From Trueperaceae bacterium (GTDB taxonomy: Bacteria; Deinococcota; Deinococci; Deinococcales; Trueperaceae): a DNA stretch of 64,000 nucleotides. Position numbers and translations under genes: made by a program. Below are positions 1 to 64,000 of this stretch, in pieces (positions within the stretch are counted from its first letter, which is position 1; each line of letters opens with the position of its first letter). Below the pieces are notes generated by a model, which searched no databases, was not told where the DNA came from, and was given only the letters and a program-made list of their open reading frames with translations. Where the stretch lies: the NCBI GenBank assembly GCA_023954415.1, contig JAMLIB010000011.1, positions 62,001 through 126,000 on the forward strand, read 5' to 3'.

Positions 1-979
1 TCGCCTCGACCGCCCTGCCCTGCGGGTCGAGGATCGAGCGTCGCAGCATGACGTCGACCACCGCGTTGTAGGTCCGCCGGCCGGCGGCGTGGCCGCTAGC
101 GCCGGCGCTCGCAGGCCGGTCCGGACTACCGTGCCGGTCCGCCTCGCCATGCGGGTGATGATGATCGTGAGCGCCGCCATCCGCGTGGTCGTGGTGTTCC
201 CCGCCCAGCCCCCAGGCCTCGCGCTCGGCGACGTGCTCCCTGACGATCTCGGGATCCCGCTCGGTGCGCGTCAGCACGCGCCTGCGCACTTCCTGGTACG
301 CCTCCTCGACGCCGCCGAGGTCGCGCCTGAAGCGGTCCTTGTCGAGCTTGTCGCCGGTCGCCGAGTCCCAGAGCCGACACGTGTCGGGGCTGATCTCGTC
401 GGCCAGCACGATGTCGCCGTCTACGGTGACGCCGAACTCGAGCTTGAAGTCGATGAGGTCTAGCCCTCGCGCCGCGAAGAACGGCTTCAGGAGGTCGTTC
501 ACCTCGGCCGTCAGTTCGAACAGCGTCTCGAGCTCCTCCGGCGTGACGATACCGAGGGCGACGGCGGCCGCGTCGTTCAACATGGGGTCGCCGAGCGCGT
601 CGTCCTTCAAGCACCACTCGACGACCACGGGGTCGAGCTCGCCGCCCTCGGGCACGCCGTAGCGTTTGGCGAACGAGCCCGCCGCGCGGTTGCGCACGAC
701 GACCTCGAGCGGCACGATGCGCACGGCCTTGACGAGCTGCTCCCTCGGCGACAGGAGCGCCTCCAAGTGCGTCGGCACCCCGGCCTCGGCCAGGAACTCG
801 AAGATGCGCGTGGCGACGGCGGCGTTCACCTCGCCCTTGCCCGCGATGCTGCCGCGCTTCTGCGCGTTGAAGGCCGTGGCGTCGTCCTTGTACTCGATGA
901 CGTGCAGCTCGGGGTCGGCGGTCGCGTAGACCTTCTTGGCCTTGCCCTCGTACAGCAGTTCGGTCCTCTGGGCGCTCAC
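1..979 (-). CDS. purC: PurC-PurS fusion: SAICAR synthetase joined to an FGAM synthetase PurS subunit (3' end outside window)
   Basis: The reading frame from GTG at 979 has no stop before the window edge. Residues 1 to about 245 are SAICAR synthetase (CAIR + aspartate + ATP to SAICAR), with [11 protein letters not shown] near the N terminus and the signature [13 protein letters not shown] His/Asp/Gly-rich linker follows (about residues 250-300, with runs such as HHDH and HDHHHPH). From about residue 304 the sequence matches the start of PurS ([24 protein letters not shown], written here only to show the hallmark LDPQGRAVE). PurS is the small subunit of PurL/PurQ-type FGAM synthetase and is usually a separate ~80-residue protein encoded right after purC. 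I checked every codon of the linker and PurS start: no stop and no frameshift. GTG follows a TATCAT hexamer by 6 nt, so the mRNA is probably leaderless. purB lies 100 nt upstream on the same strand. Confidence 0.9.
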
Positions 980-985
980 GGGCCG

Positions 986-991
986 ATGATA
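986..991 (-). promoter_or_regulatory. -10 element of purC (leaderless)
   Basis: TATCAT on the minus strand ends 6 nt before the GTG start of purC and no Shine-Dalgarno sequence fits between. This is the expected geometry of a leaderless transcript. Confidence 0.6.
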
Positions 992-1079
992 GCAGGGGTG
1001 CCGGGGCGGCCGACGCGCGGCCGGCCGACGGCGAGCGACACGCGCTCGAGCCGCCGCGCCCGAGGCCGCTGGTCCGGGG

Positions 1080-2384
1080 CTACAGCCCGTTCGCCTCGAA
1101 GATGCGGTCTACGAAGCGCAGGTACCAGGCAGGGTCGAACGCGGCGGCCAGCTCGGTCGGGCTCAAGGGGAGTCCCGGCTCGACGGCTAGCAGGTCGCGC
1201 AGGTGCTCGCCCGTCTCCCAGCAGCGCAGCGACGCGCGCTGCACGAGGCCGTAGGCGGCCTCGCGGCTCATGCCGGCCTCGATGAGGAGGTGCAGGACGC
1301 GCTGCGAGTAGACGAGCCCCTTGAGCGCGTCCAGGTTCTCGCCCATCCGCTCCGGGTAGACGACGAGGCCGGCCAGGACGGAGGCCAGGCGCCTGAGGGC
1401 GTACACGGCCAGCGTCGTGGAGTCGGGGAGGATGATGCGCTCCGCGGCCGAGTGGCTGATGTCGCGCTCGTGCCAGAGCGCCACGTTCTCGAGGGCCGCC
1501 TGCAGGTTGGCGCGCATGACGCGGGCCACGCCCGTCAGGTTCTCCGAGGCGATCGGGTTCTTCTTGTGCGGCATGGACGACGAGCCGGTCTGGCCGCGGG
1601 CGAACCCTTCCTGTGCCTCGCGGACCTCGGTGCGCTGGAGGTGGCGGATCTCCAGGACCACGCGCTCGATGCTCGTGCCGAGGATCGCGAGCGCCGCCAT
1701 GACCTCGGCGTGCCGGTCGCGCGCCACCGTCTGGTTCGTGACCGGATCGGGCGCGAGGCCGAGGGCGGCGGCGACCGCCGCCTCGACCTGGGGCGGCACG
1801 TGCGCGTAGGTGCCGACGGAGCCGGAGAGCATGGCGACCTCGATGCCGGCCTTGGCGCGGCGCAGGCGCTCCTCGTCGCGCCCGAAGGCGGCGGCGAAGT
1901 TGAGGAACTTGAGGCCGAACGTCATCGGCTCCGCATGAATGCCGTGGGTGCGCCCGATGCACGGCGTGTGGCGGTAACGCTGCGCGAGCTCGAAGAGCCG
2001 CTCCTTGACGGTCGCGAGGTCGGCGAGGACGGTGGCGAGGGCGCGACCGAGAACGAGGTTCTGCGCCGTGTCGACGACGTCGGTGCTCGTCAGGCCGTAG
2101 TGCACGAAGCGCGCGCCCTCGCCGAGCCGCTCCGTGAGCGCGCGGGTGAACGCGACGATGTCGTGACGCGTCTCCGCCTCCAAAGTCGCTACGCGGACGG
2201 CGAACTCCTCGTCGAGCGGCCGCGCCTGCGCCGCGCGCCTCAGCTCGGCGGTCGTGCCGGTCGGCACCTCGCCGAGCCGCTCCCAGGCCTCGGTGGCGGC
2301 CAGCTCGACCTCGAGCCACGCGCGGTAGCGCTCGGCCTCGCTCCACAAGCTCCGCATGTCTGGGGTGGAATACCGTTCGATCAT
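1080..2384 (-). CDS. purB: Adenylosuccinate lyase
   Basis: 434 residues. Cleaves SAICAR to AICAR and adenylosuccinate to AMP, acting twice in purine synthesis. It belongs to the fumarase/aspartase superfamily: RTHGIHAEP with the catalytic His near residue 147, and the flexible signature loop [11 protein letters not shown] at about 267-277 with the catalytic serine. Length matches the short bacterial form (about 430-435). ATG at 2384 is chosen because a TAGCTT hexamer lies 7 nt upstream and because [10 protein letters not shown] is the usual N terminus of the family; the frame stays open further upstream but that part looks noncoding. It precedes purC-purS on the same strand, and both serve the SAICAR steps. 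Confidence 0.95.
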
Positions 2385-2391
2385 CGCGGGC

Positions 2392-2397
2392 AAGCTA
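2392..2397 (-). promoter_or_regulatory. -10-like element of purB (leaderless)
   Basis: TAGCTT on the minus strand ends 7 nt before the purB ATG. No Shine-Dalgarno sequence is present. Confidence 0.45.
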
Positions 2398-2601
2398 CCA
2401 CGCCCATCCTTCACGCCAGAACCGGGCAGGGGGCGTGCCGGATGGTAAACTTTCCCGTCAGGCCGCCTGCCGGCTCCCCACGACGACCCATCCTTGCGAA
2501 CGGCTCGGGGCGTGGTGTGCCCGCGCGAGCATCGGCGGCGCGGCACGTCGGCTGGACGCGTGGCGCGCGTCAGGGGCAAGCAAGCGGCATCGGAGGTCGC
2601 G

Positions 2602-5046
2602 TTGAACGAGGGTCAAGTCGTCCCCGTCCAGATCACGGACGAGATCAAGACGAGTTTCATCAACTACGCCATGTCGGTCATCGTGGAGCGGGCGCTGCCC
2701 GACGTCCGCGACGGCCTCAAGCCCGTGCAGCGCCGCATCCTGTTCGCGATGCACCAGATGGGCCTGGCGTCGAACCGCAAGCACATCAAGAGCGCCGGGG
2801 TCGTGGGCGAGGTCATCGGCAAGTACCACCCGCACGGCGACTCGGCCATCTACGACGCCATGGTGCGCCTGGCGCAGGACTGGAACCTGCGCTACCGTCT
2901 CGTTGACGGGCAGGGGAACTTCGGCTCGATCGACGGCGACCCACCGGCCGCCTACCGCTACACGGAAGCGCGCATGACGAGCGTCGCCGAGGCCATCCTC
3001 GCGGACATCGACATGGAGACCGTCGACTTCCGCGACAACTTCGACGGCACCCTCCAGGAGCCGACGGTGCTCCCTTCGGCCGTACCGAACCTGCTCGTGA
3101 ACGGCGCCGCCGGCATCGCGGTCGGCATGGCGACGAACATGGCGCCGCACAACCTGGGCGAGATCGTCGACGGGCTCGTGGCCATGATCGACGAGCCGGA
3201 GATAGACACCGCCGGCCTGATGCGCCACGTCCACGGCCCCGACTTCCCCACGGGCGGCATCATCGGCCGCGACGGGATCAGGCAGGCGTTCGAGACGGGC
3301 CGCGGCAGCATCCGCGTGCGCGGGCGGGCGCGCATCGAGGACCACAACCAGCGCACGGCCGTCGTGGTCACCGAGATCCCGTACCAGGTCAACAAGACGT
3401 CGCTCATACAGACGGTCGCGCAGCTCGTGCGCGCCAAGAAGATCGAGGACATCAGCAACATCCGCGACGAGTCCGACCGCCACGGCATGCGCATCGTCTT
3501 CGAGCTCAAGCGCGGCGCCCTGGGCGAGCTCGTCCTCAACCAGCTCTACAAGTTCACGCAGCTCCAGACGACGTTCGCCGTCAACAACGTCGTCATCGTA
3601 GACAACTCGCCGCGCATCCTCTCCCTCAGGGAGATGCTGCGGTACTTCCTCGACCACCGCGTCATCGTCGTGAGGCGCCGCTCGGAGTTCGAGCTGCGCA
3701 GGGCGCGCGAGCGGGCGCACATCCTCGAGGGCTACCTCATCGCCCTCGACAACCTCGACGCCGTCATCGCGCTCATCCGGGCCTCGAAGGACGGGCCGGA
3801 GGCCAAGGCGGCGCTCATGCGCGAGTTCGGGCTCTCCGACCCGCAGGCGCAGGCCGTGCTCGACATGCGCCTGCAGCGCCTCACGGGCCTGGAGCGCGAG
3901 AAGATCAACGAGGAGTACCGCGAGCTGCAGGAGCAGATCGCCAGGCTCGAGCTCATCCTCAACGACGCGGCCGAGCTCTGGCGCGTCATCCGCAAGGAGC
4001 TGCAGGACGTCAAGAAGCAGTTCGCCGACCCGCGCCGCACGCTCATAACGGACCTGACGGACGAGATCGGCAAGGAGGACCTCATCGCGGAGGAGAACGT
4101 CGCCGTGACGCTCACGCGCGGCGGCTACATCAAGCGCACGGCCCTGACGAGCTACCGCAGCCAGGCGCGGGGCGGGCGCGGCTCGACGGCGCAGAAGGCT
4201 AAGGAGGACGACGTCAACTCGATCCTCCTCGTGGGCAGCACCCACGACTACCTCCTCTTCTTCACCGACCGCGGCCGCGTCTACCGCGAGAAGATCTACG
4301 ACCTCCCCGAGGCCGAGCGCGCGGCGCGCGGCGGCCACATCCGCAACCTCCTCCCGCTGGCAGAGGGCGAGAACGTCCAGACGGTCCTGTCCCTCAAGGA
4401 CCTCGACCAGGACGGCCACTTCGTCTTCGCCACCAAGGGTGGTCTCGTGAAGCGCACGCGCATCCGCGAGTACGGCAACATCAACGCCGCCGGTCTCGTA
4501 GCCATCAACCTGCTGGACGGCGACGAGCTCGTGGCCGTGCGCATCACGGACGGCAACGCCGACGTGGTGCTCGGCACGCGCGACGGTCAGGCCATCCGCT
4601 TCGCCGAGGAGGACGCACGCGAGACGGGCAGGGCCACCCAGGGCGTCATCGGCATCCGCCTCAAGCGGGGCGACGCCGTCGTCAGCCTCGCGGTCATCCA
4701 GCAGGGTCAGAAGGAGCAGGCCGAGCTGCTCAGCGTCACGGAGAGCGGCCTCGGCAAGCGCACGCCCTTGGCCGAGTACCCCGTGCAGGGCCGCGGCGGT
4801 CAGGGCGTCATCGGCCACCGGCTCTCCGACCGGACGGGCGCCATGGTCACGCTCTCCCCCGTCCTGGGCAGCGAGGAGCTGTTCGTGCTCTCCGAGAACG
4901 GCATCCTGATCCGCACGTCGGTCGCGCAGGTGAGCTCGTACGGTCGCTCGACGCAGGGCGTCACCGTGATGCGGCTCGACGACGGCGACCGCGTGGTGGC
5001 CGCCATGGTCATGCCGAGCGAGGCCGAGCTGGAAGCGATGAACTAG
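2602..5046 (+). CDS. gyrA: DNA gyrase subunit A
   Basis: 814 residues from TTG at 2602, chosen because GGAGG at 2592-2596 sits 5 nt upstream; the frame is open back to a TTG at 2494 but the extra residues do not resemble GyrA. The breakage-reunion domain shows the catalytic tyrosine in [10 protein letters not shown] (about Tyr120). The quinolone-resistance region [10 protein letters not shown] has the sensitive-type Ser81 and Asp85. The C-terminal wrapping domain carries a GyrA box as QARGGRG (canonical QRRGGKG), which marks gyrase rather than ParC. Works with GyrB (not in this window) to introduce negative supercoils. Divergent from purB across about 217 nt. Confidence 0.95.
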
Positions 5047-5086
5047 GGCGGCGCGCCGTTACCCGGACCGCTTACGGGCACCGCGT

Positions 5087-5092
5087 TATCAT
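5087..5092 (+). promoter_or_regulatory. -10 element of the nucleoside hydrolase gene (leaderless)
   Basis: TATCAT ends 6 nt before GTG at 5099, with no Shine-Dalgarno sequence between. Confidence 0.6.
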
Positions 5093-5098
5093 GCGCAG

Positions 5099-6025
5099 GT
5101 GCCCGTACCCATCTGGCTTGACTGCGACCCGGGTCATGACGACGTCATCGCCATCTTCCTGGCGGCCCAGCGGTCGGACCTGATCGGCATCAGCGTGGTG
5201 AGCGGCAACGCTCCCCTGACCTTCACGGAACGCAACGGCCTCACGGCCTGCCAGGTCGCCGGCCTCACCACGCCGGTGCATAGGGGCGCTGCCAGACCGC
5301 TCGTGCGACCGGCGCAGCACGCCGAGTACATCCACGGTGAGTCCGGCCTCGACGGCCCGGCGATCCCGGCCCTGACGAGGAAGGCGAGCGGGGTGCCCGC
5401 CGTGCGCGCCCTCCTGGACGCGGCGGAGAAGCACGCCGGGCTGTGGGTCGTGGCCGTCGGCCCGCTTACGAACGTCGCACTCGCCCTGCTCCTCGAGCCG
5501 GGGCTCGCCCAGCGCCTCGCCGGCATCAGCGTCATGGGCGGCACGTGGGGCCCCGGCAACGTCACTGCTGCTGCCGAGTTCAACGTCTGGGCCGACCCCG
5601 AAGCGGCGCAGCTCGTGCTGGAGGCCGGCGCCAACGTCGTCCTCGCCGGTCTCGACCTGACCCATCAGTTCGTCATGGACCGGGGGCGCATCGCACAGAT
5701 CCGGGCGCTCGGCACGCGGACGGCGCTCTTCAGCGCCGACCTGCTCGACTACTTCGCGGCGGCGTACGCCCGCTCGTACGGCGGTCCGGCGCTAGGGCCG
5801 CTCCACGACCCGTGCTCGGTCCTCGCCGTGACGGACCCGCACCTCTTCGCGTCCGAGCCAAGGCACGTGGCGGTCGAGTGCGCCGGCGAGCTCACCCGCG
5901 GGATGACCGTCGTCGACAGGCGCACGGGCCCACGCGTGCTGCCGCCCAACGCGACGGTGCTGACGAACATCGACCACGAGGCCGCCTTCCAGGTCCTGAT
6001 GGACGCGTTGGGGGCGTCCTTATGA
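5099..6025 (+). CDS. Inosine-uridine-type nucleoside hydrolase
   Basis: 308 residues. Hydrolyses the N-glycosidic bond of ribonucleosides to base and ribose (salvage). The N terminus carries the calcium-binding signature DCDPGHDD (residues 8-15) of the IU_nuc_hydro family, followed by typical blocks: NAPLTFTERN, a VAVGPLTNVALAL helix, ISVMGG and EFNVWADPEAA. Near the C terminus, LHDPCSVLAV supplies the last conserved metal-site Asp. Length is normal for the family. GTG at 5099 is set by the close TATCAT hexamer. Substrate preference (purine, pyrimidine or both) cannot be read from sequence. It ends about 110 nt before ftsE on the same strand. Confidence 0.9.
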   Translation: MPVPIWLDCDPGHDDVIAIFLAAQRSDLIGISVVSGNAPLTFTERNGLTACQVAGLTTPVHRGAARPLVRPAQHAEYIHGESGLDGPAIPALTRKASGVPAVRALLDAAEKHAGLWVVAVGPLTNVALALLLEPGLAQRLAGISVMGGTWGPGNVTAAAEFNVWADPEAAQLVLEAGANVVLAGLDLTHQFVMDRGRIAQIRALGTRTALFSADLLDYFAAAYARSYGGPALGPLHDPCSVLAVTDPHLFASEPRHVAVECAGELTRGMTVVDRRTGPRVLPPNATVLTNIDHEAAFQVLMDALGASL

Positions 6026-6134
6026 GGCCCGGACGGGTCGCGCGCGACACGAACGCGTCCGAGGCGTCGTCGTGAGACCCGCGCCAGGCACCCGCGGCTC
6101 CGGCGCTCGCGGCGCCGCGCCCGTCTCCTCCGGC

Positions 6135-6815
6135 ATGGTCGAGTTCAGGCACGTCACCAAGACCTACCCCCGCACGCATACGCACGCCCTCAAGGACGTC
6201 GACTTCCACATCGCCAAGGGCGAGTTCGTCTACGTGACGGGCCACTCCGGCGCCGGCAAGTCCACCATGCTGGCGCTCATGCTGCGCAGGATCGTCGCCA
6301 CCGAGGGAACCGTCGCGGTCGCCGGGCAGGACGTCGCGCGCGTCCCGGACTCGCGTCTGCCCATGCTGCGGCGCCACATCGGCATGATCTTCCAGGACCA
6401 CCGCCTGCTCGGCCACCTGTCCGCCTTCGAGAACCTGACGTTCACGCTGCGGGCCGTCGCGGCACGCGGCAACCACGAGCAGCGCGCCATGGCCGTCCTC
6501 CGGCAGGTGGGGCTGGCGCATAAGCGCAAGGCCTACCCGATCGAGCTGAGCCTCGGCGAGCAGCAGCGGGTCGCCATCGCGAGGGCGATGGTGACCGACG
6601 CCCCGCTCCTGCTGGCGGACGAGCCGACGGGCAACCTGGACCCCGACACCGCGCTCGAGATCATGGAGCTCCTCGACGACATCAACCTGCGCGGCACGAC
6701 CATCCTGCTCGCGACGCACGCCCGCGACCTCGTGGACAGCTACAAGCGCCGCACGCTGGTGCTCCGCAACGGCGAGCTCGTCCGCGACGACGCGCGCGGC
6801 GGCTACTCGCTCTAG
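6135..6815 (+). CDS. ftsE: FtsE-type ABC ATPase, signature motif altered, no ftsX beside it
   Basis: 226 residues from ATG 6135, which matches the family N terminus (MVEFRHVTKTYP); the frame is open to GTG 6072. FtsE is the cytoplasmic ATPase of the FtsEX complex that activates peptidoglycan hydrolases at the division site. Visible motifs: Walker A GHSGAGKS (36-43), Q-loop in IGMIFQDHRLL, Walker B LLLADEPTGNLD (about 158-169) and the switch His in LLATHARDL (about 195). The signature motif reads LSLGEQQ (138-144) instead of the usual LSGGEQQ. ftsX normally follows directly; here the next gene is convergent and unrelated. The sequence resembles FtsE more than LolD, but an FtsE-like ATPase serving a different permease is possible. 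Confidence 0.75.
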   Translation: MVEFRHVTKTYPRTHTHALKDVDFHIAKGEFVYVTGHSGAGKSTMLALMLRRIVATEGTVAVAGQDVARVPDSRLPMLRRHIGMIFQDHRLLGHLSAFENLTFTLRAVAARGNHEQRAMAVLRQVGLAHKRKAYPIELSLGEQQRVAIARAMVTDAPLLLADEPTGNLDPDTALEIMELLDDINLRGTTILLATHARDLVDSYKRRTLVLRNGELVRDDARGGYSL

Positions 6816-6841
6816 GCCGGGAACCGGCGGGGCGCGTCGGG

Positions 6842-6878
6842 GCCGGCGCGCGGGGCCTCGGCGCCGGCGCGCGGGGCC
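6842..6878. repeat. Two copies of a 16-bp direct repeat between convergent genes
   Basis: GCCGGCGCGCGGGGCC occurs at 6842-6857 and 6863-6878, in the 76-nt gap between ftsE and the metallophosphoesterase. It could be low-complexity GC-rich sequence. Confidence 0.5.
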
Positions 6879-6891
6879 GTGCGCGGGCTCG

Positions 6892-7656
6892 TCAAGGTTG
6901 CGAAGCCGCGAGGGCTATCACGCTGAGGTCGAGCCGGTCGTCGTCCAGGAGCAGCTCCAGGAACTGGAGCTTGCCGAGGGCGTCGACCATGGCGAAGCCG
7001 TTCTCCTTGTCGACGTAGACGCCGTCCTTCATGACCGTGTGCCCGTACACCCCGAAACGATGCCCCGCCTGCTTGACGAGCTCCGGCTTGTTGAACCACC
7101 ACGACTTCGTGTCGGGGTCGTGATAGAAGAAGTCGTCGAAGACCTGCATGCCCGGCAGCGGCCCGGCGTGGGCGAACTGCACGCCGTGGAACACGACCTC
7201 ACGCGGCATGGCCGCGAACCACGCGCGCAGGTCGTCTGGCAGCTCGACGCCGCCCTTCGAGGCGTCGAACTCCACGTGGCTCATCCCCCCGCGCGTGGAG
7301 AGCTCGTAGCGGTGGTCGAAGGCGGCCTCGTCGTGGTTGCCTATGATGACCGAGACGTTGCCCTCGCTCTGGTCGACGTACCGCTTGAAGCGGTAGAGCT
7401 CCCTGATCTGCGCCTTGGACGCCCGGCGCAGGTGGTCGGGGTCGGACGGGTCGTACGGTTCGACGCCCACGGCGTTGGCGTAGTCGCGCGCGTCTTTGTA
7501 GTGCACGAGATCGCCGACGCAGACGACGCGGTAGCGCCCTTCCATGACGGCCTGCATCGGCTCCAGCGTGGCCGTGGCCGCGGAGGCGGCGCGCAGCACG
7601 CGCCAGAGCTCCGGCCACTGGCCATGCACGTCGCCGATGGCGATGACCTTGATCAC
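6892..7656 (-). CDS. Metallophosphoesterase (calcineurin-like)
   Basis: 254 residues from GTG 7656 (weak GGAAG upstream). Has the full two-metal phosphoesterase motif set: GDVHG (8-12), GDLVHYKD, GNHDE and, near the C terminus, YGHTV, so it is probably catalytically competent. The family includes protein phosphatases and diadenosine-tetraphosphate hydrolases (ApaH-like), and the specific substrate cannot be assigned. The sequence is rich in acidic and aromatic residues with no signal peptide or membrane segment, so it is cytoplasmic. The DdrA-like gene lies just upstream on the same strand with a 34-nt gap, so the two may be co-transcribed. Confidence 0.8.
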   Translation of the reverse strand: MIKVIAIGDVHGQWPELWRVLRAASAATATLEPMQAVMEGRYRVVCVGDLVHYKDARDYANAVGVEPYDPSDPDHLRRASKAQIRELYRFKRYVDQSEGNVSVIIGNHDEAAFDHRYELSTRGGMSHVEFDASKGGVELPDDLRAWFAAMPREVVFHGVQFAHAGPLPGMQVFDDFFYHDPDTKSWWFNKPELVKQAGHRFGVYGHTVMKDGVYVDKENGFAMVDALGKLQFLELLLDDDRLDLSVIALAASQP

Positions 7657-7690
7657 GCTTCCGCCCCGCGCGTCAGCGGTGCCCCCACGC

Positions 7691-8446
7691 TCATCTCGGC
7701 TCCGCCTCCCGCCGCAGGAGGACGGCCCGCAGCTGCCCGTACAGTTCGCGCGACTCCTCCGGGGTACGACCGTAGCCGCCGTAACGAACGACGAGCTTGG
7801 CGGCCTCCTTGCCGAGTCCCTCGTCGTTGAGCCGCTCCACGAGCCGCTCGATGACATCGTGGCCGCTCGGGTTGCTCACGGCCTGCCGCTCCACCTCTCC
7901 GTCTGCGCCCGGTTCCGCTTTCATCGACGCGAGCGGCTCCGTGCCGACGTACGCGGTCGACCGCGCCCTGCTCGCGCCTTGCGCAAGGGAAGCGGGCACG
8001 GGCTCCGGCTCGAACAGCGCCTCGCCGGTCTCCGGGTCGAAGTCGACCCAGTAGTCGGGGGCCTCCTCTACGTACGGCAGCCGCAAGCCGAACTGAGAAG
8101 CACAACGCGCCAGGGCGAGCTCTCCCAAGCGCGAGTACGGGCTGCCTTCAGGTAACGCGCCGCCTGGCGGCGCGGCCGCCGCGACCACGGGCACGGCGAC
8201 GACGTCGGAGCGTGTCACGCCGGCGACCGTGAGGTTGGCGACCAACGCGGACGCCCCCATGGGCTCGAGGGTGAACGACCAGCCCCAGCGGCCGCAGGCA
8301 GCGTCCAGGCGCTCGGCCACCGCCTCGCGCGCCGCGTAAGGCTCCAGCCGCACCCGCGCCCCGCCGGGCTCGACCTCGGCGACATGCCAGCGCAAGGCGT
8401 CGGACGTGAGAGGCGGAGCGAGTCTGGCGCTCAGCTCGGGCTGCAC
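7691..8446 (-). CDS. ddrA: DdrA-like Rad52-family DNA-end-binding protein
   Basis: 251 residues from GTG 8446. The N-terminal ~130 residues fit the Rad52/DdrA fold: an opening PELSARLAPPLTSDALRWH, then RLDAACGRWGWSFTLEPM, LVANLTVAGVTRSD, and the helix ELALARCASQFGLRLPYV. This corresponds to the family pattern of a damaged-DNA single-strand annealing core (DAMKRCAVQFGIG in Deinococcus). DdrA of Deinococcus radiodurans binds and protects 3' ends after irradiation. The C-terminal half (after about 150) is an acidic linker and a short helix-rich tail, poorly conserved. The close TATAGT hexamer indicates a leaderless mRNA. I see no radiation/desiccation response palindrome upstream. Assigned by remembered family resemblance, not a search. 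Confidence 0.65.
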   Translation of the reverse strand: MQPELSARLAPPLTSDALRWHVAEVEPGGARVRLEPYAAREAVAERLDAACGRWGWSFTLEPMGASALVANLTVAGVTRSDVVAVPVVAAAAPPGGALPEGSPYSRLGELALARCASQFGLRLPYVEEAPDYWVDFDPETGEALFEPEPVPASLAQGASRARSTAYVGTEPLASMKAEPGADGEVERQAVSNPSGHDVIERLVERLNDEGLGKEAAKLVVRYGGYGRTPEESRELYGQLRAVLLRREAEPR

Positions 8447-8452
8447 CTCAGC

Positions 8453-8458
8453 ACTATA
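8453..8458 (-). promoter_or_regulatory. -10 element of the ddrA-like gene (leaderless)
   Basis: TATAGT on the minus strand ends 6 nt before the GTG at 8446. Confidence 0.6.
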
Positions 8459-8535
8459 GCAACGCGCACAACGCGTAGGACGCGAAAGACGCCACCCGTA
8501 CGCCACCGGTCGGAGGGAGGCTTACGGGGGTGCGG

Positions 8536-8541
8536 TAATGT
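8536..8541 (+). promoter_or_regulatory. -10 element of the 865-residue membrane protein gene (leaderless)
   Basis: TAATGT ends 7 nt before ATG 8549. It lies back-to-back with the ddrA-like promoter about 80 nt away. Confidence 0.5.
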
Positions 8542-8548
8542 TGGGACC

Positions 8549-11146
8549 ATGTCCAGACCTAGCGCCGTATCGAACCGCGCCGGCAAGTCGCCGTCGCCGT
8601 CTCCCGCGGGCCGACGGCGGGTCGGCGCGTTCCTGGCGACACTCATCGCCTCGGTGCTGACCTTCGGCATCGCCTTAGCGCAGGTGGCGCCGGTGGTCGG
8701 CCTCGGCGCTTACGACCTCGAGGTGGGCCAGACGCTCGAGGTGAGTGGCGACCGCCTCACGCCCGGGGCCGACTACCGCATCGCCGTCGGACCGGTCGGG
8801 GGCGCGGCGACAGTCAGCCTCGTGCAGGCCGACACCAACGGCTCCATCCGCTTCGCCACCGTGCTCGAGGAACCGGGCGATCACGGGGTCAGCATCGACG
8901 GCCAAGACATCCATGCGGCGTTCACGGTGAGCGTGCGCGGGTCCGGCTCGGCGCCCGCCGCCGCGGGCCAGGCGACGGGGGCGGGCACCACGCCGCCTGC
9001 CGCAGGAGACGACGCCACCGGGCAAGGCACCCAGCCCACCACAGAGGACGCCGGACCAGAGACGGCGACACCGGAGACGACCGCCCCCGAACGGGCCGCG
9101 GAGGAGCCCCGGCAGGACCCGATCCAGGCCTACCCGACGGCGCGGCTCGCCGGCGGCGAGGTGCAAGGGGTACAGGGCGAGGAGGTCGTCTGGCGGCTGG
9201 GCTTCCCCGCCGGCTCGGGCGAGACGGCCGGCCTGGTCCAGTCCGGGCTTGACGTCTACGTCGGGCATGGGAACCACGTGCTCAAGGTCGACGCCAGGAC
9301 GGGCAAGGTCACGAAACGCCACCGCCTGCCGGCCCAGGTCACTGCGCTGCAAGGGCGCGGCGGGGCCTTGAGCGCCACGGTCACCTACTCCACCGGCGCG
9401 GAGGGCAGCTTCGCGATCCTCGAGACGTCCCAGGACCCACAGGAGCCGTTCGACGACGATCCGGCCCTCTACGGCTGGCTGCGCAAGGAGGCGGCGGGCG
9501 GCGACCCGGTGGAGCGCCTGGAACACGACGAGACGAACCCGTGGCTCTACCTCGAGGCCGCGCGCGCCGCCGCACCCGGGAGCGCGGATGAGAGCCGCTT
9601 CGTCGCCGGGGCGCTGAGCAACGCCGTCACGTTCTATGAACGCGCACAACTCGCGCGCGAGTTCATGCGCTTCTCGCCCCAGAAGCGCGAGGAGGCCGCC
9701 ACGGCCATGCACGCGGCGCTGGACGACTTCGTCGCGCGCGGCTACCGGGCGGAGCTCCTCTTCGATCAGGACCTGGCGGAAGCCTACGGCTTCCCCTTGG
9801 GCGCCATGACCGCGGCCCTCGGCAGGGGCGACGTCCAGTCCGCCGGCTTCTGGGCGGACTGGGTCTACCTCCTCGCGACGCCCGCCGTCCCGCAGACGCA
9901 GGCGGCCTTGGCGGAGTACGCCGCATACTTGCGCGCCGACGGCCAGCGCGAGGCCTCTAACCTCTGGCGGGAGCGCGCTCGCGAAGGGGCCGGCTTCGAC
10001 CTGGCCGCATCCGTGCGCAAGGTGGCGCTCGACGTCGGCAGGACCGGCTGGTACGGGGTCGTGGCCATCCTCGTCGCGCTCCTTGCCCTATACGTGGCGC
10101 TGGCCGCCAAGTACTGGCGTCCGCAGACCCTCAACCTGCGCAGGCGCTCCGGCAATACCGGGTTGGGCGCGCGGCTCTTCTTCCTGCGCTACGCGACGTT
10201 CACCGAGAAGCTCGTGGCCGTGCTGCTGCTGGCCGCGGCCATGGCGCTCGCCGCGCTGCACGGCTGGGCGCGGGAGGGCGACTCGCTGCCGAGGGCGTGG
10301 GGCTCCGGCTCGCTCGCCTCGGTGCCGGCGCTCGACGCCCTCGCACGGTTGGACGGCACGGGCTCGGAGGCCGAGTTCGTGCGGGGCTTCGCCGAGCAGA
10401 GCTCCGGCGCGGACGACCCGGCCGCGGTCGCGTACCGCGCCGCGGGCGACGACGCCGACGCCGTCAACAACCTGGGGGCGCTGCTCGGCGATCAGGCGCT
10501 CTACCAGCGCGCCCTCGAGCTCAAGCCCGGGCTGGGCGCCGCGAGCTTCAACATGGGTCGCGCGGAGAACCCGTCGCGGCTCATGGCCGCGTTCGCCCCG
10601 GACGCGCCTGCGCTGGTCGTGCCGGACGAGACGCGGCTACGCAGCGCGGTGGCCGGGACGTTCCAGACGGCGTTGGTAGGCATGTTCACCAACCCGTGGG
10701 CGGGCCTCACCGGCCTGGCCGGGGTGACGCTGCCGCAGTGGGCGTGGTTGATCGTCGTGATCGCCTTCCTCCTGCTCGCGCTCTTCAACGTCGTGATGCT
10801 GCTCCTGCCCCGCCCGCGCGAGGCGCGCAACGCGCCGCGGACCCCCCTGTACCACCTCCTCGCCATCCTCCTCCCGGGCACCGGGCAGGCCGACGAGCTG
10901 TGGGGGGTCCTCCTCTCCGTCCCGTGGGCCGTCTTCGGCGTGGACCTGCTACTGCACTTCCTCACCGCCGGCCCCGACCCCGCCATGAGCGTGATGACCG
11001 ACCTGGTGGCCCTGACGGTCATCTACGTCGTCAACCTGGTGGCGTACTTCGTGGAGCTGGCCTCCTACCGCCGCCGCATGCAGGCCCTCAAGCAGAACGA
11101 CCCCGAGACGGCCCGCGCTTACGGCATGCGCAGGCTAGGCGCCTGA
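8549..11146 (+). CDS. Large unrecognised membrane protein with exported N-terminal half
   Basis: 865 residues; I do not recognise the family. From the N terminus: a basic stretch and a signal/anchor segment (about 24-45); a beta-rich domain (about 47-130); a Thr/Pro/Ala/Gly-rich linker (about 131-190); a short segment resembling a beta-propeller blade (DVYVGHGNHVLKVDARTGKV, about 235-254); an alpha-helical region (about 310-490); then membrane segments near 501-520, 554-571, 731-752, 786-805 and 816-836. Between the second and third lies a soluble stretch with TPR-like helices (about 625-675, DADAVNNLGALLGDQALYQRALELKPG). The architecture suggests an envelope scaffold or sensor. The EamA transporter starts 10 nt downstream, so the two are likely in one transcript. 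The start is set by the close TAATGT hexamer. Confidence 0.7.
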   Translation: MSRPSAVSNRAGKSPSPSPAGRRRVGAFLATLIASVLTFGIALAQVAPVVGLGAYDLEVGQTLEVSGDRLTPGADYRIAVGPVGGAATVSLVQADTNGSIRFATVLEEPGDHGVSIDGQDIHAAFTVSVRGSGSAPAAAGQATGAGTTPPAAGDDATGQGTQPTTEDAGPETATPETTAPERAAEEPRQDPIQAYPTARLAGGEVQGVQGEEVVWRLGFPAGSGETAGLVQSGLDVYVGHGNHVLKVDARTGKVTKRHRLPAQVTALQGRGGALSATVTYSTGAEGSFAILETSQDPQEPFDDDPALYGWLRKEAAGGDPVERLEHDETNPWLYLEAARAAAPGSADESRFVAGALSNAVTFYERAQLAREFMRFSPQKREEAATAMHAALDDFVARGYRAELLFDQDLAEAYGFPLGAMTAALGRGDVQSAGFWADWVYLLATPAVPQTQAALAEYAAYLRADGQREASNLWRERAREGAGFDLAASVRKVALDVGRTGWYGVVAILVALLALYVALAAKYWRPQTLNLRRRSGNTGLGARLFFLRYATFTEKLVAVLLLAAAMALAALHGWAREGDSLPRAWGSGSLASVPALDALARLDGTGSEAEFVRGFAEQSSGADDPAAVAYRAAGDDADAVNNLGALLGDQALYQRALELKPGLGAASFNMGRAENPSRLMAAFAPDAPALVVPDETRLRSAVAGTFQTALVGMFTNPWAGLTGLAGVTLPQWAWLIVVIAFLLLALFNVVMLLLPRPREARNAPRTPLYHLLAILLPGTGQADELWGVLLSVPWAVFGVDLLLHFLTAGPDPAMSVMTDLVALTVIYVVNLVAYFVELASYRRRMQALKQNDPETARAYGMRRLGA

Positions 11147-11156
11147 GCTTCTAGCC

Positions 11157-12077
11157 GTGGGGGAGCAGCGGCAGGCCCTCGTCGGCTACGCGTTGGTCGC
11201 GTTCGCCGCCCTGCTCTGGGCCCTGCTCGGCGTGTTCTCCAAGAGCCTGCTCGGCAGCGGCCTGACGCCGACGGAGATCGCGTTCTGGCGCGCCGCCATC
11301 GGGGGCGCGCTGTTCGCCGTCCACGCGGCGCTCGAAGGCGGCCTACGCCTGCAACGCGCCTCGGACGCCCTGGCGTTCGTCGCCTTCGCGGTGGTCGGCG
11401 TCACGCTCTTCTACACGGCGCTGAACCTCGCCATCGAGGCGGGCGGGGTCAGCCTCGCCTTCATCCTCCTGTACTCGGCGCCCGCGTTCGTCGCCGTCCT
11501 CGCCGCGCTGCTCCTCGGCGAGCGCCTGACGCCTACGAAGGCCACGCTCGTAGCGATGTCGGTCGCGGGGGTCGTGATGGTGGCGCAAGGCGGCGACTCC
11601 GGCATGACCGTCAGCGCGCGCAGCGTCACGTGGGGCCTCGTGGCCGGCGCCTCCTACGCGAGCTACTACCTGTTCGGCAAATGGGCGCTCGCGCGTTACC
11701 GGCCGGCGACCATCTACGCCATCGTCATGCCGATCGGGGCCCTCGGGTTGGCGCCCCTCACGCCCTTCGCCGCCCTGACGGACCCATCACCGCGGACCTG
11801 GCTACTGTTGGTCCTCATGGCCGCGCTCTCCACCTACTTGGCGTACTTCGTGTACTACACGGGCCTCAAGCGCGTGGAGGCCTCGCGCGCGGTGCTCGTG
11901 GCCACCATCGAGCCCGTCGTGGCGGCCGTGCTGGCCGCGTGGCTCTTCGGCGAGCGGCTGGGAGCGCTCGGCATCGTCGGCGGCGCGCTCATCGTCGGCG
12001 CCGCCATGCTGTCCGCGCTGCCGCGGCGCGTGTTCGGCCGCCGGTCGCCCGTCGGCTCACGTGTGGTGCGGCGCTGA
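11157..12077 (+). CDS. EamA/DMT-family transporter
   Basis: 306 residues, GTG start 10 nt after the preceding gene. About ten hydrophobic segments arranged as two EamA repeats: the first begins LVAFAALLWALLGVFSKSLL and the second SVTWGLVAGASYASYYLFGKWAL. Each repeat ends with the family's ERLTPTK / ERLGALG type loop (LLLGERL and WLFGERL). These are drug/metabolite exporters of the inner membrane; substrates range from amino acids to nucleotide sugars and cannot be predicted here. No partner gene points to one. The C-terminal tail is short, basic and probably cytoplasmic. Confidence 0.85.
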   Translation: MGEQRQALVGYALVAFAALLWALLGVFSKSLLGSGLTPTEIAFWRAAIGGALFAVHAALEGGLRLQRASDALAFVAFAVVGVTLFYTALNLAIEAGGVSLAFILLYSAPAFVAVLAALLLGERLTPTKATLVAMSVAGVVMVAQGGDSGMTVSARSVTWGLVAGASYASYYLFGKWALARYRPATIYAIVMPIGALGLAPLTPFAALTDPSPRTWLLLVLMAALSTYLAYFVYYTGLKRVEASRAVLVATIEPVVAAVLAAWLFGERLGALGIVGGALIVGAAMLSALPRRVFGRRSPVGSRVVRR

Positions 12078-12143
12078 GCGTTCGCGCGTCGCCCGCGCCC
12101 GTCGCGTGCCAACCCGTGTGTCTCCCGTACGGGGGCTTGGTCG

Positions 12144-12172
12144 TTGACGCCCACCCCATCCGGTGCTATCGT
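12144..12172 (+). promoter_or_regulatory. Sigma-70-type promoter of the argG leader
   Basis: TTGACG (12144-12149), a 17-nt spacer, and TATCGT (12167-12172). Transcription should begin near 12180, about 255 nt before argG. Confidence 0.7.
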
Positions 12173-12179
12173 CGCAACG

Positions 12180-12434
12180 TTATCAGTCGGCTTGCATAAG
12201 CATCCGCTGATGGCCGAGCACCGACCGTGATGGCAAGCACACTTCGCCCCCACCACCTCCGCACCCGCAACCACAGACGAGACCGACGTAGCTGAACGCG
12301 TCGCGCCACCGCACCGGGACGGCCGAGACCGGCCGAACGGAGCGGAGTGGCCGCCGCGTCAGCTGCCCATGGCGGTCGCGTTCGTCGAGCGCGGGTCGAC
12401 GGGGTCGAGAACATGGAACCTTAGGAGAAAGCGC
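12180..12434 (+). promoter_or_regulatory. Long argG leader with an arginine-rich short frame
   Basis: This 255-nt untranslated region contains (1) an imperfect hairpin with GCTT-gcat-AAGC at its centre near 12190-12201; (2) a 21-codon frame at 12230-12295 encoding [20 protein letters not shown] plus Ser, with seven arginines including AGA and two CGA codons; (3) a CGGCCG-agac-CGGCCG hairpin at 12320-12335; and (4) the argG Shine-Dalgarno TAGGAG at 12422-12427. The layout would suit attenuation by arginine supply, but random frames in this DNA are also arginine-rich, so the peptide is only a candidate. Confidence 0.4.
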
Positions 12435-13658
<1,224 letters not shown>

Positions 13659-13661
13659 GAC

Positions 13662-14144
13662 GTGGCGAGCGCCGCCGTACTGCCTAAGAAACCGGGTACA
13701 GACTACGTGCCGCCCAGGCTGCGCGAGGCGAACGCCGCCGACGCGCCCGGCCTGGCGGCCCTCTACGCCGTCACCAGGCCGCAGGCGAAGCTGGGGGCCG
13801 GCGCGCTGCGCGAGTGGCTCTCGCGCGGGCGGGCGCTCCTCGTCGAGGACGCCGACGGCCGGGTCCTCGCCGCGCTCAGGCACTGGGAGGAAGGCGACGG
13901 CTGGCGCGTGGAGCCGATCGTCACCCACCCCGAGCACCGCGGGCAAGGCTACGGCCGCTGGCTCATGACCATGCTCGAGGCCGACGCCATCCGCTCGAAC
14001 ATCCCGTTCCTCGCCGTGACGCTCGCCGACGCCGCCGTCCTGCCCTACTACCAGCGCCTCGGGTACCGGCCCCTCGGCGAGGACCCGACGGAGCTCGGCA
14101 AGCGCGTCGGGGGCGTGTGGCAGAGGACGGCGGCCCCGGCGTGA
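13662..14144 (+). CDS. GNAT-family acetyltransferase inside the arginine cluster
   Basis: 160 residues, GTG start 3 nt after argG. A typical GNAT fold: the acetyl-CoA pyrophosphate loop is [13 protein letters not shown] (about residues 88-100), and a C-terminal [13 protein letters not shown] motif follows. Its last codons overlap the argH start by 4 nt (GTGA), so it is translationally coupled. Position between argG and argH suggests a role in arginine metabolism, but the substrate is not predictable and it is distinct from the ArgA-like protein after argH. It could equally be a self-standing N-acetyltransferase carried in the operon. Confidence 0.8.
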
Positions 14145-15670
14145 CGGGGTCGGACCCGAAGCAGGCTCCAGAGCCGCCGGGCGCGGCCAGGGCGTCCAGC
14201 ATGTGGGGCGGCCGGTTCGCGGAGGCCACGGACGCGCTCGTCCAGCGCGTCAACGCCTCCATCGGGGTGGACCAGGCCATGGCGGAGGACGACCTCCTCG
14301 GCTCCATCGCCCACGCGCGCATGCTCATGCGCCAGGGCATCCTGACGGAGGCCGAGGGCGAAGCCATGGTCGCCGGCCTGCGGCAGCTCCTTACCGAGGT
14401 GCGCGCGGGCAAGGTCGAGTGGCGCGAGGAGCTCGAGGACGTGCACATGAACCTCGAGTCCGTGCTCACGCAGCGCCTCGGGCCCGTCGGCGGCAAGCTG
14501 CATACGGCGCGCAGCAGGAACGACCAGGTCGCGACGGACGCGCGGCTCCACCTCGCGCGGCGGGGCGCGGAAGTGCGCGGCCTGGTGATCGAGCTGCGCC
14601 GCGTCATCGTGCGCCTGGCTGCGGAGCACATCGACGTGATCATGCCGGGCTACACGCACCTGCAGGTAGCGCAGCCCGTGCGCTTCGCCCATCACCTCCT
14701 CGCCTACCACGAGATGCTCGAGCGCGACCAGGGGCGGCTCGAGGACGCGCTTAAGCGCGCCGACGTGTCGCCGCTAGGCGCCGGCGCCCTCGCCGGCACC
14801 ACCTTCCCCATCGACCGCGCCTACACGGCCGAGCTCCTCGGCTTCGGCGCCGTAGCACGCAACTCCATGGACGCCGTCTCGGACCGCGACTACATGCTCG
14901 AGACGTTGTCGGCGCTCGCGATCCTGATGATGCACCTCTCGCGCCTGAGCGAGGAGCTCATCGTCTGGTCGACGAGCGAGTTCGGCTTCGTGACGTTGAG
15001 CGACGCCTACACGACGGGCAGCTCGATCATGCCCCAGAAGAAGAACCCCGACGTCTGCGAGCTCGTGCGCGGCAAGACGGGCCGCGTGTACGGCGCCCTC
15101 ATGGGCCTGCTGACGGTCATGAAGGGGCTCCCCCTCACCTACAACAAGGACATGCAGGAGGACAAGGAGGGGCTGTTCGACGCGCTCTCCACGGCGTCCG
15201 ACTGCCTGCGCCTCTACGTCGGCATGCTGCCTGCCATGCGCGTCAACGCGACCCGCATGCGCGAGGCCGCCAGCAGGGCGTACTCCAACGCCACCGACCT
15301 GGCCGACTACCTCGCGCGGCGCGGCCTCCCCTTCCGTGAGGCGCACCACGTCGTCGGTCGGCTCGTGGCCACCGCCATCGAGCGCGGCGTGCCGCTCGAG
15401 GCGCTGAGCCTCGAGGAGCTGCGGGCCGAGGACCCGCGCATCGAGGCCGACGTCTACGCGGCCCTCGACCTCGAGACCGTGGTGGACGCCAGGCGCTCCT
15501 ACGGCGGCACGGCGCGCGAGCGCGTGCTGGAGCGGATCGCGGTCGCGGAGGCCGAGCTGGCGGGCCTGGACGGCGGGGCGCGGCGCCCGGACGCGCAGGA
15601 CGTAGCGACCGCCGGCGATGCTACCGGCGGCGATGCGACTGGCGGGGAGACCGGCGAGGGTCACCCATGA
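14141..15670 (+). CDS. argH: Argininosuccinate lyase
   Basis: 509 residues from the coupled GTG 14141 (overlaps the preceding stop by 4 nt); ATG 14201 (MWGGRFAEA, the usual ArgH N terminus) is an equally good start, giving 489. Splits argininosuccinate to arginine and fumarate. Superfamily motifs: [13 protein letters not shown], the catalytic-His region around [12 protein letters not shown], and the signature loop [16 protein letters not shown]. The C-terminal ~35 residues are an unusual low-complexity tail ([16 protein letters not shown]) encoded by a short imperfect tandem repeat near 15612-15660. It ends in ATGA, overlapping the next gene. Confidence 0.95.
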
Positions 15671-16206
15671 ACGTGACGGTGCGGCCGGCCAGGGCGGAGG
15701 ACGTCCCCCTGATCTTCGAGAACATCGGCTACTGGGCGAGCCAGGGCCGCATGCTCGTGCGCCCGATGCAGAACATCTTCGAGAACCTCCGCGACTTCTT
15801 CGTCGCCGAGGTCGACGACGGCAGCGGCCCGCGCTTCGCCGGCAACGGCGCCATGCATATCCTCTGGGGCGACATCGCCGAGGTGCGCGGCCTGGCCGTG
15901 GCGCCCGACGTGCGCGCTCGCGGCGTCGGCCGGGCGCTCGTCGAGGCGTGCGAGCACGAGGCGCGGCGCGTCGGCATCCCGCTCCTCTTCGCGTGGACCT
16001 ACGAGGTGGAGTTCTTCGAGCGTTGCGGCTTCACCCTCATCGACAAGACCCGCGACCTGCACCCCCGAGTGTGGTCCGAATGCCTGCGCTGTCCCTTCTA
16101 CGTCGGCTGCAACGAGAACGGCGTGGTAAAGCGCATGGACGGCGTCCCGACCCCTCACAACCTGCCCGAGCCGCCGCCGGCGCAGGTGCCGCCCGGCATC
16201 CGCTGA
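15667..16206 (+). CDS. argA: ArgA-like short N-acetylglutamate synthase candidate
   Basis: 179 residues; its ATG overlaps the argH stop by 4 nt. A GNAT domain of the COG1246 ArgA type: the acetyl-CoA loop is [17 protein letters not shown], followed by [18 protein letters not shown]. After the domain comes the family's C-terminal cysteine cluster ([18 protein letters not shown]). In several bacteria this short protein makes N-acetylglutamate, and in some it is fused to ArgH, which agrees with the overlap here. It would prime the acetylated cycle that ArgJ (57.4 kb) recycles. Activity is inferred from context and family. No amino-acid kinase domain is present, unlike classical ArgA. Confidence 0.7.
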
Positions 16207-16338
16207 CAACGGTCGGGTGCGCGCCCGCGCCCGGGCGGCGGCCTGAGCGCGGACACCTACGCGCCCTGCGCATGCCACGTCCCCGCTCCCACGACACAGG
16301 CGTCCTGGCACGTATGGTTCGCGTCAGGGCGCTGTCGG

Positions 16339-16344
16339 TATAGT
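16339..16344 (+). promoter_or_regulatory. -10 element of the asparaginase gene (leaderless)
   Basis: TATAGT ends 6 nt before the GTG at 16351. This favours the second of two adjacent GTG codons (16348 and 16351) as the start. Confidence 0.6.
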
Positions 16345-16350
16345 CGCGTG

Positions 16351-17361
16351 GTGACCAAGAAGGTCCTCTTAGCCCATACAGGCGGAACGATAGGCATGCG
16401 TAGAGGTGAGCGGGGCTACGCCCCGAGTGCCGGCTACCTGGCGGAGCTCCTGGCACGCATGCCGGAGCTGAGCGACCCGTCGCTTCCCGCCATCGAGCTC
16501 GTCGAGTTCGCGCCGCTGCTCGACTCGGCCGACATGGTGCCGTCCGACTGGTCGCGGATCGCCGCGGAGATAGCGCGGCGCTATGAGGAGGTCGACGGGG
16601 TCGTCGTCTTGCACGGCACCGACACGATGGCGTTCACCGCTTCGGCCCTCTCGTTCATGCTCGAGGGGCTGGCCAAGCCCGTCATCGTCACGGGCTCCCA
16701 GGTCCCGTTGGCCGAGCTGCGCTCCGACGCGCGCGAGAACCTGATCGCCTCCCTCCAGATCGCCGCCATGCCGGGGCTGCATGAGGTCTGCGTCTACTTC
16801 TCCGGTCGCCTCCTACGCGGCAACCGCGCCACGAAGGTATCGGCCAGCGGCTTCGACGCGTTCGACTCGCCCAACGAGGCGCCGCTCGCCACGGTCGGGG
16901 TCGAGGTCGAGTTGCGCCAAGGCGCGGCGCGCCCGGCCCTCCCAGGCCGCCTGTCGGTGCGCGAGCTGCGCGACGTCACGGTCGCGGCCGTGCGCCTCTT
17001 CCCCGGCGTCAGCGCCAGGTTCATGGCGCACGTGCTGCAAGCGCCGCTCGAAGGGCTCGTGCTCGAGACTTACGGGGCGGGCAACGCCCCCACGCGCGAC
17101 CCGCGCCTGCTGGACGAGCTGGCGGCCGCGGCAACGCGCGGGGTGGTGGTGGTCAACACGACGCAGTGCCTGCGCGGTCGCGTCGACATGCGCGGCTACG
17201 CCACGGGCAGGGCGCTGGCGGAGGCGGGCGTGACGGGCGGCGCCGACATGACGCCGGAGGCCGCGCTCACCAAACTGATCTACCTCTTGGGCAGTGGCAT
17301 GACACCCGACGCGGCGCGCGCCGCCATGGCCCGCGACCTGCGCGGGGAGTTGACCGAATGA
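16351..17361 (+). CDS. ansA: L-asparaginase (type I, cytoplasmic form)
   Basis: 336 residues from GTG 16351. Hydrolyses asparagine to aspartate and ammonia. Both active-site motifs are present: HTGGTIG near the N terminus (nucleophile Thr10) and VVLHGTDTMAFTA (Thr90-Asp91). Length and absence of a signal peptide fit the type I cytoplasmic enzyme; archaeal-type GatD is less likely because the C-terminal domain is compact. VanZ-like gene overlaps by 4 nt (ATGA). The upstream gap of 144 nt after the arginine cluster contains only the promoter. A generic type I asparaginase/glutaminase assignment is safe; exact specificity is not visible. Confidence 0.88.
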   Translation: MTKKVLLAHTGGTIGMRRGERGYAPSAGYLAELLARMPELSDPSLPAIELVEFAPLLDSADMVPSDWSRIAAEIARRYEEVDGVVVLHGTDTMAFTASALSFMLEGLAKPVIVTGSQVPLAELRSDARENLIASLQIAAMPGLHEVCVYFSGRLLRGNRATKVSASGFDAFDSPNEAPLATVGVEVELRQGAARPALPGRLSVRELRDVTVAAVRLFPGVSARFMAHVLQAPLEGLVLETYGAGNAPTRDPRLLDELAAAATRGVVVVNTTQCLRGRVDMRGYATGRALAEAGVTGGADMTPEAALTKLIYLLGSGMTPDAARAAMARDLRGELTE

Positions 17362-17759
17362 GCGCAGTGGGCGGCGCGCGCGCGCCTTGGCGCAAGCGGG
17401 CGCCCTGGGTCAAGTGGCTGGGCTGGTGCCTGGCCGCGGCCTGGGCGGGCTTCCTCTTCATGCAGTCGAGCTCCTCGACCGCCGGCTCGTTCCTGGCCAA
17501 CTTCCCGCCCGGCTCGGACAAGGTCGTTCACGCAGGGGCCTTCGGCGTGCTGGCCGCCCTCGTCACCCTGGCGACCGGCCGACCGCTCGTCGGCGTGCTC
17601 GCCGCCTTGCTGTACGGAGCCTCGGACGAGATCCACCAGTGGTTCGTTCCCGAGCGCGCCACCGAGCTGCTCGACCTCTTCGCCGACACGGTGGGAGGGG
17701 CCTTGGGCGCCTTCGCCGTCGACTTCGTAGCCCGCAAGCGCCACCGCGGGTCATTATGA
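17358..17759 (+). CDS. VanZ-like small membrane protein
   Basis: 133 residues; ATG overlaps the asparaginase stop by 4 nt. Four hydrophobic segments (WLGWCLAAAWAGFLFMQSSS; VVHAGAFGVLAALVTLA; GVLAALLYGASDEIHQW; LFADTVGGALGAFAV) with the VanZ hallmark residues: a KxxHxxxF-like motif (DKVVHAGAFG) and a YGASDEIHQWFVPER motif. VanZ proteins confer teicoplanin resistance in some clusters, but most genomic copies are of unknown role. Neighbours (asparaginase, proC) give no hint. The end of this gene overlaps the TATGAT promoter element of proC. Confidence 0.82.
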   Translation: MSAVGGARAPWRKRAPWVKWLGWCLAAAWAGFLFMQSSSSTAGSFLANFPPGSDKVVHAGAFGVLAALVTLATGRPLVGVLAALLYGASDEIHQWFVPERATELLDLFADTVGGALGAFAVDFVARKRHRGSL

Positions 17760-17760
17760 T
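17755..17760 (+). promoter_or_regulatory. -10 element of proC (leaderless)
   Basis: TATGAT ends 7 nt before ATG 17768. An in-frame ATG at 17756 lies inside the hexamer and is therefore not a likely start. Confidence 0.5.
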
Positions 17761-17767
17761 TGACGCC

Positions 17768-18595
17768 ATGTCGGAAACCAGCCCTGAACCCCGCGGACGA
17801 ACGGGCCCGCGGTTGGTCATCGTCGGCGCCGGCAAGATGGGCGGGGCCGTGCTGCAGGGCGCCATCGCCGCCGGGGCGCTGGAGCGCTCGGACGTCGCCA
17901 TCTTCCACCCGAACCAGCGGCGGCTCGCCGAGCTGTCCGAGCGCTTCGGGGTGGCGGGCATCGACGCCGCCGGCCTGCACGAGGCCGAACACGTCCTGCT
18001 CGGGATCAAGCCGCAGTCCTTCGCCTCCGTGGCGCCCATCGTGGCGCAGCCGCACGCCGCGTTCATCTCGTTGATGGCCGGGGTCACGTCGGAGACGATC
18101 GCCAGGCGCGTAGGCTCGAAGCGCGTCATCCGCGCCATGCCCAACCTCGGCGCGAGCCTCGGGGTCGGGGCCACGGCGCTCGCTTGGCTACCGGAGGCCA
18201 CCCCCGAGGACGTGGCCCTGTCCCGCCGTCTCTTCGGCGCCGTCGGCCGCGTCTACGACCTGCGCGAGGAGCTGTTCGACGCCTTCACGGGCATGGCGGG
18301 CTCCGGTCCAGCCTACGTCGCCGTGGTCGCCGAGGCGCTGGCGGACGGGGGCGTGCGGGTCGGCCTCGACCGGTCGCTGGCCCGCGACGTGGCGCGGCAG
18401 CTCCTCCTCGCCTCGGCGCGCCTCCTGGAGACGAAGTACCCGAGCGAGTTGAAGGACGAGGTCTCGTCGGCGGGCGGGACCGCCATCGCCGGGGTACGCA
18501 CGTTGGAGAAGCACCGCCTGCGCTTCGCCCTGATGGACGCCATCGAGGAGGCCACGCGCCGGGCCGGCGAGCTGAGCCGCGAGGACGTCGAGTGA
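17768..18595 (+). CDS. proC: Pyrroline-5-carboxylate reductase
   Basis: 275 residues. Last step of proline synthesis: NAD(P)H-dependent reduction of P5C. N-terminal Rossmann motif VIVGAGKMGGAVLQG (about 18-32), then LLGIKPQSF and SLMAGVT. The C-terminal dimerisation/active-site signature is FDAFTGMAGSGPAYVAVVAEALADGGVRVGL-type sequence, here starting near residue 171, with the later SAGGTAIAGV motif. Length is normal (about 270). The start is set by the TATGAT hexamer 7 nt upstream. The next gene's GTG overlaps its stop by 4 nt. Confidence 0.95.
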   Translation: MSETSPEPRGRTGPRLVIVGAGKMGGAVLQGAIAAGALERSDVAIFHPNQRRLAELSERFGVAGIDAAGLHEAEHVLLGIKPQSFASVAPIVAQPHAAFISLMAGVTSETIARRVGSKRVIRAMPNLGASLGVGATALAWLPEATPEDVALSRRLFGAVGRVYDLREELFDAFTGMAGSGPAYVAVVAEALADGGVRVGLDRSLARDVARQLLLASARLLETKYPSELKDEVSSAGGTAIAGVRTLEKHRLRFALMDAIEEATRRAGELSREDVE

Positions 18596-19191
18596 CGACG
18601 CAGGCATCAGGCGCCGACCGCGTGCCGGCGCGGCGTGCGCCGAGGCTGCTGGCGGTCATCATCGCGGCGCTGGCGGGCGTGAGCGCGGCGCAGGCCTACT
18701 ACCCTGCGACGGAAGGCGCCAGCTGGACGTACTCCTCGGGTGAGACGCAGGTGCTGAGCGGACCGCGGGACCTGGGCGGACGCGACGTCATGGTGCTCAC
18801 CCACTACCTCGCCGGCGTACCCGTCTCAGAGGACTACCTCGAGTACGGCGCCTCTGGGGTCATCAGCTACGGCTCGGCGGCCGGCGGTCAAGTCTTCCGC
18901 TACGAGCCGCCCATCGTCGTGTACCCGCCGGCGCCGCTCTCGCCGGGCATGAAGTGGACGAGCACGACCCAGTTGCCCGGCTTCAGCCTGACGCTCGACT
19001 CGGAGGTCGTGGGTCTGCGGGGCGTGGCGACGGAGGCCGGGCGGTTCAACGCGCTGCTGCTGCGGCAGACGACGTTGACGAGCAATGGTGGACAGACCGT
19101 TCTGGATATCTACTTCGTACCCACCGTCGGCATAGTGCGGTTCGTGACCCAGGACGGAACGACCATCGATCTGATCGAGCTCGCGCTGTAA
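18592..19191 (+). CDS. Secreted protein of unknown function
   Basis: 199 residues from GTG 18592, overlapping the proC stop by 4 nt. N-terminal signal peptide: basic RVPARRAPR followed by LLAVIIAALAGVSAAQA, with likely cleavage after AQA. The mature part is beta-rich (repeated short strands such as GASWTYSSGETQVLSG and DIYFVPTVGIVRFVTQDGT) with no cysteines. This resembles DUF-type all-beta periplasmic proteins that begin YYPxxEGxxWxY, of unknown role. I do not recognise a function. It converges on tgt with a 94-nt gap in which I see no clear terminator. Confidence 0.7.
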   Translation: MTTQASGADRVPARRAPRLLAVIIAALAGVSAAQAYYPATEGASWTYSSGETQVLSGPRDLGGRDVMVLTHYLAGVPVSEDYLEYGASGVISYGSAAGGQVFRYEPPIVVYPPAPLSPGMKWTSTTQLPGFSLTLDSEVVGLRGVATEAGRFNALLLRQTTLTSNGGQTVLDIYFVPTVGIVRFVTQDGTTIDLIELAL

Positions 19192-19285
19192 CGATCTCCT
19201 GGGCCCACCGAGCGCGGTCCGGTGAGCTTCTCGGACCTCTCGCGAGCCCCTCCGACACCCGCGACCCGCCACCCCTCGCCGACGC

Positions 19286-20669
<1,384 letters not shown>

Positions 20670-20702
20670 CGATTAGTTCACTCACATGAGGGTCGGATGT
20701 GC

Positions 20703-20708
20703 TATAGT
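20703..20708 (+). promoter_or_regulatory. -10 element of the riboswitch transcript
   Basis: TATAGT, the best hexamer upstream of the first riboswitch. Predicted start is near 20715, followed at once by an AGGAAGT-cgagc-ACTTCCT hairpin (20716-20734). No convincing -35 is visible. Confidence 0.5.
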
Positions 20709-20734
20709 CGCCCACAGGAAGTCGAGCACTTCCT

Positions 20735-20809
20735 GCTTGGACGCTGAGAAGCCTGGCTCGTAATTTGGGCGCTTGAGTCAGGTGGAGCGAGTAGCGCAAC
20801 CGGCCAGGT
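20735..20809 (+). ncRNA. c-di-GMP-II riboswitch, copy 1
   Basis: Matches the class II cyclic di-GMP aptamer consensus. P1 is formed by GCTTGG (20735-20740) and CCAGGT (20804-20809). The central stem is CCTGGCTC with GAGTCAGG. The conserved TTGGGCGCTTGA loop pairs with GTAGCGCAACCGGCC to make the pseudoknot (GCGCT/AGCGC), as GCAC/GUGC does in the Clostridium acetobutylicum reference. In that class, c-di-GMP binds the pseudoknot core. The class is known from Clostridia and Deinococcus. Confidence 0.9.
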
Positions 20810-20898
20810 GAGTGTCCCCTCATCGAAAAGTGCCGTCAACGTCCGAGCGCGGGCACGTGTGCCCGCCGCCCGAACCGTTCGGGCACCGAGCCTCACGG

Positions 20899-20976
20899 CT
20901 TGGACTTGGAAGCGATGAAGCCTGTTCTGCATCTGGGCGCTTGGAACAGGTGGAGCTAGTAGCGCAACCGGCCAAG
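20899..20976 (+). ncRNA. c-di-GMP-II riboswitch, copy 2
   Basis: Same aptamer, 164 nt downstream of copy 1. P1 is CTTGG/CCAAG and the central stem is CCTGTTC/GAACAGG. Compared with copy 1 these stems have changed in a compensatory way while the loop and pseudoknot sequences (CTGGGCGCTTG, AGTAGCGCAACCGGCCA) are identical. That is covariation, evidence that both copies are under selection as RNA. It lies about 85 nt before the first GH26-like lipoprotein gene. Confidence 0.9.
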
Positions 20977-21038
20977 GGACGTTCTCGGTTCAGTCGCATC
21001 CGTTGCGGCTAGCCGGCAGCCGGGCGAGCGCCTCGCGA

Positions 21039-21054
21039 GGACGCCGAAGCGTCC
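21039..21054 (+). promoter_or_regulatory. Hairpin of the riboswitch expression platform
   Basis: GGACGC-CGAA-GCGTCC, a perfect 6-bp stem with a CGAA loop, ends 6-9 nt before the start codon (21064 ATG, or TTG 21061). No T-run follows, so control of translation initiation is more likely than termination. Confidence 0.5.
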
Positions 21055-21063
21055 GGGGACTTG

Positions 21064-22056
21064 ATGATCCGGCCGAGCACTGCGCGAGTCGACAACCAGA
21101 GGCGCTTCACACCGCGTGTGATGATGGTGCTCGTCCCGCTCCTCGCGACGCTCGTGTTGAGCGCGTGCGGGAGCGCGCAGGAGGGAACCGTCTCGGCCAC
21201 CCGCCCGGCAGCAGCTCTGGAGTCGACCGCCCTGTTCGGCGCGTTCACCTTCGGCGGCGTGTGGCGCGGCATGGACCCCATCTACGAGCTCGAGCTCGAC
21301 CTCGGTCGCCGCCTGGACGTCGTGCACTGGTTCACGAACTGGGACAACCCCTACTTCCCCGAGTTGGTCGCCATGGCTTCCCAAGGCGGACGCAGGCCGA
21401 TGATCAGCTGGCAGAGCTACGACCGCAGCGTCGAAGACATCGCGGCCGGCAAGTACGACGCCTACATCACCGAGTGGGCGCGCGGCGCAGCCACCGCGCC
21501 CGGTCTCCTCTACGTGCGCCCCTTCCCCGAGATGAACGGCGACTGGACCCAGTGGAGCGGCGACCCCGAGGGGCTCAAGCGCGCCTGGCGCCGCATCGTC
21601 GGCATCTTCGACTCCGTGGGGGCGACCAACGTACGCTGGGTGTTCAGCCCCAACGTCACGGACTCGCCGCGCGTGCCGGAGAACGCCATGGAGCTCTACT
21701 ACCCGGGCGACGACTATGTCGACGTCCTCGCCCTGGACGGCTACAACTGGGGCGACGTCCTGCCTTCCGTCGGCTGGCGCTCGTTCGAGGCCATCTTCCG
21801 CGCCGGCTACGACCGCGTGACGAGCTTGGGAGCACAGCCCGTCTGGATCGCAGAGCTCGCGAGCTCGAACGTCGGCGGCGACAAGAGCGACTGGGTCCGC
21901 GAGATGTTCGCCACCACGGGGTTCGAACGCATCGAGGCGCTCGTCTGGTTCAACGAGAACAAAGAGGCCGACTGGCGCATCGATTCCGACGTCGCGACCC
22001 TGCACGCGTTCAGGCAGATGCTCAGCGCCGGCACCGCGGTCGCTGCGGTCCGCTGA
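21064..22056 (+). CDS. GH26-like glycosidase lipoprotein, paralog A
   Basis: 330 residues from ATG 21064 (TTG 21061 is adjacent). Lipoprotein signal: basic n-region, VMMVLVPLLATLVLSAC with the lipobox LSAC (Cys35). The catalytic domain fits glycoside hydrolase family 26 (beta-mannanase/beta-glucanase type): acid/base Glu156 in VRPFPEMNGDW and nucleophile Glu264 in PVWIAELASS, plus the substrate-cleft DGYNWGD and an ALVWFNENKEADW C-terminal block. Family members cut mannan or mixed beta-glucans; the substrate here is unknown. It is the first gene after two c-di-GMP-II riboswitches. The next gene is a clear paralog. Confidence 0.85.
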   Translation: MIRPSTARVDNQRRFTPRVMMVLVPLLATLVLSACGSAQEGTVSATRPAAALESTALFGAFTFGGVWRGMDPIYELELDLGRRLDVVHWFTNWDNPYFPELVAMASQGGRRPMISWQSYDRSVEDIAAGKYDAYITEWARGAATAPGLLYVRPFPEMNGDWTQWSGDPEGLKRAWRRIVGIFDSVGATNVRWVFSPNVTDSPRVPENAMELYYPGDDYVDVLALDGYNWGDVLPSVGWRSFEAIFRAGYDRVTSLGAQPVWIAELASSNVGGDKSDWVREMFATTGFERIEALVWFNENKEADWRIDSDVATLHAFRQMLSAGTAVAAVR

Positions 22057-22140
22057 CCCAAGCCTAGGGTCGTCTGAGAAACCGATGAGCGCGGGGGCGC
22101 TTGGGTTAAGGGCGCGAGTGTTGCGTCCCCGTCGGACCCG

Positions 22141-23388
22141 GTGGTATCCATATGGCATATATCACAGCGCCGGCCGCAGGCCGGGCGCGCGGGAACTTCC
22201 TTGACCGACAGCCGCTCAACTCGACCAGTTCGCGCCTGTTCAGATGGACGGCGATCCGCGCGTCGGAGGCGGGCCGGGCTCGTAGGTCTGGCGGCGCTGA
22301 TCGTCGCTATCGCGTCGGCACTGAGCGCGTGTTCCGAGCCGGAGACGGCCGCGCTGCCGGGGAGGACCGCCCCTCCCATGCTGGGAGCCTTCGTCCCGGC
22401 CGGTGTATGGAACGATCTCGCTCCCCTTCGGGAGCTGGAGGACCGGGTCGGCGGCGCTTTCGGGCTCGCCCACTGGTACACGTCCTGGGATTTCGCGTAC
22501 GACCCCGTTCCCGTCGATGACGTCCTGGCCGCCGGCCGGATACCACTGGTCACCTGGCAGACCCACAACGAGGCCTTTGACGACATCGTGGCCGGAGCGT
22601 ACGACGCTTACATCCGGGAGTGGGCGCACGGCGTGCGCGCGGCCGCCGGCACCGTGTACGTGCGCATCTTCCCTGAGATGAACGGCGAGTGGACCCCCTG
22701 GAACGGCGACCCCGAAGGGCTCAAGCGCGCCTGGCGGCATATCGTCGAGCTCTTCGCCGCCGAGGACGCGACCAACGTCCGTTGGGTCTTCAGCCCCAAC
22801 GTCACCGACGAACCGCGCACGCCGGAGAACGCCATGGAGCGCTACTACCCCGGCGACGACTACGTCGACGTGCTTGGCCTCGACGGCTACAACTGGGGCG
22901 AGACCAAGCCCCTGATCGGCTGGCGCAGCTACGAGGACGTGTTCAAGGACGGCTACGCCCGGATCACGCGCCTCGGCGGCCAGCCCCTCTGGCTGGCCGA
23001 GGTGGCCTCGGCCGAAGGCGAGAAGGCAGGCGACAAGGCCGCTTGGGTGGACGACATGTTGAACTCCACCGCATTCCCGCGCGTCGAGGCCATCGTGTGG
23101 TTCAACGAGGACAAGGAGGCGGACTGGCGCATCGAGAGCTCGCTCCTCTCCCTTCAGGCCTTCCGTTCCTACTTCCGGAGCCGGCAGGGCGCCGAATCGC
23201 CACAGGCTGCGCGCGCTCCCGCTGCGCCCGCGCGAGCGCAGCCCATAGCGGTCCGCACCGGCACGGACGTCGCGGTCGCTGCGCCCGCCGGTGGCACCCG
23301 CCCTTCGAGTAGCGCCGGAGCGGGTGGGCGTCCCGCCTCCTCCACCACCGTGTTCGCGGGCGGCGAGCACCACGCGCTCGGCCGATAG
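22141..23388 (+). CDS. GH26-like glycosidase lipoprotein, paralog B
   Basis: Up to 415 residues from GTG 22141; the true start may be later (TTG 22201) because about 45 residues precede the signal segment. Lipobox LSAC at Cys64 after GLVGLAALIVAIASA. GH26-type catalytic residues Glu179 (RIFPEMNGEW) and Glu287 (PLWLAEVAS). Shares long stretches with paralog A, including ENAME-YYPGDDYVDVL and DGYNWG, so a tandem duplication is evident. Unlike A it has a C-terminal Ala/Pro/Gly/Ser-rich tail of about 70 residues, possibly a wall-spanning linker. The 84-nt gap after A has no clear terminator, so both probably share the riboswitch transcript. Confidence 0.82.
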   Translation: MVSIWHISQRRPQAGRAGTSLTDSRSTRPVRACSDGRRSARRRRAGLVGLAALIVAIASALSACSEPETAALPGRTAPPMLGAFVPAGVWNDLAPLRELEDRVGGAFGLAHWYTSWDFAYDPVPVDDVLAAGRIPLVTWQTHNEAFDDIVAGAYDAYIREWAHGVRAAAGTVYVRIFPEMNGEWTPWNGDPEGLKRAWRHIVELFAAEDATNVRWVFSPNVTDEPRTPENAMERYYPGDDYVDVLGLDGYNWGETKPLIGWRSYEDVFKDGYARITRLGGQPLWLAEVASAEGEKAGDKAAWVDDMLNSTAFPRVEAIVWFNEDKEADWRIESSLLSLQAFRSYFRSRQGAESPQAARAPAAPARAQPIAVRTGTDVAVAAPAGGTRPSSSAGAGGRPASSTTVFAGGEHHALGR

Positions 23389-23406
23389 GCGTACCATCGC
23401 TGCTGG

Positions 23407-24756
23407 ATGCCTAGCCTCCGGTCGCCCTTCCGCCTCCTCGCTTTCCCCGCCAACGTTGGCGGCAAGCCGACTCCCACCTTCGACCCGCAGCCTAGTCGTG
23501 GCGCGCGCCTAAACGTGGCGTGCGGCGTGCGGCGCGTCGCTCACGGCCTGTTGCTCGCCCTCGCCGCATGCTGGCTGGCGTACGCCTCGGCGCCGGCGGC
23601 GGCAGAGCCGCCGCACCCTCGCAGCGCTACCGCCTACGGCCTCGAGACGCTCACCAAGCTCCTCCCGTTGCCGGTGGACGCCGTGCCGCTCGACGACACG
23701 GGCGACCTGCTGATCGTCGCTCTCGACGGCGCCGTGTGGCGCTACACGGACGGCGCCGTGGCCGGGACGCCGTTCCTGTCGCTCGGCGGGCGCGTCACGG
23801 GCCTGCTCGGCGAACAGGGCCTCTTCACGGCGGCGCTGGAGCCGGCCGAACGCGCGGCGGCGCGCGGCAACGCGCGGCACATCGTCGTGGCGTTCACCGA
23901 AGCCGGCACCAACGATCTGGTGGTGGCCGCCTACCCGCTGGCGGAGGACGCGAGCAGTGCCGACGCCGCGCAGGAGACGGTGCTGCTGCGCGTACCGGTG
24001 CGTGAGCCCTTCCACCACGGTGGGCAGGTCGCCTTCGGCGTCGACGACATGCTGTACGTGTCAGTCGGCGAGGGCCAACGCGAGGTGGAGTACTTCCACG
24101 AGACGCCCATACCGGCCCAAGACCTCACGTCGCTGCTCGGCAAGGTCTTGCGCATCGACCCGTTTCCAGCGGACGGCGACACGCCCTATACCGTGCCGCA
24201 GGACAACCCGTTCGTCGGCGGACAAGGGGCGACGCAGGGCGCGCTCGGCGAGGTCTACGCCTTCGGGTTCCGCAACCCGTGGAAGTTCAGCTTCGCGGCG
24301 AGCGACGGCGCGCTGCTGTTAGCGGACGTCGGCGAGGACACCTGGGAGGAGATCGACGTCGTGCGCCCGGGGGGCAACTACGGCTGGCCGTACATGGAGG
24401 GCCCCCACTGCTTCGAGTACCCGGACACCGGCGGGTTGGTGGCTCCCGACTGCGAGCGTCTCCCGCTCGTCCCGCCGGCCGCGTACTACGGTCACCTCCG
24501 GATAGACCCGGTCGGCGGCCTGTCCGTGACCGGCGGCTTCGAGGCCCACGATCCGGCGCTGCCCGAGCTCGTCGGCAAGTACTTGTTCGGGGACTTCGTC
24601 TCCGGTCGCCTCTGGTCGCTCGACCGGGCGACCGGTGCCGTCGAGCTCCTCCTCGAGACCGGGCTGCCGATCTCGGCCATCGTGCCGGGCGCCGCAGGCG
24701 AGGTGCTCGTGCTGGGGATAGAAGGGACGCTGGCGCGGCTCGTCGAGGCCCGCTAG
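23407..24756 (+). CDS. PQQ-type soluble sugar dehydrogenase (GdhB-like), exported
   Basis: Up to 449 residues from ATG 23407, which follows a TACCAT hexamer by 9 nt. A later GTG (23515) directly before the signal peptide (VACGVRRVAHGLLLALAACWLAYASAPAAA) is a plausible alternative. The six-bladed propeller of the glucose/sorbosone dehydrogenase family is recognised by FHHGGQVAFGVDDMLYVSVGEG (with the catalytic His block), a GEVYAFGFRNPWKFSF motif, DVGEDTWEEID, and GGNYGWPYMEGPHC. Members oxidise aldose sugars or sugar residues with PQQ. It follows the GH26 pair by 18 nt and converges on the synthase gene. Confidence 0.8.
   Translation: MPSLRSPFRLLAFPANVGGKPTPTFDPQPSRGARLNVACGVRRVAHGLLLALAACWLAYASAPAAAEPPHPRSATAYGLETLTKLLPLPVDAVPLDDTGDLLIVALDGAVWRYTDGAVAGTPFLSLGGRVTGLLGEQGLFTAALEPAERAAARGNARHIVVAFTEAGTNDLVVAAYPLAEDASSADAAQETVLLRVPVREPFHHGGQVAFGVDDMLYVSVGEGQREVEYFHETPIPAQDLTSLLGKVLRIDPFPADGDTPYTVPQDNPFVGGQGATQGALGEVYAFGFRNPWKFSFAASDGALLLADVGEDTWEEIDVVRPGGNYGWPYMEGPHCFEYPDTGGLVAPDCERLPLVPPAAYYGHLRIDPVGGLSVTGGFEAHDPALPELVGKYLFGDFVSGRLWSLDRATGAVELLLETGLPISAIVPGAAGEVLVLGIEGTLARLVEAR
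23447..23462. repeat. 16-bp perfect palindrome at the 5' end of the sugar dehydrogenase gene
   Basis: CCGCCAACGTTGGCGG lies 40 nt after ATG 23407 and 53 nt before the alternative start GTG 23515. If the later start is the real one, the palindrome is in the promoter/leader region and may be an operator. Confidence 0.6.
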
Positions 24757-24855
24757 CGCGAGGGCCGCGCCGGACAGTCGGCGCTTGGACTACCGCGGGA
24801 CGGCCGCGCGCCGCAGGCTCTGCCCGCCGCCCGGGCGTGTCGCACCGCTCGCGGC

Positions 24856-27639
24856 TCAGCCCTGGTTGGGGTTGCCGACGGAGGGCACGCCGTCCGCGCT
24901 GCCGTACAAGCGGCGGCGGATGTCGTCGTACAGGGCCTTGTCGTCGATGCCGAAGCTCTGCACGAGTTCGGCGGTCACGAAGTAAGCCTGGGCCACCGTC
25001 AACCTTCCGTCGGCCACGAGGTTCGTCACGCCGAGGAGGGCGCGCTCCTTGTCCGTGACCGAGTCGGGGTCCGCCCGGTAGGCGGCCACCGTGGCCTGCA
25101 GCGCGTTGGCCAGGGGTCGCAACTCGTCGATCGCTTTCACGAGGTTGCCGTGGACGGGGCTGACCTTGCCACGCACGACCCCCTCGAGGGGGTTGATGTA
25201 GCGGGCGTACGCGAAGTGGTCGTCCTCGCCGCCGGGTTGCGCCCGGGCCCACGCCAGCTTGGCGGCACCCGCGCAGACCGAGAAGTCGGGATCGAACACG
25301 GAGAAGTCGCCCGCGAAGAACCGCTGGTTGGCGTATGGCGAGAGCTGGTCCGTCGAGATCGCGCGCAGCAGCGTCAGAGCGTCGCTCGTGACCTGCGAGA
25401 GGCCGAGGTCGCCGGTCGGCCCGACGGCCAGCGGGTCGAGGTAGGACTCGTTGATGAGGATGCGCAGCAGGAGGTCGGGCGGCACGTCGTACGCGGTCGA
25501 GGCCTCCTCGATGTTGGCCACGAGCGGCGCCAAGCGCGCCAGGACGAGCAGACCCCACGCGGAGAGCGGTTGGTAGCCCTCCGCCACCTCGAGCCGGTGG
25601 CGCTTCGTGGCCGGCCGCAGCACGTCGGCGACGGAGCAGTAGGCCGACACGCGGCCGTGCCCCTCGTTGGACGCCATGACGTGGAGACCGAGCCGGGCGA
25701 GCGGCGAGTCGACGAGGTCGGTGGGAACGCCGGGGTCGTCGGCCCGCGCGCCGCGGTCGTCGCCCTGCGCCTCGGCGACGCGCGCGTCGTCGCCGAACTC
25801 GGTCGGCGCGTCCACCGGACCCGCGGCGTCCGCCCCTGGCGCCAGGCCCTCCGAGGCTCCACCGGCGCCCGGATCGGCAGCCTGCGCGGGGCGCGAGAAC
25901 CCGGCGTCGACGAAGGCGTCGAGCAGCCCACGGTCGGTCAAGGACAGCGGCAACGTCATGTGGTCGTCCTGCGACACCCTGACTGAGTCGTTGATGAGGC
26001 GCCAGGCATCGCGGTAGCCGGGTCGGGTGGCCGAGGCGAGGACCGCAGCGCCGGCGAAGACCGTGGCGACGGACAGCACCATGCCGGTGGTGGCGCCAAG
26101 GTAGCGGAGCTGCGAGCGCTTCGACGTGCGCGACCGCGGCCTGTCCCACGTGATCGTGGCCCGCGGATCGAACTCGTTGCGCCGCATGAAGCGCGGTACG
26201 GCCCTGGCGGCCCCCGTCAGGAACGTGACGGCATTGAACGGGCGCAGGAGCGCGAGGGGCACGACGGACGTCGCCGCCTCGCGGCCGACCTTGGACCAGA
26301 GCCTGAAGCGGCGCAGCCCTTGCGCGCGCCAGATGCGGGCGAAGCCCCACGTGGCGAGGACGAGCGTGGCCGCCAGGTCGAAACCCGCCCATAGCCCGAG
26401 GGCCTTCAGCGGCGTGCCGTGGCCGGGCAGGGCGTAGTTCAGTCCGGCAGCAACGGGCAGCATGAGCAGCAGCAGCGCCAGCCCGAACAGGTTCTCGAAG
26501 TGTGCGGCCAGGACCGTGAAGCGCACGTTGGCCCGCAGGTCGCGCCACTGGGCGCGCCGGAACAGCCGCTTGAGACCGTTCTCGATGCCGCCGCCGTTCC
26601 ACCGCTCGATCTGCCGCAAGTACCCTGGCAGGCTGGGCGGGTCGTCCGTGTACATGAGGGCGGACGTGATGAACCGGGCGTTGCTGCCGTGGCGTATGAC
26701 GAGCGGGGCGTCGCCAACGAGCCTGCCGAGCTCGACCTCCTCGCCGTCGACGACGACGCGGAACCCCTTGGCATCGAGCTCGGGGGCGCCGACGTGCTCG
26801 TCGGTCACCGCGCGGTTCTGCACGCTGAGCGTGAAGTCGTGGTCCTCGGTCAACGTGTCGGCCGGCATCGGGAAGCACTCGCGCCTCGCCACGAACCCGC
26901 ACCCGACCACCGTGTAGAGCCGCGAGCGGCCGAACACGGCCCCCTCGCCCAACCGCGCCGTCTGACCCGTGCGCAGCACCGCCGCGATGGCGTACTCGGC
27001 CGAGCGGGCACGCGAGATGAACCTGGCCACCGGCTTGCCGCGCCCGGGGTCGGCGGACATCACCGCGCCTGATTGGATCGCGTAGTCCTCGAGGACGTAG
27101 CGGAGCTTGCGACCATGACCCACGCGCCGCAGACGGTAGAAGTCGTCGCGCAGGCGCGCCAGGAAGTGTTCCTCGAGGACCGTGTCGCCGTCGACGATGA
27201 GCACCCGCTCGGCGCTCAGCAGGCCGCCGCTCAGCACGACGTTGATGCTGTCCGACTTGGAGATCGGCTGGGCGTGCTCGACGACGATGACGCTCGGTCC
27301 GCCGCCGCCGGCCTTCAGCCACCGCTCGAAGGTCGCGGTGGCGTCGGCGACCGGGCCTCTGGTCACGCACCGGTACCCGGCCTCCCCCAACGTCAGCTTC
27401 ACGACCTCCGCCGTGGCGTCCGTGCCGCCGTTGATGCTCACGGCCAGCGCGTCGAACGGCACGCTCTGCGCGAGTAGCGACGTCAGGGCGGCGGCGGCGC
27501 CCGCCTCCTCGTTGAACATCGGCGACACCACGCCTACGCGGTCCGGCGACCTCACCGGGAGCGAGGCGTCCTTGGCCAGGCTGAACATGGCGTTGGCGAT
27601 GACGGTCGGCGTCGCTAGCAGCCCGGGTATGAACGGCAA
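24856..27639 (-). CDS. Membrane glycosyltransferase 2 fused to a lytic-transglycosylase-like domain
   Basis: 927 residues from TTG 27639 (GGAAGG 11 nt upstream). N-terminal GT2 domain with the processive-synthase motif set: VVSPMFNEE (about 37-45), VDGD (149-152), TEDHD (264-268) and QIERW (343-347). Then come membrane segments near 381-402, 411-434, 457-476 and 515-537. A Gly/Ala/Asp-rich linker (about 580-640) leads to a domain at about 705-800 with the SLT motif INESYLDPLAVG and DLGLSQV (catalytic Glu731 by analogy). By topology this domain lies outside the membrane. The synthase half resembles PgaC/hyaluronan-type polymer synthases that export a beta-linked glycan; the SLT half suggests cutting or passing through peptidoglycan. 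I know of no common protein with this architecture. Convergent with the sugar dehydrogenase gene (99-nt gap). Confidence 0.85.
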   Translation of the reverse strand: MPFIPGLLATPTVIANAMFSLAKDASLPVRSPDRVGVVSPMFNEEAGAAAALTSLLAQSVPFDALAVSINGGTDATAEVVKLTLGEAGYRCVTRGPVADATATFERWLKAGGGGPSVIVVEHAQPISKSDSINVVLSGGLLSAERVLIVDGDTVLEEHFLARLRDDFYRLRRVGHGRKLRYVLEDYAIQSGAVMSADPGRGKPVARFISRARSAEYAIAAVLRTGQTARLGEGAVFGRSRLYTVVGCGFVARRECFPMPADTLTEDHDFTLSVQNRAVTDEHVGAPELDAKGFRVVVDGEEVELGRLVGDAPLVIRHGSNARFITSALMYTDDPPSLPGYLRQIERWNGGGIENGLKRLFRRAQWRDLRANVRFTVLAAHFENLFGLALLLLMLPVAAGLNYALPGHGTPLKALGLWAGFDLAATLVLATWGFARIWRAQGLRRFRLWSKVGREAATSVVPLALLRPFNAVTFLTGAARAVPRFMRRNEFDPRATITWDRPRSRTSKRSQLRYLGATTGMVLSVATVFAGAAVLASATRPGYRDAWRLINDSVRVSQDDHMTLPLSLTDRGLLDAFVDAGFSRPAQAADPGAGGASEGLAPGADAAGPVDAPTEFGDDARVAEAQGDDRGARADDPGVPTDLVDSPLARLGLHVMASNEGHGRVSAYCSVADVLRPATKRHRLEVAEGYQPLSAWGLLVLARLAPLVANIEEASTAYDVPPDLLLRILINESYLDPLAVGPTGDLGLSQVTSDALTLLRAISTDQLSPYANQRFFAGDFSVFDPDFSVCAGAAKLAWARAQPGGEDDHFAYARYINPLEGVVRGKVSPVHGNLVKAIDELRPLANALQATVAAYRADPDSVTDKERALLGVTNLVADGRLTVAQAYFVTAELVQSFGIDDKALYDDIRRRLYGSADGVPSVGNPNQG

Positions 27640-27802
27640 GGTGCGTTCGTCCTTCCTAACGGTCTCGAGAACGTCTTGACGAGCACCTTACCGGGCGCTC
27701 TCTGACAACATCCTCACGTTACACGGCCCACCCGGAGATTCATGAGATGCCCGTGACCGCGTGCGCGCTCGGCGGCCCGCGCGACCGGCCTCTATCCTCA
27801 CC

Positions 27803-27829
27803 TGTGAGTTCCGTGTGCGAACTCTCACA
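27803..27829. promoter_or_regulatory. Inverted repeat upstream of the 3D-domain gene (possible operator)
   Basis: TGTGAGTTC and GAACTCTCACA face each other across a 7-nt spacer; the right arm has a 2-nt insertion. The repeat lies immediately upstream of the TAACAT hexamer at 27840, where it would cover the -35 region. Confidence 0.5.
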
Positions 27830-27839
27830 TTCAGTCTGC

Positions 27840-27845
27840 TAACAT
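27840..27845 (+). promoter_or_regulatory. -10 element of the 3D-domain gene
   Basis: TAACAT. The ATG at 27844 lies inside the hexamer, so translation should start at GTG 27871, which has GGAGG 10 nt upstream. Confidence 0.5.
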
Positions 27846-27870
27846 GCCGCGACTGGGAGGTGGTGCCCTA

Positions 27871-28500
27871 GTGGCGCTGCACATCAGCGGCAAGCTCGTG
27901 GCCATAGGGCTCGTGGTTGCCGCCCTCATCACCGCCTTCAGCTCGCCACGCACCGAACCGCCGGTTCCGGTCGCTTTGGAAGTAGCTCCGTTCGCGGACG
28001 TCGTCGAGCCTCCGGCCGACCACCCCGGCGACTCGGACCCGAGCAACGCCTTGCTCGGCCCCACCGCCAACCCCCGCTTCGTCCTGCGCGCCACGGGCTA
28101 CAACTCCCACGAGAGCCAGACCGACGCCTCGCCGTTCGTCACCTCGACGGGCGCGCGCACGGCCTTCGGGGTGGTGGCGGTCAGCCGCGACCTCCTGGGA
28201 GGCGAGTTGCCGTACGGCTCGCTCGTGCGTATCCGCGACCTCGGCAACTACCACACGGGGCGCGGCGTCGGCGCCTTCCAGCAGTTCCTCGGCGATCACC
28301 TCTTCATCGTGGAGGACACGATGCACGCGCGCAAGACCCAGCAGATCGACGTCTGGTTCGAGAGCTACTCCCAGGCCGTCAACTGGGGGGTCCGCAAGGT
28401 GGAGGTGGAGCTCATCCGCTACGGCCGCAGCGGTCACGAGTTCATACCCAGCTCTGCTCCGACCTTCGAAGCCACCCCCGTGCTCATCGCCTCGCGCTAA
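27871..28500 (+). CDS. 3D-domain (RlpA/MltA-like fold) membrane-anchored protein
   Basis: 209 residues from GTG 27871; GGAGG at 27856-27860. An N-terminal hydrophobic anchor (KLVAIGLVVAALITAFSS) and a Pro/Glu/Asp-rich linker precede a 3D domain at about 70-165. That domain is a double-psi barrel with a conserved aspartate triad, here Asp85, Asp149 (VEDTMHA) and Asp160 (QQIDVWF). Flanking motifs are RATGYNS, GVVAVSRDLLG and LPYGSLVRIRD. In MltA and Firmicutes proteins this fold cleaves or binds peptidoglycan. It is divergent from the GT2-SLT gene across about 230 nt, so both may work on the envelope. The LolC-like permease begins 8 nt after its stop. Confidence 0.8.
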   Translation: MALHISGKLVAIGLVVAALITAFSSPRTEPPVPVALEVAPFADVVEPPADHPGDSDPSNALLGPTANPRFVLRATGYNSHESQTDASPFVTSTGARTAFGVVAVSRDLLGGELPYGSLVRIRDLGNYHTGRGVGAFQQFLGDHLFIVEDTMHARKTQQIDVWFESYSQAVNWGVRKVEVELIRYGRSGHEFIPSSAPTFEATPVLIASR

Positions 28501-28508
28501 GCTGCGGC

Positions 28509-29690
28509 GTGCGCGCGCTCGTCCCCTACCTGGCGTGGCGGCACGTTCGTAGGCGGGGCCTCCAGTCCGCCCTTACCGTTACGGGCGTCGCCATCGGCGT
28601 GGCCGTCCTCATCATCGCGCTGTCGTTGACGAACGGGTTCATCGACGAGCTCGTCACGAGCACGCTGCGCGCCACCCCGATGCTCACGTTGCAGAGCTAC
28701 CTGCCGGGCGAGACCCTGCCGGACGACCCGGCCATGGTAGCGGCTCTGGCGAGCGAACGCGGCGTCGTCGCGGCCGCGCCGTTCCTCTCCGGCCAGGCCC
28801 TCATAGCCAGGCGCGCGAGCCAGGCGCTCGGAGTGAGCGCGCGGCAGGGCTTCACCCAACTCGTCGGCATCGACCCCGGTCTCGAGACGGCCGTCCTCGA
28901 CCTCCCCGTCCTGGCAGAGCAGGGTGCCGCCATGGCCCAGGCGGGCGGCATCGTGCTCGGCTCGACCCTCGCGCAGTCCCTCGGCGTCAGCGTCGGCGAC
29001 GCCGTGATGTTGCGCGACATCTCCGGCGCCACCGCGCAGTTCACCGTCGCGGGCACGTTCAGGGTCGGCAACGAGCTCATCGACTCCGTCACGGCCTACA
29101 TGTCCCTGTCGAACCTCCAGGCCTACCTCGGTGTCGAGGGGCGCGTGAGCGGCTACCACCTGCGCCTGAGCGAGCCGACGGCAGCCCACCGCGTCGGGCT
29201 GGCGCTCGCCGACAAGTACTCGCTCAGGCCCGTCAGCTGGGAAAGCCTCTTCGCGAGCCTCATCTCGCAGTTGCGGCTGCAGAAGGCCGTGATCGGCGTC
29301 GTGGTCTTCCTCATCGTCATCGTCGCCGCGTTCGGCATCACGAACGTGCTCGTGCTCACCGTCAACGAGAAGACGGCGGACATCGCCATCCTGCGCGCCC
29401 TCGGCGCGTCGGAAGGCCAGGTGCTCCGCACGTTCACGCTCCAAGGGTTCGCCCTCGGGGGGCTCGGCACGCTCCTGGGCGTAGTACTCGGGCTCGCGGT
29501 CGCCGCCTACTTCAAGTTCCAGCCCTACCCCTTGCCGGGCGACCTCTACTTCATCACCCAGCTCCCCATCCAGTTCCAGGCCTTCGACGTCGTGTGGGTC
29601 TGCGCCGTGTCGCTCGCGACGAGCGTGGTGGCCGGGCTGCTCCCCGCCCGCAGGGCGGCCCGGCTCGACCCCGTCGCGGTGCTCCGCTGA
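28509..29690 (+). CDS. FtsX/LolC-type ABC transporter permease
   Basis: 393 residues, GTG start 8 nt after the previous gene. Topology of the MacB/LolCE class: one N-terminal membrane segment (VTGVAIGVAVLIIALSL), a large extracytoplasmic domain of about 230 residues, then three segments (AVIGVVVFLIVIVAAFGITNVL; GFALGGLGTLLGVVLGLAVAAY; FDVVWVCAVSLATSVVAGLLPA). The cytoplasmic coupling region reads KTADIAILRALGAS, and the C terminus ends with the family pattern LLPARRAARLDPVAVLR. LolC/E extract lipoproteins from the inner membrane together with LolD, but no ATPase gene is adjacent. Four lipoproteins in this window could be clients. The FtsE-like ATPase at 6.1 kb is not an obvious partner. Confidence 0.82.
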   Translation: MRALVPYLAWRHVRRRGLQSALTVTGVAIGVAVLIIALSLTNGFIDELVTSTLRATPMLTLQSYLPGETLPDDPAMVAALASERGVVAAAPFLSGQALIARRASQALGVSARQGFTQLVGIDPGLETAVLDLPVLAEQGAAMAQAGGIVLGSTLAQSLGVSVGDAVMLRDISGATAQFTVAGTFRVGNELIDSVTAYMSLSNLQAYLGVEGRVSGYHLRLSEPTAAHRVGLALADKYSLRPVSWESLFASLISQLRLQKAVIGVVVFLIVIVAAFGITNVLVLTVNEKTADIAILRALGASEGQVLRTFTLQGFALGGLGTLLGVVLGLAVAAYFKFQPYPLPGDLYFITQLPIQFQAFDVVWVCAVSLATSVVAGLLPARRAARLDPVAVLR

Positions 29691-30232
29691 TGAACGCGGG
29701 CGAGGCCGAGAGGCGCTCGAACCGCAAGCCGCCCAAGCCGCTCACGCGCGACACCGCCTGGGACTACCTCCTCTACCTCCTGAGCAGGCGCATGTACACG
29801 ACGGCCGAGCTGACGCGGAAACTCGTGCGGCGCGGGCTCGACCCCGAGCTCGCGACCGCGCTCGTAGGCCGCCTCGTCGAGCTCGAGCTCGTCAACGACG
29901 CGACCTACGCCGACCTGTACGTGAGCACGCGCTCGGCGACGAAGGGGCGCCTGGGGCTGCGGCAGGAGCTGAGGCAGAAGGGGGTCGCGCCCGAGATCGC
30001 GGAGGCGCGCCTGGAAGAGCTCACCCCGGAGGACCAGCTCGCGGCCGCCACGGCCCTACTCCGCAAGAACGCCTGGCGCTACCGCCCGGGCGCGGCCGAC
30101 CCGACGGCGGACCGGATGGCCGTCATGAAGGCGCGCGCCAAGGCGTTCGCGTTCTTGGCCCGGCGCGGCTTCTCGGTGGACGCCTCTCAGGGCGCCGTCG
30201 CCGCCGTGGGGTGGTTCGAGGACGATCTCTGA
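29690..30232 (+). CDS. recX: RecX regulatory protein
   Basis: 180 residues; ATG shares one base with the permease stop (TGATG). RecX inhibits RecA filament extension and ATPase. It is recognised by three helical repeats: AWDYLLYLLSRRMYTTAELTRKL, an ELVNDATYADLYVSTRSATKGRLGLRQELRQKGV block, and ALLRKNAWRYRPG..AKAFAFLARRGFS. These correspond to the family's YxxxLLxxRxxxxxEL and GxxRIxxELxxKGI patterns. The 14-residue charged N terminus is extra. recA is not in the window, so the gene has moved away from its usual neighbour. Confidence 0.85.
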   Translation: MNAGEAERRSNRKPPKPLTRDTAWDYLLYLLSRRMYTTAELTRKLVRRGLDPELATALVGRLVELELVNDATYADLYVSTRSATKGRLGLRQELRQKGVAPEIAEARLEELTPEDQLAAATALLRKNAWRYRPGAADPTADRMAVMKARAKAFAFLARRGFSVDASQGAVAAVGWFEDDL

Positions 30233-30313
30233 CGGCCCGCGAGCCCATGGCGGACGACCGGACGAGCGGTCGCCCGGTCGGCGTCGTTCGTGGCGCCTCG
30301 GGTCGCCTTCACG

Positions 30314-31561
30314 TCATCGGCTCGGGTCCAGGTAGAGGCCGTAGGGCGGGTTGACGGGCCACAACACGCCGCCGAGGGTACGCGAAGGCGCGACGTCACC
30401 GTTCAGGAGCGAGGCCCCGTCGAACACCTTGGCGTCGTTGGCCGTGTCGTCGACGACCACCAACCGGTCGTTGGCCGCGTCGTAGCCGGCCCGCAGCGGG
30501 TGGACGAACCCGGTCTGCGCGCCGCCGATGACCCGAGAGGGCGCGACCGTGCCTGTGGCCGAGGAGGCGTCGGCCACAACGTACACCGCCGCGTTCGTCC
30601 AGTCGCTGAGGTAGAGCTCGTCGCGCACGGCGTCGTAGGCCAGGTCGTCGACGAAGCCGGCCGGGACGTCGAGCTTCGTCAGGCGGCTGGGAGCGACGTT
30701 CCCCACGACGGACGAAGCGTTGGTATAGGTGCCGATCTCCCCGAGGGAGTTGGCGACGAACAGCCGGTCCGTAGCGGGGTCGAGGTAGATGCCGGCGGGG
30801 CTGCCGAGCAGCATGGCGCTGACGAACGAGCCCTCTAGGACGCGGTCCGGCTCCTTGCCGTCCGACGCCACCGACGCGTCGTCGTACGCGAGCAGAGCGT
30901 CCGCGAACGCCACGTAGAGGATGCCCCTGACCTCGTCGTAGGCCACAGCCGCCGGGTTCTCCCTGCCGAGTGAGGAGAGGCCCGTGGCGCTCACGGTGCC
31001 GGACGCGGTCGACACGTCATGGATCATGAAGACGTTGGTCGGGGCGGTGTCGGCTAGGACGAACGCAGCGTCAAGGCTAGGAGCGACGACCAGGTCGGAG
31101 TAGGCCTTGCCGGCGCCGACGCCGTCGATCTTGAACGCGCGGTCCGGCCCGGCATCGCCGTTCACGGTGTCCATGTCGCCGTAGACGTACACGCTCAGGC
31201 CGAGTACGTACATGGTGCCGGGCGCGGTGACCGTCACCTTCGCGCTGGCGCTCTTGGAAGGGTCGCTGGTCTGGAAGGCGGTCACCGTCACCGTCGGTTC
31301 CGCCGGCACCCGGTCCGGCGCGTGGTAGTCGCCGCCGGCTACGGTTCCAGAGTACGAGGACCCGCCGATCAGCCGGTCGACTCCCCAGACGACCGCGCCG
31401 TCAAGGTTCTCGGCCTGGAAGTGGACGGTAGTGCCGACCCTCGCCTCGAGCGGACCGCCTGGGGTCAGGCGCGGTACCGACGCGGGCGGTGGCGGCGTGC
31501 AGCCGGCGAGGACTAGCAGCAACGCGCTGGTGGCGGCCACTCGACGGTAGGCGGTTCTCAC
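30314..31561 (-). CDS. Beta-propeller lipoprotein with an Ig-like N-terminal domain
   Basis: 415 residues from GTG 31561, with AGGAGGTA 7 nt upstream. Lipoprotein signal RRVAATSALLLVLAGC (Cys21). About residues 30-110 resemble a bacterial Ig-like domain (VGTTVHFQAENLDGAVVWGV ... VTVTAFQTSDPSKSASAKVTV). The rest is built of NHL/YVTN-like repeats: AVAYDEVRGILYVAF, GIYLDPATDRLFVAN, DLAYDAVRDELYLSD, RAGYDAANDRLVVVD, each followed by a ..APSR or ..GTV motif. These surface propellers are usually binding domains; no enzymatic residues are visible. Unrelated neighbours. Convergent with recX. Confidence 0.78.
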   Translation of the reverse strand: MRTAYRRVAATSALLLVLAGCTPPPPASVPRLTPGGPLEARVGTTVHFQAENLDGAVVWGVDRLIGGSSYSGTVAGGDYHAPDRVPAEPTVTVTAFQTSDPSKSASAKVTVTAPGTMYVLGLSVYVYGDMDTVNGDAGPDRAFKIDGVGAGKAYSDLVVAPSLDAAFVLADTAPTNVFMIHDVSTASGTVSATGLSSLGRENPAAVAYDEVRGILYVAFADALLAYDDASVASDGKEPDRVLEGSFVSAMLLGSPAGIYLDPATDRLFVANSLGEIGTYTNASSVVGNVAPSRLTKLDVPAGFVDDLAYDAVRDELYLSDWTNAAVYVVADASSATGTVAPSRVIGGAQTGFVHPLRAGYDAANDRLVVVDDTANDAKVFDGASLLNGDVAPSRTLGGVLWPVNPPYGLYLDPSR

Positions 31562-31753
31562 GGGCGCCTACCTCCTGCGACCGGGCGCCAAGCCTCCTGG
31601 CCTGGGCGGGTCGTTGGTCAAGACGTCTTCAGCGCGAACGGTACACCCGTGGCCACCCCAGCGCCTGTGACGCGCGGCGGCGGCCCCGGCCCAGGACGGC
31701 GCGAGGGCGCGCGCCTCGCCCACGCACCGGACGTCCGGACCTCGGGCATGCGC

Positions 31754-31782
31754 TTGACCGTCACCCGACGGCCCGGTACACT
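31754..31782 (+). promoter_or_regulatory. Promoter of tRNA-Pro
   Basis: TTGACC (31754-31759), a 17-nt spacer and TACACT (31777-31782). Mature tRNA begins 12 nt after the -10. Confidence 0.75.
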
Positions 31783-31794
31783 CACAAGTTGCGT

Positions 31795-31871
<77 letters not shown>

Positions 31872-31892
31872 GCGCGATCTCGTGGGAGATCT

Positions 31893-31928
31893 GGAACCCA
31901 CCGACCCAGCAAAGGGTCGGTGGGTTCC
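31893..31928 (+). terminator. Hairpin terminator after tRNA-Pro
   Basis: A perfect 15-bp stem (GGAACCCACCGACCC and its complement) with loop AGCAAA, followed by gctttgcc. Long GC-rich stem, weak T tract. Confidence 0.7.
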
Positions 31929-32112
31929 GCTTTGCCGGGGGCAAGGCTGTACTCCGGCAGCCACGACTCTTTGGCGGTCGCACGTTCGCGTTCCATGCCC
32001 CAGGGGAACCGGTGGGCGGCCCTCGCCCACTCCCCGCGCCACCGCAAGAGCGGCCTCGCAGTTGCTAAAGTGTGCGGCGCGCCCAGCCACCGACTGCGGC
32101 CGACACCCTCTC

Positions 32113-33048
32113 ATGATTCGCTCCGACCTGAACAAGCTCGACTGGCGCACCGCTCTAACGGTGGCGGTCCTCGCCGGCGCACTCGGCGGCGGCCCCTCGG
32201 CCCTGGCGTGGTTCTCGACGTTCGGGCCTACCCCGACGGACAGGCTGCCCGCGCTCGCGCTCGCGCTGTTCGGCCTCCTCTTCGTCGGCGCGTTGACGGA
32301 CCTGCGCGGTGCCTCGGACGCGCGGCGCGTGCGGGTCGTGACGACCTCCGTCTTCGTGATCGCCTTAGCCGTCGCGCTCGCGTTGGCGGGAGCCGGCGCA
32401 GGACGGCTGGAGTACCTGCTCGCACCGGCGAGCGCCATGACCGGCCTGGGCGCCCTGCGCCTGCTCGGGTCACGCGCGCCGGACGGGCGGGCCGCGAGCC
32501 TCGTCGCCGCGGCGACCGTCTACGTGGCCGCCACCCTCCTCGCGAACTTCACGCTCGACTCGTTCCTGCCGCTCGGCGGCTTCTTCCTCGTGAACGTCGG
32601 CACCCTGTTCTTCGGGCTCACGTTCACGCAGCGCGACCGCGTCCACCAGCACGGGCGGCGCGCCGTCTACGCCATGATCTTCCTGGCCGCGACCGCGAAC
32701 GTCGCCCTGGCCGCCACGCTCGGCACGCCCCTGCGCTACGTCGCGGTGTCGTTCCTCACGATCTTGGTCGCGGAGACGGCGGACACGGAGATCTACCAAC
32801 GCCTCCTGCGGCGACCGTGGCTCGCGCGCGTGGCGGCGTCCAACGCCGTCAGCGCCCCGCTCGACACGATCCTCTTCACGCTCCTCGCCTTCTGGGGCGA
32901 GGAGTTCGCCACCGCGGGCTGGATGACCCAGGTGATCGTGACCGACGTGCTCGTCAAGTACGCTAGCGGCATCCTCGCCGCGCTCGGCATGCTCGCCCTC
33001 CTGCGCGGGATCTTCCCTGGAGGAACGGCATGGCAGCAGCCTCGTTGA
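32113..33048 (+). CDS. Queuosine-precursor (VUT/YhhQ-type) transporter
   Basis: 311 residues from ATG 32113; a TAAAGT hexamer is about 45 nt upstream. The C-terminal two thirds show the VUT family features: [24 protein letters not shown], a helix [15 protein letters not shown] with the ETADTEIY signature, and [19 protein letters not shown]. This family imports preQ0/preQ1, and tgt at 19.3 kb would use the product. The N-terminal ~110 residues add two or three hydrophobic segments and are weakly conserved. The typical preQ1 riboswitch is not visible upstream. The MaoC gene overlaps its end by 19 nt. Confidence 0.82.
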
Positions 33049-33485
33049 CGGAACTAGCGAACCTGGTCGGCTCGACCTTCGGACCCTCGCCCTACCTCGA
33101 GATAGACCAGGCTCGCATAGACGCTTTCGCGGACGCGACCCTGGACCACCAGTGGATCCACGTCGACCCCGCGAGGGCGGCCGGCGGTCCGTTCGGCAAG
33201 ACCGTGGCGCACGGCTACCTGACCCTCTCGCTGCTGGTCTCCATGGTCTCGAGCATGGGGCTGTTCCCCGAGGGTCTTGGCCTCGTGGTGAACTACGGGC
33301 TGGACAAGCTGCGTTTCCCCGCCCCCGTGCCGGTGGGCTCGCGCGTGCGCGCCACGGCCACGCTCGCCAAGCTGGAGCCGAAGGGCGAGGGGCGCATGCT
33401 CGCCACGCTCGCCTGCCGCGTCGAGGTGGAGGGCTCCGGCACGCCCGCCCTCGCGGCGGACGTCCTCTACTTGCTCGTCGCCTGA
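33030..33485 (+). CDS. MaoC-like (R)-specific enoyl-CoA hydratase
   Basis: 151 residues; ATG is 19 nt inside the upstream gene, preceded by a clear GGAGG in CCTGGAGGAACGGC. Single hot-dog domain with the hydratase signature: DAFADATLDHQWIHVDPARA (catalytic Asp and His), then GPFGKTVAHGYLTLSLL, and LDKLRFPAPVPVGSRVRA. Members hydrate trans-2-enoyl-CoA or act on dehydroacyl substrates in PHA and fatty acid metabolism. The length equals a single-domain NodN/PhaJ type. No operon partner reveals the pathway; coupling to the VUT gene is probably only translational. Confidence 0.85.
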   Translation: MAAASLTELANLVGSTFGPSPYLEIDQARIDAFADATLDHQWIHVDPARAAGGPFGKTVAHGYLTLSLLVSMVSSMGLFPEGLGLVVNYGLDKLRFPAPVPVGSRVRATATLAKLEPKGEGRMLATLACRVEVEGSGTPALAADVLYLLVA

Positions 33486-33587
33486 GCCGCCGCCCGGGGA
33501 CCAACCGTCGTCGAGGGCCCGCGCGGTCGCCGACCACCTCGGCGTGGGGCCTGGCGGTCCGACCGCGAGTACGTGTTCACCTCACCG

Positions 33588-34940
33588 TCACGCCCCCTGG
33601 AGCTCCAAGGCTCGGGCCACCCCGAGCGCCAGCTCCTCCTCCAGCGGCCGCGTGACGATCATCAGGCCGATCGAGAGACCGTCGACGGTGGTGGCGACGG
33701 GCACGCTCACCGCCGGGCTGCCGAGGACGTTGAACGGCGCCGTGTTGCGCAGGATGCGGTTGTTCTCCCGGTGGTAGGCCTCGTCGTCCGTCAGGACCTC
33801 CGCGATCCGCACGGGCACGTGCGGGATGGTCGGCCCGACGACGGCGTCCACGCCGGAGAGCGAGGGCCAGAAGCGCCGCCGGAAGTCCGCGCGCGCGTAG
33901 TTGAGACGGATGTAATCGCTGGAAGGCCGGTTGGCGTACAGGTAGACACGGTCGGCAACGTGCGGGTCGAAATCGTGCCTGCGCGACTCGAAGAGGTCCT
34001 GGTAGAGGGCCCAGACCTCGTGGCTGGCGAACGAGCCGAAGCGTGAGTAAGCGGCCGGCGCTTCCATGAGGATGGGGAGCGGCTCGCGCCTGACGTGGTG
34101 CCCGAGCGCCTCCAGCCGCGCGAGACCCTGCTCGAACCCGGTCAGCGTCGCGTCGTCCAGGTCGTCGGTCAACAGGGTGGTGGGGGCGAGGAGCGTGAGC
34201 CGCGCCGGCGCCTGTGCGAGCGGGCGGTGCGGCTCGGCGGTCATGGCGAGGTACAGGGCCCAGGCGTCCTCGGCCGTGCGCGCCAACGGGCCGATGGTGT
34301 CGAGCGTAGTCGAGAGGGCCGCGCACCCGTCGGTGGGGATGCGCCCGTCCGTCACCTTCAGCCCGACGATGCCGTTGACGGCGGCCGGGATACGCACGCT
34401 GCCGCCCGTGTCCGAGCCGACGGCCACGGCGGCCAGCTGCGACGCCACCGCCACTCCCGAGCCCGACGACGAGCCGCCGGGGATGCGGCTGGGATCGAGC
34501 GCACAGCCGGGCGTGCCGTAGTGCGGGTTGGCACCTATCCCGGAGTAGGCGAGCTCCGTCATGTTCGTCTTGCCGAGGAACACGGCGCCGGCCGCGTCGA
34601 GCCTGGCCGCGACGGGCGCGTCCTCGACCTCGGCGGGGCGCTCGCCCAGCACCCTCGAGCCCGCTGCCGTGACGTCGCCGGCCGTCCCGACCAGGTCCTT
34701 GATCGCTATGGGCACGCCTTGCATGGGGCTCACGCGCAGCCCCTCATCGAACCGGCGCTTGGCCGCCCTGGCCTGCTTTAGCGCCCGCTGGGCCGTCACG
34801 ACGCGGTAGACCTTGCCGCCCTCGGGGTGGGCCTCGATGGCGGCCAGGTAGGCTTCCGTGACGGTGACCGGGTCGAGCGAGCCGTCGCGGTAGCGCCGAG
34901 CGAGCTCCGCTGCCGTCAGGGACGTGATCGGTTCTGGCAT
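33588..34940 (-). CDS. Amidase of the amidase-signature family (GatA/AtzF-like)
   Basis: 450 residues from ATG 34940, which follows a TATCTT hexamer by 7 nt. Ser-cisSer-Lys triad is visible: Lys in VPIAIKDLVG, the serine-rich loop PGGSSSGSGVAVA, and the nucleophile in VGSDTGGSVRIPA. It lacks GatA's typical length and gatB/gatC neighbours, so a stand-alone amidase is likely. The gene lies alone, converging on the MaoC gene with about 100 nt between. The substrate (amide, allophanate or tRNA-linked) cannot be fixed from sequence. Confidence 0.88.
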   Translation of the reverse strand: MPEPITSLTAAELARRYRDGSLDPVTVTEAYLAAIEAHPEGGKVYRVVTAQRALKQARAAKRRFDEGLRVSPMQGVPIAIKDLVGTAGDVTAAGSRVLGERPAEVEDAPVAARLDAAGAVFLGKTNMTELAYSGIGANPHYGTPGCALDPSRIPGGSSSGSGVAVASQLAAVAVGSDTGGSVRIPAAVNGIVGLKVTDGRIPTDGCAALSTTLDTIGPLARTAEDAWALYLAMTAEPHRPLAQAPARLTLLAPTTLLTDDLDDATLTGFEQGLARLEALGHHVRREPLPILMEAPAAYSRFGSFASHEVWALYQDLFESRRHDFDPHVADRVYLYANRPSSDYIRLNYARADFRRRFWPSLSGVDAVVGPTIPHVPVRIAEVLTDDEAYHRENNRILRNTAPFNVLGSPAVSVPVATTVDGLSIGLMIVTRPLEEELALGVARALELQGA

Positions 34941-34947
34941 GCCCCAC

Positions 34948-34953
34948 AAGATA
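34948..34953 (-). promoter_or_regulatory. -10 element of the amidase gene (leaderless)
   Basis: TATCTT on the minus strand ends 7 nt before ATG 34940. Confidence 0.5.
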
Positions 34954-35038
34954 CCGCGGCGGGGTCGTCGTCCTCGGTCGCGGCGTTCGCGGGACCGGCA
35001 TACCCGAGCCGCGTGAGGCGGGCACCCGACAGTCGCGG

Positions 35039-35044
35039 TACGAT
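35039..35044 (+). promoter_or_regulatory. -10 element of the coiled-coil gene (leaderless)
   Basis: TACGAT ends 7 nt before ATG 35052. Confidence 0.5.
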
Positions 35045-35051
35045 TGCCGGC

Positions 35052-35342
35052 ATGCAGCGCAACCGCGCGGAACTCGAAGCCATGAGCCATGAGGACCTCG
35101 TCAACCGTGTCCTCGAGCTTCAGGACATGCTGCGCGAGGGCCTGGCCGTGCGGGCATCCTTGCACGCCGTCCTCAACACCGTGCTGAACGCCAAGAGCGA
35201 CGAGGTCGCCCGCTACGCGGAGGCCTCGGAGGCCACCCTCGACGCGGAGGAGCTCGAGCTGAAGCGCGCCTGGGCCGAGGCGCGCCACGCCGTCTCCAAC
35301 CCGCTCGGGGTCGCGCGGAAGCGGAGCCAGGCGGCCAGCTGA
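35052..35342 (+). CDS. Small helical protein of unknown function
   Basis: 96 residues from ATG 35052; I do not recognise it. Almost entirely predicted helix with heptad-like spacing of Leu and Glu (ELEAMSHEDLVNRVLELQD; ASLHAVLNTVLNAKSDEV), so a short coiled coil or helical hairpin. The C terminus is basic (GVARKRSQ). No signal, membrane segment or cysteine. Divergent from the amidase (about 110 nt), with back-to-back leaderless promoters. Codon usage looks like its neighbours, which supports a real gene. Confidence 0.6.
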   Translation: MQRNRAELEAMSHEDLVNRVLELQDMLREGLAVRASLHAVLNTVLNAKSDEVARYAEASEATLDAEELELKRAWAEARHAVSNPLGVARKRSQAAS

Positions 35343-35457
35343 GGGGTCGGGGACCAGGGGGACCGCCGCCTCGGGACGCGACTTCGTGAGAAGGTCTCGG
35401 AAGGCAGCCTAGGGACACGCCCTGCGAGCCCGGCCCCGGGGCATACCGTCTACGCCG

Positions 35458-35946
35458 TCACGACTTCAGCTTCCTGCCCTCGAGGAGCATCTCGACCGCC
35501 TTGGCCGCGCGCGTTGCGCGCGTCTCCGCCTTCTTGGCCTCGCCGACCCACGTCGCGTACTCCTTGCGGTGCGAGTACGAGTAGCCCTCGTAGACGGCGC
35601 GCGCGGCCGGGTTCTCATCCAGGGCAGTGATCAGCTCGGGCGGCTGGTCGACCACGCGCTCCGCCGTGTCCGGCCAGATCACGACCGTCACCACGTCCCC
35701 GGTTGCCAGCCCGGCCTCGTCGCGGATGGGTTTGGCCACCACGATGAAGTGGCGCCCCTCACCAGCCGGCATCAGTGAGCCCCGGAACGCGACACCGGAG
35801 ACCGTGCCCCCGACGGGAACGCGCCCGCGCGATCCGAGCGCCTCGCTTACCGTGGCCGGCACCTCGACGTAGGTCCAGGCACCGGTCCCTTCGGGGCGGA
35901 CCAGCTTGGCTTCGAAAGCGTGCGTCACAGGACCGGCTTCCTCCAT
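35458..35946 (-). CDS. DUF1905/YdeI-like (OmdA) protein
   Basis: 162 residues from ATG 35946. N-terminal DUF1905-type beta domain (FEAKLVRPEGTGAWTYVEVPA ... VPVGGTVSGVAFRGSLMPAGEGRHFIVVAKPIR, about residues 11-84). Then a YdeI/OmdA-like C-terminal segment: ALDENPAARAVYEGYSYSHRKEYATWV, with the conserved SHRKEY and repeated basic KKAETRATRAAKAVEML. The family is linked to bacteriocin resistance in one system but is generally of unknown biochemical role. A TAACGT hexamer lies 9 nt upstream. It stands alone, with convergent and divergent neighbours. Confidence 0.8.
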   Translation of the reverse strand: MEEAGPVTHAFEAKLVRPEGTGAWTYVEVPATVSEALGSRGRVPVGGTVSGVAFRGSLMPAGEGRHFIVVAKPIRDEAGLATGDVVTVVIWPDTAERVVDQPPELITALDENPAARAVYEGYSYSHRKEYATWVGEAKKAETRATRAAKAVEMLLEGRKLKS

Positions 35947-35955
35947 GTTGTGGGG

Positions 35956-35961
35956 ACGTTA
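35956..35961 (-). promoter_or_regulatory. -10 element of the DUF1905 gene
   Basis: TAACGT on the minus strand, 9 nt before ATG 35946, implying a leader of only a few nucleotides. Confidence 0.4.
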
Positions 35962-35981
35962 GCACGGCGGCTCGCAACGGC

Positions 35982-36022
35982 AGAAGCCCGACCCCGCGAT
36001 CTCTCGTCTGGGTCGGGCTTCT
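35982..36022 (-). terminator. Hairpin terminator after tRNA-Asn
   Basis: AGAAGCCCGACCC and its full complement GGGTCGGGCTTCT, 13 bp around a 15-nt loop, begins 4 nt after the tRNA on the minus strand. No T-run follows. Confidence 0.6.
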
Positions 36023-36026
36023 CGCT

Positions 36027-36101
36027 TGGCTCGGCGGGTAGGATTTGAACCTACGACCAATCGGTTAACAGCCGATCGCTCTGCCGCTGAGCTACCGCCG
36101 A
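36027..36101 (-). tRNA. tRNA-Asn (anticodon GTT)
   Basis: 75 nt including encoded CCA. On the minus strand: acceptor TCGGCGG/CCGCCGA, discriminator G, D arm GCTCAGCGGCAGAGC, anticodon stem ATCGG/CCGAT with loop CTGTTAA, and T arm TAGGTTCAAATCCTA. Confidence 0.97.
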
Positions 36102-36139
36102 ACACGCGCTTCGGCCGCCTGGGCCTGAAAGCGAAGTGC

Positions 36140-36168
36140 AGTGTACCAGGGGGCGCGGGAGTTGGCAA
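36140..36168 (-). promoter_or_regulatory. Promoter of tRNA-Asn
   Basis: On the minus strand: TTGCCA (36163-36168), a 17-nt spacer, and TACACT (36140-36145). The tRNA starts about 39 nt downstream. Identical -10 to tRNA-Pro. Confidence 0.7.
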
Positions 36169-36220
36169 CATGCGTCTGGCACGCTCTCCATCGGCTGGGC
36201 GCGCGGAACCGGGATTCGGT

Positions 36221-36226
36221 TAGCAT
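36221..36226 (+). promoter_or_regulatory. -10 element of mazG-like gene (leaderless)
   Basis: TAGCAT ends 7 nt before ATG 36234. Confidence 0.5.
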
Positions 36227-36233
36227 CCGTCCC

Positions 36234-36584
36234 ATGACGGAAGCACTGACGCTAGACGCTTACCAGGCGGGCGCGAAGTCAACGGCCCTCTACTCGCCGG
36301 ACGTGCGCATCCTCTACCCCGCCCTCAAGCTCGCGGGCGAGGCCGGCGAGGTGGCCGAGAAGCTCGGCAAGTTCATGCGTGACGAGGGCTACCGGCCCGG
36401 TGACGAGCTGAACGCCGAGCAGCGCGAGAAGATGGTCAAGGAGCTCGGCGACGTGCTCTGGTACGTGGCCAACCTGGCCGCGGACCTGGGCGTGAGCCTG
36501 GAGCACGTGGCGGCCGTGAATCTGGAGAAGCTCCAGAGCAGGAAGGCGCGCGGGGTGATCGGGGGGAGCGGCGACGACCGGTGA
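36234..36584 (+). CDS. MazG-like nucleotide pyrophosphohydrolase
   Basis: 116 residues from ATG 36234. All-alpha NTP-PPase fold: LKLAGEAGEVAEKLGKFMRDEG holds the first E-x2-E metal motif, and MVKELGDVLWYVANLAADLG the E-x2-D motif, with a C-terminal NLEKLQSRKARGVI. Length equals single-domain MazG-like housecleaning enzymes that hydrolyse non-canonical or excess NTPs. ATG follows the hexamer TAGCAT by 7 nt. The stop lies inside the first unit of a 30-bp direct repeat. Upstream tRNA-Asn is divergent. Confidence 0.85.
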   Translation: MTEALTLDAYQAGAKSTALYSPDVRILYPALKLAGEAGEVAEKLGKFMRDEGYRPGDELNAEQREKMVKELGDVLWYVANLAADLGVSLEHVAAVNLEKLQSRKARGVIGGSGDDR

Positions 36585-36668
36585 CCTCGGGCGCAGGGGT
36601 CGAAGGCGAGCGGTACAACCCTCGATCAGAGCAGGTTGCCGGTGACCTCGGGCGCAGGGGTCGAAGGC
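36578..36668. repeat. Two 30-bp direct repeats, 61-bp period
   Basis: An identical 30-bp unit containing GTGACCTCGGGCGCAGGGGT occurs at 36578-36607 and 36639-36668. The first copy includes the mazG stop codon, so the last codons of the gene and flanking bases were duplicated into the intergenic region. No transposon ends are visible. Confidence 0.85.
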
Positions 36669-36764
36669 CCGAGATGGTTGCGCAGCAGCCCGGCCTCGAG
36701 CCCGAGCGCGGCGTCCCGGCCGGTCGCATCCGAAAGGTTCGTTCGGGGCGCGCTCAGTGGGGCC

Positions 36765-37103
36765 TCAGGCCGTCAACAGGTCGTACAGGACGCGCGCCTG
36801 GTTGTGCTCCTCGTCCTTGGCGCCGTAGACGAGCGTGACGTCGCCCTTCGCTACCAGCTCCCTGAGCTTCCGTAGCGCGGAGTTACCTTCCAGTTCCTCG
36901 CGGTAACGCTTCTGGAACTCGGTCCAGCGCACCGGGTCGTGGCCGAACCACTTGCGCAGCTCGGTGCTCGGCGCCACGTCCTTCGCCCACCACACGATGT
37001 CGGCCTCAGCCTTGCTCACCCCACGCGGCCAGACGCGATCGACCAGGACCCTCGTTCCGTCGCTCGGCGCCGCCGCCTCGTACACCCGCTTGATCTTGAG
37101 CAT
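36765..37103 (-). CDS. DUF488-family protein
   Basis: 112 residues from ATG 37103, which follows TATCGT by 6 nt. Hallmark DUF488 sequence: MLKIKRVYE, GTRVLVDRVWPRGVSKAEADIVWWAKDVAPSTELRKWFGHDPVRW, and LVAKGDVTLVYGAKDEEHNQARVL. These small cytoplasmic proteins are widespread and have no firm function; a thioredoxin-like or nuclease-inhibitor role has been suggested. It converges on the mazG gene. Nothing in the neighbourhood assigns a role. Confidence 0.85.
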   Translation of the reverse strand: MLKIKRVYEAAAPSDGTRVLVDRVWPRGVSKAEADIVWWAKDVAPSTELRKWFGHDPVRWTEFQKRYREELEGNSALRKLRELVAKGDVTLVYGAKDEEHNQARVLYDLLTA

Positions 37104-37109
37104 GCCGCT

Positions 37110-37115
37110 ACGATA
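37110..37115 (-). promoter_or_regulatory. -10 element of the DUF488 gene (leaderless)
   Basis: TATCGT on the minus strand ends 6 nt before ATG 37103. Confidence 0.55.
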
Positions 37116-37213
37116 GCGCCGCACACCGGCCTCGCTAGCGTAGCGGCCCCGTCAGGGGCCGCTACGTGAGGGGCACAGGGCCGCGGCCGCTCGCTCGAGG
37201 AGCGGTCCGGCTA

Positions 37214-40024
37214 TCACCCGCACTTGCTGAAGCCGCAGTTCTCGCACTTCGAGCAGCCTTCCTCGAAGCGCAGCGGCGCGCCGCAGTCGGGGCAGGCCTT
37301 GCCGTGGTTGAGGACGTTCTTGACCCCGACCGTCTCGAGGGCGACGGCGAGCAGGTCGGCCTTGGAGGCCACCATGCGGCCGTGGTAGGTGCCGTACATG
37401 CCGCCGTTGATGCCGCGCAGCGTCTTGACGAGCGCCTCCGCAGGCACGCCGTACTGCAGCGCGATGGAGACGACGCGCCCAAGGGCCTCGCTGTCCGCGT
37501 TCGCCTCGTCGCCCGCCTTCCCGGAGACGATGAAGACCTCGGCGGGCAGGTCGTCTTGCATGTTGACCGTGACGTAGAAGCCGCGCTTCTCCCCGTTGGG
37601 GAGCATGAGCTTGACGGAGTCGGTGAAGCCGCTGAGGCGCGTGGGCCGCTCGAGGAGCGGCTCGCCGGGCAGGTGCTCGACGGACGGACGCTGGACCTGA
37701 ACCCCTTGCGACGCCCCGAGGGGCGCACCCTGCGGCGCCTGCGAGGCGCGCGCGACCGCCGCGACGGCGGCCGACGCGCCGAGGTCGGCACTCGCGGCCA
37801 TACCGTACTGGGCCGGGCGCTGCTCGGGAACCGGGAGGCTCGAGACGACGTCCGCCGCGCCGCCGTGCGCGGCCGCGCCGCCCTTGTCACTGCCCTTGCC
37901 GTCGTCCTTGGCCGCGCCGGTGGACGTGGAGAGGACCTGGAAGTCGCGCGAGCCGTCGCGGTACACGGTTATGCCCTTGCAGCCCGTGGTGAAGGCCAGC
38001 TTGTAGGCCTCGAACACGTCCGCCACCGTGGCCGAGTTGGCGAGGTTGATGGTCTTCGAGATCGAGTTGGCCACGCGGTCGCCGCCGTCGAAGGCGCGCT
38101 GGACGACGCCCTGCATGCGCACGTGGTCGGCGGGGCCGATGTCGTGGGCGCACGCCAGGACGTCGCGCACCTTCTCGGGCACGAAGTGCAGACCGCGCAC
38201 CGAGCCATGGTTGGCCTGAACGGCCGCCACGACCTTGTCCCAATCCCACTTGGCGCCCTTGCGGTAGTCGGGGTGGGGCGCGTGCTCCTCGAGCAGCTCC
38301 TGGAAGAGCGGGTGGATGAGGGCGTGGTACTCCGTGCCGATCTTGCGGTAGATGAACGGCGCGAAGACGGGCTCGACGCCGGACGAGACGCCCATGAGCA
38401 TGCTCGTGGTGCCGGTCGGGGCCACCGTCAGGATGGCGACGTTGCGGCGGGGCGTGTCGAGGTCGCTCTCGCCGTAGAGCGGGAAGGTTCCCCGCTCGGC
38501 GGCCAACGCCTCGGAGGCCTTGGCGGCGGCGTTGCGCAACGCGCCGATGATGGCGCCGACGGCATCGCGACCCTCCTCCGTGTCGTAGCCGTAACCCATG
38601 AGGATGAGTGCGTCCGCGAGCCCCATGACCCCGAGGCCAAGCCGCCTGAGCTTCATGCTCATCTCGCGGTTGTCCTCCAACGCGAAGCGGTTGACGTCCA
38701 GGACGTTGTCGAGGAAGCGCACGCACGTGGCGACGTCGGCCGCGAAACGCTCGAAGTCGTAGCCCGTGAGCCCCGCGTCCCTCGTCGTCACGTAGGCGGC
38801 GAGGTTGAGGGCGCCCAAGTCGCAAGGCTCGCCGGGGTAGAGGGGGATCTCGCCGCAGGGGTTCGTACTCTTGATGTCGCCGAGGACGCCGCGCATGGGG
38901 TTGTGGGCGTTGATCCTGTCTACGTAGATGAGGCCCGGCTCGCCCGTGCCCCACGCGTGCTGGGCGATCTCCCAGAGCTTGCCCTTCCCCGGCTCGCCGC
39001 TCGCGTTCCTCATGAACTCGTCGGAGACGAGCACGGAGATGTTGAAGGTGCTGATGTCGCCCTCGTCGCGCTCGCGCTCGAGGTCCTTGGCCGTGATGAA
39101 GTCGTCCACGTCGGGATGGGTGATGGAGATGGTGGCCATCCCGGCTCCACGCCTCGTCCCTCCCTGCCGTATCGCCCGGAGCGTCGGCGCGAACACGTAC
39201 CGCAGCGTCGCCACCGGCCCGGCGAAGAGGGCGCCGCCGAGCGAGGCCCACACGGCGAAGTTGTCGTACACCTCGACGGCGAACGAGGACGGACCGCTCG
39301 ACGTGCCGCCGGACCCGGCCACCGGCGTCCCTTCGGCGCGCAGGTTCGAGAGGTCGATCACGATGTCCGTGCCAGCCAGGAGTGCAAGCACGGCGTCGGC
39401 GGCCGCTTGCCAGATGTCGTCGACCGAGTCCGCGACGAGGCGGACATGCGCACCGCTGGGTAGGCGGTCGCGCTCGACGAAGGCGCCGGCGCGGTAGCCG
39501 CGCGTGACCATCTCGCCCCGCACCAGGTCGAGGAAGGTGCCGGTGGCTACCTTCCGGTAGTCGGCGTGGGCGCGGTCGATCGTGAGGTACAACTGGCCCG
39601 TCCGGCCGTCGAAACGGCGCTTCCGCCCGATCGGGTCGAGGTTGACGCCGTTGCCGCCGCCGACCTTGGTCACGAGGGCGAGCTTGCTAGCCAAGTGCAA
39701 GACCCAGGCGTCCGTGCCGACCTCTTCCGGGCTGCCGTCCTGCACGAAGCAGTTGAGGACGTTGCCGTGGAGGGTGTCCGCGCCGGCCAGCACCCGACCG
39801 CCGGGGCAGAAGCTCTTGCTCGCCATGAGCCGGTAGTAGCGCTCCGCGTACTCGTCGCGCTCCTCCGGACGTTCCGGACGCGCAACCCAGTTCGCCACCC
39901 GGCGGAACATGGCGTCAACCGTCTCCTCGCCCGCCTGGAAGTACTGGCGCCTGGCGATGGCCACGGCGTGCGGGTCGAAGCCCGCGTCGGGCGCGGCGTG
40001 GTCGGACGACGTGCGGTCGGTCAT
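37214..40024 (-). CDS. nrdJ: Adenosylcobalamin-dependent (class II) ribonucleoside-diphosphate reductase
   Basis: 936 residues, ATG preceded by AGGAGG with 6-nt spacing. Reduces ribonucleotides to deoxyribonucleotides using adenosylcobalamin, with no need for an NrdB subunit or oxygen. Visible class II features: CPGGRVLAGADTLHGNVLNCFV (first redox cysteine), the NPCGEIPLYPGEPCDLGALNL catalytic motif, a DGVE-type barrel, APTGTTSMLMGVSSGVEP, and a C-terminal zinc-finger-like CPDCGAPLRFEEGCSKCENCG tail. Residues about 690-790 are a low-complexity insert (Ala/Gly/Ser/Gln-rich) before a final domain that resembles the TSCPD family. I see no cobalamin riboswitch in the 450-nt upstream region. Confidence 0.95.
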   Translation of the reverse strand: MTDRTSSDHAAPDAGFDPHAVAIARRQYFQAGEETVDAMFRRVANWVARPERPEERDEYAERYYRLMASKSFCPGGRVLAGADTLHGNVLNCFVQDGSPEEVGTDAWVLHLASKLALVTKVGGGNGVNLDPIGRKRRFDGRTGQLYLTIDRAHADYRKVATGTFLDLVRGEMVTRGYRAGAFVERDRLPSGAHVRLVADSVDDIWQAAADAVLALLAGTDIVIDLSNLRAEGTPVAGSGGTSSGPSSFAVEVYDNFAVWASLGGALFAGPVATLRYVFAPTLRAIRQGGTRRGAGMATISITHPDVDDFITAKDLERERDEGDISTFNISVLVSDEFMRNASGEPGKGKLWEIAQHAWGTGEPGLIYVDRINAHNPMRGVLGDIKSTNPCGEIPLYPGEPCDLGALNLAAYVTTRDAGLTGYDFERFAADVATCVRFLDNVLDVNRFALEDNREMSMKLRRLGLGVMGLADALILMGYGYDTEEGRDAVGAIIGALRNAAAKASEALAAERGTFPLYGESDLDTPRRNVAILTVAPTGTTSMLMGVSSGVEPVFAPFIYRKIGTEYHALIHPLFQELLEEHAPHPDYRKGAKWDWDKVVAAVQANHGSVRGLHFVPEKVRDVLACAHDIGPADHVRMQGVVQRAFDGGDRVANSISKTINLANSATVADVFEAYKLAFTTGCKGITVYRDGSRDFQVLSTSTGAAKDDGKGSDKGGAAAHGGAADVVSSLPVPEQRPAQYGMAASADLGASAAVAAVARASQAPQGAPLGASQGVQVQRPSVEHLPGEPLLERPTRLSGFTDSVKLMLPNGEKRGFYVTVNMQDDLPAEVFIVSGKAGDEANADSEALGRVVSIALQYGVPAEALVKTLRGINGGMYGTYHGRMVASKADLLAVALETVGVKNVLNHGKACPDCGAPLRFEEGCSKCENCGFSKCG

Positions 40025-40474
40025 GGCGTTCCTCCTGGTCGGCTCCGGCGCCTTGGCCGTTGCCGCCTTACGGTAGTCGTGGTGTGCACCGGCTGTGACC
40101 GGGGTGGCCAGCGCGGCGGTCGGGTCGATCGGGCAAGCGATACGGGCAGTTCAGATACAAGAGCTAGTAGCTGACACGTTACTGCATACAACTTCCGTTG
40201 CCGTGAGCGGAGGCTACTTCCCTTCGCGAGTGTGTCCTATCTCACTTGGGGGCACCCTCGAGCCCTGGGGGCGATGCGCTCTACCGCGACCGCCTGCCAG
40301 CGCCACCTCGTGCAGCGCGAAGCGCAGGTTACCACCGGAGACGGGTGTCATCAAGCGCAACCGTCGCCACCGAGCTACAAGCGTGGGCGGCGGCGTGAGG
40401 GCGACCTACAACATGTTGTACCTAGGGCGACGGGTCGGAAGAGTCCGTCCAGCATGGGACCGCCGGGCGCCGGA
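40025..40474. other. 450-nt region upstream of nrdJ without a gene
   Basis: Between the start of nrdJ and the end of purH, both minus strand. I find no coding frame worth calling. It contains the palindrome TACAACATGTTGTA (40407-40420) and, on the minus strand near 40163-40190, AT-rich TTGTAT repeats and candidate promoter hexamers such as TACTAG. It does not match the cobalamin-box consensus, nor obvious NrdR boxes. Likely holds the nrdJ promoter and an operator. Confidence 0.5.
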
Positions 40475-42034
40475 TCAGTGCCTGAAGTGCCGCTCGCCCG
40501 TGAGCACCATCGCGAGGCCGAGCTCCTCCGCTGCCGCGACGATGGCGTCGTCCGCGACGGACCCTCCCGGCTGCACGATCACTCCGACGCCCGCGGCCGC
40601 GGCCGCGTCGACCCCGTCCCGGAACGGGAAGAACGCGTCGGAGGCGCACACTCCGCCCATCGCGCGTCCGTCAGCCTTGCGGACCGCGATCTCGACGGCG
40701 TCGACCCGGCTCTGTTGACCCGCGCCTATGCCGACGGCCACGCCGTCCGCCACGAGCGCGATGGCGTTGGACGACGTGGCGGCGCAGACGAGCTGCGCCA
40801 GCTCGACGTCGAGCCACTGCGCCTCGCTCGGGCTGCGCGTCGTGACGACGCGCCAACCGCCGCGATCCAAGCTCACGACGTCGGCACGCTGCGCGAGGAA
40901 GCCGCCGTCGAGCCTGCGCAGCTCGAGCCCGGCCGGGCCGGGGTCTGGCAGGGTGAGCACGCGCGTGTTCTTGCGCTTGCGGGCCAACAGCTCCAGCGCC
41001 TCCGGCGCGTAGCCGGAGGCCATGAGCACGTCGGCCTTCGGGCGCGCCACGATGAGCTCGGCCAGGGGGAGGTCGACGTGACCGGGCAAGGCGACGACCC
41101 CGCCGAAGGCGGACTTCGGATCGGCGGCGAACGCCTTGCTGTAGGCGTCGGCGAGGTCGGTCCCCCACGCCGCGCCGCAGGGGTTGGCGTGCTTCACGAT
41201 GACGCAAGCGGCCGAGCCCCGCCCAGCCGCCGTCCGCGCGAGCAGGTGCGCCAGCCGCCAGGCGGCCTCCGCGTCGAAGAGGTTCAGGTACGAGAGCGCG
41301 AGCCCCGAGTGCTGCGCTGCCGCGTCCCAGAGCGAACGCTTGCCCACCTCGCGGTAGCGGGCGCCCTGCTGGTGCGGGTTCTCGCCGTAGCGCAAGACCT
41401 CGGCGCGCTCGAGGGCGACGTCGAGGTGAAGCGGCAGCTCCTCCGCCCCGCCAAGGTAGTCCACGATGGCGGCGTCGTACGCGGCGGTATGCGCGAACGC
41501 GGTGCGCGCGAGCTCGCGGCGCTCCTCGGCCGTGACGCCCCTGCGCAATGCGGCGAGGGTGGCTGCGTAGTCCTCGGGTCTGACCACCACCACGACGTCG
41601 GGGTGGTTCTTGGCTGCCGCACGGAGCATGGCCGGACCACCGATGTCGATCTGCTCCAGGGCTTCCGCCTCGCTCACCCCCGGCCTGGCGACGGTCTCCC
41701 TGAACGGATAGAGGTTGGACACTACGACGTCGACCGGGACGATGCCGTGCGCGGCGAGCTCGCGCATGTGCGCCTGCTCGCGGCGCGCGAGGATGCCGCC
41801 GTGGATGCTCGGGTGAAGGGTCTTCACCCTGCCGTCAAGGATCTCCGGGAAGCCGGTGACGTCGCTGACCGCCACCGCCGGGATGCCGGCCTCGATGAGC
41901 GCCGCGAGGGTGCGGCCGGTGCTGACGAGCTCGAACCCCAGCTCCGCGAGGCCGCGAGCGAACTCCTCGAGGCCACGCTTGTCGTAGACGCTGATGAGCG
42001 CGCGCCTGGGCGCGTCTCTTGTCTCGGTGCTCAC
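40475..42034 (-). CDS. purH: Bifunctional AICAR formyltransferase / IMP cyclohydrolase
   Basis: 519 residues from GTG 42034 (GGGAG upstream). Performs the last two steps of IMP synthesis. N-terminal MGS-like cyclohydrolase domain (ALISVYDKRGLEEFARGLAELG, STGRT, VTGFPEILDGRVKTLHP, IDIGGPAMLRAAAKN). C-terminal formyltransferase domain with the catalytic KHANPCG motif and the PSEAQWLDVELA region; it ends GERHFRH, the family C terminus. Normal length. Lies far from purB/purC, so the purine genes are not one operon. The ppiD-like gene is upstream on the same strand with a hairpin in between. Confidence 0.96.
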   Translation of the reverse strand: MSTETRDAPRRALISVYDKRGLEEFARGLAELGFELVSTGRTLAALIEAGIPAVAVSDVTGFPEILDGRVKTLHPSIHGGILARREQAHMRELAAHGIVPVDVVVSNLYPFRETVARPGVSEAEALEQIDIGGPAMLRAAAKNHPDVVVVVRPEDYAATLAALRRGVTAEERRELARTAFAHTAAYDAAIVDYLGGAEELPLHLDVALERAEVLRYGENPHQQGARYREVGKRSLWDAAAQHSGLALSYLNLFDAEAAWRLAHLLARTAAGRGSAACVIVKHANPCGAAWGTDLADAYSKAFAADPKSAFGGVVALPGHVDLPLAELIVARPKADVLMASGYAPEALELLARKRKNTRVLTLPDPGPAGLELRRLDGGFLAQRADVVSLDRGGWRVVTTRSPSEAQWLDVELAQLVCAATSSNAIALVADGVAVGIGAGQQSRVDAVEIAVRKADGRAMGGVCASDAFFPFRDGVDAAAAAGVGVIVQPGGSVADDAIVAAAEELGLAMVLTGERHFRH

Positions 42035-42058
42035 ACCGGCTCCCTTCCAGAACGGGCG

Positions 42059-42085
42059 CGGGCGGCCATGAACCTTGGCCGCCCG
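42059..42085 (-). terminator. Hairpin between the chaperone gene and purH
   Basis: CGGGCGGCC / GGCCGCCCG, 9-bp stem with a 9-nt loop, in the 72-nt gap. Likely a terminator of the upstream gene, without a T-run. Confidence 0.5.
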
Positions 42086-42106
42086 TCCCAGGTCGTGTGA
42101 CTGGCC

Positions 42107-44134
42107 TCAGTTGCTCGTGGCGGGCGCCGGGGCCTCTTCGCCGGCCGGGGCCTCGTCGCCGGACGGTGCCTCGTCCGTGGCCGGGGGCTCGTCGTTCGTC
42201 GGCGTCTCGTCCGTAGCGGCATCGGGCGCGGCGGTGGCGTCGGTACCCTGGAGCGTATCCGTAGGCAGGACCAGGTCGGGTACGGAGGTCTCCACGATGT
42301 CCGTGGCGGCGCGGCGGTCGGAGAGCCAGGCCGTGCGGGCCGCCTGACGCTTCTGGGCGAGAACCGCCTGCTCGACTTGGGCGTACACGTCGGCCAACGG
42401 CCTCACGCGTGGGGCCACTCGGTCGGCGACGAGCACGACGTACGTGTCGATGGTCGCCTGGGCCGGGGCGGCGTCCACGCCGTCACCGGCGAGGTCCTCG
42501 CCGCCCGCCTCCGAGACGGCCTCATCCGTCCCGGTCGCCTCGGAGGCGTCCGGAGCCGGCTGTTGGATCACGAGGACGTCGCTCACTGACAGGGCGCCGC
42601 CGGGCAGAGGGTCGAAGGCGTCGGTCGAGAAGAGCGCGGTGTCGAGCTCCGTGGCCAGGTCGCCCGGTTTCACGCGCCCGAGCTCGGTGAGGGTGCCGCC
42701 GGCGGCCTCGGTGGCGGCCGCCACCGTGTCGCCGTCAAGCAGGGCGGTGCGGAACGCGGCGGCGGCGCCGGCGTCCGAGAACTCGACCTTGGTAACGGTG
42801 GCTTCGGCACCGAACGTGTACATCGCCTGGTTGTCGGCGTAGTACGTCTCGACGTCCTCGGCCGTGGCCACCTCGTCGCGTCCGATGTAGTTGAGTGCCG
42901 CCTGGGCGATGCCACTACGCGTGCCGACCAACGGCACGCCCAGCGTCTCGGCGCCCTGGTAGGCGACCTCCGTGTCGATGAGCTGGTTGAGGACCGTCGG
43001 CTTGAAGAGGCCGACGATGAGGTCGGCGGTGGCGGGCGACAGGGCCTGCTGGATCTGGGTGTTCGTGTACAGGGCCCTGTCGAGGTCGACGGCCTTGATC
43101 TCGTGGTCGCCGACCTTGGCGAGGACGGGGTTGTCGAACCGCAGGGTGCTCGTGGCCGGGAAGGAGACCTGCGCTTCGGCGCGCAGGCGCTCCAGCTCGG
43201 CCTCGACGATCCCGGACTTCTTCGCGTCGAGCGCGTCGGCGGAGACGGTGTCCTTGACCTCGTCGAGCGGCAGGTCGGCGGCGGGCTCGTAACCCTCCAC
43301 GCTAACGACGTAGTAACGGTCGTTGAACGCGATGACGTCGGTCAGGCCCGCGCCACGTAGGGAGAAGGCGGCGTTGGCGACGACGGTCGGCAGCGCGGGG
43401 CGCCCGACGGGGCGCGGCGTCGTCTCCCCTGCCGCGGCGCCGACGGCGCCGTCCCGGTCGGCGAGCTCCAAGCTGTTGTCACGGGCGAGGGCGGCGAAGT
43501 CGGCACCCGCGAGGGCTTGCCGCCTCAGGTTCTCGGCCGTCTGCTGGTCGGCGGCGACGATCTGCCGCGCGAGGATCTTCTCCTCCGACTGGTAAGAGGC
43601 GCGGTGCGACTCGAAGAAGGCGTCCACCTCGGCATCGGAGACGGTGGCGTCCTTGACGAGACGGTTCTCCCACTCCTGGAGGCGAAGCTGGTCCCGGAGG
43701 TAGTCGCGGAAGGTCTGGTCCGTGTAGCCGGCGCTGCCGATGAGTTGCAGGTAGGCCTGGTCGTTACGGGCGCCATCGACGCCGCGATCCTTGCGGAAGT
43801 CGTTGACGGCGCTTCGCACCTGGCCACCGCTGACGCTGATGCGCGAGGCGGCCTGGTCGAGAACCGCGTTCCGCACGATCTCGTCCGCGAGCAGGCGCTG
43901 GAGGTCCTGACCGACCTCGCCGTCGGTGACGGTGTTGAACAAGGCGTTGTTGCGCAACTGCTGGATGTCGAGGTCGTACAGGGTCTGGCCGTTGACGACG
44001 ATCTGCGCGTCACCACGGCTGACGCTACCGCCGGTAAGGCTCAACCCAGGCGTGAACGTGACCACCATGCCCGCGAGAAGGCCGAGTGACACGACCCACA
44101 GGATGATGGTTGACATACGTTTGCTCATCTTCAT
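42107..44134 (-). CDS. SurA/PpiD-like periplasmic folding factor
   Basis: 675 residues from ATG 44134; GGAGG lies 12 nt upstream (the frame opens at GTG 44164). One N-terminal membrane anchor (TIILWVVSLGLLAGMVVTFT) and a long exported part. About 50-200 is a SurA_N-like helical region (VNGQTLYDLDIQQLRNNAL, the LADEIVRNAVLDQAA core). A parvulin-type peptidyl-prolyl isomerase segment follows (ILARQIVAADQQTAENLRRQALAGADFAALARDNS ... FNDRYYVVSVEGY). A second similar helical/parvulin-like half runs from about 340. The C-terminal ~60 residues are an acidic Pro/Thr/Ala-rich tail. Probably a membrane-anchored chaperone for envelope proteins. Confidence 0.82.
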   Translation of the reverse strand: MKMSKRMSTIILWVVSLGLLAGMVVTFTPGLSLTGGSVSRGDAQIVVNGQTLYDLDIQQLRNNALFNTVTDGEVGQDLQRLLADEIVRNAVLDQAASRISVSGGQVRSAVNDFRKDRGVDGARNDQAYLQLIGSAGYTDQTFRDYLRDQLRLQEWENRLVKDATVSDAEVDAFFESHRASYQSEEKILARQIVAADQQTAENLRRQALAGADFAALARDNSLELADRDGAVGAAAGETTPRPVGRPALPTVVANAAFSLRGAGLTDVIAFNDRYYVVSVEGYEPAADLPLDEVKDTVSADALDAKKSGIVEAELERLRAEAQVSFPATSTLRFDNPVLAKVGDHEIKAVDLDRALYTNTQIQQALSPATADLIVGLFKPTVLNQLIDTEVAYQGAETLGVPLVGTRSGIAQAALNYIGRDEVATAEDVETYYADNQAMYTFGAEATVTKVEFSDAGAAAAFRTALLDGDTVAAATEAAGGTLTELGRVKPGDLATELDTALFSTDAFDPLPGGALSVSDVLVIQQPAPDASEATGTDEAVSEAGGEDLAGDGVDAAPAQATIDTYVVLVADRVAPRVRPLADVYAQVEQAVLAQKRQAARTAWLSDRRAATDIVETSVPDLVLPTDTLQGTDATAAPDAATDETPTNDEPPATDEAPSGDEAPAGEEAPAPATSN

Positions 44135-44269
44135 TCTGGTCGACTTCCTCCCGGTCCGGCGCACCCCCTCGAGGGGCCCGGTACGGTCCCGCCCCTGGCG
44201 GGAAGCACGCCCCGGAGTGTAACAGACCGGTCGCTCAGCGCGGCGTGGTCGCGCGCGGCCGCGCGGTGC

Positions 44270-44275
44270 TATATT
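44270..44275 (+). promoter_or_regulatory. -10 element of tRNA-Arg
   Basis: TATATT, 46 nt before the tRNA. No clear -35. Confidence 0.5.
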
Positions 44276-44321
44276 GCTCTTCGCCTCGCCGCCGGCACCC
44301 CCGGCGCCACGAAGCCGATCC

Positions 44322-44398
44322 GCGCCCGTAGCTCAGTCGGATAGAGCGTTCGCCTCCGGAGCGAAAGGTCACAGGTTCGAATCCTGTCGGGCGCACCA
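44322..44398 (+). tRNA. tRNA-Arg (anticodon CCG)
   Basis: 77 nt including CCA. Acceptor GCGCCCG/CGGGCGC, D arm GCTCAGTCGGATAGAGC, anticodon stem TTCGC/GCGAA with loop CTCCGGA, T arm ACAGGTTCGAATCCTGT. Reads CGG codons. Confidence 0.97.
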
Positions 44399-44422
44399 CC
44401 AGACGTTCGTCCTGGAGGGTAC

Positions 44423-44824
44423 GTGTCACAGCCGCTCGCCGCGATCGTAGCCGTAGCGACGGGTGGCGCCGTCGGCAGCGTGCTTCGCTACGCCTTCACG
44501 TTGTGGTTCCAGAACCTCTCGAAGGGTTTCCCGCTCGGCACGCTCCTGGTGAACGTGCTCGGGTCCTTCGTCATCACGTTCGTCGGGGCGGCCACGGCCG
44601 CGGACGGGCGCAACCCGCTGCCCGAGGTGTGGCGGTTGGCCATCCTCGTGGGGGTCTGTGGCGGCTACACGACGTTCTCGTCTTTCAGCCTGCAGACGCT
44701 CGACCTGCTGCGCGCGGGCTTCGTTGGCCGCGCCGCGGCGAACGTCCTGCTCTCGGTCGGCCTGTGCCTAGGCGCTGCCGCCCTGGGCTACCTGGCCGCC
44801 GCCAGGCTCGGCAGCGGGGGTTGA
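44423..44824 (+). CDS. crcB: Fluoride channel CrcB/Fluc
   Basis: 133 residues, GTG start with GGAGGG 5 nt upstream. Four transmembrane helices with family motifs: GGAVGSVLRYAFTLWF, FPLGTLLVNVLGSFVITF (central Asn), and GGYTTFSSFSLQTL (the Gly-x-Thr-Thr-Phe-Ser-Thr/Ser phenylalanine box). Exports fluoride as a dual-topology dimer. No fluoride riboswitch is visible, and the gene starts 24 nt after tRNA-Arg, so it may be co-transcribed with the tRNA. Confidence 0.93.
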   Translation: MSQPLAAIVAVATGGAVGSVLRYAFTLWFQNLSKGFPLGTLLVNVLGSFVITFVGAATAADGRNPLPEVWRLAILVGVCGGYTTFSSFSLQTLDLLRAGFVGRAAANVLLSVGLCLGAAALGYLAAARLGSGG

Positions 44825-44919
44825 CGGCGCGACGTACGGTCACGGGGTGAACAGCGGCCAGGCCCCGACACCCCGCTATCCAGTCGACGCCATACCGCGC
44901 GGCAGCCGGGCGGCCGCGC

Positions 44920-45447
44920 TCACCAGACCGGCAAGCCGGCTCGCTCCCCCCTGACCCACGGGTCGTCGACCAGCAGACCGTCGGCCGAGAAGACGGTCAC
45001 CGCCGCGCCGTCGAGTAGGAGCCTGACTGCGGAGACGTCGGCGGGTTGGGTGAGGGTGTAGAAGAGCTGGTTCAGTCTAGCGAGCATGGCTGCCGTCCCT
45101 CCGCCGCGCTCGAACGCCCCCGACAAGTCGACCGTCAACGTGCCCCCCGCGAAGCTGGCGCCGAGCAGCGCCGTATCGGCCGGCACGCTGGAGTGCAGGC
45201 CGCGAGCGACCTCGTCAGCCGTCGGGCCGCGGGCGAGCGCCGCCACCTGCGCGGCGGCGCGCTCGCTCGGGTCTTGCCTGCCGAGGCGGCGGTTGACGCC
45301 CTCCAGCGTGAACGTCGTGCCCTGGTCCCTCACGAAGTAGACGACCGTGTCAGGCACCCGCTGCATGGTGCGCACGGCGATCACGCCCACCAGCGACAGG
45401 AGGAGGAGCATAGCGAGCGCCACTACGCGCAGGACGGCGGTCCGCAT
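44920..45447 (-). CDS. GerMN-domain protein
   Basis: 175 residues from ATG 45447. N-terminal membrane anchor (VLRVVALAMLLLLSLVGVIAV) then a single GerMN (sporulation/germination-type) domain: VVYFVRDQGTTFTLEGVNRRL, ARGPTADEVARGLHSSVPADTALLGASFAGGTLTVDLSGAF, and LNQLFYTLTQPADVSAVRLLLDG. The C-terminal FSADGLLVDDPWVR completes it. This organism need not sporulate: GerMN domains occur widely in envelope lipoproteins. TAGGCT lies 7 nt upstream, so leaderless. Just downstream of malic enzyme's convergent neighbourhood; no operon. Confidence 0.8.
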   Translation of the reverse strand: MRTAVLRVVALAMLLLLSLVGVIAVRTMQRVPDTVVYFVRDQGTTFTLEGVNRRLGRQDPSERAAAQVAALARGPTADEVARGLHSSVPADTALLGASFAGGTLTVDLSGAFERGGGTAAMLARLNQLFYTLTQPADVSAVRLLLDGAAVTVFSADGLLVDDPWVRGERAGLPVW

Positions 45448-45454
45448 GCGCTAG

Positions 45455-45460
45455 AGCCTA
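45455..45460 (-). promoter_or_regulatory. -10 element of the GerMN gene (leaderless)
   Basis: TAGGCT on the minus strand ends 7 nt before ATG 45447. Confidence 0.4.
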
Positions 45461-45517
45461 GCCCGGGCGCGCCGGACGGAACGGTACGGCGGTCAGCACG
45501 CCTCGCGCGCCCTCGAC

Positions 45518-47230
45518 CTAGGCGCGCCGGATGGGAAGGTAGCGCGGCTCCCACATGGCAGCCGTGACGGCGGCGAGCGGGTCGTCGATCGCCTTGCGCG
45601 CCACGCCGTCCTCGCCGGCCTGCTTCACGACGGCGGCGGCCACGTGACGGCTCGCGCGGTTGATGGCGTTGATGCTCGGGTACACGGCGCCGCTCATGAG
45701 GCGGGACGGGTCGGTGTAGTCGGCGAGGGCCTCGGCCGCCGCCGTGAGCATGTTGTCCGTCACCTTGCTGGCCCCGGACACGAGCGTGCCCAAGCCGACG
45801 CCGGGGAAGATGAAGGCGTTGTTGCCTTGGCCGACGACGTAGGTGTGGTCCTCGAACCTGACGTCCGGGAACGGGCTGCCGGTGGCCACGATCGCGCGAC
45901 CGTCGGTCCAGCGATAGACGTCCTCCGGCACGGCCTCGCTGTTCGAGGTCGGGTTGGAGAGCGGGAAGACTAGGGGGGCCGGGGAGTTCTGGGCCACCGC
46001 GCGGACGATCGTCTCGTCGAAGGCGCCCGCCTGACCGGAGAGACCGATCAGACCGGTCGCCTTGGCGTTGACGACCGTCTCCAGGAGCGACGGCACGTTC
46101 CCCGCGACCTGCCAGCCGGCCGTGCGTGACGGGTCCTGCGCCAGTTCCCGCTTGTAGTCGTCGAGTCCCCGCCGATCGGCCACCACCAGGCCCGCCGAGT
46201 CGATCATGAGGACGCGCGCCACGGCCTCGGCGCGGCTCAGCCCCTGGCGCATGAGGCCGACGACTATCTGCCTGGCCACGCCGATGCCGCCCGCTCCCGC
46301 CCCGTGCACGACGTAGGTCTCGTCGGTCATGGGCCGCCGCGTCTTGCGCGCCGCGGCGAGTAGACCGGCCAACACCACGGCGCCGGTCCCCTGGATGTCG
46401 TCGTTGAAGGACGGCAGGGCGTCGCGGTAGCGGTTCATGACGTCGACGGCCTTCTGCTTGCTGAAGTCCTCCCACTGCAGGACCGCGGCGGGGAAGCGGC
46501 TCTTGAAGGCGCTCACGAAGCGCTCGATGAAGTCGGCGTACGCCTGGCCCGTCAAGCGCTGGTGCCGCACGCCGAGGTAAAGGGGGTCGTCGAGGAGATC
46601 GGCGCGGTTCGTGCCGACGTCCAGCTCGATAGGGAGGGTCGTGGCGGGGCTGATACCGGCCGCGGCCGTGTACAAGGACAGCTTGCCGATGCAGATGGCC
46701 ATGCCGCCGAAGCCCTGATCGCCGATGCCGAGGATGCCCTCGGAGTCGGTCGCCACCGCTAGGCGTACCTCCGGCACTGGCGCGTCCGCGAGGACCTCGT
46801 CGACCCTATCGATGTTCTCCGTGCTGATGACGAGCCCCCGCGGGAAGCGGTAGATGAGGCTGAACTTCTGCACGGCCTCCGCGACGGTGGGCGTGTAGAT
46901 GATGGGGAGCATCTCCTCGAGGTGCCGCTCGAGGAGGGCGTAGAAGAGGACCTCGTTACGGTCTTGCAGCACGCGCAAGTACACGTGCTTGTCCAGCGCG
47001 GTCGCGAACATGGAGTAGTTGGCGTACGTGCGCTCGACCTGCTGCTCAAGGGTGGAGCTGTGCGGCGGCACCAGCCCCTCGAGGCGCAGCTCGTGGCGCT
47101 CCTCGCGCGTGAAGCCCGTGCTCTTGTTGAGGAGCGGTAGGCGCGTGAGGATGTAGCCCGTCATCTCCGTGGCCAAGTACGGCCTGCCTTGGTCGTCTAC
47201 TCGGGTCTCGAACTGCTTCATGCTGTCCAC
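45518..47230 (-). CDS. maeA: NAD-dependent malic enzyme
   Basis: 570 residues from GTG 47230, or 567 from ATG 47221. Oxidative decarboxylation of malate to pyruvate. The large SfcA-type subunit is recognised by FTREERHELRLEGLVPP, the catalytic tyrosine region LPIIYTPTVAEAVQKF (Tyr112), RFPRGLVIS, LPIELDVGTNR, WEDFSKQKAVDVMNRY with the FNDDIQGTGAVVLAG metal site, the Rossmann motif HGAGAGGIGVARQI, and FPLSNPTSNSEAVPEDVYRWTDGRA. Length and the fumarate-like N-terminal region fit the NAD-dependent class. Single gene; the TPR gene lies 66 nt upstream on the same strand... reading order is TPR gene last, as it ends at 47297. Confidence 0.93.
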   Translation of the reverse strand: MDSMKQFETRVDDQGRPYLATEMTGYILTRLPLLNKSTGFTREERHELRLEGLVPPHSSTLEQQVERTYANYSMFATALDKHVYLRVLQDRNEVLFYALLERHLEEMLPIIYTPTVAEAVQKFSLIYRFPRGLVISTENIDRVDEVLADAPVPEVRLAVATDSEGILGIGDQGFGGMAICIGKLSLYTAAAGISPATTLPIELDVGTNRADLLDDPLYLGVRHQRLTGQAYADFIERFVSAFKSRFPAAVLQWEDFSKQKAVDVMNRYRDALPSFNDDIQGTGAVVLAGLLAAARKTRRPMTDETYVVHGAGAGGIGVARQIVVGLMRQGLSRAEAVARVLMIDSAGLVVADRRGLDDYKRELAQDPSRTAGWQVAGNVPSLLETVVNAKATGLIGLSGQAGAFDETIVRAVAQNSPAPLVFPLSNPTSNSEAVPEDVYRWTDGRAIVATGSPFPDVRFEDHTYVVGQGNNAFIFPGVGLGTLVSGASKVTDNMLTAAAEALADYTDPSRLMSGAVYPSINAINRASRHVAAAVVKQAGEDGVARKAIDDPLAAVTAAMWEPRYLPIRRA

Positions 47231-47296
47231 TCACTCCCATGCGCCACGCGGCTCCGGACACCCCGGTGCCCGCACGCGCAGCGCCCAGATCTAGCG

Positions 47297-48883
47297 TCAG
47301 TCATCGGCGCCGGCGTCTTGCGTGCCGGCGTCCTGCGCATCGGCTCCAGGTATGTCGGGGCCGGGCGCGCCCTCACCCGGCACGTCCGTGTCCGGCGCCG
47401 CGCCGTTCGACTCCTCCCGCGCGCCTGCCAGGCGCTCCGCCTCGCCGGCGAAGAAGGGGTAGTCGTCGTTGTCCGGCTCCAATTCGGCCGCCCGCCCGTA
47501 GGCCGTCGCGGCTACGGCGTAGTCGCGGTTCTGGAAGGCTACCTGGCCCAGGTACGCCCACGCGAGGGTGAAGTCCGGCGCCGCGGCCGTTGCGGCCGCG
47601 AACTCGGCCTGCGCCGTCGGGCCGTCGCCCGCCTCGTAGGCCGCCATGCCCCTGGCGTAGGCGTCGGCGGCGACGGTCCCATGGGCGATCGCCTGCCGCG
47701 CGTTGTGGATGAAGTAGCGGGCGCGCTCGTCCGTCCGGTCGAGTCGCAAGACCGCCTGCCAGTAGGCGATGGCCTCGGCCGGCCGGCCGGCCTCCTGGGT
47801 GCTGCGCGCGGCCCACACGTAGGCGTCGACGAACTCGGGCGCGGCTTCCGCCGCCGCGAGGAAGCGCTCCGCCGCCGCGTCGAGCTCACCGGCCTCGTAG
47901 GCGGCGAGCCCGGCGTAGTAGGCGCGGCCGGCCTCGACGCCCCAGCGATCGAGCGTCATGGCGTACTCGAGGAACCAGCGCGAGCGGGCGTCGTCCGGAG
48001 CGAGGGTCGTCGCCCGAACCCAGTAGTCGACGGCCTCCTTGGGTAGGTCGAGCTCCAGGGCCGTGCGACCCGCCCATACGCTCGCGTCCGTGAACTCGGG
48101 GTTGCCGGCGACGGCGGCCCGGAAAGCGTCGAGGGCGCTGGCCAGGTCGCCGGCCTCGTACTCCCGTAGCCCGAGCCGGTACGCCTCGCTAGCTCCCTCG
48201 CCGTAGCGCTCGCGCTCGCGGCTCAGGTCGAGGAAGAACCTCGCCCCCTCGTCGTCGGGCGCGACCTCGACGAGGCGCTGCCAGATGACGACGGCCGCGG
48301 CCGTATCGTTCTCCTCGAAGGCGATGCGAGCGAGCCAGCGCAACGCTTCCGGGTCGTCCGGCACCATGTCGAGCAAGGTCAGGTACCAGCTCCTCGCCCC
48401 GCTCATGTCGCCGGCCTCGTAGCGCGCGAACGCGAGCTGGCCCACCACCCGGCGGAACTCGGCCTCGTCGGGCAGGACCTTGTCCGAGACGTCGCCCGGC
48501 AACTCCAACCTCCGCCCCGAGAGCTCTCCCCCTTCGTCCAGGAAGGCGTTCCAGGCGGAGAACGCCCTGATGTACCAGTTGGTGGCTCCGTAGACGTGCG
48601 CGCGCAAGCGGTAGGCGCGTAGCAAGTCGTCCTGGCCTTCTGCGGCCTGGTCGGCCGCAGCCACGAGTTCGTCGGCCGCCGCGACCGCCGCGCGCCACAC
48701 GGTGTCGTCCAGGCTGGGCGCGCGGCCGAGGTCGGTGCGTAGAGCCGCCACGAACGCCTCCTCGGCTCGCGCGTACGCGGCCGCGAGCGCCGCGTGCGAA
48801 GCGTCGGCTCCTTGAGCGAACGATGCGGAGGCGAGCGCGAGCGCCACCACGACGAGACCGGCAAGCGACGACCGCCGTCCCAT
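47297..48883 (-). CDS. Exported TPR-repeat protein
   Basis: 528 residues from ATG 48883 (GTG 48898 is an alternative start). Signal peptide SSLAGLVVVALALASASFAQG. The mature part is a run of tetratricopeptide-like repeats: ALRWLARIAFEENDTAAAVVIW, DAYRLG..EYEAGDLASALDAFRAAVAGNPEFTDASVWAG, DPRSRWFLEY, YEAGELDAAAERFLAAAEAAPEFVDAYVW, YEAGDGPTAQAEFAAATAAAPDFTLAWAYLG and NRDYAVAATAYGRAAELEPDN. The acidic C-terminal tail has repeated Asp/Ala/Gly (AQDAGTQDAGADD). A protein-protein scaffold in the periplasm. The hypothetical secreted gene lies 32 nt upstream. Confidence 0.82.
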   Translation of the reverse strand: MGRRSSLAGLVVVALALASASFAQGADASHAALAAAYARAEEAFVAALRTDLGRAPSLDDTVWRAAVAAADELVAAADQAAEGQDDLLRAYRLRAHVYGATNWYIRAFSAWNAFLDEGGELSGRRLELPGDVSDKVLPDEAEFRRVVGQLAFARYEAGDMSGARSWYLTLLDMVPDDPEALRWLARIAFEENDTAAAVVIWQRLVEVAPDDEGARFFLDLSRERERYGEGASEAYRLGLREYEAGDLASALDAFRAAVAGNPEFTDASVWAGRTALELDLPKEAVDYWVRATTLAPDDARSRWFLEYAMTLDRWGVEAGRAYYAGLAAYEAGELDAAAERFLAAAEAAPEFVDAYVWAARSTQEAGRPAEAIAYWQAVLRLDRTDERARYFIHNARQAIAHGTVAADAYARGMAAYEAGDGPTAQAEFAAATAAAPDFTLAWAYLGQVAFQNRDYAVAATAYGRAAELEPDNDDYPFFAGEAERLAGAREESNGAAPDTDVPGEGAPGPDIPGADAQDAGTQDAGADD

Positions 48884-48915
48884 GCGACCGTCGCTCACCT
48901 GGCCGGGAGCGGGTC

Positions 48916-49428
48916 TCAGCGTGCCCTCGCCGTCAACCACACGACTTCCCGATCGGCGCGGATCACGTACAGGAGGCGACTCGAGCCGTCCTCGCCGACG
49001 AACACGACGCGCGTGTGCGTCTCGGGACCGCCGGGGCCGACGACCGCCCGCTCGCTGCGCTCCGTCTCGAAGTAGCCGGCGACGGCGTAGGCGGTGGCGA
49101 TCTCATGAACCACCCCGGGCGCCAAACCAGCGGCGACGCCGCTCAACACGTAGGCTTCCCACTCCGTCCAGGCCGACGCGTCCGGTAGCCGGGCCGCGAG
49201 AGCCTCGACGCCGTCGCCGACCGCGCGCATGCTGCCGCGGGGAAGGCTCACGCCGGGATCGAACTGGGCGGAGATGGCCGCGCTCATCAGTACGTCCGCC
49301 AGGAGCTGGGCGTGGACGACGGAGCCGAGGCTGGCGCCGGCCACGCCCACCAGACCAACGACGAGGAGGCGCGCGAGGAAGCGCGTCACGCCGGCCTTGG
49401 TCGCGTTGGTCACGTCCGTCACCATCAT
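48916..49428 (-). CDS. Exported protein of unknown function
   Basis: 170 residues from ATG 49428, with TAGACT 6 nt upstream. N-terminal hydrophobic segment FLARLLVVGLVGVAGASLGSVV acts as anchor or signal. The mature part has a helical stretch (LLADVLMSAAISAQFDPGV ... VEALAARLPDASAWTEWEAYVLSGVAAGLAPGVVHEIATAYAVAGYF) and a C-terminal strand pair (THTRVVFVGEDGSSRLLYVIRADREVVWLTARAR). I do not recognise the family. It appears to be in one transcript with the TPR protein, so they may act together. Confidence 0.65.
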   Translation of the reverse strand: MMVTDVTNATKAGVTRFLARLLVVGLVGVAGASLGSVVHAQLLADVLMSAAISAQFDPGVSLPRGSMRAVGDGVEALAARLPDASAWTEWEAYVLSGVAAGLAPGVVHEIATAYAVAGYFETERSERAVVGPGGPETHTRVVFVGEDGSSRLLYVIRADREVVWLTARAR

Positions 49429-49434
49429 GCGGCG

Positions 49435-49440
49435 AGTCTA
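49435..49440 (-). promoter_or_regulatory. -10 element of the exported-protein gene (leaderless)
   Basis: TAGACT on the minus strand ends 6 nt before ATG 49428. Confidence 0.5.
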
Positions 49441-49717
49441 GCACCGGCCGGAGGGGCTTTCGCCCTGCCTCAAGGTCCGGACGCCAGGAGGTCCGTGAGC
49501 CCGCCACACTCGCACCCGGCGCTACGCGATCGCCTCACGCGCTCAGGCGAGCCAGCCCGTCCGACGCGTACCGCAGCGCTACCACCGGGCACCGGGCGCA
49601 TGGTACGCAGTAGGCGCGGCGCGTGCCTCCAACGCACGCTGCGCGCCTCGCCGCCGGAGCACGCTCCGGCACGGGCGCGCCGAGACCGCGCATCTACGAG
49701 CTAAGGATCGCTAGAAC

Positions 49718-51037
49718 ATGTTCCAGTCTTTGGGTGACCGCCTCCAATCCGTGTTCGACGGCCTGCGCGGCCGTGGCCGCCTGACCGAGGCCGATGTCAA
49801 GGCCGCGCTGCGCGAGGTGCGGGTCGCGCTCCTCGAGGCCGACGTCAACCTCGAGGTCGCGCGGGAGTTCACGAACCGGGTGCAGGAGAAGGCCGTCGGC
49901 TCCGACGTCCTCATGTCGCTGCAACCCGATCAACGCGTCATCGCCATCGTCCACGAGGAGCTGCAGGAGGTCCTCGGCGGCAAGTCCGTGCTGCCGACGC
50001 TCAAGTCCGAGGGCAACGTCTGGCTCCTCATGGGCCTGCAGGGGGCCGGCAAGACGACGACGGCCGGCAAGCTCGCCTACCGCTACAAGGCGCAGGGGCG
50101 GCGCGTGCTGCTCGTCGCCGCCGACACGCAGAGGCCGGCGGCCCGCGACCAGCTGAGGGTCCTCGGCGAGCAGATCGGAGTACCCGTCTTCGAGGTCAGG
50201 GACGGCGAGGCGCCGGCGTCCAGCGCGGCGCGCCTCAAGGAACACCTGCGCAAGGACTTCCGCGACCTCGTGATCGTCGACACGGCCGGCCGCCTGCAGA
50301 TCGACGACGCGTTGATGGACGAGCTGGCCGACCTCAGCGGGCGCGTCGAGCCAAGCGAGAGGATCCTCGTCGTGGACGCCATGACGGGCCAGCAGTCGCT
50401 ACCCGTCGCCACCGCGTTCGATCAGCGCATCGGCGTCACGGGCCTCATCATGTCCAAGCTCGACGGCGACGCGCGCGGCGGTGCCGCCCTCTCCGCCAAG
50501 CACGTGACGGGCAAGCCCATCTACTTCGCCGGCATGAGCGAGAAGATCGACGGGCTCGAGCCGTTCCACCCCGACCGGGTGGCCGGCCGCATCCTCGGCA
50601 TGGGCGACGTCCTCACCCTCATCGAGAAGGCGAAGGCCCTCGAAGGCGACGATGACGACGACACCCAGATGCGCAACCTGGGCGACTTCTCCCTCCAGGA
50701 CATGCTCACCCAGATGCGCCGCATCAAGCAGATGGGCTCGTTCACGGACGTGCTGAAGCTCATCCCGGGCGCCGGGAAGATCGTGCCGGCCGGCACGAAC
50801 ATCGACGAGCGCGAGATCGGCCGCGTCGAGGCGATCATCTCGTCCATGACGGAGGCCGAGCGGCATACCCCACGTATCCTCAACGCCGCGCGCCGCAAAC
50901 GCATCGCGCGCGGCTCCGGCACCACGGTGCAGGACGTGAACCGCCTCATCAACAACTACGAGGAGATGCGCAAGCTCATGAAGCGCATGGGCAAGCGCGC
51001 GCCCAGGCGGGGGTCAAGACCAGGCCTGCGCGGCTGA
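49718..51037 (+). CDS. ffh: Signal recognition particle protein Ffh
   Basis: 439 residues. GTPase that targets nascent membrane proteins, with 4.5S RNA, to FtsY. N domain ([38 protein letters not shown]), then the G domain with P-loop [34 protein letters not shown] and [14 protein letters not shown]-type G4 (here [11 protein letters not shown]). C-terminal M domain with Met-rich helices ([13 protein letters not shown]..., [10 protein letters not shown]) and the RNA-binding SGT motif in [16 protein letters not shown]. Length is typical. It heads the operon ffh-rpsP-khpA-rimM-trmD. An AAGGA lies before the ATG. Confidence 0.96.
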
Positions 51038-51157
51038 CGCTCCGGGCAGCCCGGATCGCGGCCCCGGCACCGTGCATGGGGTGGGGCCGCCCGAGCGCCG
51101 GAACACGGGCACCGCAGAAACGCGGGCACCGCACTGGAATAAGTTGCCCGCCGCGTG

Positions 51158-51163
51158 TACAAT
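51158..51163 (+). promoter_or_regulatory. -10 element of an rpsP promoter
   Basis: TACAAT, about 104 nt before rpsP. It would let the ribosomal genes be expressed apart from ffh. No convincing -35. Confidence 0.5.
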
Positions 51164-51193
51164 GCGTGGCTTTGGGAAGCCGAGCGGCGCCGA

Positions 51194-51220
51194 CTCGTGG
51201 TGCGCCGGCTGCACCACGAG
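51194..51220 (+). promoter_or_regulatory. Stable hairpin in the rpsP leader
   Basis: CTCGTGGTGC-gccggct-GCACCACGAG, a perfect 10-bp stem with a 7-nt loop, between the promoter and rpsP. It may be a leader regulatory element or protein-binding site; no T-run follows. Confidence 0.6.
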
Positions 51221-51266
51221 GACAGCCACGGCCGGCCCGAGCGGGCCCCCAAGAGGAGTTACGAAG

Positions 51267-51581
51267 ATGGTCAAGATCCGCCTGATGCGCATGGGCTCCA
51301 TGAAGAACCCGCACTACCGACTCGTCGTGGTCGACGGCCGCACCAAGCGTAGCGGCGACTACATCGAGCAGATCGGCTACTACGACCCGCGCGAGACCAC
51401 GTCGGAGAGCCTGCGGGTCGACGCCGAGCGCGCCAAGCACTGGATGGCACAGGGCGCCCAGCCGACCGACACGGCGCTCCGTCTACTCCAGAAGTCCGGC
51501 GTCGAGCTCCCCAACGCCCTCGAGGCCAAGCGCCGCAGCTCGTACGTCAAGCGCGAAGAGGCCAACCAAGCCCGAGCCTGA
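51267..51581 (+). CDS. rpsP: 30S ribosomal protein S16
   Basis: 104 residues from ATG 51267 with AGAGGAG 9 nt upstream. Signature N terminus [41 protein letters not shown]. The C-terminal extension, [18 protein letters not shown], is typical of Deinococcota-type S16 in being a bit longer than the core. Binds 16S rRNA early in 30S assembly. Lies between ffh and a KH-domain gene; the latter starts 31 nt downstream. Confidence 0.97.
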
Positions 51582-51612
51582 ACCACGCCCTCGTCAGGGC
51601 CCTGGAGGCGGC

Positions 51613-51843
51613 ATGCCCCTCGACCTCGTCACCTTCGTACTGCAGAACCTCGTAGCCGAGCCGGACCGCCTCGAGGTGAACGCCACCTCGGACGGGCGCA
51701 ACGTCCATATCGACGTCTCGTGCGCTCCCGACGATGTCGGGCGGATCATCGGCCGCGGGGGGCGCGTCATCAACGCGGTCAGGACCTTGGCGCGTGCCGC
51801 CGCGGACGGCCGCCAGCGGGTCGAAGTGCAGCTCTTGGAGTGA
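51613..51843 (+). CDS. khpA: KhpA-type KH-domain RNA-binding protein
   Basis: 76 residues, ATG preceded by GGAGG. Consists only of a KH domain: LVTFVLQNLVAEPDRLEVN, VHIDVSCAPDDVGRIIGRGGRVINAVRTLARAAA, with the RNA-binding loop GRGG. This is the usual gene between rpsP and rimM. In Gram-positives KhpA pairs with KhpB in mRNA/sRNA regulation. The gap to rpsP is 31 nt and to rimM 19 nt, consistent with one transcript. Confidence 0.92.
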   Translation: MPLDLVTFVLQNLVAEPDRLEVNATSDGRNVHIDVSCAPDDVGRIIGRGGRVINAVRTLARAAADGRQRVEVQLLE

Positions 51844-51862
51844 CGCTTCGGGCGCGGCTCCC

Positions 51863-52471
51863 ATGAGCATCGACCCCACGGCCAAGGGACCACCGAACGG
51901 TTACGCCTACTGCGGCCAACTGGGACGCACGTTCCAGTTGGACGGGGCTTTGCGGTGGCATGTCGCCGCCGCCCTGGCGGAGGCGGCGGGCGCTCCGGCC
52001 GGGGGGACCAAGCGCCCGCCGCTCGCGCTCAGGGCGGTCGGCGCGGCCGGCGTCGTGTTCGTCACGGGCCTCGGCGAGGTGCGGGTGCGCGCGGCGCGGC
52101 TCGCGAGCCCCGGAGGTCCTCCCCTGCTCATGCTCGAAGGCGTGCGCGACCGCACCGCTGCCCAACGGCTCGTGAACGCCGAGGTCTGGCTCGATCCGGC
52201 GCGGCTGTCGGGCGACCTGGCGGCCGAGCTGGAGCTCGCCCTCGCCACGCCCGACGAGGAGGGTGCCCTCGTCGGCCTCCCCGTCCTGCTTGAAGGACTC
52301 GTGGTGGGCGAGGTCAGCGGCGCCGACCTCTCGGGGCCGAACGCCGTCGCGCGGGTCGCCCTCGCGGCGGGCGGCGGCGCCCTGATCCCCCTCGCCGCCC
52401 CGTACGTGCGGGTCACGGAAGAGGCCGTCGTCCTCACCGACCCGCCCGCCGGGCTGCTCGACGCCGGCTGA
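51863..52471 (+). CDS. rimM: 16S rRNA processing protein RimM
   Basis: 202 residues. RimM assists 30S head maturation and binds S19. N-terminal RimM beta domain (YAYCGQLGRTFQLDGALRWHV, GEVRVRAARLA, LMLEGVRDRTAAQRLVNAEVWLDPARL) and the PRC-barrel C-terminal part (GALVGLPVLLEGLVVGEVSGADL, ALIPLAAPYVRVTEEAVVLTDPPAGLL). It is recognised mainly by position between khpA and trmD and by this domain pattern; sequence is diverged. The N-terminal extension SIDPTAKGPPNG is non-conserved. Confidence 0.9.
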   Translation: MSIDPTAKGPPNGYAYCGQLGRTFQLDGALRWHVAAALAEAAGAPAGGTKRPPLALRAVGAAGVVFVTGLGEVRVRAARLASPGGPPLLMLEGVRDRTAAQRLVNAEVWLDPARLSGDLAAELELALATPDEEGALVGLPVLLEGLVVGEVSGADLSGPNAVARVALAAGGGALIPLAAPYVRVTEEAVVLTDPPAGLLDAG

Positions 52472-52482
52472 GCGCGGCCGCC

Positions 52483-53226
52483 GTGCGCTTCACCGTCTAC
52501 ACGCTGTTCGGGTCGCTCGTCGAGCCGTACCTGCACGAGGCCTTGCTCGGCAAGGCCATCGCGGCCGGGCGGCTCGAGGTCGTGCTGCGCGACCTGCGCC
52601 GCTTCGCCGGCAACCGCACCAACCGCGTCGACGACGCGCCTTACGGGGGCGGGGCGGGCATGGTCATGCGCGTGGACGTCGCCGCGCAGGCGCTCGACGA
52701 GCTGGCCTCGGACACCCCACCGCCCGACGAGACCGTCCTTCTGACCCCCGCAGGCGAGCCCCTCACCCAGGGGCTGGTCGAGCACTTCGCCGGCCTCGAG
52801 CACGTGGCGCTCATCTCGGGGCGTTACGAGGGGTTCGACGCCCGGGTCGAGGGGCTCGTCACCCGCCAGGTGTCTATCGGCGACTACGTGCTCATGGGCG
52901 GCGAGTTGCCCGCGCTCGTGCTCCTCGAGGCGACGGCCCGGCTCCTGCCCGAGGTGCTGGGCGACGCGGAGAGCCATCGGCAGGACTCGTTCAGCTCAGG
53001 GCTGCTCGACTACCCCGAGTACACGCGGCCGCCGAGCTACCGCGGTCTGGACGTGCCCGAGGTGCTCCTCTCCGGGCACCACGGGCGCGTGGCGGCGTGG
53101 CGGAGACGCGAGGCCCTACGGCGCACCTTCCTGCGGCGCCCCGACCTACTGGAGAGCGCGCCCCTCACCGAGGAGGAGCGCGCTCTCGTGGACCGTTGGA
53201 AGTCCGGCGCGGCGCCGGAGGAGTGA
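52483..53226 (+). CDS. trmD: tRNA (guanine37-N1)-methyltransferase
   Basis: 247 residues, GTG start. Methylates G37 of tRNAs reading CUN, CCN and CGG, preventing +1 frameshifts; both tRNA-Pro(CGG) and tRNA-Arg(CCG) of this window are potential substrates. The SPOUT trefoil knot motifs are present: DDAPYGGGAGMVMR, LLTPAGEPLTQ, LISGRYEGFDARVEG, SIGDYVLMGGELPALVLLEA. C-terminal DYPEYTRPPSYRGLDVPEVLLSGHHGRVAAWRRREALRRTF is diagnostic. Ends the ffh-trmD operon; the OmpH-like gene converges 17 nt later. Confidence 0.96.
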   Translation: MRFTVYTLFGSLVEPYLHEALLGKAIAAGRLEVVLRDLRRFAGNRTNRVDDAPYGGGAGMVMRVDVAAQALDELASDTPPPDETVLLTPAGEPLTQGLVEHFAGLEHVALISGRYEGFDARVEGLVTRQVSIGDYVLMGGELPALVLLEATARLLPEVLGDAESHRQDSFSSGLLDYPEYTRPPSYRGLDVPEVLLSGHHGRVAAWRRREALRRTFLRRPDLLESAPLTEEERALVDRWKSGAAPEE

Positions 53227-53243
53227 GCCCCCCGGCTCCGCGG

Positions 53244-53756
53244 TCAGTTCGCCTTGAGCTTGTCGATGGCGAGCTGCGTGATGTCGAGGTCGTCGTCGGA
53301 GTAGACGACGAGGCGCTGGTTGGCGGCCTCGACGCGGTCCATCACGATCGTGTAGCCGTTCTCCTTGGCGAGCGCGGCGATGGCGGCGTTGGCGGCCTCG
53401 ACGGCGGGGGCGGCAGCCGCGTTGATCTCGTTCAGGTAGCGCGTCTGCACGGCCGAGAGGGTGGAGCGCAGGGTAGCGTAGCGTTCGCTCTCGTCCGGCG
53501 TGAGGGTCTGGCCTGCGGCGACCTTGGCGTCGAGCACGCTGATGCTGTCGGTGAGCTCCTTGACCTCGGCCTCGGCCTGGTTGCGGATGGCGTCGACCTG
53601 GGCGCCGGACGGGTGGGCGCGGATCACGGCCTGCGAGTCGATGAACACGACCTTCGTCTGACGCGCCTGCGCGTTCAGGGTCGAGGAGAGACCGTTCGCA
53701 AGGAGTAGTGCGGCCACTGAGGCCACGGCAAGCCCGATCAGGGTGAGTCTTCTCAT
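53244..53756 (-). CDS. OmpH/Skp-like periplasmic chaperone
   Basis: 170 residues from ATG 53756. Signal peptide RLTLIGLAVASVAALLLANGLSSTLNAQA, then the OmpH domain: KVVFIDSQAVIRAHPSGAQVDAIRNQAEAEVKELTDSISVLDAKVAAGQTLTPDESERYATLRSTLSAVQTRYLNEI is a long helical coiled-coil region and AALAKENGYTIVMDRVEAANQRLVVYSDDDLDITQLAIDKL is the typical Skp C-terminal beta-strand/helix with the family DxTxxVIxKL pattern. It would hold unfolded outer-membrane proteins in the periplasm. The OMP-bearing diderm envelope of Deinococcota fits. Confidence 0.85.
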   Translation of the reverse strand: MRRLTLIGLAVASVAALLLANGLSSTLNAQARQTKVVFIDSQAVIRAHPSGAQVDAIRNQAEAEVKELTDSISVLDAKVAAGQTLTPDESERYATLRSTLSAVQTRYLNEINAAAAPAVEAANAAIAALAKENGYTIVMDRVEAANQRLVVYSDDDLDITQLAIDKLKAN

Positions 53757-53860
53757 AGCGGGTGGCAGCTTACCACCACGATGATGAGAACGCCTCCGAG
53801 GCTAGGTCCTGTGCTGAACGACACCGCCACACTCCCAACCCCACCTGCGACGAGGCGGCC

Positions 53861-55027
53861 TTGACGGACCTCAGCGGTACGCTCTTCGCCGTCCTGGCCG
53901 CGATCATCGGCAGCCTCATCGGCTCGTTCGGCAACGTGGTCGTGTGGCGCCTGCCCCGCGGCGAGTCCGTTGCCTTCCCCCCGAGTCACTGCCCACGTTG
54001 CGACCACCGGCTCGGACCGCTCGAGCTGGTCCCCGTGCTCTCGTGGCTCGCGCTCAGGGGTCGCTGCCGCCACTGCGGCGCGCCCATCTCGCCCCGCTAC
54101 CCGCTCGTCGAGGCGCTCATGGCGGCCGTCTTCCTCACCGTCGCCCTCGTGTGGCCCCCACTCACGTCCGGGCTCGCCTTCCTGCCCCTCTGGACCGTCC
54201 TAGCCATGCTCGTCATGGCGGCGCTCATCGACATCGACCACTACATCCTGCCGGACGCCCTCACCCTGCCGGCGGTCGTGCTCGGCGTACTAGGCGCGTT
54301 CCTCACCCGCGAGACCCTCACGAGCGCCGCGCCCGACCTCCCCACGCCCGCCGCCGCCCTCGTCGGCGCGCTGGCCGGCGCCGGGGTGCTCGCCCTGATA
54401 AACCGCGTCGGCGCCCTCGTGCTGCGGCGCTTCGCGGACACCAAGGAGCGCCTCTTCCCCGTCAGCCTCGATCAGGTCAACGTCGCCGCCGTGGTCGGCG
54501 CCCTGGCCGGGCCGTGGTGGGGCGTGGCGGCCGGAGCGGCCAGCCTGCTCGTCAACCTCATGGCGAGGCGGACGTTGCGCCTGCCCGAGCCGCTCGCCTA
54601 CGGACTCTTGGCCGTCGCGCTCGTCCTCTCGACGACCACCTTCACGGTGCCGACGGTGACGGCCGTCGGCGGGAGCGTGCTAGCCGCGGGCGCCTGGGCC
54701 CTACTCGGCGCCGCGTACTGGTGGATCCACGACCTGGTGAGACCCGACCCCGCCGGGCAGACGGAAGACGACCAGGAGCCCGTAGCCATGGGCTTCGGCG
54801 ACGTCAAGCTCGCCGCAGCGCTCGGCGCGCTGTTGGGGTGGGAGAAGCTCCTCGTATGCGTGCTGTTCGCCGTCGTGCTCGGCGCACTGTTCGGCGTGGT
54901 CGGACGACTGGCCGGCGGCAAGCGCGTCATCCCGTTCGGTCCCTACCTGCTCGCTGGCGGACTCGCAGCGCTCTTCTTCGGCGACGCGACCATCCGCTGG
55001 TACCTCGGCATGCTGGGCGTCGGCTAG
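53861..55027 (+). CDS. pilD: Prepilin leader peptidase / N-methyltransferase
   Basis: About 388 residues from TTG 53861; the frame is open upstream to GTG 53762 and the true start is uncertain. Cleaves and methylates type IV prepilins and pseudopilins. The N-terminal methyltransferase domain has the zinc cysteines Cys44, Cys47, Cys69 and Cys72 (HCPRC, RCRHC). Aspartyl protease residues: Asp124 in ALIDIDHYILPD and the second in GFGDVKLAAALG (GxGD motif near 312). Between them is a large insert with several extra hydrophobic segments (about 150-300), making it longer than the ~290-residue E. coli type. Divergent from the OmpH gene. Pilus structural genes are not in the window. Confidence 0.88.
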   Translation: MTDLSGTLFAVLAAIIGSLIGSFGNVVVWRLPRGESVAFPPSHCPRCDHRLGPLELVPVLSWLALRGRCRHCGAPISPRYPLVEALMAAVFLTVALVWPPLTSGLAFLPLWTVLAMLVMAALIDIDHYILPDALTLPAVVLGVLGAFLTRETLTSAAPDLPTPAAALVGALAGAGVLALINRVGALVLRRFADTKERLFPVSLDQVNVAAVVGALAGPWWGVAAGAASLLVNLMARRTLRLPEPLAYGLLAVALVLSTTTFTVPTVTAVGGSVLAAGAWALLGAAYWWIHDLVRPDPAGQTEDDQEPVAMGFGDVKLAAALGALLGWEKLLVCVLFAVVLGALFGVVGRLAGGKRVIPFGPYLLAGGLAALFFGDATIRWYLGMLGVG

Positions 55028-55168
55028 ACGAGCCGCGTAGCAGCGCTCGCGCGCCGGTCCCCCGTTCCTAACAGAGCGCTACCCGATGCTATATGGTGGT
55101 CCGCGTTGGACGCGCCCCACGCGTTCGGCGCGCCTCACGCGTGAAACGAGCGGCGCGATTGGAGTGGA

Positions 55169-56110
55169 ATGGAGCCGACACGTCTTCCGAGCTTGGCAGG
55201 CAAGGACTTCTTGTCTCTCGCCGACCTGACCAAGGAGGAGTTCGCCGGCCTGATCGCCAGCGCCATCCAGCTCAAGGCCGACTGGAAGCGCGGCGTGCGA
55301 CCGGCGCCCATGCAGCACAAGACGTTGGCCATGTTCTTCGAGAAGCAGTCGCTCAGGACGCGAACCACCTTCGACGTCGCCATGGCCCAGCTCGGCGGCC
55401 ACTCCGTCCTGCTGAGCCAGGACTACATCGGCTTGGGCGTGCGCGAGACCGTCAGGGACGTAGCCAACAACCTCAGCCGCTGGGTGGACGGCATCATGGC
55501 CCGCACGTACGAGCACGACAAGCTCCTCCAGCTCGCCGAGCACGCGACGGTGCCCGTCATCAACGGCCTCTCCGACTACCTGCACCCGTGCCAGCTCGTG
55601 GCCGACTACATCTCGCTGACCGAGACCTTCGGCGACCTCGCCGGCCTGAAGCTCACGTACGTCGGCGACGGCAACAACGTCGCCAACTCCCACGTGAACG
55701 CGGCCGCGCTCGCCGGGGTGCACCTGACCGTCGCGTGCCCCCCGGGCTACGAGCCGGACGCCGGGGTGCTGGCCGCCGCCCGTGAGCGCGGCGGCTCCAT
55801 CACCATCGCGCACGACCCCCGCGCGGCCGTGAGGGGCGCGGACGCGCTCTACACGGACGTCTGGATCTCGATGGGCATGGAGGAGGACACGGCGCGGCGC
55901 AAGCGCGACTTCGCCGGCTACACCATCACCCCCGAGTGGTTCGCCGACCTGGCCCCCCGCGGGGTCTTCATGCACGACCTGCCCGCCCACTACGGCGAGG
56001 AGTGCACGGAGGAGTGCGTCTACCATGAGCGCAGCATCGTATTCGACCAGGCCGAGAACCGCCTGCACGCGCACAAGGCCGTCATCTTCCAGTACCTGGC
56101 GGAGCCGTGA
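55169..56110 (+). CDS. argF: Ornithine carbamoyltransferase with an HDLP active-site motif
   Basis: 313 residues, ATG preceded by GGAG. Makes citrulline from ornithine and carbamoyl phosphate. Carbamoyl-phosphate loop SLRTRTTFD (61-69), HPCQ (139-142), VGDGNNVANS, and DVWISMGME. The ornithine-loop motif reads MHDLPAHYGEECTEE: His269-Asp270-Leu-Pro instead of HCLP, so the catalytic cysteine of E. coli Cys273 is Asp. The HY that follows (for HR) also occurs in the Thermus-type enzyme as I remember it. The rest of the protein is intact and shows no decay, so an active enzyme is expected. argC begins 46 nt after it. Confidence 0.9.
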   Translation: MEPTRLPSLAGKDFLSLADLTKEEFAGLIASAIQLKADWKRGVRPAPMQHKTLAMFFEKQSLRTRTTFDVAMAQLGGHSVLLSQDYIGLGVRETVRDVANNLSRWVDGIMARTYEHDKLLQLAEHATVPVINGLSDYLHPCQLVADYISLTETFGDLAGLKLTYVGDGNNVANSHVNAAALAGVHLTVACPPGYEPDAGVLAAARERGGSITIAHDPRAAVRGADALYTDVWISMGMEEDTARRKRDFAGYTITPEWFADLAPRGVFMHDLPAHYGEECTEECVYHERSIVFDQAENRLHAHKAVIFQYLAEP

Positions 56111-56155
56111 GCGCAGGCGAGCGCGAGCCGACCGTGAGCACCGGCGGGGACGCGC

Positions 56156-57256
56156 ATGACTGACGGACCGATCAGGGCCGGGGTGCTCGGCGCCAGCGGT
56201 TACGGCGGCGCCGGCCTCGTCGAGCGCCTGGTGCGCCACCCGGGGGTGACACTGGCGGCTATCGGCTCGCGGGCGTACCTCGGCAAGCCACTGGCGGCGA
56301 GCTGGCCGCACCTCGCCGGCCTCCGGAGCGACCTCCGGTTCCAGGACTCCGATGACGTGATCGCGGCGTCCGACGTGGTCTTCTGCGCCACGCCGCACGG
56401 GGCAACGGCCCCGCTCGTCGCCCAGGCCCTCGCCGCCGGCAAGCGGGTCGTCGACCTGTCGGCCGACTTCCGCCTGAGCGCCGCCGCCTACGAGGAGTGG
56501 TACGGCCACCCCCACCCCCACCCGGAGCTCCTCCCCGAGGCGCGCTACGGTCTGGTCGAGCTGCACCGCCACGAGCTGCCCGGAGCGCGGATCGTGGCGA
56601 GCCCCGGCTGCAACGCCACGGCCGCCTCCCTGGCCGTCGCCCCCCTGGCGGCGGCCGGCCTGCTCGGCGAGGTAGCCATCGCCAACGTGCTGACCGGCGT
56701 GTCCGGCGCCGGACGCTCGCCTTCGGGCCCCATGCACTTCAGCGAGATGGCGGAGAACGCCCGCCCATACAAGCCGGCGGGAACCCACCGCCATACGGCC
56801 GAGATCGAGGCCGTAGGCGGGCGCGTCCGGGCGGCGCTGGCGCGCGGCGACGCCAAGCGCCTCCTCACCCACGCCCCGTTCCAACCGGTACTCGTGGCGT
56901 TCACGCCGCACATCGTGCCGATGAACAGGGGCATCATCGCCACCGTGGCCACCCGGCCGCTCGACTGGGGCGACAGGGCGCCGACGACGGAGGCGGTCCT
57001 TGGGCTCGTTACCGACTACTACGCCGGCGACCCGCTCGTGGACGTCGGCCCGGAGCTGCCGCAGACGAAGGCGGTGGCCGGCTCCGATCGCGCCAGCTTG
57101 AGCGCGCACGTCGACGGGCGGACCGGGCAGGTCCTCGTCTTCTGCGCCATCGACAACCTCGGCAAGGGGGCCGCCGGCCAGGCCGTGCAGGGCTTCAACG
57201 TCGCGTTCGGCTTCGCGGAGACGACCGCGCTGAGCCTGACCGGCGCGTGGCCGTGA
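56156..57256 (+). CDS. argC: N-acetyl-gamma-glutamyl-phosphate reductase
   Basis: 366 residues. NADPH-dependent reduction, third arginine step. Rossmann motif VLGASGYGGAGLVERLVRHPG (about 9-29), VVFCATPHGATAPL, DLSADFRL, and the catalytic cysteine in ASPGCNATAASLA (about Cys155). The active-site His region is FTPHIVPMNRGIIATV, and the C terminus has FCAIDNLGKGAAGQAVQGFNVAFGF. Follows argF and precedes argJ in the same operon; argB is not in the window. ATG has no strong Shine-Dalgarno. Confidence 0.96.
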   Translation: MTDGPIRAGVLGASGYGGAGLVERLVRHPGVTLAAIGSRAYLGKPLAASWPHLAGLRSDLRFQDSDDVIAASDVVFCATPHGATAPLVAQALAAGKRVVDLSADFRLSAAAYEEWYGHPHPHPELLPEARYGLVELHRHELPGARIVASPGCNATAASLAVAPLAAAGLLGEVAIANVLTGVSGAGRSPSGPMHFSEMAENARPYKPAGTHRHTAEIEAVGGRVRAALARGDAKRLLTHAPFQPVLVAFTPHIVPMNRGIIATVATRPLDWGDRAPTTEAVLGLVTDYYAGDPLVDVGPELPQTKAVAGSDRASLSAHVDGRTGQVLVFCAIDNLGKGAAGQAVQGFNVAFGFAETTALSLTGAWP

Positions 57257-57398
57257 GCACCGGCGATCACGCGGCGCCCCGAACCTCGGGGCCCGAAGCG
57301 CCGCGGGCACCGTTCCACGGCACGGCAGAGATGCCGGCGCGAACCGTAGTTCACGCGGCGTCGCCGGCGGCAGCCCGCGACGCGCTAGGAGGCAAGCA

Positions 57399-58547
57399 GT
57401 GAACGTTCCGCAAGGGTTCCAGCTGGCCGGCGTCACGGCCGGCGTCAAGCGTTCCGGTCGGCCGGACCTCGGGGTCATCTACTCGCCGGCTCCGCTCGCC
57501 TGGGCGTACAGCGCCACGCAGAACGCCGCCGCCGCCCCCTGCGTCGCGCGCGACCGCTCCCTCGCCGCCGCGGGTGGGCCCGTACGCGCCGTCATCGTCA
57601 ACAGCGGGAACGCCAACTGCGCCAACGGCGCGCAGGGCGTGAGCGACGACGTGGCGTTCGCGGCGGCCGCCGCGAACGCCCTCGGGCTAGCAGGGCCGGA
57701 GGAGGTCGTCAGCGCCAGTACCGGCGTGATCGGCCACAAGATGCCGCTCCAGGCGCTCGTCGCCGCCATGCCGCGCCTCGCCGCCGAGCGTTCGGCGGAC
57801 GCCGACGGCTTCTCCAAGGCCATCCTGACGACCGACCTCGCCCCGAAGGTCGCGACGGCCAGCATGGCCAGCGGCGCCCGCGTGCTCGGCGTGGCCAAGG
57901 GCTCCGGCATGATCCACCCGAACATGGCCACCATGTTCGCGTTCGTCATGACCGACGCCCAGGTCGACCAGGAGACGCTGCGCCCAATGTGGCAGCGCGT
58001 CGTGGAGCGCACCTTCAACCAGCTCACGGTCGATGGCGACACGTCGACGAACGACATGGCCGTCGCCCTGTCGTCGAACCTGGTGCCGACGGACGCCGAC
58101 GAGGTCGAGCTGGTGCTCGGGAACGTCGCGACGGAGCTGGCGAAGCAGATCGCCCGCGACGGCGAAGGCGCCACCAAGCTCATCACGGTGCGCGTGACGG
58201 GCGCGCGGACCGACGTCGAGGCCCGCCGCGCGGCGCGCACGGTGGCCGGCAGCAGCCTGGTCAAGACTGCCGTCCACGGGGCCGACCCGAACTGGGGGCG
58301 CATCCTGGCCGCCGCCGGCCGCTCGGACGTGGCCATGGACATGGCTCGCGCGGTGGTGATCGCGCAGGGCACGGAGCTCTATCGGGGCCAGCCCCTCGAG
58401 TACGACGCGCGCGCCGTCTCGAACGCGCTGCGCACCGCCGACGTCCTCCTCGAGGTCGACCTGGGTGTCGGGACGGCGGAGGGCACTGCCTGGGGCTGTG
58501 ACCTCACCGAGGGCTACGTCCGCATCAACGCCGACTACACGACCTGA
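57399..58547 (+). CDS. argJ: Glutamate N-acetyltransferase (ornithine acetyltransferase)
   Basis: 382 residues, GTG preceded by an excellent TAGGAGG. Transfers the acetyl group from N-acetylornithine to glutamate, recycling it; some ArgJ also use acetyl-CoA. The precursor self-cleaves before Thr178 in the conserved MIHPNMATMFAF motif (Ala177-Thr178), giving two chains. Other motifs: VIVNSGNANCANGAQG, STGVIGHKMPL, TVDGDTSTNDM, and the C-terminal VDLGVGTAEGTAWGCDLTEGYVRINADYTT. Length is standard. It ends the second arginine cluster, followed by a terminator hairpin. Confidence 0.97.
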   Translation: MNVPQGFQLAGVTAGVKRSGRPDLGVIYSPAPLAWAYSATQNAAAAPCVARDRSLAAAGGPVRAVIVNSGNANCANGAQGVSDDVAFAAAAANALGLAGPEEVVSASTGVIGHKMPLQALVAAMPRLAAERSADADGFSKAILTTDLAPKVATASMASGARVLGVAKGSGMIHPNMATMFAFVMTDAQVDQETLRPMWQRVVERTFNQLTVDGDTSTNDMAVALSSNLVPTDADEVELVLGNVATELAKQIARDGEGATKLITVRVTGARTDVEARRAARTVAGSSLVKTAVHGADPNWGRILAAAGRSDVAMDMARAVVIAQGTELYRGQPLEYDARAVSNALRTADVLLEVDLGVGTAEGTAWGCDLTEGYVRINADYTT

Positions 58548-58560
58548 GCGAACGCTGCGA

Positions 58561-58595
58561 GTTCGGCCGCCCGCTACGCAGGCGGGCGGCCGAAC
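58561..58595. terminator. Bidirectional terminator between argJ and lpd
   Basis: GTTCGGCCGCCCGC and its exact complement form a 14-bp stem around a 7-nt loop, in the gap between convergent genes. Confidence 0.75.
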
Positions 58596-58614
58596 CGCGT
58601 TGGCCCGCTACCGG

Positions 58615-60009
<1,395 letters not shown>

Positions 60010-60150
60010 TGCTTCCTCCAGGTAGCGGCGCTCATGCTGCGGCACCGGGCGATCGGGATCCGAGGCCGGCTGACCGGCCTTGCGGCTCAAGTCTACCGCC
60101 CTCCTCGCGGCGCCGCCGTCCGGCGGCGGCCCCATGCGGACGCACCTACG

Positions 60151-60179
60151 TTGACAGTGCCGGTCACAGCGTCTACCAT
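60151..60179 (+). promoter_or_regulatory. Strong promoter in the leuS upstream region
   Basis: TTGACA (60151-60156), a 17-nt spacer, and TACCAT (60174-60179). A start codon follows after 6 nt. Confidence 0.75.
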
Positions 60180-60185
60180 TCGCGC

Positions 60186-60257
60186 ATGGCCGACGCCCGC
60201 CAAGGCATGACCTTCCGGTGCTGCCTAGCACTATTCAGCAGGGCGCGCTCTGGGTAG
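60186..60257 (+). CDS. Possible 23-residue leader peptide before leuS
   Basis: ATG at 60186 lies 6 nt after the -10 of a consensus promoter, the same geometry as the leaderless genes here. It encodes MADARQGMTFRCCLALFSRA plus RSG and a stop. Two leucines use the rare CTA codon, separated by one Ala. A terminator-like hairpin follows at 60284-60307 and leuS starts at 60390. Part of the leader (CCGG-tg-CTGCC, 60217-60227) could pair with GGCAG-CCGG (60297-60305) and compete with the hairpin. It may be an attenuator leader peptide or just a chance frame. Confidence 0.35.
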   Translation: MADARQGMTFRCCLALFSRARSG

Positions 60258-60283
60258 CCCCGCCAGGCCCTCCCACGCGCGTC

Positions 60284-60307
60284 GACCCCGGCACGGCAGC
60301 CGGGGTC
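60284..60307 (+). terminator. Terminator-like hairpin upstream of leuS
   Basis: GACCCCGGC-acggca-GCCGGGGTC, a perfect 9-bp stem followed by TCGTCTTG. Could end a short leader transcript. Confidence 0.6.
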
Positions 60308-60374
60308 TCGTCTTGAAGGCAGCCCTGGCCCCAAGATCGCCGCGTCAAGGGCGCGGGCGGCGAACCTCCCGACC

Positions 60375-60380
60375 TATACT
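60375..60380 (+). promoter_or_regulatory. -10 element directly upstream of leuS
   Basis: TATACT, 9 nt before ATG. No good -35. It would give a nearly leaderless message and bypass the upstream hairpin. Confidence 0.4.
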
Positions 60381-60389
60381 GGAGAAACC

Positions 60390-62906
60390 ATGACCGACAC
60401 GATAACGAGCGCCACGGGTCACGCCGAGCGCTACTCACCGGACGCCATCGAGAAGAAGTGGCAACAGCGCTGGCGCGAGCAGGGCATCTACGAGGTCGAC
60501 CTCCAGGACGCGAGCCGCCCCAACTACTACTTCCTGACGATGTACCCGTACCCGTCCGGCGACCTGCACATCGGTCATTGGTACGCCGAGACCCCGGCCG
60601 ACGCCGCGGCGCGCTACCTGCGCATGCGCGGCAACAACGTGCTCTTCCCCATGGGCTTCGACGCCTTCGGCCTGCCGGCCGAGAACGCGGCCGTGAAGGC
60701 CGCCAGGGCCGGCGACACGTCCGTCCACCCCGCCCGACTCACCGCCACGCGCATGGCGCGCATGCGCGAGCAGTTCGAGCAGATGGGCGCCATGTTCGAC
60801 TGGTCCAAGTCGCTCGCCACGTGCGACCCCGAGTACTACAAGTGGAACCAGTGGTTCTTCATCAAGATGCTCGAGCAGGACCTCGCCTACCGCAAGGAGT
60901 CGTTCGTCAACTGGGACCCGGTCGACCAGACGGTCCTCGCCAACGAGCAGGTCATCGACGGACGAGGCGACCGCTCCGGCGCCCTCATCGAGCGGCGCCT
61001 CATGCCGCAGTGGCACTTCCGCATCACGCGCTACGCCGACGAGCTCCTCGACTTCTCGTCGCTCGACTGGCCCGAGCGCGTCGTCAGCATGCAGACGAAC
61101 TGGATCGGCCGCTCCGAGGGCGCCGAGGTGACGTTCAAGACGGAGACGGGCGACGACATCGTGGTGTTCACCACCCGCCCCGACACGCTCTGGGGCGCCA
61201 CGTTCATGGTCTTGGCCCCCGAGCATCCGCTCGTCGAGAAGCTCGTGAGCGAGGAGCGGCGGGACGCCGTGAGGGCGTACGTCGAGCAGGCCTCCCACCG
61301 CACGGACCTCGACCGCATGGCGGACACGAAGGAGAAGTCGGGCGAGTTCCTCGGCGCCTACGCCGTCAACCCCGTGAACGGCGCCCGCATCCCGGTCTGG
61401 ATCGCCGACTACGTGCTCATGGGTTACGGGACGGGGGCCATCATGGCCGTGCCGTACGGCGACCAGCGCGACTTCGAGTTCGCGCGCGCCTTCGGGCTCG
61501 AGATCGTGCCCGTCGTGCGACCGGACGGCGTCGACGGCGCGGTGAACGCGGCCGAGCTCACGGAAGCGTGGGCAGGGCCGGGCGTGATGGTCAACTCCGG
61601 CCCACTCGACGGGCTCGCGCATAACGGCGAGAAGGGCCGCGCCAGCCCGGCCATCGCCGCGGCCATCGAGTACCTCGAGAGCAACGGCCTCGGCCGCGCC
61701 CAGACGACGTACCGGCTGCGCGACTGGCTCATCAGCCGCCAGCGCTACTGGGGCACCCCCATCCCCGTCGTCTACTGCGACGCGTGCGGCATGGTGCCTG
61801 AGAAGCTCGAGAACCTGCCCGTGCTCTTGCCCGAGGACGTGGCGTTCATGCCCACGGGCGAGTCGCCCCTCAAGACGCACGCCGCCTTCCTCGAGACGGC
61901 CTGCCCGAGCTGCGGCGGCAAGGCGCGCCGCGAGACCGACACCATGGACACCTTCATGGACTCGTCCTGGTACTGGTTCAGGTACTTGAGCCCGCACGAC
62001 GACGCGCGCCCGTTCGACCCGGAGCTGGCCGCGCGCTGGACGCCGGTCGACACGTACACGGGCGGCATCGAGCACGCCATCCTCCACCTCCTGTACGCGC
62101 GCTTCTTCACCAAGGTCCTGCGCGACATGGGCCTGACGACGTGCGACGAGCCGTTCAAGCGCCTGAGGAACCAGGGCATGATCCTCGGGGCGGACAACGA
62201 GAAGATGTCCAAGTCGCGCGGCAACGTCGTGAACCCGGACGACCTGGTCGCGCGCTACGGCGCCGACACGGTGCGGGCCTACCTCATGTTCCTCGGGCCG
62301 TGGGACCAGGGGGCGCCGTGGAACTACAGCGGCATCGAGGGGCAGGCCCGCTTCCTCGCGCGCGTCTGGAACCTCGTCGTCGACGAAGCCAAGGCCGACG
62401 CGCCAAGCGCCGGCTCCGAGGTCGAACTGAACCGGGCCATCAACCACGCCGTCAAGGAAGTCACCGAGGACTTCGAGGCGTTCCGCTTCAACACGGCGAT
62501 CGCCGAGCTCATGACGCTGCAGGGCGCGCTGCAGAAGGGCCGCTCGGCCGGGTTGGCGGCGAGCGCGACGTGGCGCAAGGGCGTCGAGACCCTCCTCCTG
62601 CTCCTGGCGCCGATAGCGCCGCACATCGCGGAGGAGCTCTGGCACCGCCTCGGCAGGACGGGCTCGGTGCACCTGCAAACGTGGCCGACGTACGACCCGG
62701 CCGCCCTCGTGGCCGACACGGTGCAGATGGCCGTGCAGGTCAACGGCAAGCTGAGGGGTCAGGTCGAGGTGGCGGCAGGCGCGGACGACGCCGCCATCCT
62801 CGCCGCCGCGAAGGCGGACGCCAACGTGGCGAAGCACGTCGATGGCAAGGAGGTCGTGCGCTCCATCGTCGTGCGCGGCAAGCTCGTCAACTTCGTCGTC
62901 AAGTAG
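60390..62906 (+). CDS. leuS: Leucyl-tRNA synthetase
   Basis: 838 residues. Class I synthetase with the HIGH motif PYPSGDLHIGHWY (His60-Ile-Gly-His63) and KMSKS at 605-609 (NEKMSKSRGNVV). The editing CP1 domain (about 225-420) has the TTRPDTLWGATFMVLAPEHPLV and GYGTGAIMAVPYGDQRDFEFA editing motifs. A zinc-binding-like region occurs around CDACGMVPE and CPSCGGKARRE. C-terminal anticodon helices and the PGSVHLQTWP/VNGKLRGQ region are present. The length fits the bacterial type. GGAGA sits before the ATG. It has an unusual 380-nt upstream region shared with divergent lpd. Confidence 0.96.
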   Translation: MTDTITSATGHAERYSPDAIEKKWQQRWREQGIYEVDLQDASRPNYYFLTMYPYPSGDLHIGHWYAETPADAAARYLRMRGNNVLFPMGFDAFGLPAENAAVKAARAGDTSVHPARLTATRMARMREQFEQMGAMFDWSKSLATCDPEYYKWNQWFFIKMLEQDLAYRKESFVNWDPVDQTVLANEQVIDGRGDRSGALIERRLMPQWHFRITRYADELLDFSSLDWPERVVSMQTNWIGRSEGAEVTFKTETGDDIVVFTTRPDTLWGATFMVLAPEHPLVEKLVSEERRDAVRAYVEQASHRTDLDRMADTKEKSGEFLGAYAVNPVNGARIPVWIADYVLMGYGTGAIMAVPYGDQRDFEFARAFGLEIVPVVRPDGVDGAVNAAELTEAWAGPGVMVNSGPLDGLAHNGEKGRASPAIAAAIEYLESNGLGRAQTTYRLRDWLISRQRYWGTPIPVVYCDACGMVPEKLENLPVLLPEDVAFMPTGESPLKTHAAFLETACPSCGGKARRETDTMDTFMDSSWYWFRYLSPHDDARPFDPELAARWTPVDTYTGGIEHAILHLLYARFFTKVLRDMGLTTCDEPFKRLRNQGMILGADNEKMSKSRGNVVNPDDLVARYGADTVRAYLMFLGPWDQGAPWNYSGIEGQARFLARVWNLVVDEAKADAPSAGSEVELNRAINHAVKEVTEDFEAFRFNTAIAELMTLQGALQKGRSAGLAASATWRKGVETLLLLLAPIAPHIAEELWHRLGRTGSVHLQTWPTYDPAALVADTVQMAVQVNGKLRGQVEVAAGADDAAILAAAKADANVAKHVDGKEVVRSIVVRGKLVNFVVK

Positions 62907-62936
62907 CCGCTCGGCGGCTCGGGCGGGCGCCGCCTG

Positions 62937-63719
62937 TCATTGCGGCGCGAGCAGCACGACCTGTTGCAGCGTGCCCAGCTCGACGCTCGGGCGCACGATG
63001 AAGGTGCGGCGCAGGTCGTTGGGGTCGACGGGCTCGACCTCGATGACGACGCCGACCCTGATGCCGGCCGGGAACAGGCCCCCGAAGCTGGACGTCTCCA
63101 CCACGTCGCCGACCACGATGGGCTGGTCGAGCATGAAGCGCGACACGCGCACGAGGCCGCCCACCTCACCGACGGCCACGCCCTGCCCGCCCTTGCCCCG
63201 CACGGTCACGCCGACGCGCGACTGCGGGTCGACGACGGTGCGCACGATGGAGGACCCCGACGCGACGTCGGTGACGATCCCTACTAGCCCTTCGGAGACC
63301 GTGACGGGCAGGTTCCGCTGCACGCCTGCGCTCTCGCCGAGCCCAACGCGCAGGCGGGTCAGCTCCGCGCCGGCATCGCTCCCGATGACCGGCGCAACGG
63401 CGAGCACCCCGGGCGACTGCGTCCGGGCCACGGTCACGGCCTCCTGGTAGCGCTCCAGCTCGAGCTCCAGCTGCCTGGATGCCTCCTCCTCCTCGGCGAG
63501 GCGCTCGGCCAACTCGGACACGAGCGCGCGCAGGTCGCGCCTGTCGAACGCGCTCTCCAGCGCGAGCCTGACGTTCGTTCCCGCGCGGTGGAGCAGCTCG
63601 TGCGGCAGGGCGACCGCGGCCGTCACGTCCGCGGGCACCGTGCCGACGAACGCCGTGAACAGCACGGTGAAGAGCCCGAGGGCGACGAACAGGTACCAGG
63701 CGCGCAGGAGGCTAGACAA
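62937..63719 (-). CDS. mreC: Rod shape-determining protein MreC
   Basis: 260 residues from TTG 63719, which overlaps the maf stop by 8 nt. One N-terminal membrane segment (AWYLFVALGLFTVLFTAFV), a coiled coil (about 65-95, rich in Glu/Leu: ELAERLAEEEEASRQLELELERY), then the periplasmic double beta-barrel: PVTVSEGLVGIVTDVASGSSIVRTVVDPQSRVGV, RFMLDQPIVVGDVVETSSFGGLFPAGIRVGVV. MreC links MreB to wall synthesis enzymes. The usual order maf-mreC-mreD fits; mreD would lie further along but a convergent gene (leuS) comes next, so mreD is absent directly after it. Confidence 0.88.
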   Translation of the reverse strand: MSSLLRAWYLFVALGLFTVLFTAFVGTVPADVTAAVALPHELLHRAGTNVRLALESAFDRRDLRALVSELAERLAEEEEASRQLELELERYQEAVTVARTQSPGVLAVAPVIGSDAGAELTRLRVGLGESAGVQRNLPVTVSEGLVGIVTDVASGSSIVRTVVDPQSRVGVTVRGKGGQGVAVGEVGGLVRVSRFMLDQPIVVGDVVETSSFGGLFPAGIRVGVVIEVEPVDPNDLRRTFIVRPSVELGTLQQVVLLAPQ

Positions 63720-64000
63720 GCTCGACCCCCAGCCGCCTCGCGGCCAGCACGACGTTCACCAGGCTGAGGCCCATGACGTTCGGGTAGCAGCCCCTCAGCC
63801 CCTCGATCAGCGCGGCGCCCCTGCCCTGGATGGCGTAGCCGCCGGCCTTGTCGAGCCCTTCGCCCGTGGCGCAGTACCGGGCGATCTCGCCGTCGGAGAG
63901 GGGCCTGAAGACCACGGCGCTATGCACCACGACCGTCTCGAGCTCGCCGCGGTACGCGAGCGCGTGGCCGGTGAACACGTCGTGCTCCCGACCGGCGAGC
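63712..64000 (-). CDS. maf: Maf-family nucleotide pyrophosphatase (5' end outside window)
   Basis: Only the last ~96 codons are present; the coding sequence continues past the window edge. Conserved Maf pieces: LAGREHDVFTGHAL (substrate-binding loop), VVFRPLSDGEIARYCATGEGLDKAGGYAIQGRGAALIEGLRGCYPNVMGLSL, including the catalytic D-K-A-G motif. Maf hydrolyses dTTP/UTP or modified nucleotides and has been linked to septum control. It precedes mreC on the same strand with an 8-nt overlap. Confidence 0.9.
   Translation of the reverse strand, partial: LAGREHDVFTGHALAYRGELETVVVHSAVVFRPLSDGEIARYCATGEGLDKAGGYAIQGRGAALIEGLRGCYPNVMGLSLVNVVLAARRLGVELV

Follow-up and report, generated by a model that had tools for sequence, protein, structure and literature searches.

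The leader between tgt and an operon encoding two GH26 lipoproteins and a GSDH-like protein, in a 64-kb window (the whole stretch of DNA analyzed) from a Trueperaceae bacterium of the Deinococcota, carries two similar aptamers in tandem, and the question is whether they act as two switches or as one. The first-pass annotation of this DNA expected the tandem to give a 'sharper or more digital' response, an expectation that presumes that two switches work independently in series and that each has a platform of its own. The features of the locus are collected in Table 1.

Searching the whole window with Rfam cmscan returned exactly two matches to RF01786 (c-di-GMP-II), both full length and both well above the gathering score of 53.5 bits, as the annotation had proposed. 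A search of the whole genome found no further copy, so that this genome has only two c-di-GMP-II aptamers; its congeners have 3 to 7. The core and pseudoknot strands (GGGCGCUU / AGUAGCGCAACCG) are present in both copies and nearly invariant in an alignment of 49 sequences. The annotation was right in assigning the class II core to both, but the loop of the second copy reads CUGGGCGCUUG, not UUGGGCGCUUG. Of the two helices it described as compensatory, CCUGGCUC/GAGUCAGG against CCUGUUC/GAACAGG truly is, but this is an inner P2-type stem and not P1. The other, CUUGG/CCAGG against CUUGG/CCAAG, is P1 itself and has changed on one side only (U-A to U.G), and the claim is dropped. Neither copy forms the outer P1 pairs of the Rfam model, where cmscan shows mismatches; local hairpins are found instead. 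Membership of both copies in the c-di-GMP-II riboswitch class is supported, with c-di-GMP as the predicted ligand. The genome encodes nine GGDEF and four EAL proteins, which suggest that the host is able to make and break c-di-GMP.

The genes downstream are also as annotated. Both GH26 lipoproteins match PF02156 (43.6 and 45.9 bits against a Pfam cut-off of 20.2), and the first has the lipobox LSAC. Residues E156 and E264 (numbering of GH26 lipoprotein 1), which presumably have catalytic roles, are invariant in 12/12 compared GH26 sequences. Matches above 40% identity occur solely in Trueperaceae MAGs. The best solved-structure match of the family is the Lic26A lichenase, 'endoglucanase H' (PDB 2bv9 and others, E 2e-64), from which the GH26 here differs in that it is a lipoprotein and has a GSDH partner.

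Members of the genus retain the order tgt, tandem, GH26-GH26-GSDH, GT2-SLT. The last of these (24856-27639, minus strand) encodes a fusion of glycosyltransferase-2 and an SLT lytic-transglycosylase domain; it adjoins the GH26 operon across genera and is a possible synthase of the glycan cut by GH26. Between tgt and the riboswitch promoter lies a perfect 38-nt palindrome, CCTCTCTGGCTGACCGGTCGACCGGTCAGCCAGAGAGG (20632-20669), which is imperfect in close relatives and is therefore perhaps a hairpin or an operator.

Table 1. Features of the tandem riboswitch leader and its neighboring genes (window coordinates)
Feature	Position	Strand	Remarks
tgt	19286-20605	-	Upstream neighbor of the tandem leader
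Promoter -10 TATAGT with extended TG	20703-20708	+	Consensus scan: 1 found vs 0.0 expected
Hairpin P0-1 (AGGAAG/CUUCCU)	20716-20734	+	Directly 5' of aptamer 1; top-scoring covarying helix in blind helix scan
c-di-GMP-II aptamer 1	20730-20814	+	cmscan 70.5 bits, E 8e-14; true P1 CUUGG 20736-20740 / CCAGG 20804-20808
Hairpin H1 (UGAG-UGUCCC-CUCA)	20809-20822	+	Immediately 3' of aptamer 1; kept in tandem GH26 leaders; loop is 5' strand of long-range helix
Long-range helix, 5' strand GUGUCCC	20812-20818	+	Covariation in 10 lineages; best bin of blind scan
Linker hairpin CGGGCACGUGUGCCCG	20850-20865	+	Sequence palindrome; variable in relatives
Linker hairpin GCCCGAACCGUUCGGGC (also written GCCCGAACCGTTCGGGC)	20868-20884	+	Near letter-for-letter conservation in most tandem GH26 leaders
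Hairpin P0-2 (CCGAGCC/GGCUUGG)	20886-20903	+	Immediately 5' of aptamer 2; relatives have an equivalent hairpin of other sequence
c-di-GMP-II aptamer 2	20900-20982	+	cmscan 73.7 bits, E 1e-14; true P1 CUUGG 20905-20909 / CCAAG 20972-20976
Aptamer-2 core GGGCGCUUG	20935-20943	+	Pseudoknot strand in ligand-bound state; proposed partner of switch strand when unbound (pairing search)
Long-range helix, 3' strand GGGACGU	20976-20982	+	Directly 3' of aptamer-2 P1; covariation; absent in L051, L102, L104
Hairpin GUCGCA/UGCGGC	20993-21009	+	After the long-range strand; kept with changed letters in relatives
Switch (anti-core) strand CGAGCGCCU	21025-21033	+	Complementary to aptamer-2 core; proposed to compete for SD region
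Hairpin GGACGC-CGAA-GCGUCC and Shine-Dalgarno (SD) GGGGA (21055-21059)	21039-21059	+	Compensatory changes among genus relatives; folding
GH26 lipoprotein 1	21064-22056	+	ATG start 21064; PF02156, E 3e-11
GH26 lipoprotein 2	22141-23388	+	Operon gene 2; PF02156, E 6e-12
Glucose/sorbosone dehydrogenase-like (GSDH) secreted protein	23407-24756	+	Probable last operon gene; PF07995, E 8e-30; gene order conserved

The extended -10 element of the leader places the probable transcription start at about 20714-20716, just 5' of the first structured element, and the sequence TTCAC...TGCTA of the promoter region is conserved in genus relatives. The second linker hairpin is more conserved than a spacer hairpin requires. 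We asked whether it (GCCCGAAC-N-GUUCGGGC) might be an operator that recurs in the genome and rejected the idea, as it occurs there only once.

RF01786 was found in 34 of the 39 genomes of the family search, with up to 21 copies per genome, and a family-specific model gave 120 copies in 81 loci. All congeners retain the tandem GH26 leader, and in other genera GH26 lies downstream of every tandem of the window type. We compared architectures over ten lineages with a tandem and three GH26 leaders with a single aptamer (L051, L102 and L104).

This comparison revealed a putative helix between the two aptamers. The loop of H1, 3' of aptamer 1, is complementary to the tail 3' of aptamer 2, and the pairing GUCCC/GGGAC of the window becomes CUCCC/GGGAG in L032, AGUCCC/GGGACU in L036, UCGUCCCC/GGGGACGA in L053 and L056, and CGUCCCA/UGGGACG in L057 and L060. 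Weaker versions have one mismatch (L062) or are short and U/A-rich with four pairs (L065). Across the ten tandem lineages 65/80 cells are paired (81%), with changes in both strands at five of eight pairs, values of pairing and covariation matched by 0-2 of 500 shuffles; slid registers all fail the same test. The register for this count was chosen by eye, sequence by sequence, and a whole-leader MAFFT helix scan found P0, P1 and P2 first and left the tail misaligned. We therefore scanned all linker by 3'-flank bins without a register. The long-range helix is the best bin, with a mean of 16.9 against at most 15.6 in block-shuffled sets, a result that is independent of the choice of register and is based on only 60 shuffles.

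The complementarity has a Fisher value of 4e-5 in tandem GH26 leaders and of 0.22 in control tandems, although such combined p-values are indicative, since the lineages share ancestry and independence is overstated. No signal for the helix was found in the other tandem types used as controls (L037-L067, L098, L052-L066), and the GGGAC tail is missing from the three single-aptamer GH26 leaders; both are expected if the helix serves to join two aptamers. The tail was also considered as an extension of P1 and this was rejected, as the cmscan alignment shows no complementarity between the outer P1 strands, which leaves the tail free for the long-range helix. The covariation suggests that a conserved RNA helix ties the two aptamers together, and at the level of sequence such a loop-tail helix, covarying over ten lineages, amounts to a structural contact between aptamer units of the kind known from glycine riboswitches.

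These changes also bear on whether aptamer 1 is functional. It could be a decaying duplicate, with the shared complementarity a by-product of common descent, and a single aptamer does precede GH26 in several relatives (L180 and L181 in addition to the three compared here). We regard this as very improbable, given that aptamer 1 scores 70.5 bits, is nearly as well conserved across lineages as aptamer 2 (86% and 88% identity), and takes part in a helix with compensatory changes.

Published tandems of this class have been read differently. Tandem c-di-GMP-II riboswitches are known as 59 doublets and 9 triplets, mostly in Paraclostridium, and are grouped under multiple expression platforms (Sherlock et al. 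2022, PMC9481103). The same survey classes the aptamers of Bc3-5, a triple-tandem c-di-GMP-I riboswitch of Bacillus thuringiensis (PMC4759541), as separate, independent units, each having a platform of its own. By this precedent, which is also the model behind the annotation's digital response, the leader would hold two c-di-GMP-II riboswitches in series, and their combined action would be steeper and pseudo-cooperative. The terminator scan found no intrinsic terminator-like site in 20500-21150, and no start signal was seen between the aptamers when the linker was read by eye. A platform for each aptamer was thus not found; the one trace of a switch of aptamer 1's own in the leader is a weak anti-core signal that may also follow aptamer 1 (Fisher 0.008). 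A covarying inter-aptamer helix is likewise not expected of independent units, and we consider this explanation unlikely.

The second aptamer is followed by a stronger candidate. An anti-core strand precedes the SD in the GH26 leaders, tandem and single, with a Fisher value of 5e-7 over 13 lineages against shuffled flanks; nothing comparable was found in 41 single leaders of other genes (Fisher 0.93). With the aptamer out of play, folding predicts that this strand pairs with the SD-AUG region in 12/14 leaders. Its pairing with the core shows no covariation within the GH26 leader group because the core is almost invariant. The lack of a terminator or start signal between the aptamers, the joining helix, and the lone switch strand before the SD together point to a dual-aptamer, single-platform device, in which the aptamers probably share one translational platform instead of forming two independent switches.

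We lean, with little better than even confidence, toward a dual-aptamer c-di-GMP-II riboswitch with a single translational platform, with the glycosidases produced at low c-di-GMP and held back at high c-di-GMP. Without c-di-GMP, the aptamer-2 core would be held by CGAGCGCCU, leaving the ribosome site free. With c-di-GMP, the core would enter the ligand-bound pseudoknot, and the released switch strand would cover the ribosome site. Aptamer 1 would act through the long-range helix, docked to the base of P1 of aptamer 2.

The sign of this regulation is harder to read. In a translational OFF switch the ligand usually takes the core and the freed strand closes the ribosome site, an arrangement that fits the predicted pairing with the SD-AUG region. 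Two-state constrained folding gave no clear separation of SD accessibility in the window and several relatives; SD-only accessibility favors OFF in seven lineages (L032, L035, L036, L057, L058, L059 and L062). Because these results are mixed, and uninformative in the window, we consider it only moderately probable that c-di-GMP switches the GH26 operon OFF. The same dual-aptamer device could instead be an ON switch, in which bound ligand, together with the long-range helix, holds the leader open and glycosidase expression rises with c-di-GMP, for matrix remodeling during biofilm growth. SD/AUG accessibility in the window is indeed not lower in the 'bound' than in the 'apo' state (0.58 vs 0.40), and the linker loop UCCCC might pair with the SD GGGGA, which the long-range helix would prevent. 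However, SDs are always complementary to C-runs and we do not count this pairing as evidence, while the pairing of the released switch strand in most leaders and the SD-only accessibilities speak against an ON switch, which we think improbable. Transcriptional control of the GH26 operon, for example Rho-dependent, may also occur.

Glycine riboswitches have two like aptamers, one expression platform, and contact between the aptamers. The leader described here has these traits in common, the contact being indicated by sequence; it differs in its aptamer and ligand, and in that the contact is a loop-tail helix across a linker of about 90 nt. If the helix docks aptamer 1 onto aptamer 2, then by analogy with glycine riboswitches each should influence the binding of the other. 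Under the OFF reading, the docked aptamers would form one cooperative unit that controls a single translational switch. Such a device would have evolved independently of the glycine riboswitch, as its counterpart, and would be conserved through a Deinococcota family, repressing extracellular glycan hydrolases at high c-di-GMP. This fuller proposal is tentative, and we rate its chances at slightly less than even.

Natural dual aptamers with one platform are listed only for glycine and guanidine-II (Table 1 of PMC9481103), and if our reading is correct an example responding to a second messenger joins this very short list. Like the tandems of that survey, the leader has two RF01786 aptamers upstream of a gene for a secreted surface protein; it differs in the indicated single translational platform and covarying inter-aptamer helix, and in its occurrence in Trueperaceae. 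With Bc3-5 it shares the use of several aptamers for one signal in one leader, although those aptamers are of class I. Contiguous c-di-GMP riboswitches are enriched in Deinococcota according to passages of a 2025 study (PMC12452182), which concern the same phylum and the same kind of element; these passages give enrichment at the phylum level and do not mention Trueperaceae, GH26, a linking helix, or platform analysis. We found no literature on riboswitches in Trueperaceae or Truepera.

Both the tandem arrangement of c-di-GMP-II riboswitches and the presence of c-di-GMP tandems in Deinococcota are therefore already published, and what would be new is the joined, single-platform build. The usual explanation of tandem c-di-GMP riboswitches is that they are independent switches in series, and the covarying helix offers physical coupling as a concrete alternative. 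The proposal would also provide a first account of how matrix-type enzymes are regulated in Trueperaceae, namely GH26 here and GH114 and beta-helix lipoproteins in relatives.

Other tandems in the family and the order are built differently and lie upstream of genes for other secreted proteins. A second and more widespread type occurs in Trueperaceae (L037-L040, L061, L063, L064 and L098) and in other Deinococcales families (L177 and L179). In this type a strand 3' of the second aptamer is complementary to the 3' pseudoknot strand of that aptamer and has the SD/AUG hairpin as its alternative partner. The strand covaries between families (GAUGCAACC/GGUUGCAUC vs GUGGCGCAA/UUGCGCCAC), and the arrangement is a clear candidate for a translational OFF platform. 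Arrangements of three aptamers are found in L061, L064, L080, L082 and L083, where two c-di-GMP-II copies form a close pair and a third follows about 650-840 nt downstream, ahead of genes for small secreted proteins. In Trueperaceae, the c-di-GMP-II regulon (L037-L046, L067, L072 and L098) is rich in carbohydrate-active proteins that are secreted or are lipoproteins. Its members, several of them named by eye, include GH114 (L044, and a similar protein in L041), Pel9A-like beta-helix proteins, a subtilisin-like protease, and pilin-like small proteins.

Follow-up and report, generated by a model that had tools for sequence, protein, structure and literature searches.

The window analysed here comprises 64,000 nucleotides of contig JAMLIB010000011.1 from the 3.2 Mb draft genome of a Trueperaceae bacterium, and carries on its minus strand a gene for a protein of 927 residues in which a GT2-type glycosyltransferase is followed by a lytic-transglycosylase-like (SLT) domain (Table 1). 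The Pfam family Glyco_trans_2_3 matches residues 146–400 with 35.9 bits (cut-off 27) and SLT (PF01464) matches residues 709–811 with 32.9 bits (cut-off 21.3), and the proposal of the initial annotation that both activities reside in one protein thus agrees with two matches above cut-off in a single open reading frame. On the 3' side of the gene there are two tandem GH26 genes and a gene for a PQQ-type dehydrogenase. On the other side a divergent gene (27844–28500, plus strand), whose product matches a 3D domain below cut-off, lies some 200 bases away from the start codon of the fusion; this gene and an FtsX-type permease gene are each present in only 8 of 18 clustered stretches, the window included, and were not taken as parts of the system. 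The window also contains an open reading frame of 920 codons (8384–11146, plus strand) and one of 799 codons (55079–57478, minus strand), neither of which matches a Pfam family at E 0.001, and the latter may be a shadow of plus-strand reading frames.

Table 1. Features of the GT2-SLT fusion gene and of its 3' neighbours, in window coordinates
Feature	Position	Strand	Basis
GH26 lipoprotein a	21061..22056	+	Pfam; lipobox LSAC
GH26 lipoprotein b	22141..23388	+	Pfam; PDB 2bv9, E 1.8e-41; lipobox LSAC
Glucose/sorbosone-type (PQQ) dehydrogenase GSDH, with N-terminal export signal read from the sequence	23407..24756	+	Pfam, E 7.5e-30
GT2-SLT fusion gene, 927 aa, TTG start	24856..27639	-	ORF, Pfam, single-frame orthologs
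Probable ribosome-binding site AGGAAGGA, some 10 bases ahead of the TTG start	27650..27657	-	read from the sequence
Uncharged helix at the N terminus (residues 2-22), out-in span by analogy to NodC	27574..27636	-	hydropathy
Cytoplasmic GT2 catalytic domain, residues 33-376	26512..27543	-	Pfam, hhalign to PgaC/NodC
DGD motif, residues 150-152 (DGDT 150-153)	27184..27192	-	invariant
TED motif, residues 264-266	26842..26850	-	invariant
QIERW (QxxRW) motif, residues 343-347	26599..26613	-	QxERW invariant
Membrane span a, residues 379-403, in-out	26431..26505	-	hydropathy
Membrane span b, residues 413-434, out-in	26338..26403	-	hydropathy
Segment c, residues 457-478, probably interfacial	26206..26271	-	hydropathy, flanking charges; cf. 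fourth segment of NodC
Membrane span d, residues 516-537, in-out, predicted exporter of the C-terminal domain	26029..26094	-	hydropathy, charge bias
Variable tether, residues 538-664	25648..26028	-	46-182 aa across 22 members; low identity
Predicted extracytoplasmic C-terminal domain, residues 661-915, SLT core 709-811	24895..25659	-	Pfam, hhalign to MltC
Glu731 (in NES), predicted catalytic acid/base	25447..25449	-	alignment to Glu of MltC; invariant
GLSQ motif, residues 746-749	25393..25404	-	MltC alignment, conservation
Cys668, invariant, probable disulfide to Cys789	25636..25638	-	kept in 23/23
Cys789, invariant	25273..25275	-	kept in 23/23

In a search of 111 Deinococcota genomes the fusion protein was found in 23 of the 39 from Trueperaceae and not in the 72 others; the 16 Trueperaceae genomes counted as being without it are those with no match at 1e-10, and several of them are incomplete. 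Both halves lie in one open frame in 22 of the 23 orthologous genes, which come from separate assemblies, and an assembly artefact or an artificial joining of frames was therefore rejected. The remaining ortholog (G088) is truncated by a contig end and retains just the SLT part. A Pfam scan of the orthologs (E up to 0.01) detected Glyco_trans_2_3 in all 22 members scanned and SLT in 21 of them. The identity among the members falls to 40%, indicating that the fusion is old within Trueperaceae. Outside the Deinococcota, a profile scan of viral contigs gave 39 pattern matches, none of them a relative of the fusion, tblastn against plasmids gave no match, and two further phyla (396 and 386 genomes, 782 in all) gave only short matches to the N-terminal GT part, in a scan that scored at most two candidates per genome and that a rare or diverged fusion could escape. 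The open-licence literature, including the available portions of PMC12419801 and PMC10374906, yielded no description of a GT2 plus SLT architecture. The arrangement had been called uncommon from the sequence, and in the collections searched it is confined to Trueperaceae; known enzyme classes are here present in a new covalent pairing, with a conserved gene context. The genome from which the window is taken has only one other SLT match, in a frame of 610 residues (G000:C2:318744-319064), and the fusion accordingly holds one of the two in that genome.

The motifs of both halves, which the initial annotation had picked out as a D-D-TED-QxxRW set and an SLT-type active site, are present and invariant in the orthologs. 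Glu731 has the residue number given in that annotation. DGDT, TEDHD and QxERW are kept in all 22 members that have the GT region, and NES, G(L/M)(S/A)Q and AYAxYxNP in all 23. Identity to the protein of the window is 45–95% in the GT domain and 51–99% in the SLT core, compared with 11–82% in the tether, so that both enzyme domains look constrained while the tether between them does not.

With hhalign the GT domain matches PgaC at 96.3% over residues 30–383, with all GT motifs aligned, and NodC at 91.8%, while the match to a CelA-like protein of S. meliloti is weak (35.6%) and BcsA is unmatched across the domain (1.5%). A cellulose synthase proper was rejected on this last comparison, and a poly-N-acetylglucosamine (PNAG) synthase proper since the score for PgaC_IcaA (TIGR03937) is 19.3 bits, far below the cut-off of 422.3. 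The GT half is thus supported as a GT2 enzyme with the processive-type motifs DGD, TED and QxERW; processivity, product and lytic activity are taken below as predicted properties of the fusion.

Kyte-Doolittle peaks of the fusion include residues 9–14, 381–399, 416–428, 464–469 and 522–531, and weaker peaks at 57–60, 140–141 and 699–702, inside the enzyme domains, were taken as buried strands or helices. The N-terminal helix is uncharged in every ortholog. Segment c sits between two positive loops (435–456, net charge +4.6, and 479–515, +7.6) that are predicted to be cytoplasmic, whereas beyond residue 537 the chain is acidic, with a net charge of -11.6 for the C-terminal domain. This domain contains exactly two cysteines in all 23 members, both invariant. 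Because of the charge bias and the invariant cysteine pair the SLT domain is placed outside, and the export of the C-terminal part, anticipated in the initial annotation, is thereby retained as a prediction. In the simplest model the N-terminal helix would run out-in, the GT domain would lie inside, span a would run in-out and span b out-in, segment c would be interfacial, and span d would run in-out and leave the SLT domain outside. AlphaFold models of residues 1–560 and 640–927 had mean pLDDT values of 32.2 and 36.8, each from three near-identical rows, and were too low to use. In PMC4132801, NodC is mapped by experiment as out-in, in-out and out-in, with a fourth segment at the cytoplasmic interface and a cytoplasmic C terminus, which an earlier study had put in the periplasm. 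Compared with this mapped topology, the fusion resembles a core of the NodC/PgaC kind that has gained span d, a tether and the SLT domain. There are three sure spans besides the N-terminal helix, which are few and may not form a channel for a polymer.

In a single-sequence alignment Glu731 fell on a residue of MltC for which entry 4c5f has Glu and entry 4cfo has Gln, and GLSQ fell on GLMQ of MltC, but the comparison was weak (E 0.25 and 0.67); with the ortholog alignment hhalign gave a modest match to MltC (67.6%, E 5e-5) and no significant match to Slt70. At the position of AYNAG, the usual motif of the SLT family, the fusion has AYAxYxNP (AYARYINP, residues 810–817, in the protein of the window), itself invariant. 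An SLT-type active site in the C-terminal part is supported, and lytic activity is predicted.

Of the 23 genomes that carry the fusion, 19 have GH26, compared with none of the 16 Trueperaceae genomes that lack it (Fisher 1.5e-7). By genus, GH26 is present in 8 of 10 with the fusion and in 0 of 7 without (p 0.0023), two mixed genera being placed among those that have the fusion, with the grouping by genus as the only correction for ancestry, and the co-occurrence partly reflects shared ancestry. In 16 of the 23 genomes GH26 is located 3' of the fusion, 0.3–1.9 kb away by domain match, and the link persists where other neighbours vary. Five of the seven genomes without an adjoining GH26 have less than 1 kb of contig on the 3' side; in G096 and G097, which belong to one genus, the contig of the fusion has no GH26 and four matches each are found elsewhere. 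These two have a GSDH gene near the fusion instead. The GH26 gene and the fusion gene are convergent in 15 of the 16 and have the same direction in G076, so that no operon is shared in the 15. Compared with solved structures, GH26 protein b, the one of the two in the window that was compared, matches the GH26 domain of C. thermocellum endoglucanase H at 1.8e-41 and the best mannanase at 3e-8, and for this protein a mannanase was rejected. The former domain is a lichenase and points to a beta-glucan, perhaps of mixed linkage, as the polymer. The GH26 and PQQ neighbours, of which the initial annotation makes no mention, strengthen the reading of the GT as a polymer synthase.

Taken together, the best explanation of the locus, to which we give a probability of roughly 0.5, is a polymer synthase that carries its own peptidoglycan cutter and has GH26 and PQQ enzymes as partners. 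A PgaC/NodC-like membrane synthase would assemble, in the cytoplasm, a glucan-like polymer with beta linkages and pass it outward, and the same chain would recross the membrane and carry a flexibly tethered lytic transglycosylase of the SLT type, which would cut peptidoglycan strands next to the synthase. Such local cuts could let the polymer cross the wall or be deposited in it, the membrane-anchored GH26 glucanases might trim or edit it, and it may be oxidised by the PQQ sugar dehydrogenase. Since the wall of Deinococcota is thick and is covered by an outer membrane, help with polymer passage is plausible. We infer the identity of the polymer, its export and the purpose of the cutting from the gene context. 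An outer-membrane exporter of the BcsC type (PF05420) or OPX type was not found in the genome of the window, and the polymer may stay in the wall. The absent exporters, the few spans, the short oligomers made by NodC, the modest match to MltC, the non-significant one to Slt70 and the altered AYNAG motif were counted against this explanation, as were the convergent orientation of GH26, its unlinked position in G096 and G097, the share of ancestry in its co-occurrence with the fusion, and the lack of a match to BcsA.

Among the other explanations, the one that survives best, though it is rather unlikely, is that the GT is no polymer synthase but transfers a single sugar, or a few, to a lipid carrier or wall precursor and that the lytic domain serves wall remodelling, for instance the turnover or marking of strands. 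QxxRW is also known from some non-processive GT2 enzymes, the membrane spans are few, neither kind of exporter was found in the genome, and NodC, whose small core is of this kind, yields only short products according to PMC4132801. However, the full DGD, TED and QxERW set with PgaC as the nearest named family, and the strict link with relatives of GH26 endoglucanases, which need a polymer, argue against it. An SLT-type domain that acts on the nascent polymer and controls chain length or release, leaving peptidoglycan alone, is less probable still. Lysozyme-like folds also cut chitin-like chains, the domain is covalently tied to the synthase, and enzymes that act on the product of the locus are present at many synthase loci (PgaB and BcsZ, by their annotations), but the SLT family matched here cuts at MurNAc, and GH26 enzymes for the polymer are already present at the locus. 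A C-terminal domain that chiefly anchors to peptidoglycan or senses it, and keeps the synthase at the wall while cutting little or not at all, would fit the long variable tether and the altered AYNAG motif but is improbable with Asn730, Glu731, Ser732 and Gln749 unchanged in 23 of 23 members.

How large glycans pass the peptidoglycan is an open question, and the synthase with its own cutter is a candidate for combined synthesis and wall passage that is so far found only in Trueperaceae in the collections searched. The fusion suggests that the cell opens the path of the polymer where the polymer is made, and with synthase and cutter covalently linked the spatial coupling could be tested in one protein by two point mutations, of the Asp of TED and of Glu731. 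The linked GH26 suggests a glucan layer, and none was found described for Trueperaceae in the literature searched. We tentatively suggest, with somewhat less confidence than in the synthase with its own cutter as such, that one polypeptide makes the glycan, passes it through the membrane and cuts a hole in the peptidoglycan, and together with lipoprotein glucanases of the mixed-linkage type deposits a new layer of beta-glucan within the wall or on its surface.

Compared with known systems, the fusion shares the GT2 core and the three motif blocks with PgaC, the poly-N-acetylglucosamine synthase of E. coli, but is about 40 residues shorter before the GT domain, leaving room for one span less, and PgaC is without an SLT part. 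MltC and the family-1 lytic transglycosylases share with it the ES containing the catalytic Glu and a GLxQ-type motif; MltC, however, is a separate protein, and relative to the family-1 enzymes the fusion has AYAxYxNP in place of AYNAG and two invariant cysteines. E. coli Bcs has a synthase beside the endoglucanase BcsZ, much like the synthase and GH26 here, but the fusion is unlike BcsA over the GT domain, and no BcsC-type exporter was detected in its genome. The layout of the NodC core described in PMC4132801, with an N-terminal span, a cytoplasmic GT, two spans and an interfacial segment, fits the fusion, but NodC ends in the cytoplasm whereas the fusion has the additional span d that is predicted to export the SLT domain. 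In Streptomyces, according to PMC9040799, the CslA glycan is deposited at the surface only with the help of CslZ, a lipoprotein glucanase, and LpmP, an LPMO, and these enzymes degrade peptidoglycan locally, by which the authors propose that the glycan passes. That set likewise combines a synthase, a lipoprotein glucanase, a copper enzyme with a presumed role in modifying the glycan and an activity that opens peptidoglycan, and by this description the GH26 and PQQ enzymes would fill the corresponding places by analogy only. The wall cutters LpmP and CslZ are separate from the synthase in Streptomyces, while here the predicted cutter would be tied to it, and the best reading of the fusion is that it may be a one-chain counterpart of the CslA/CslZ/GlxA/LpmP set.
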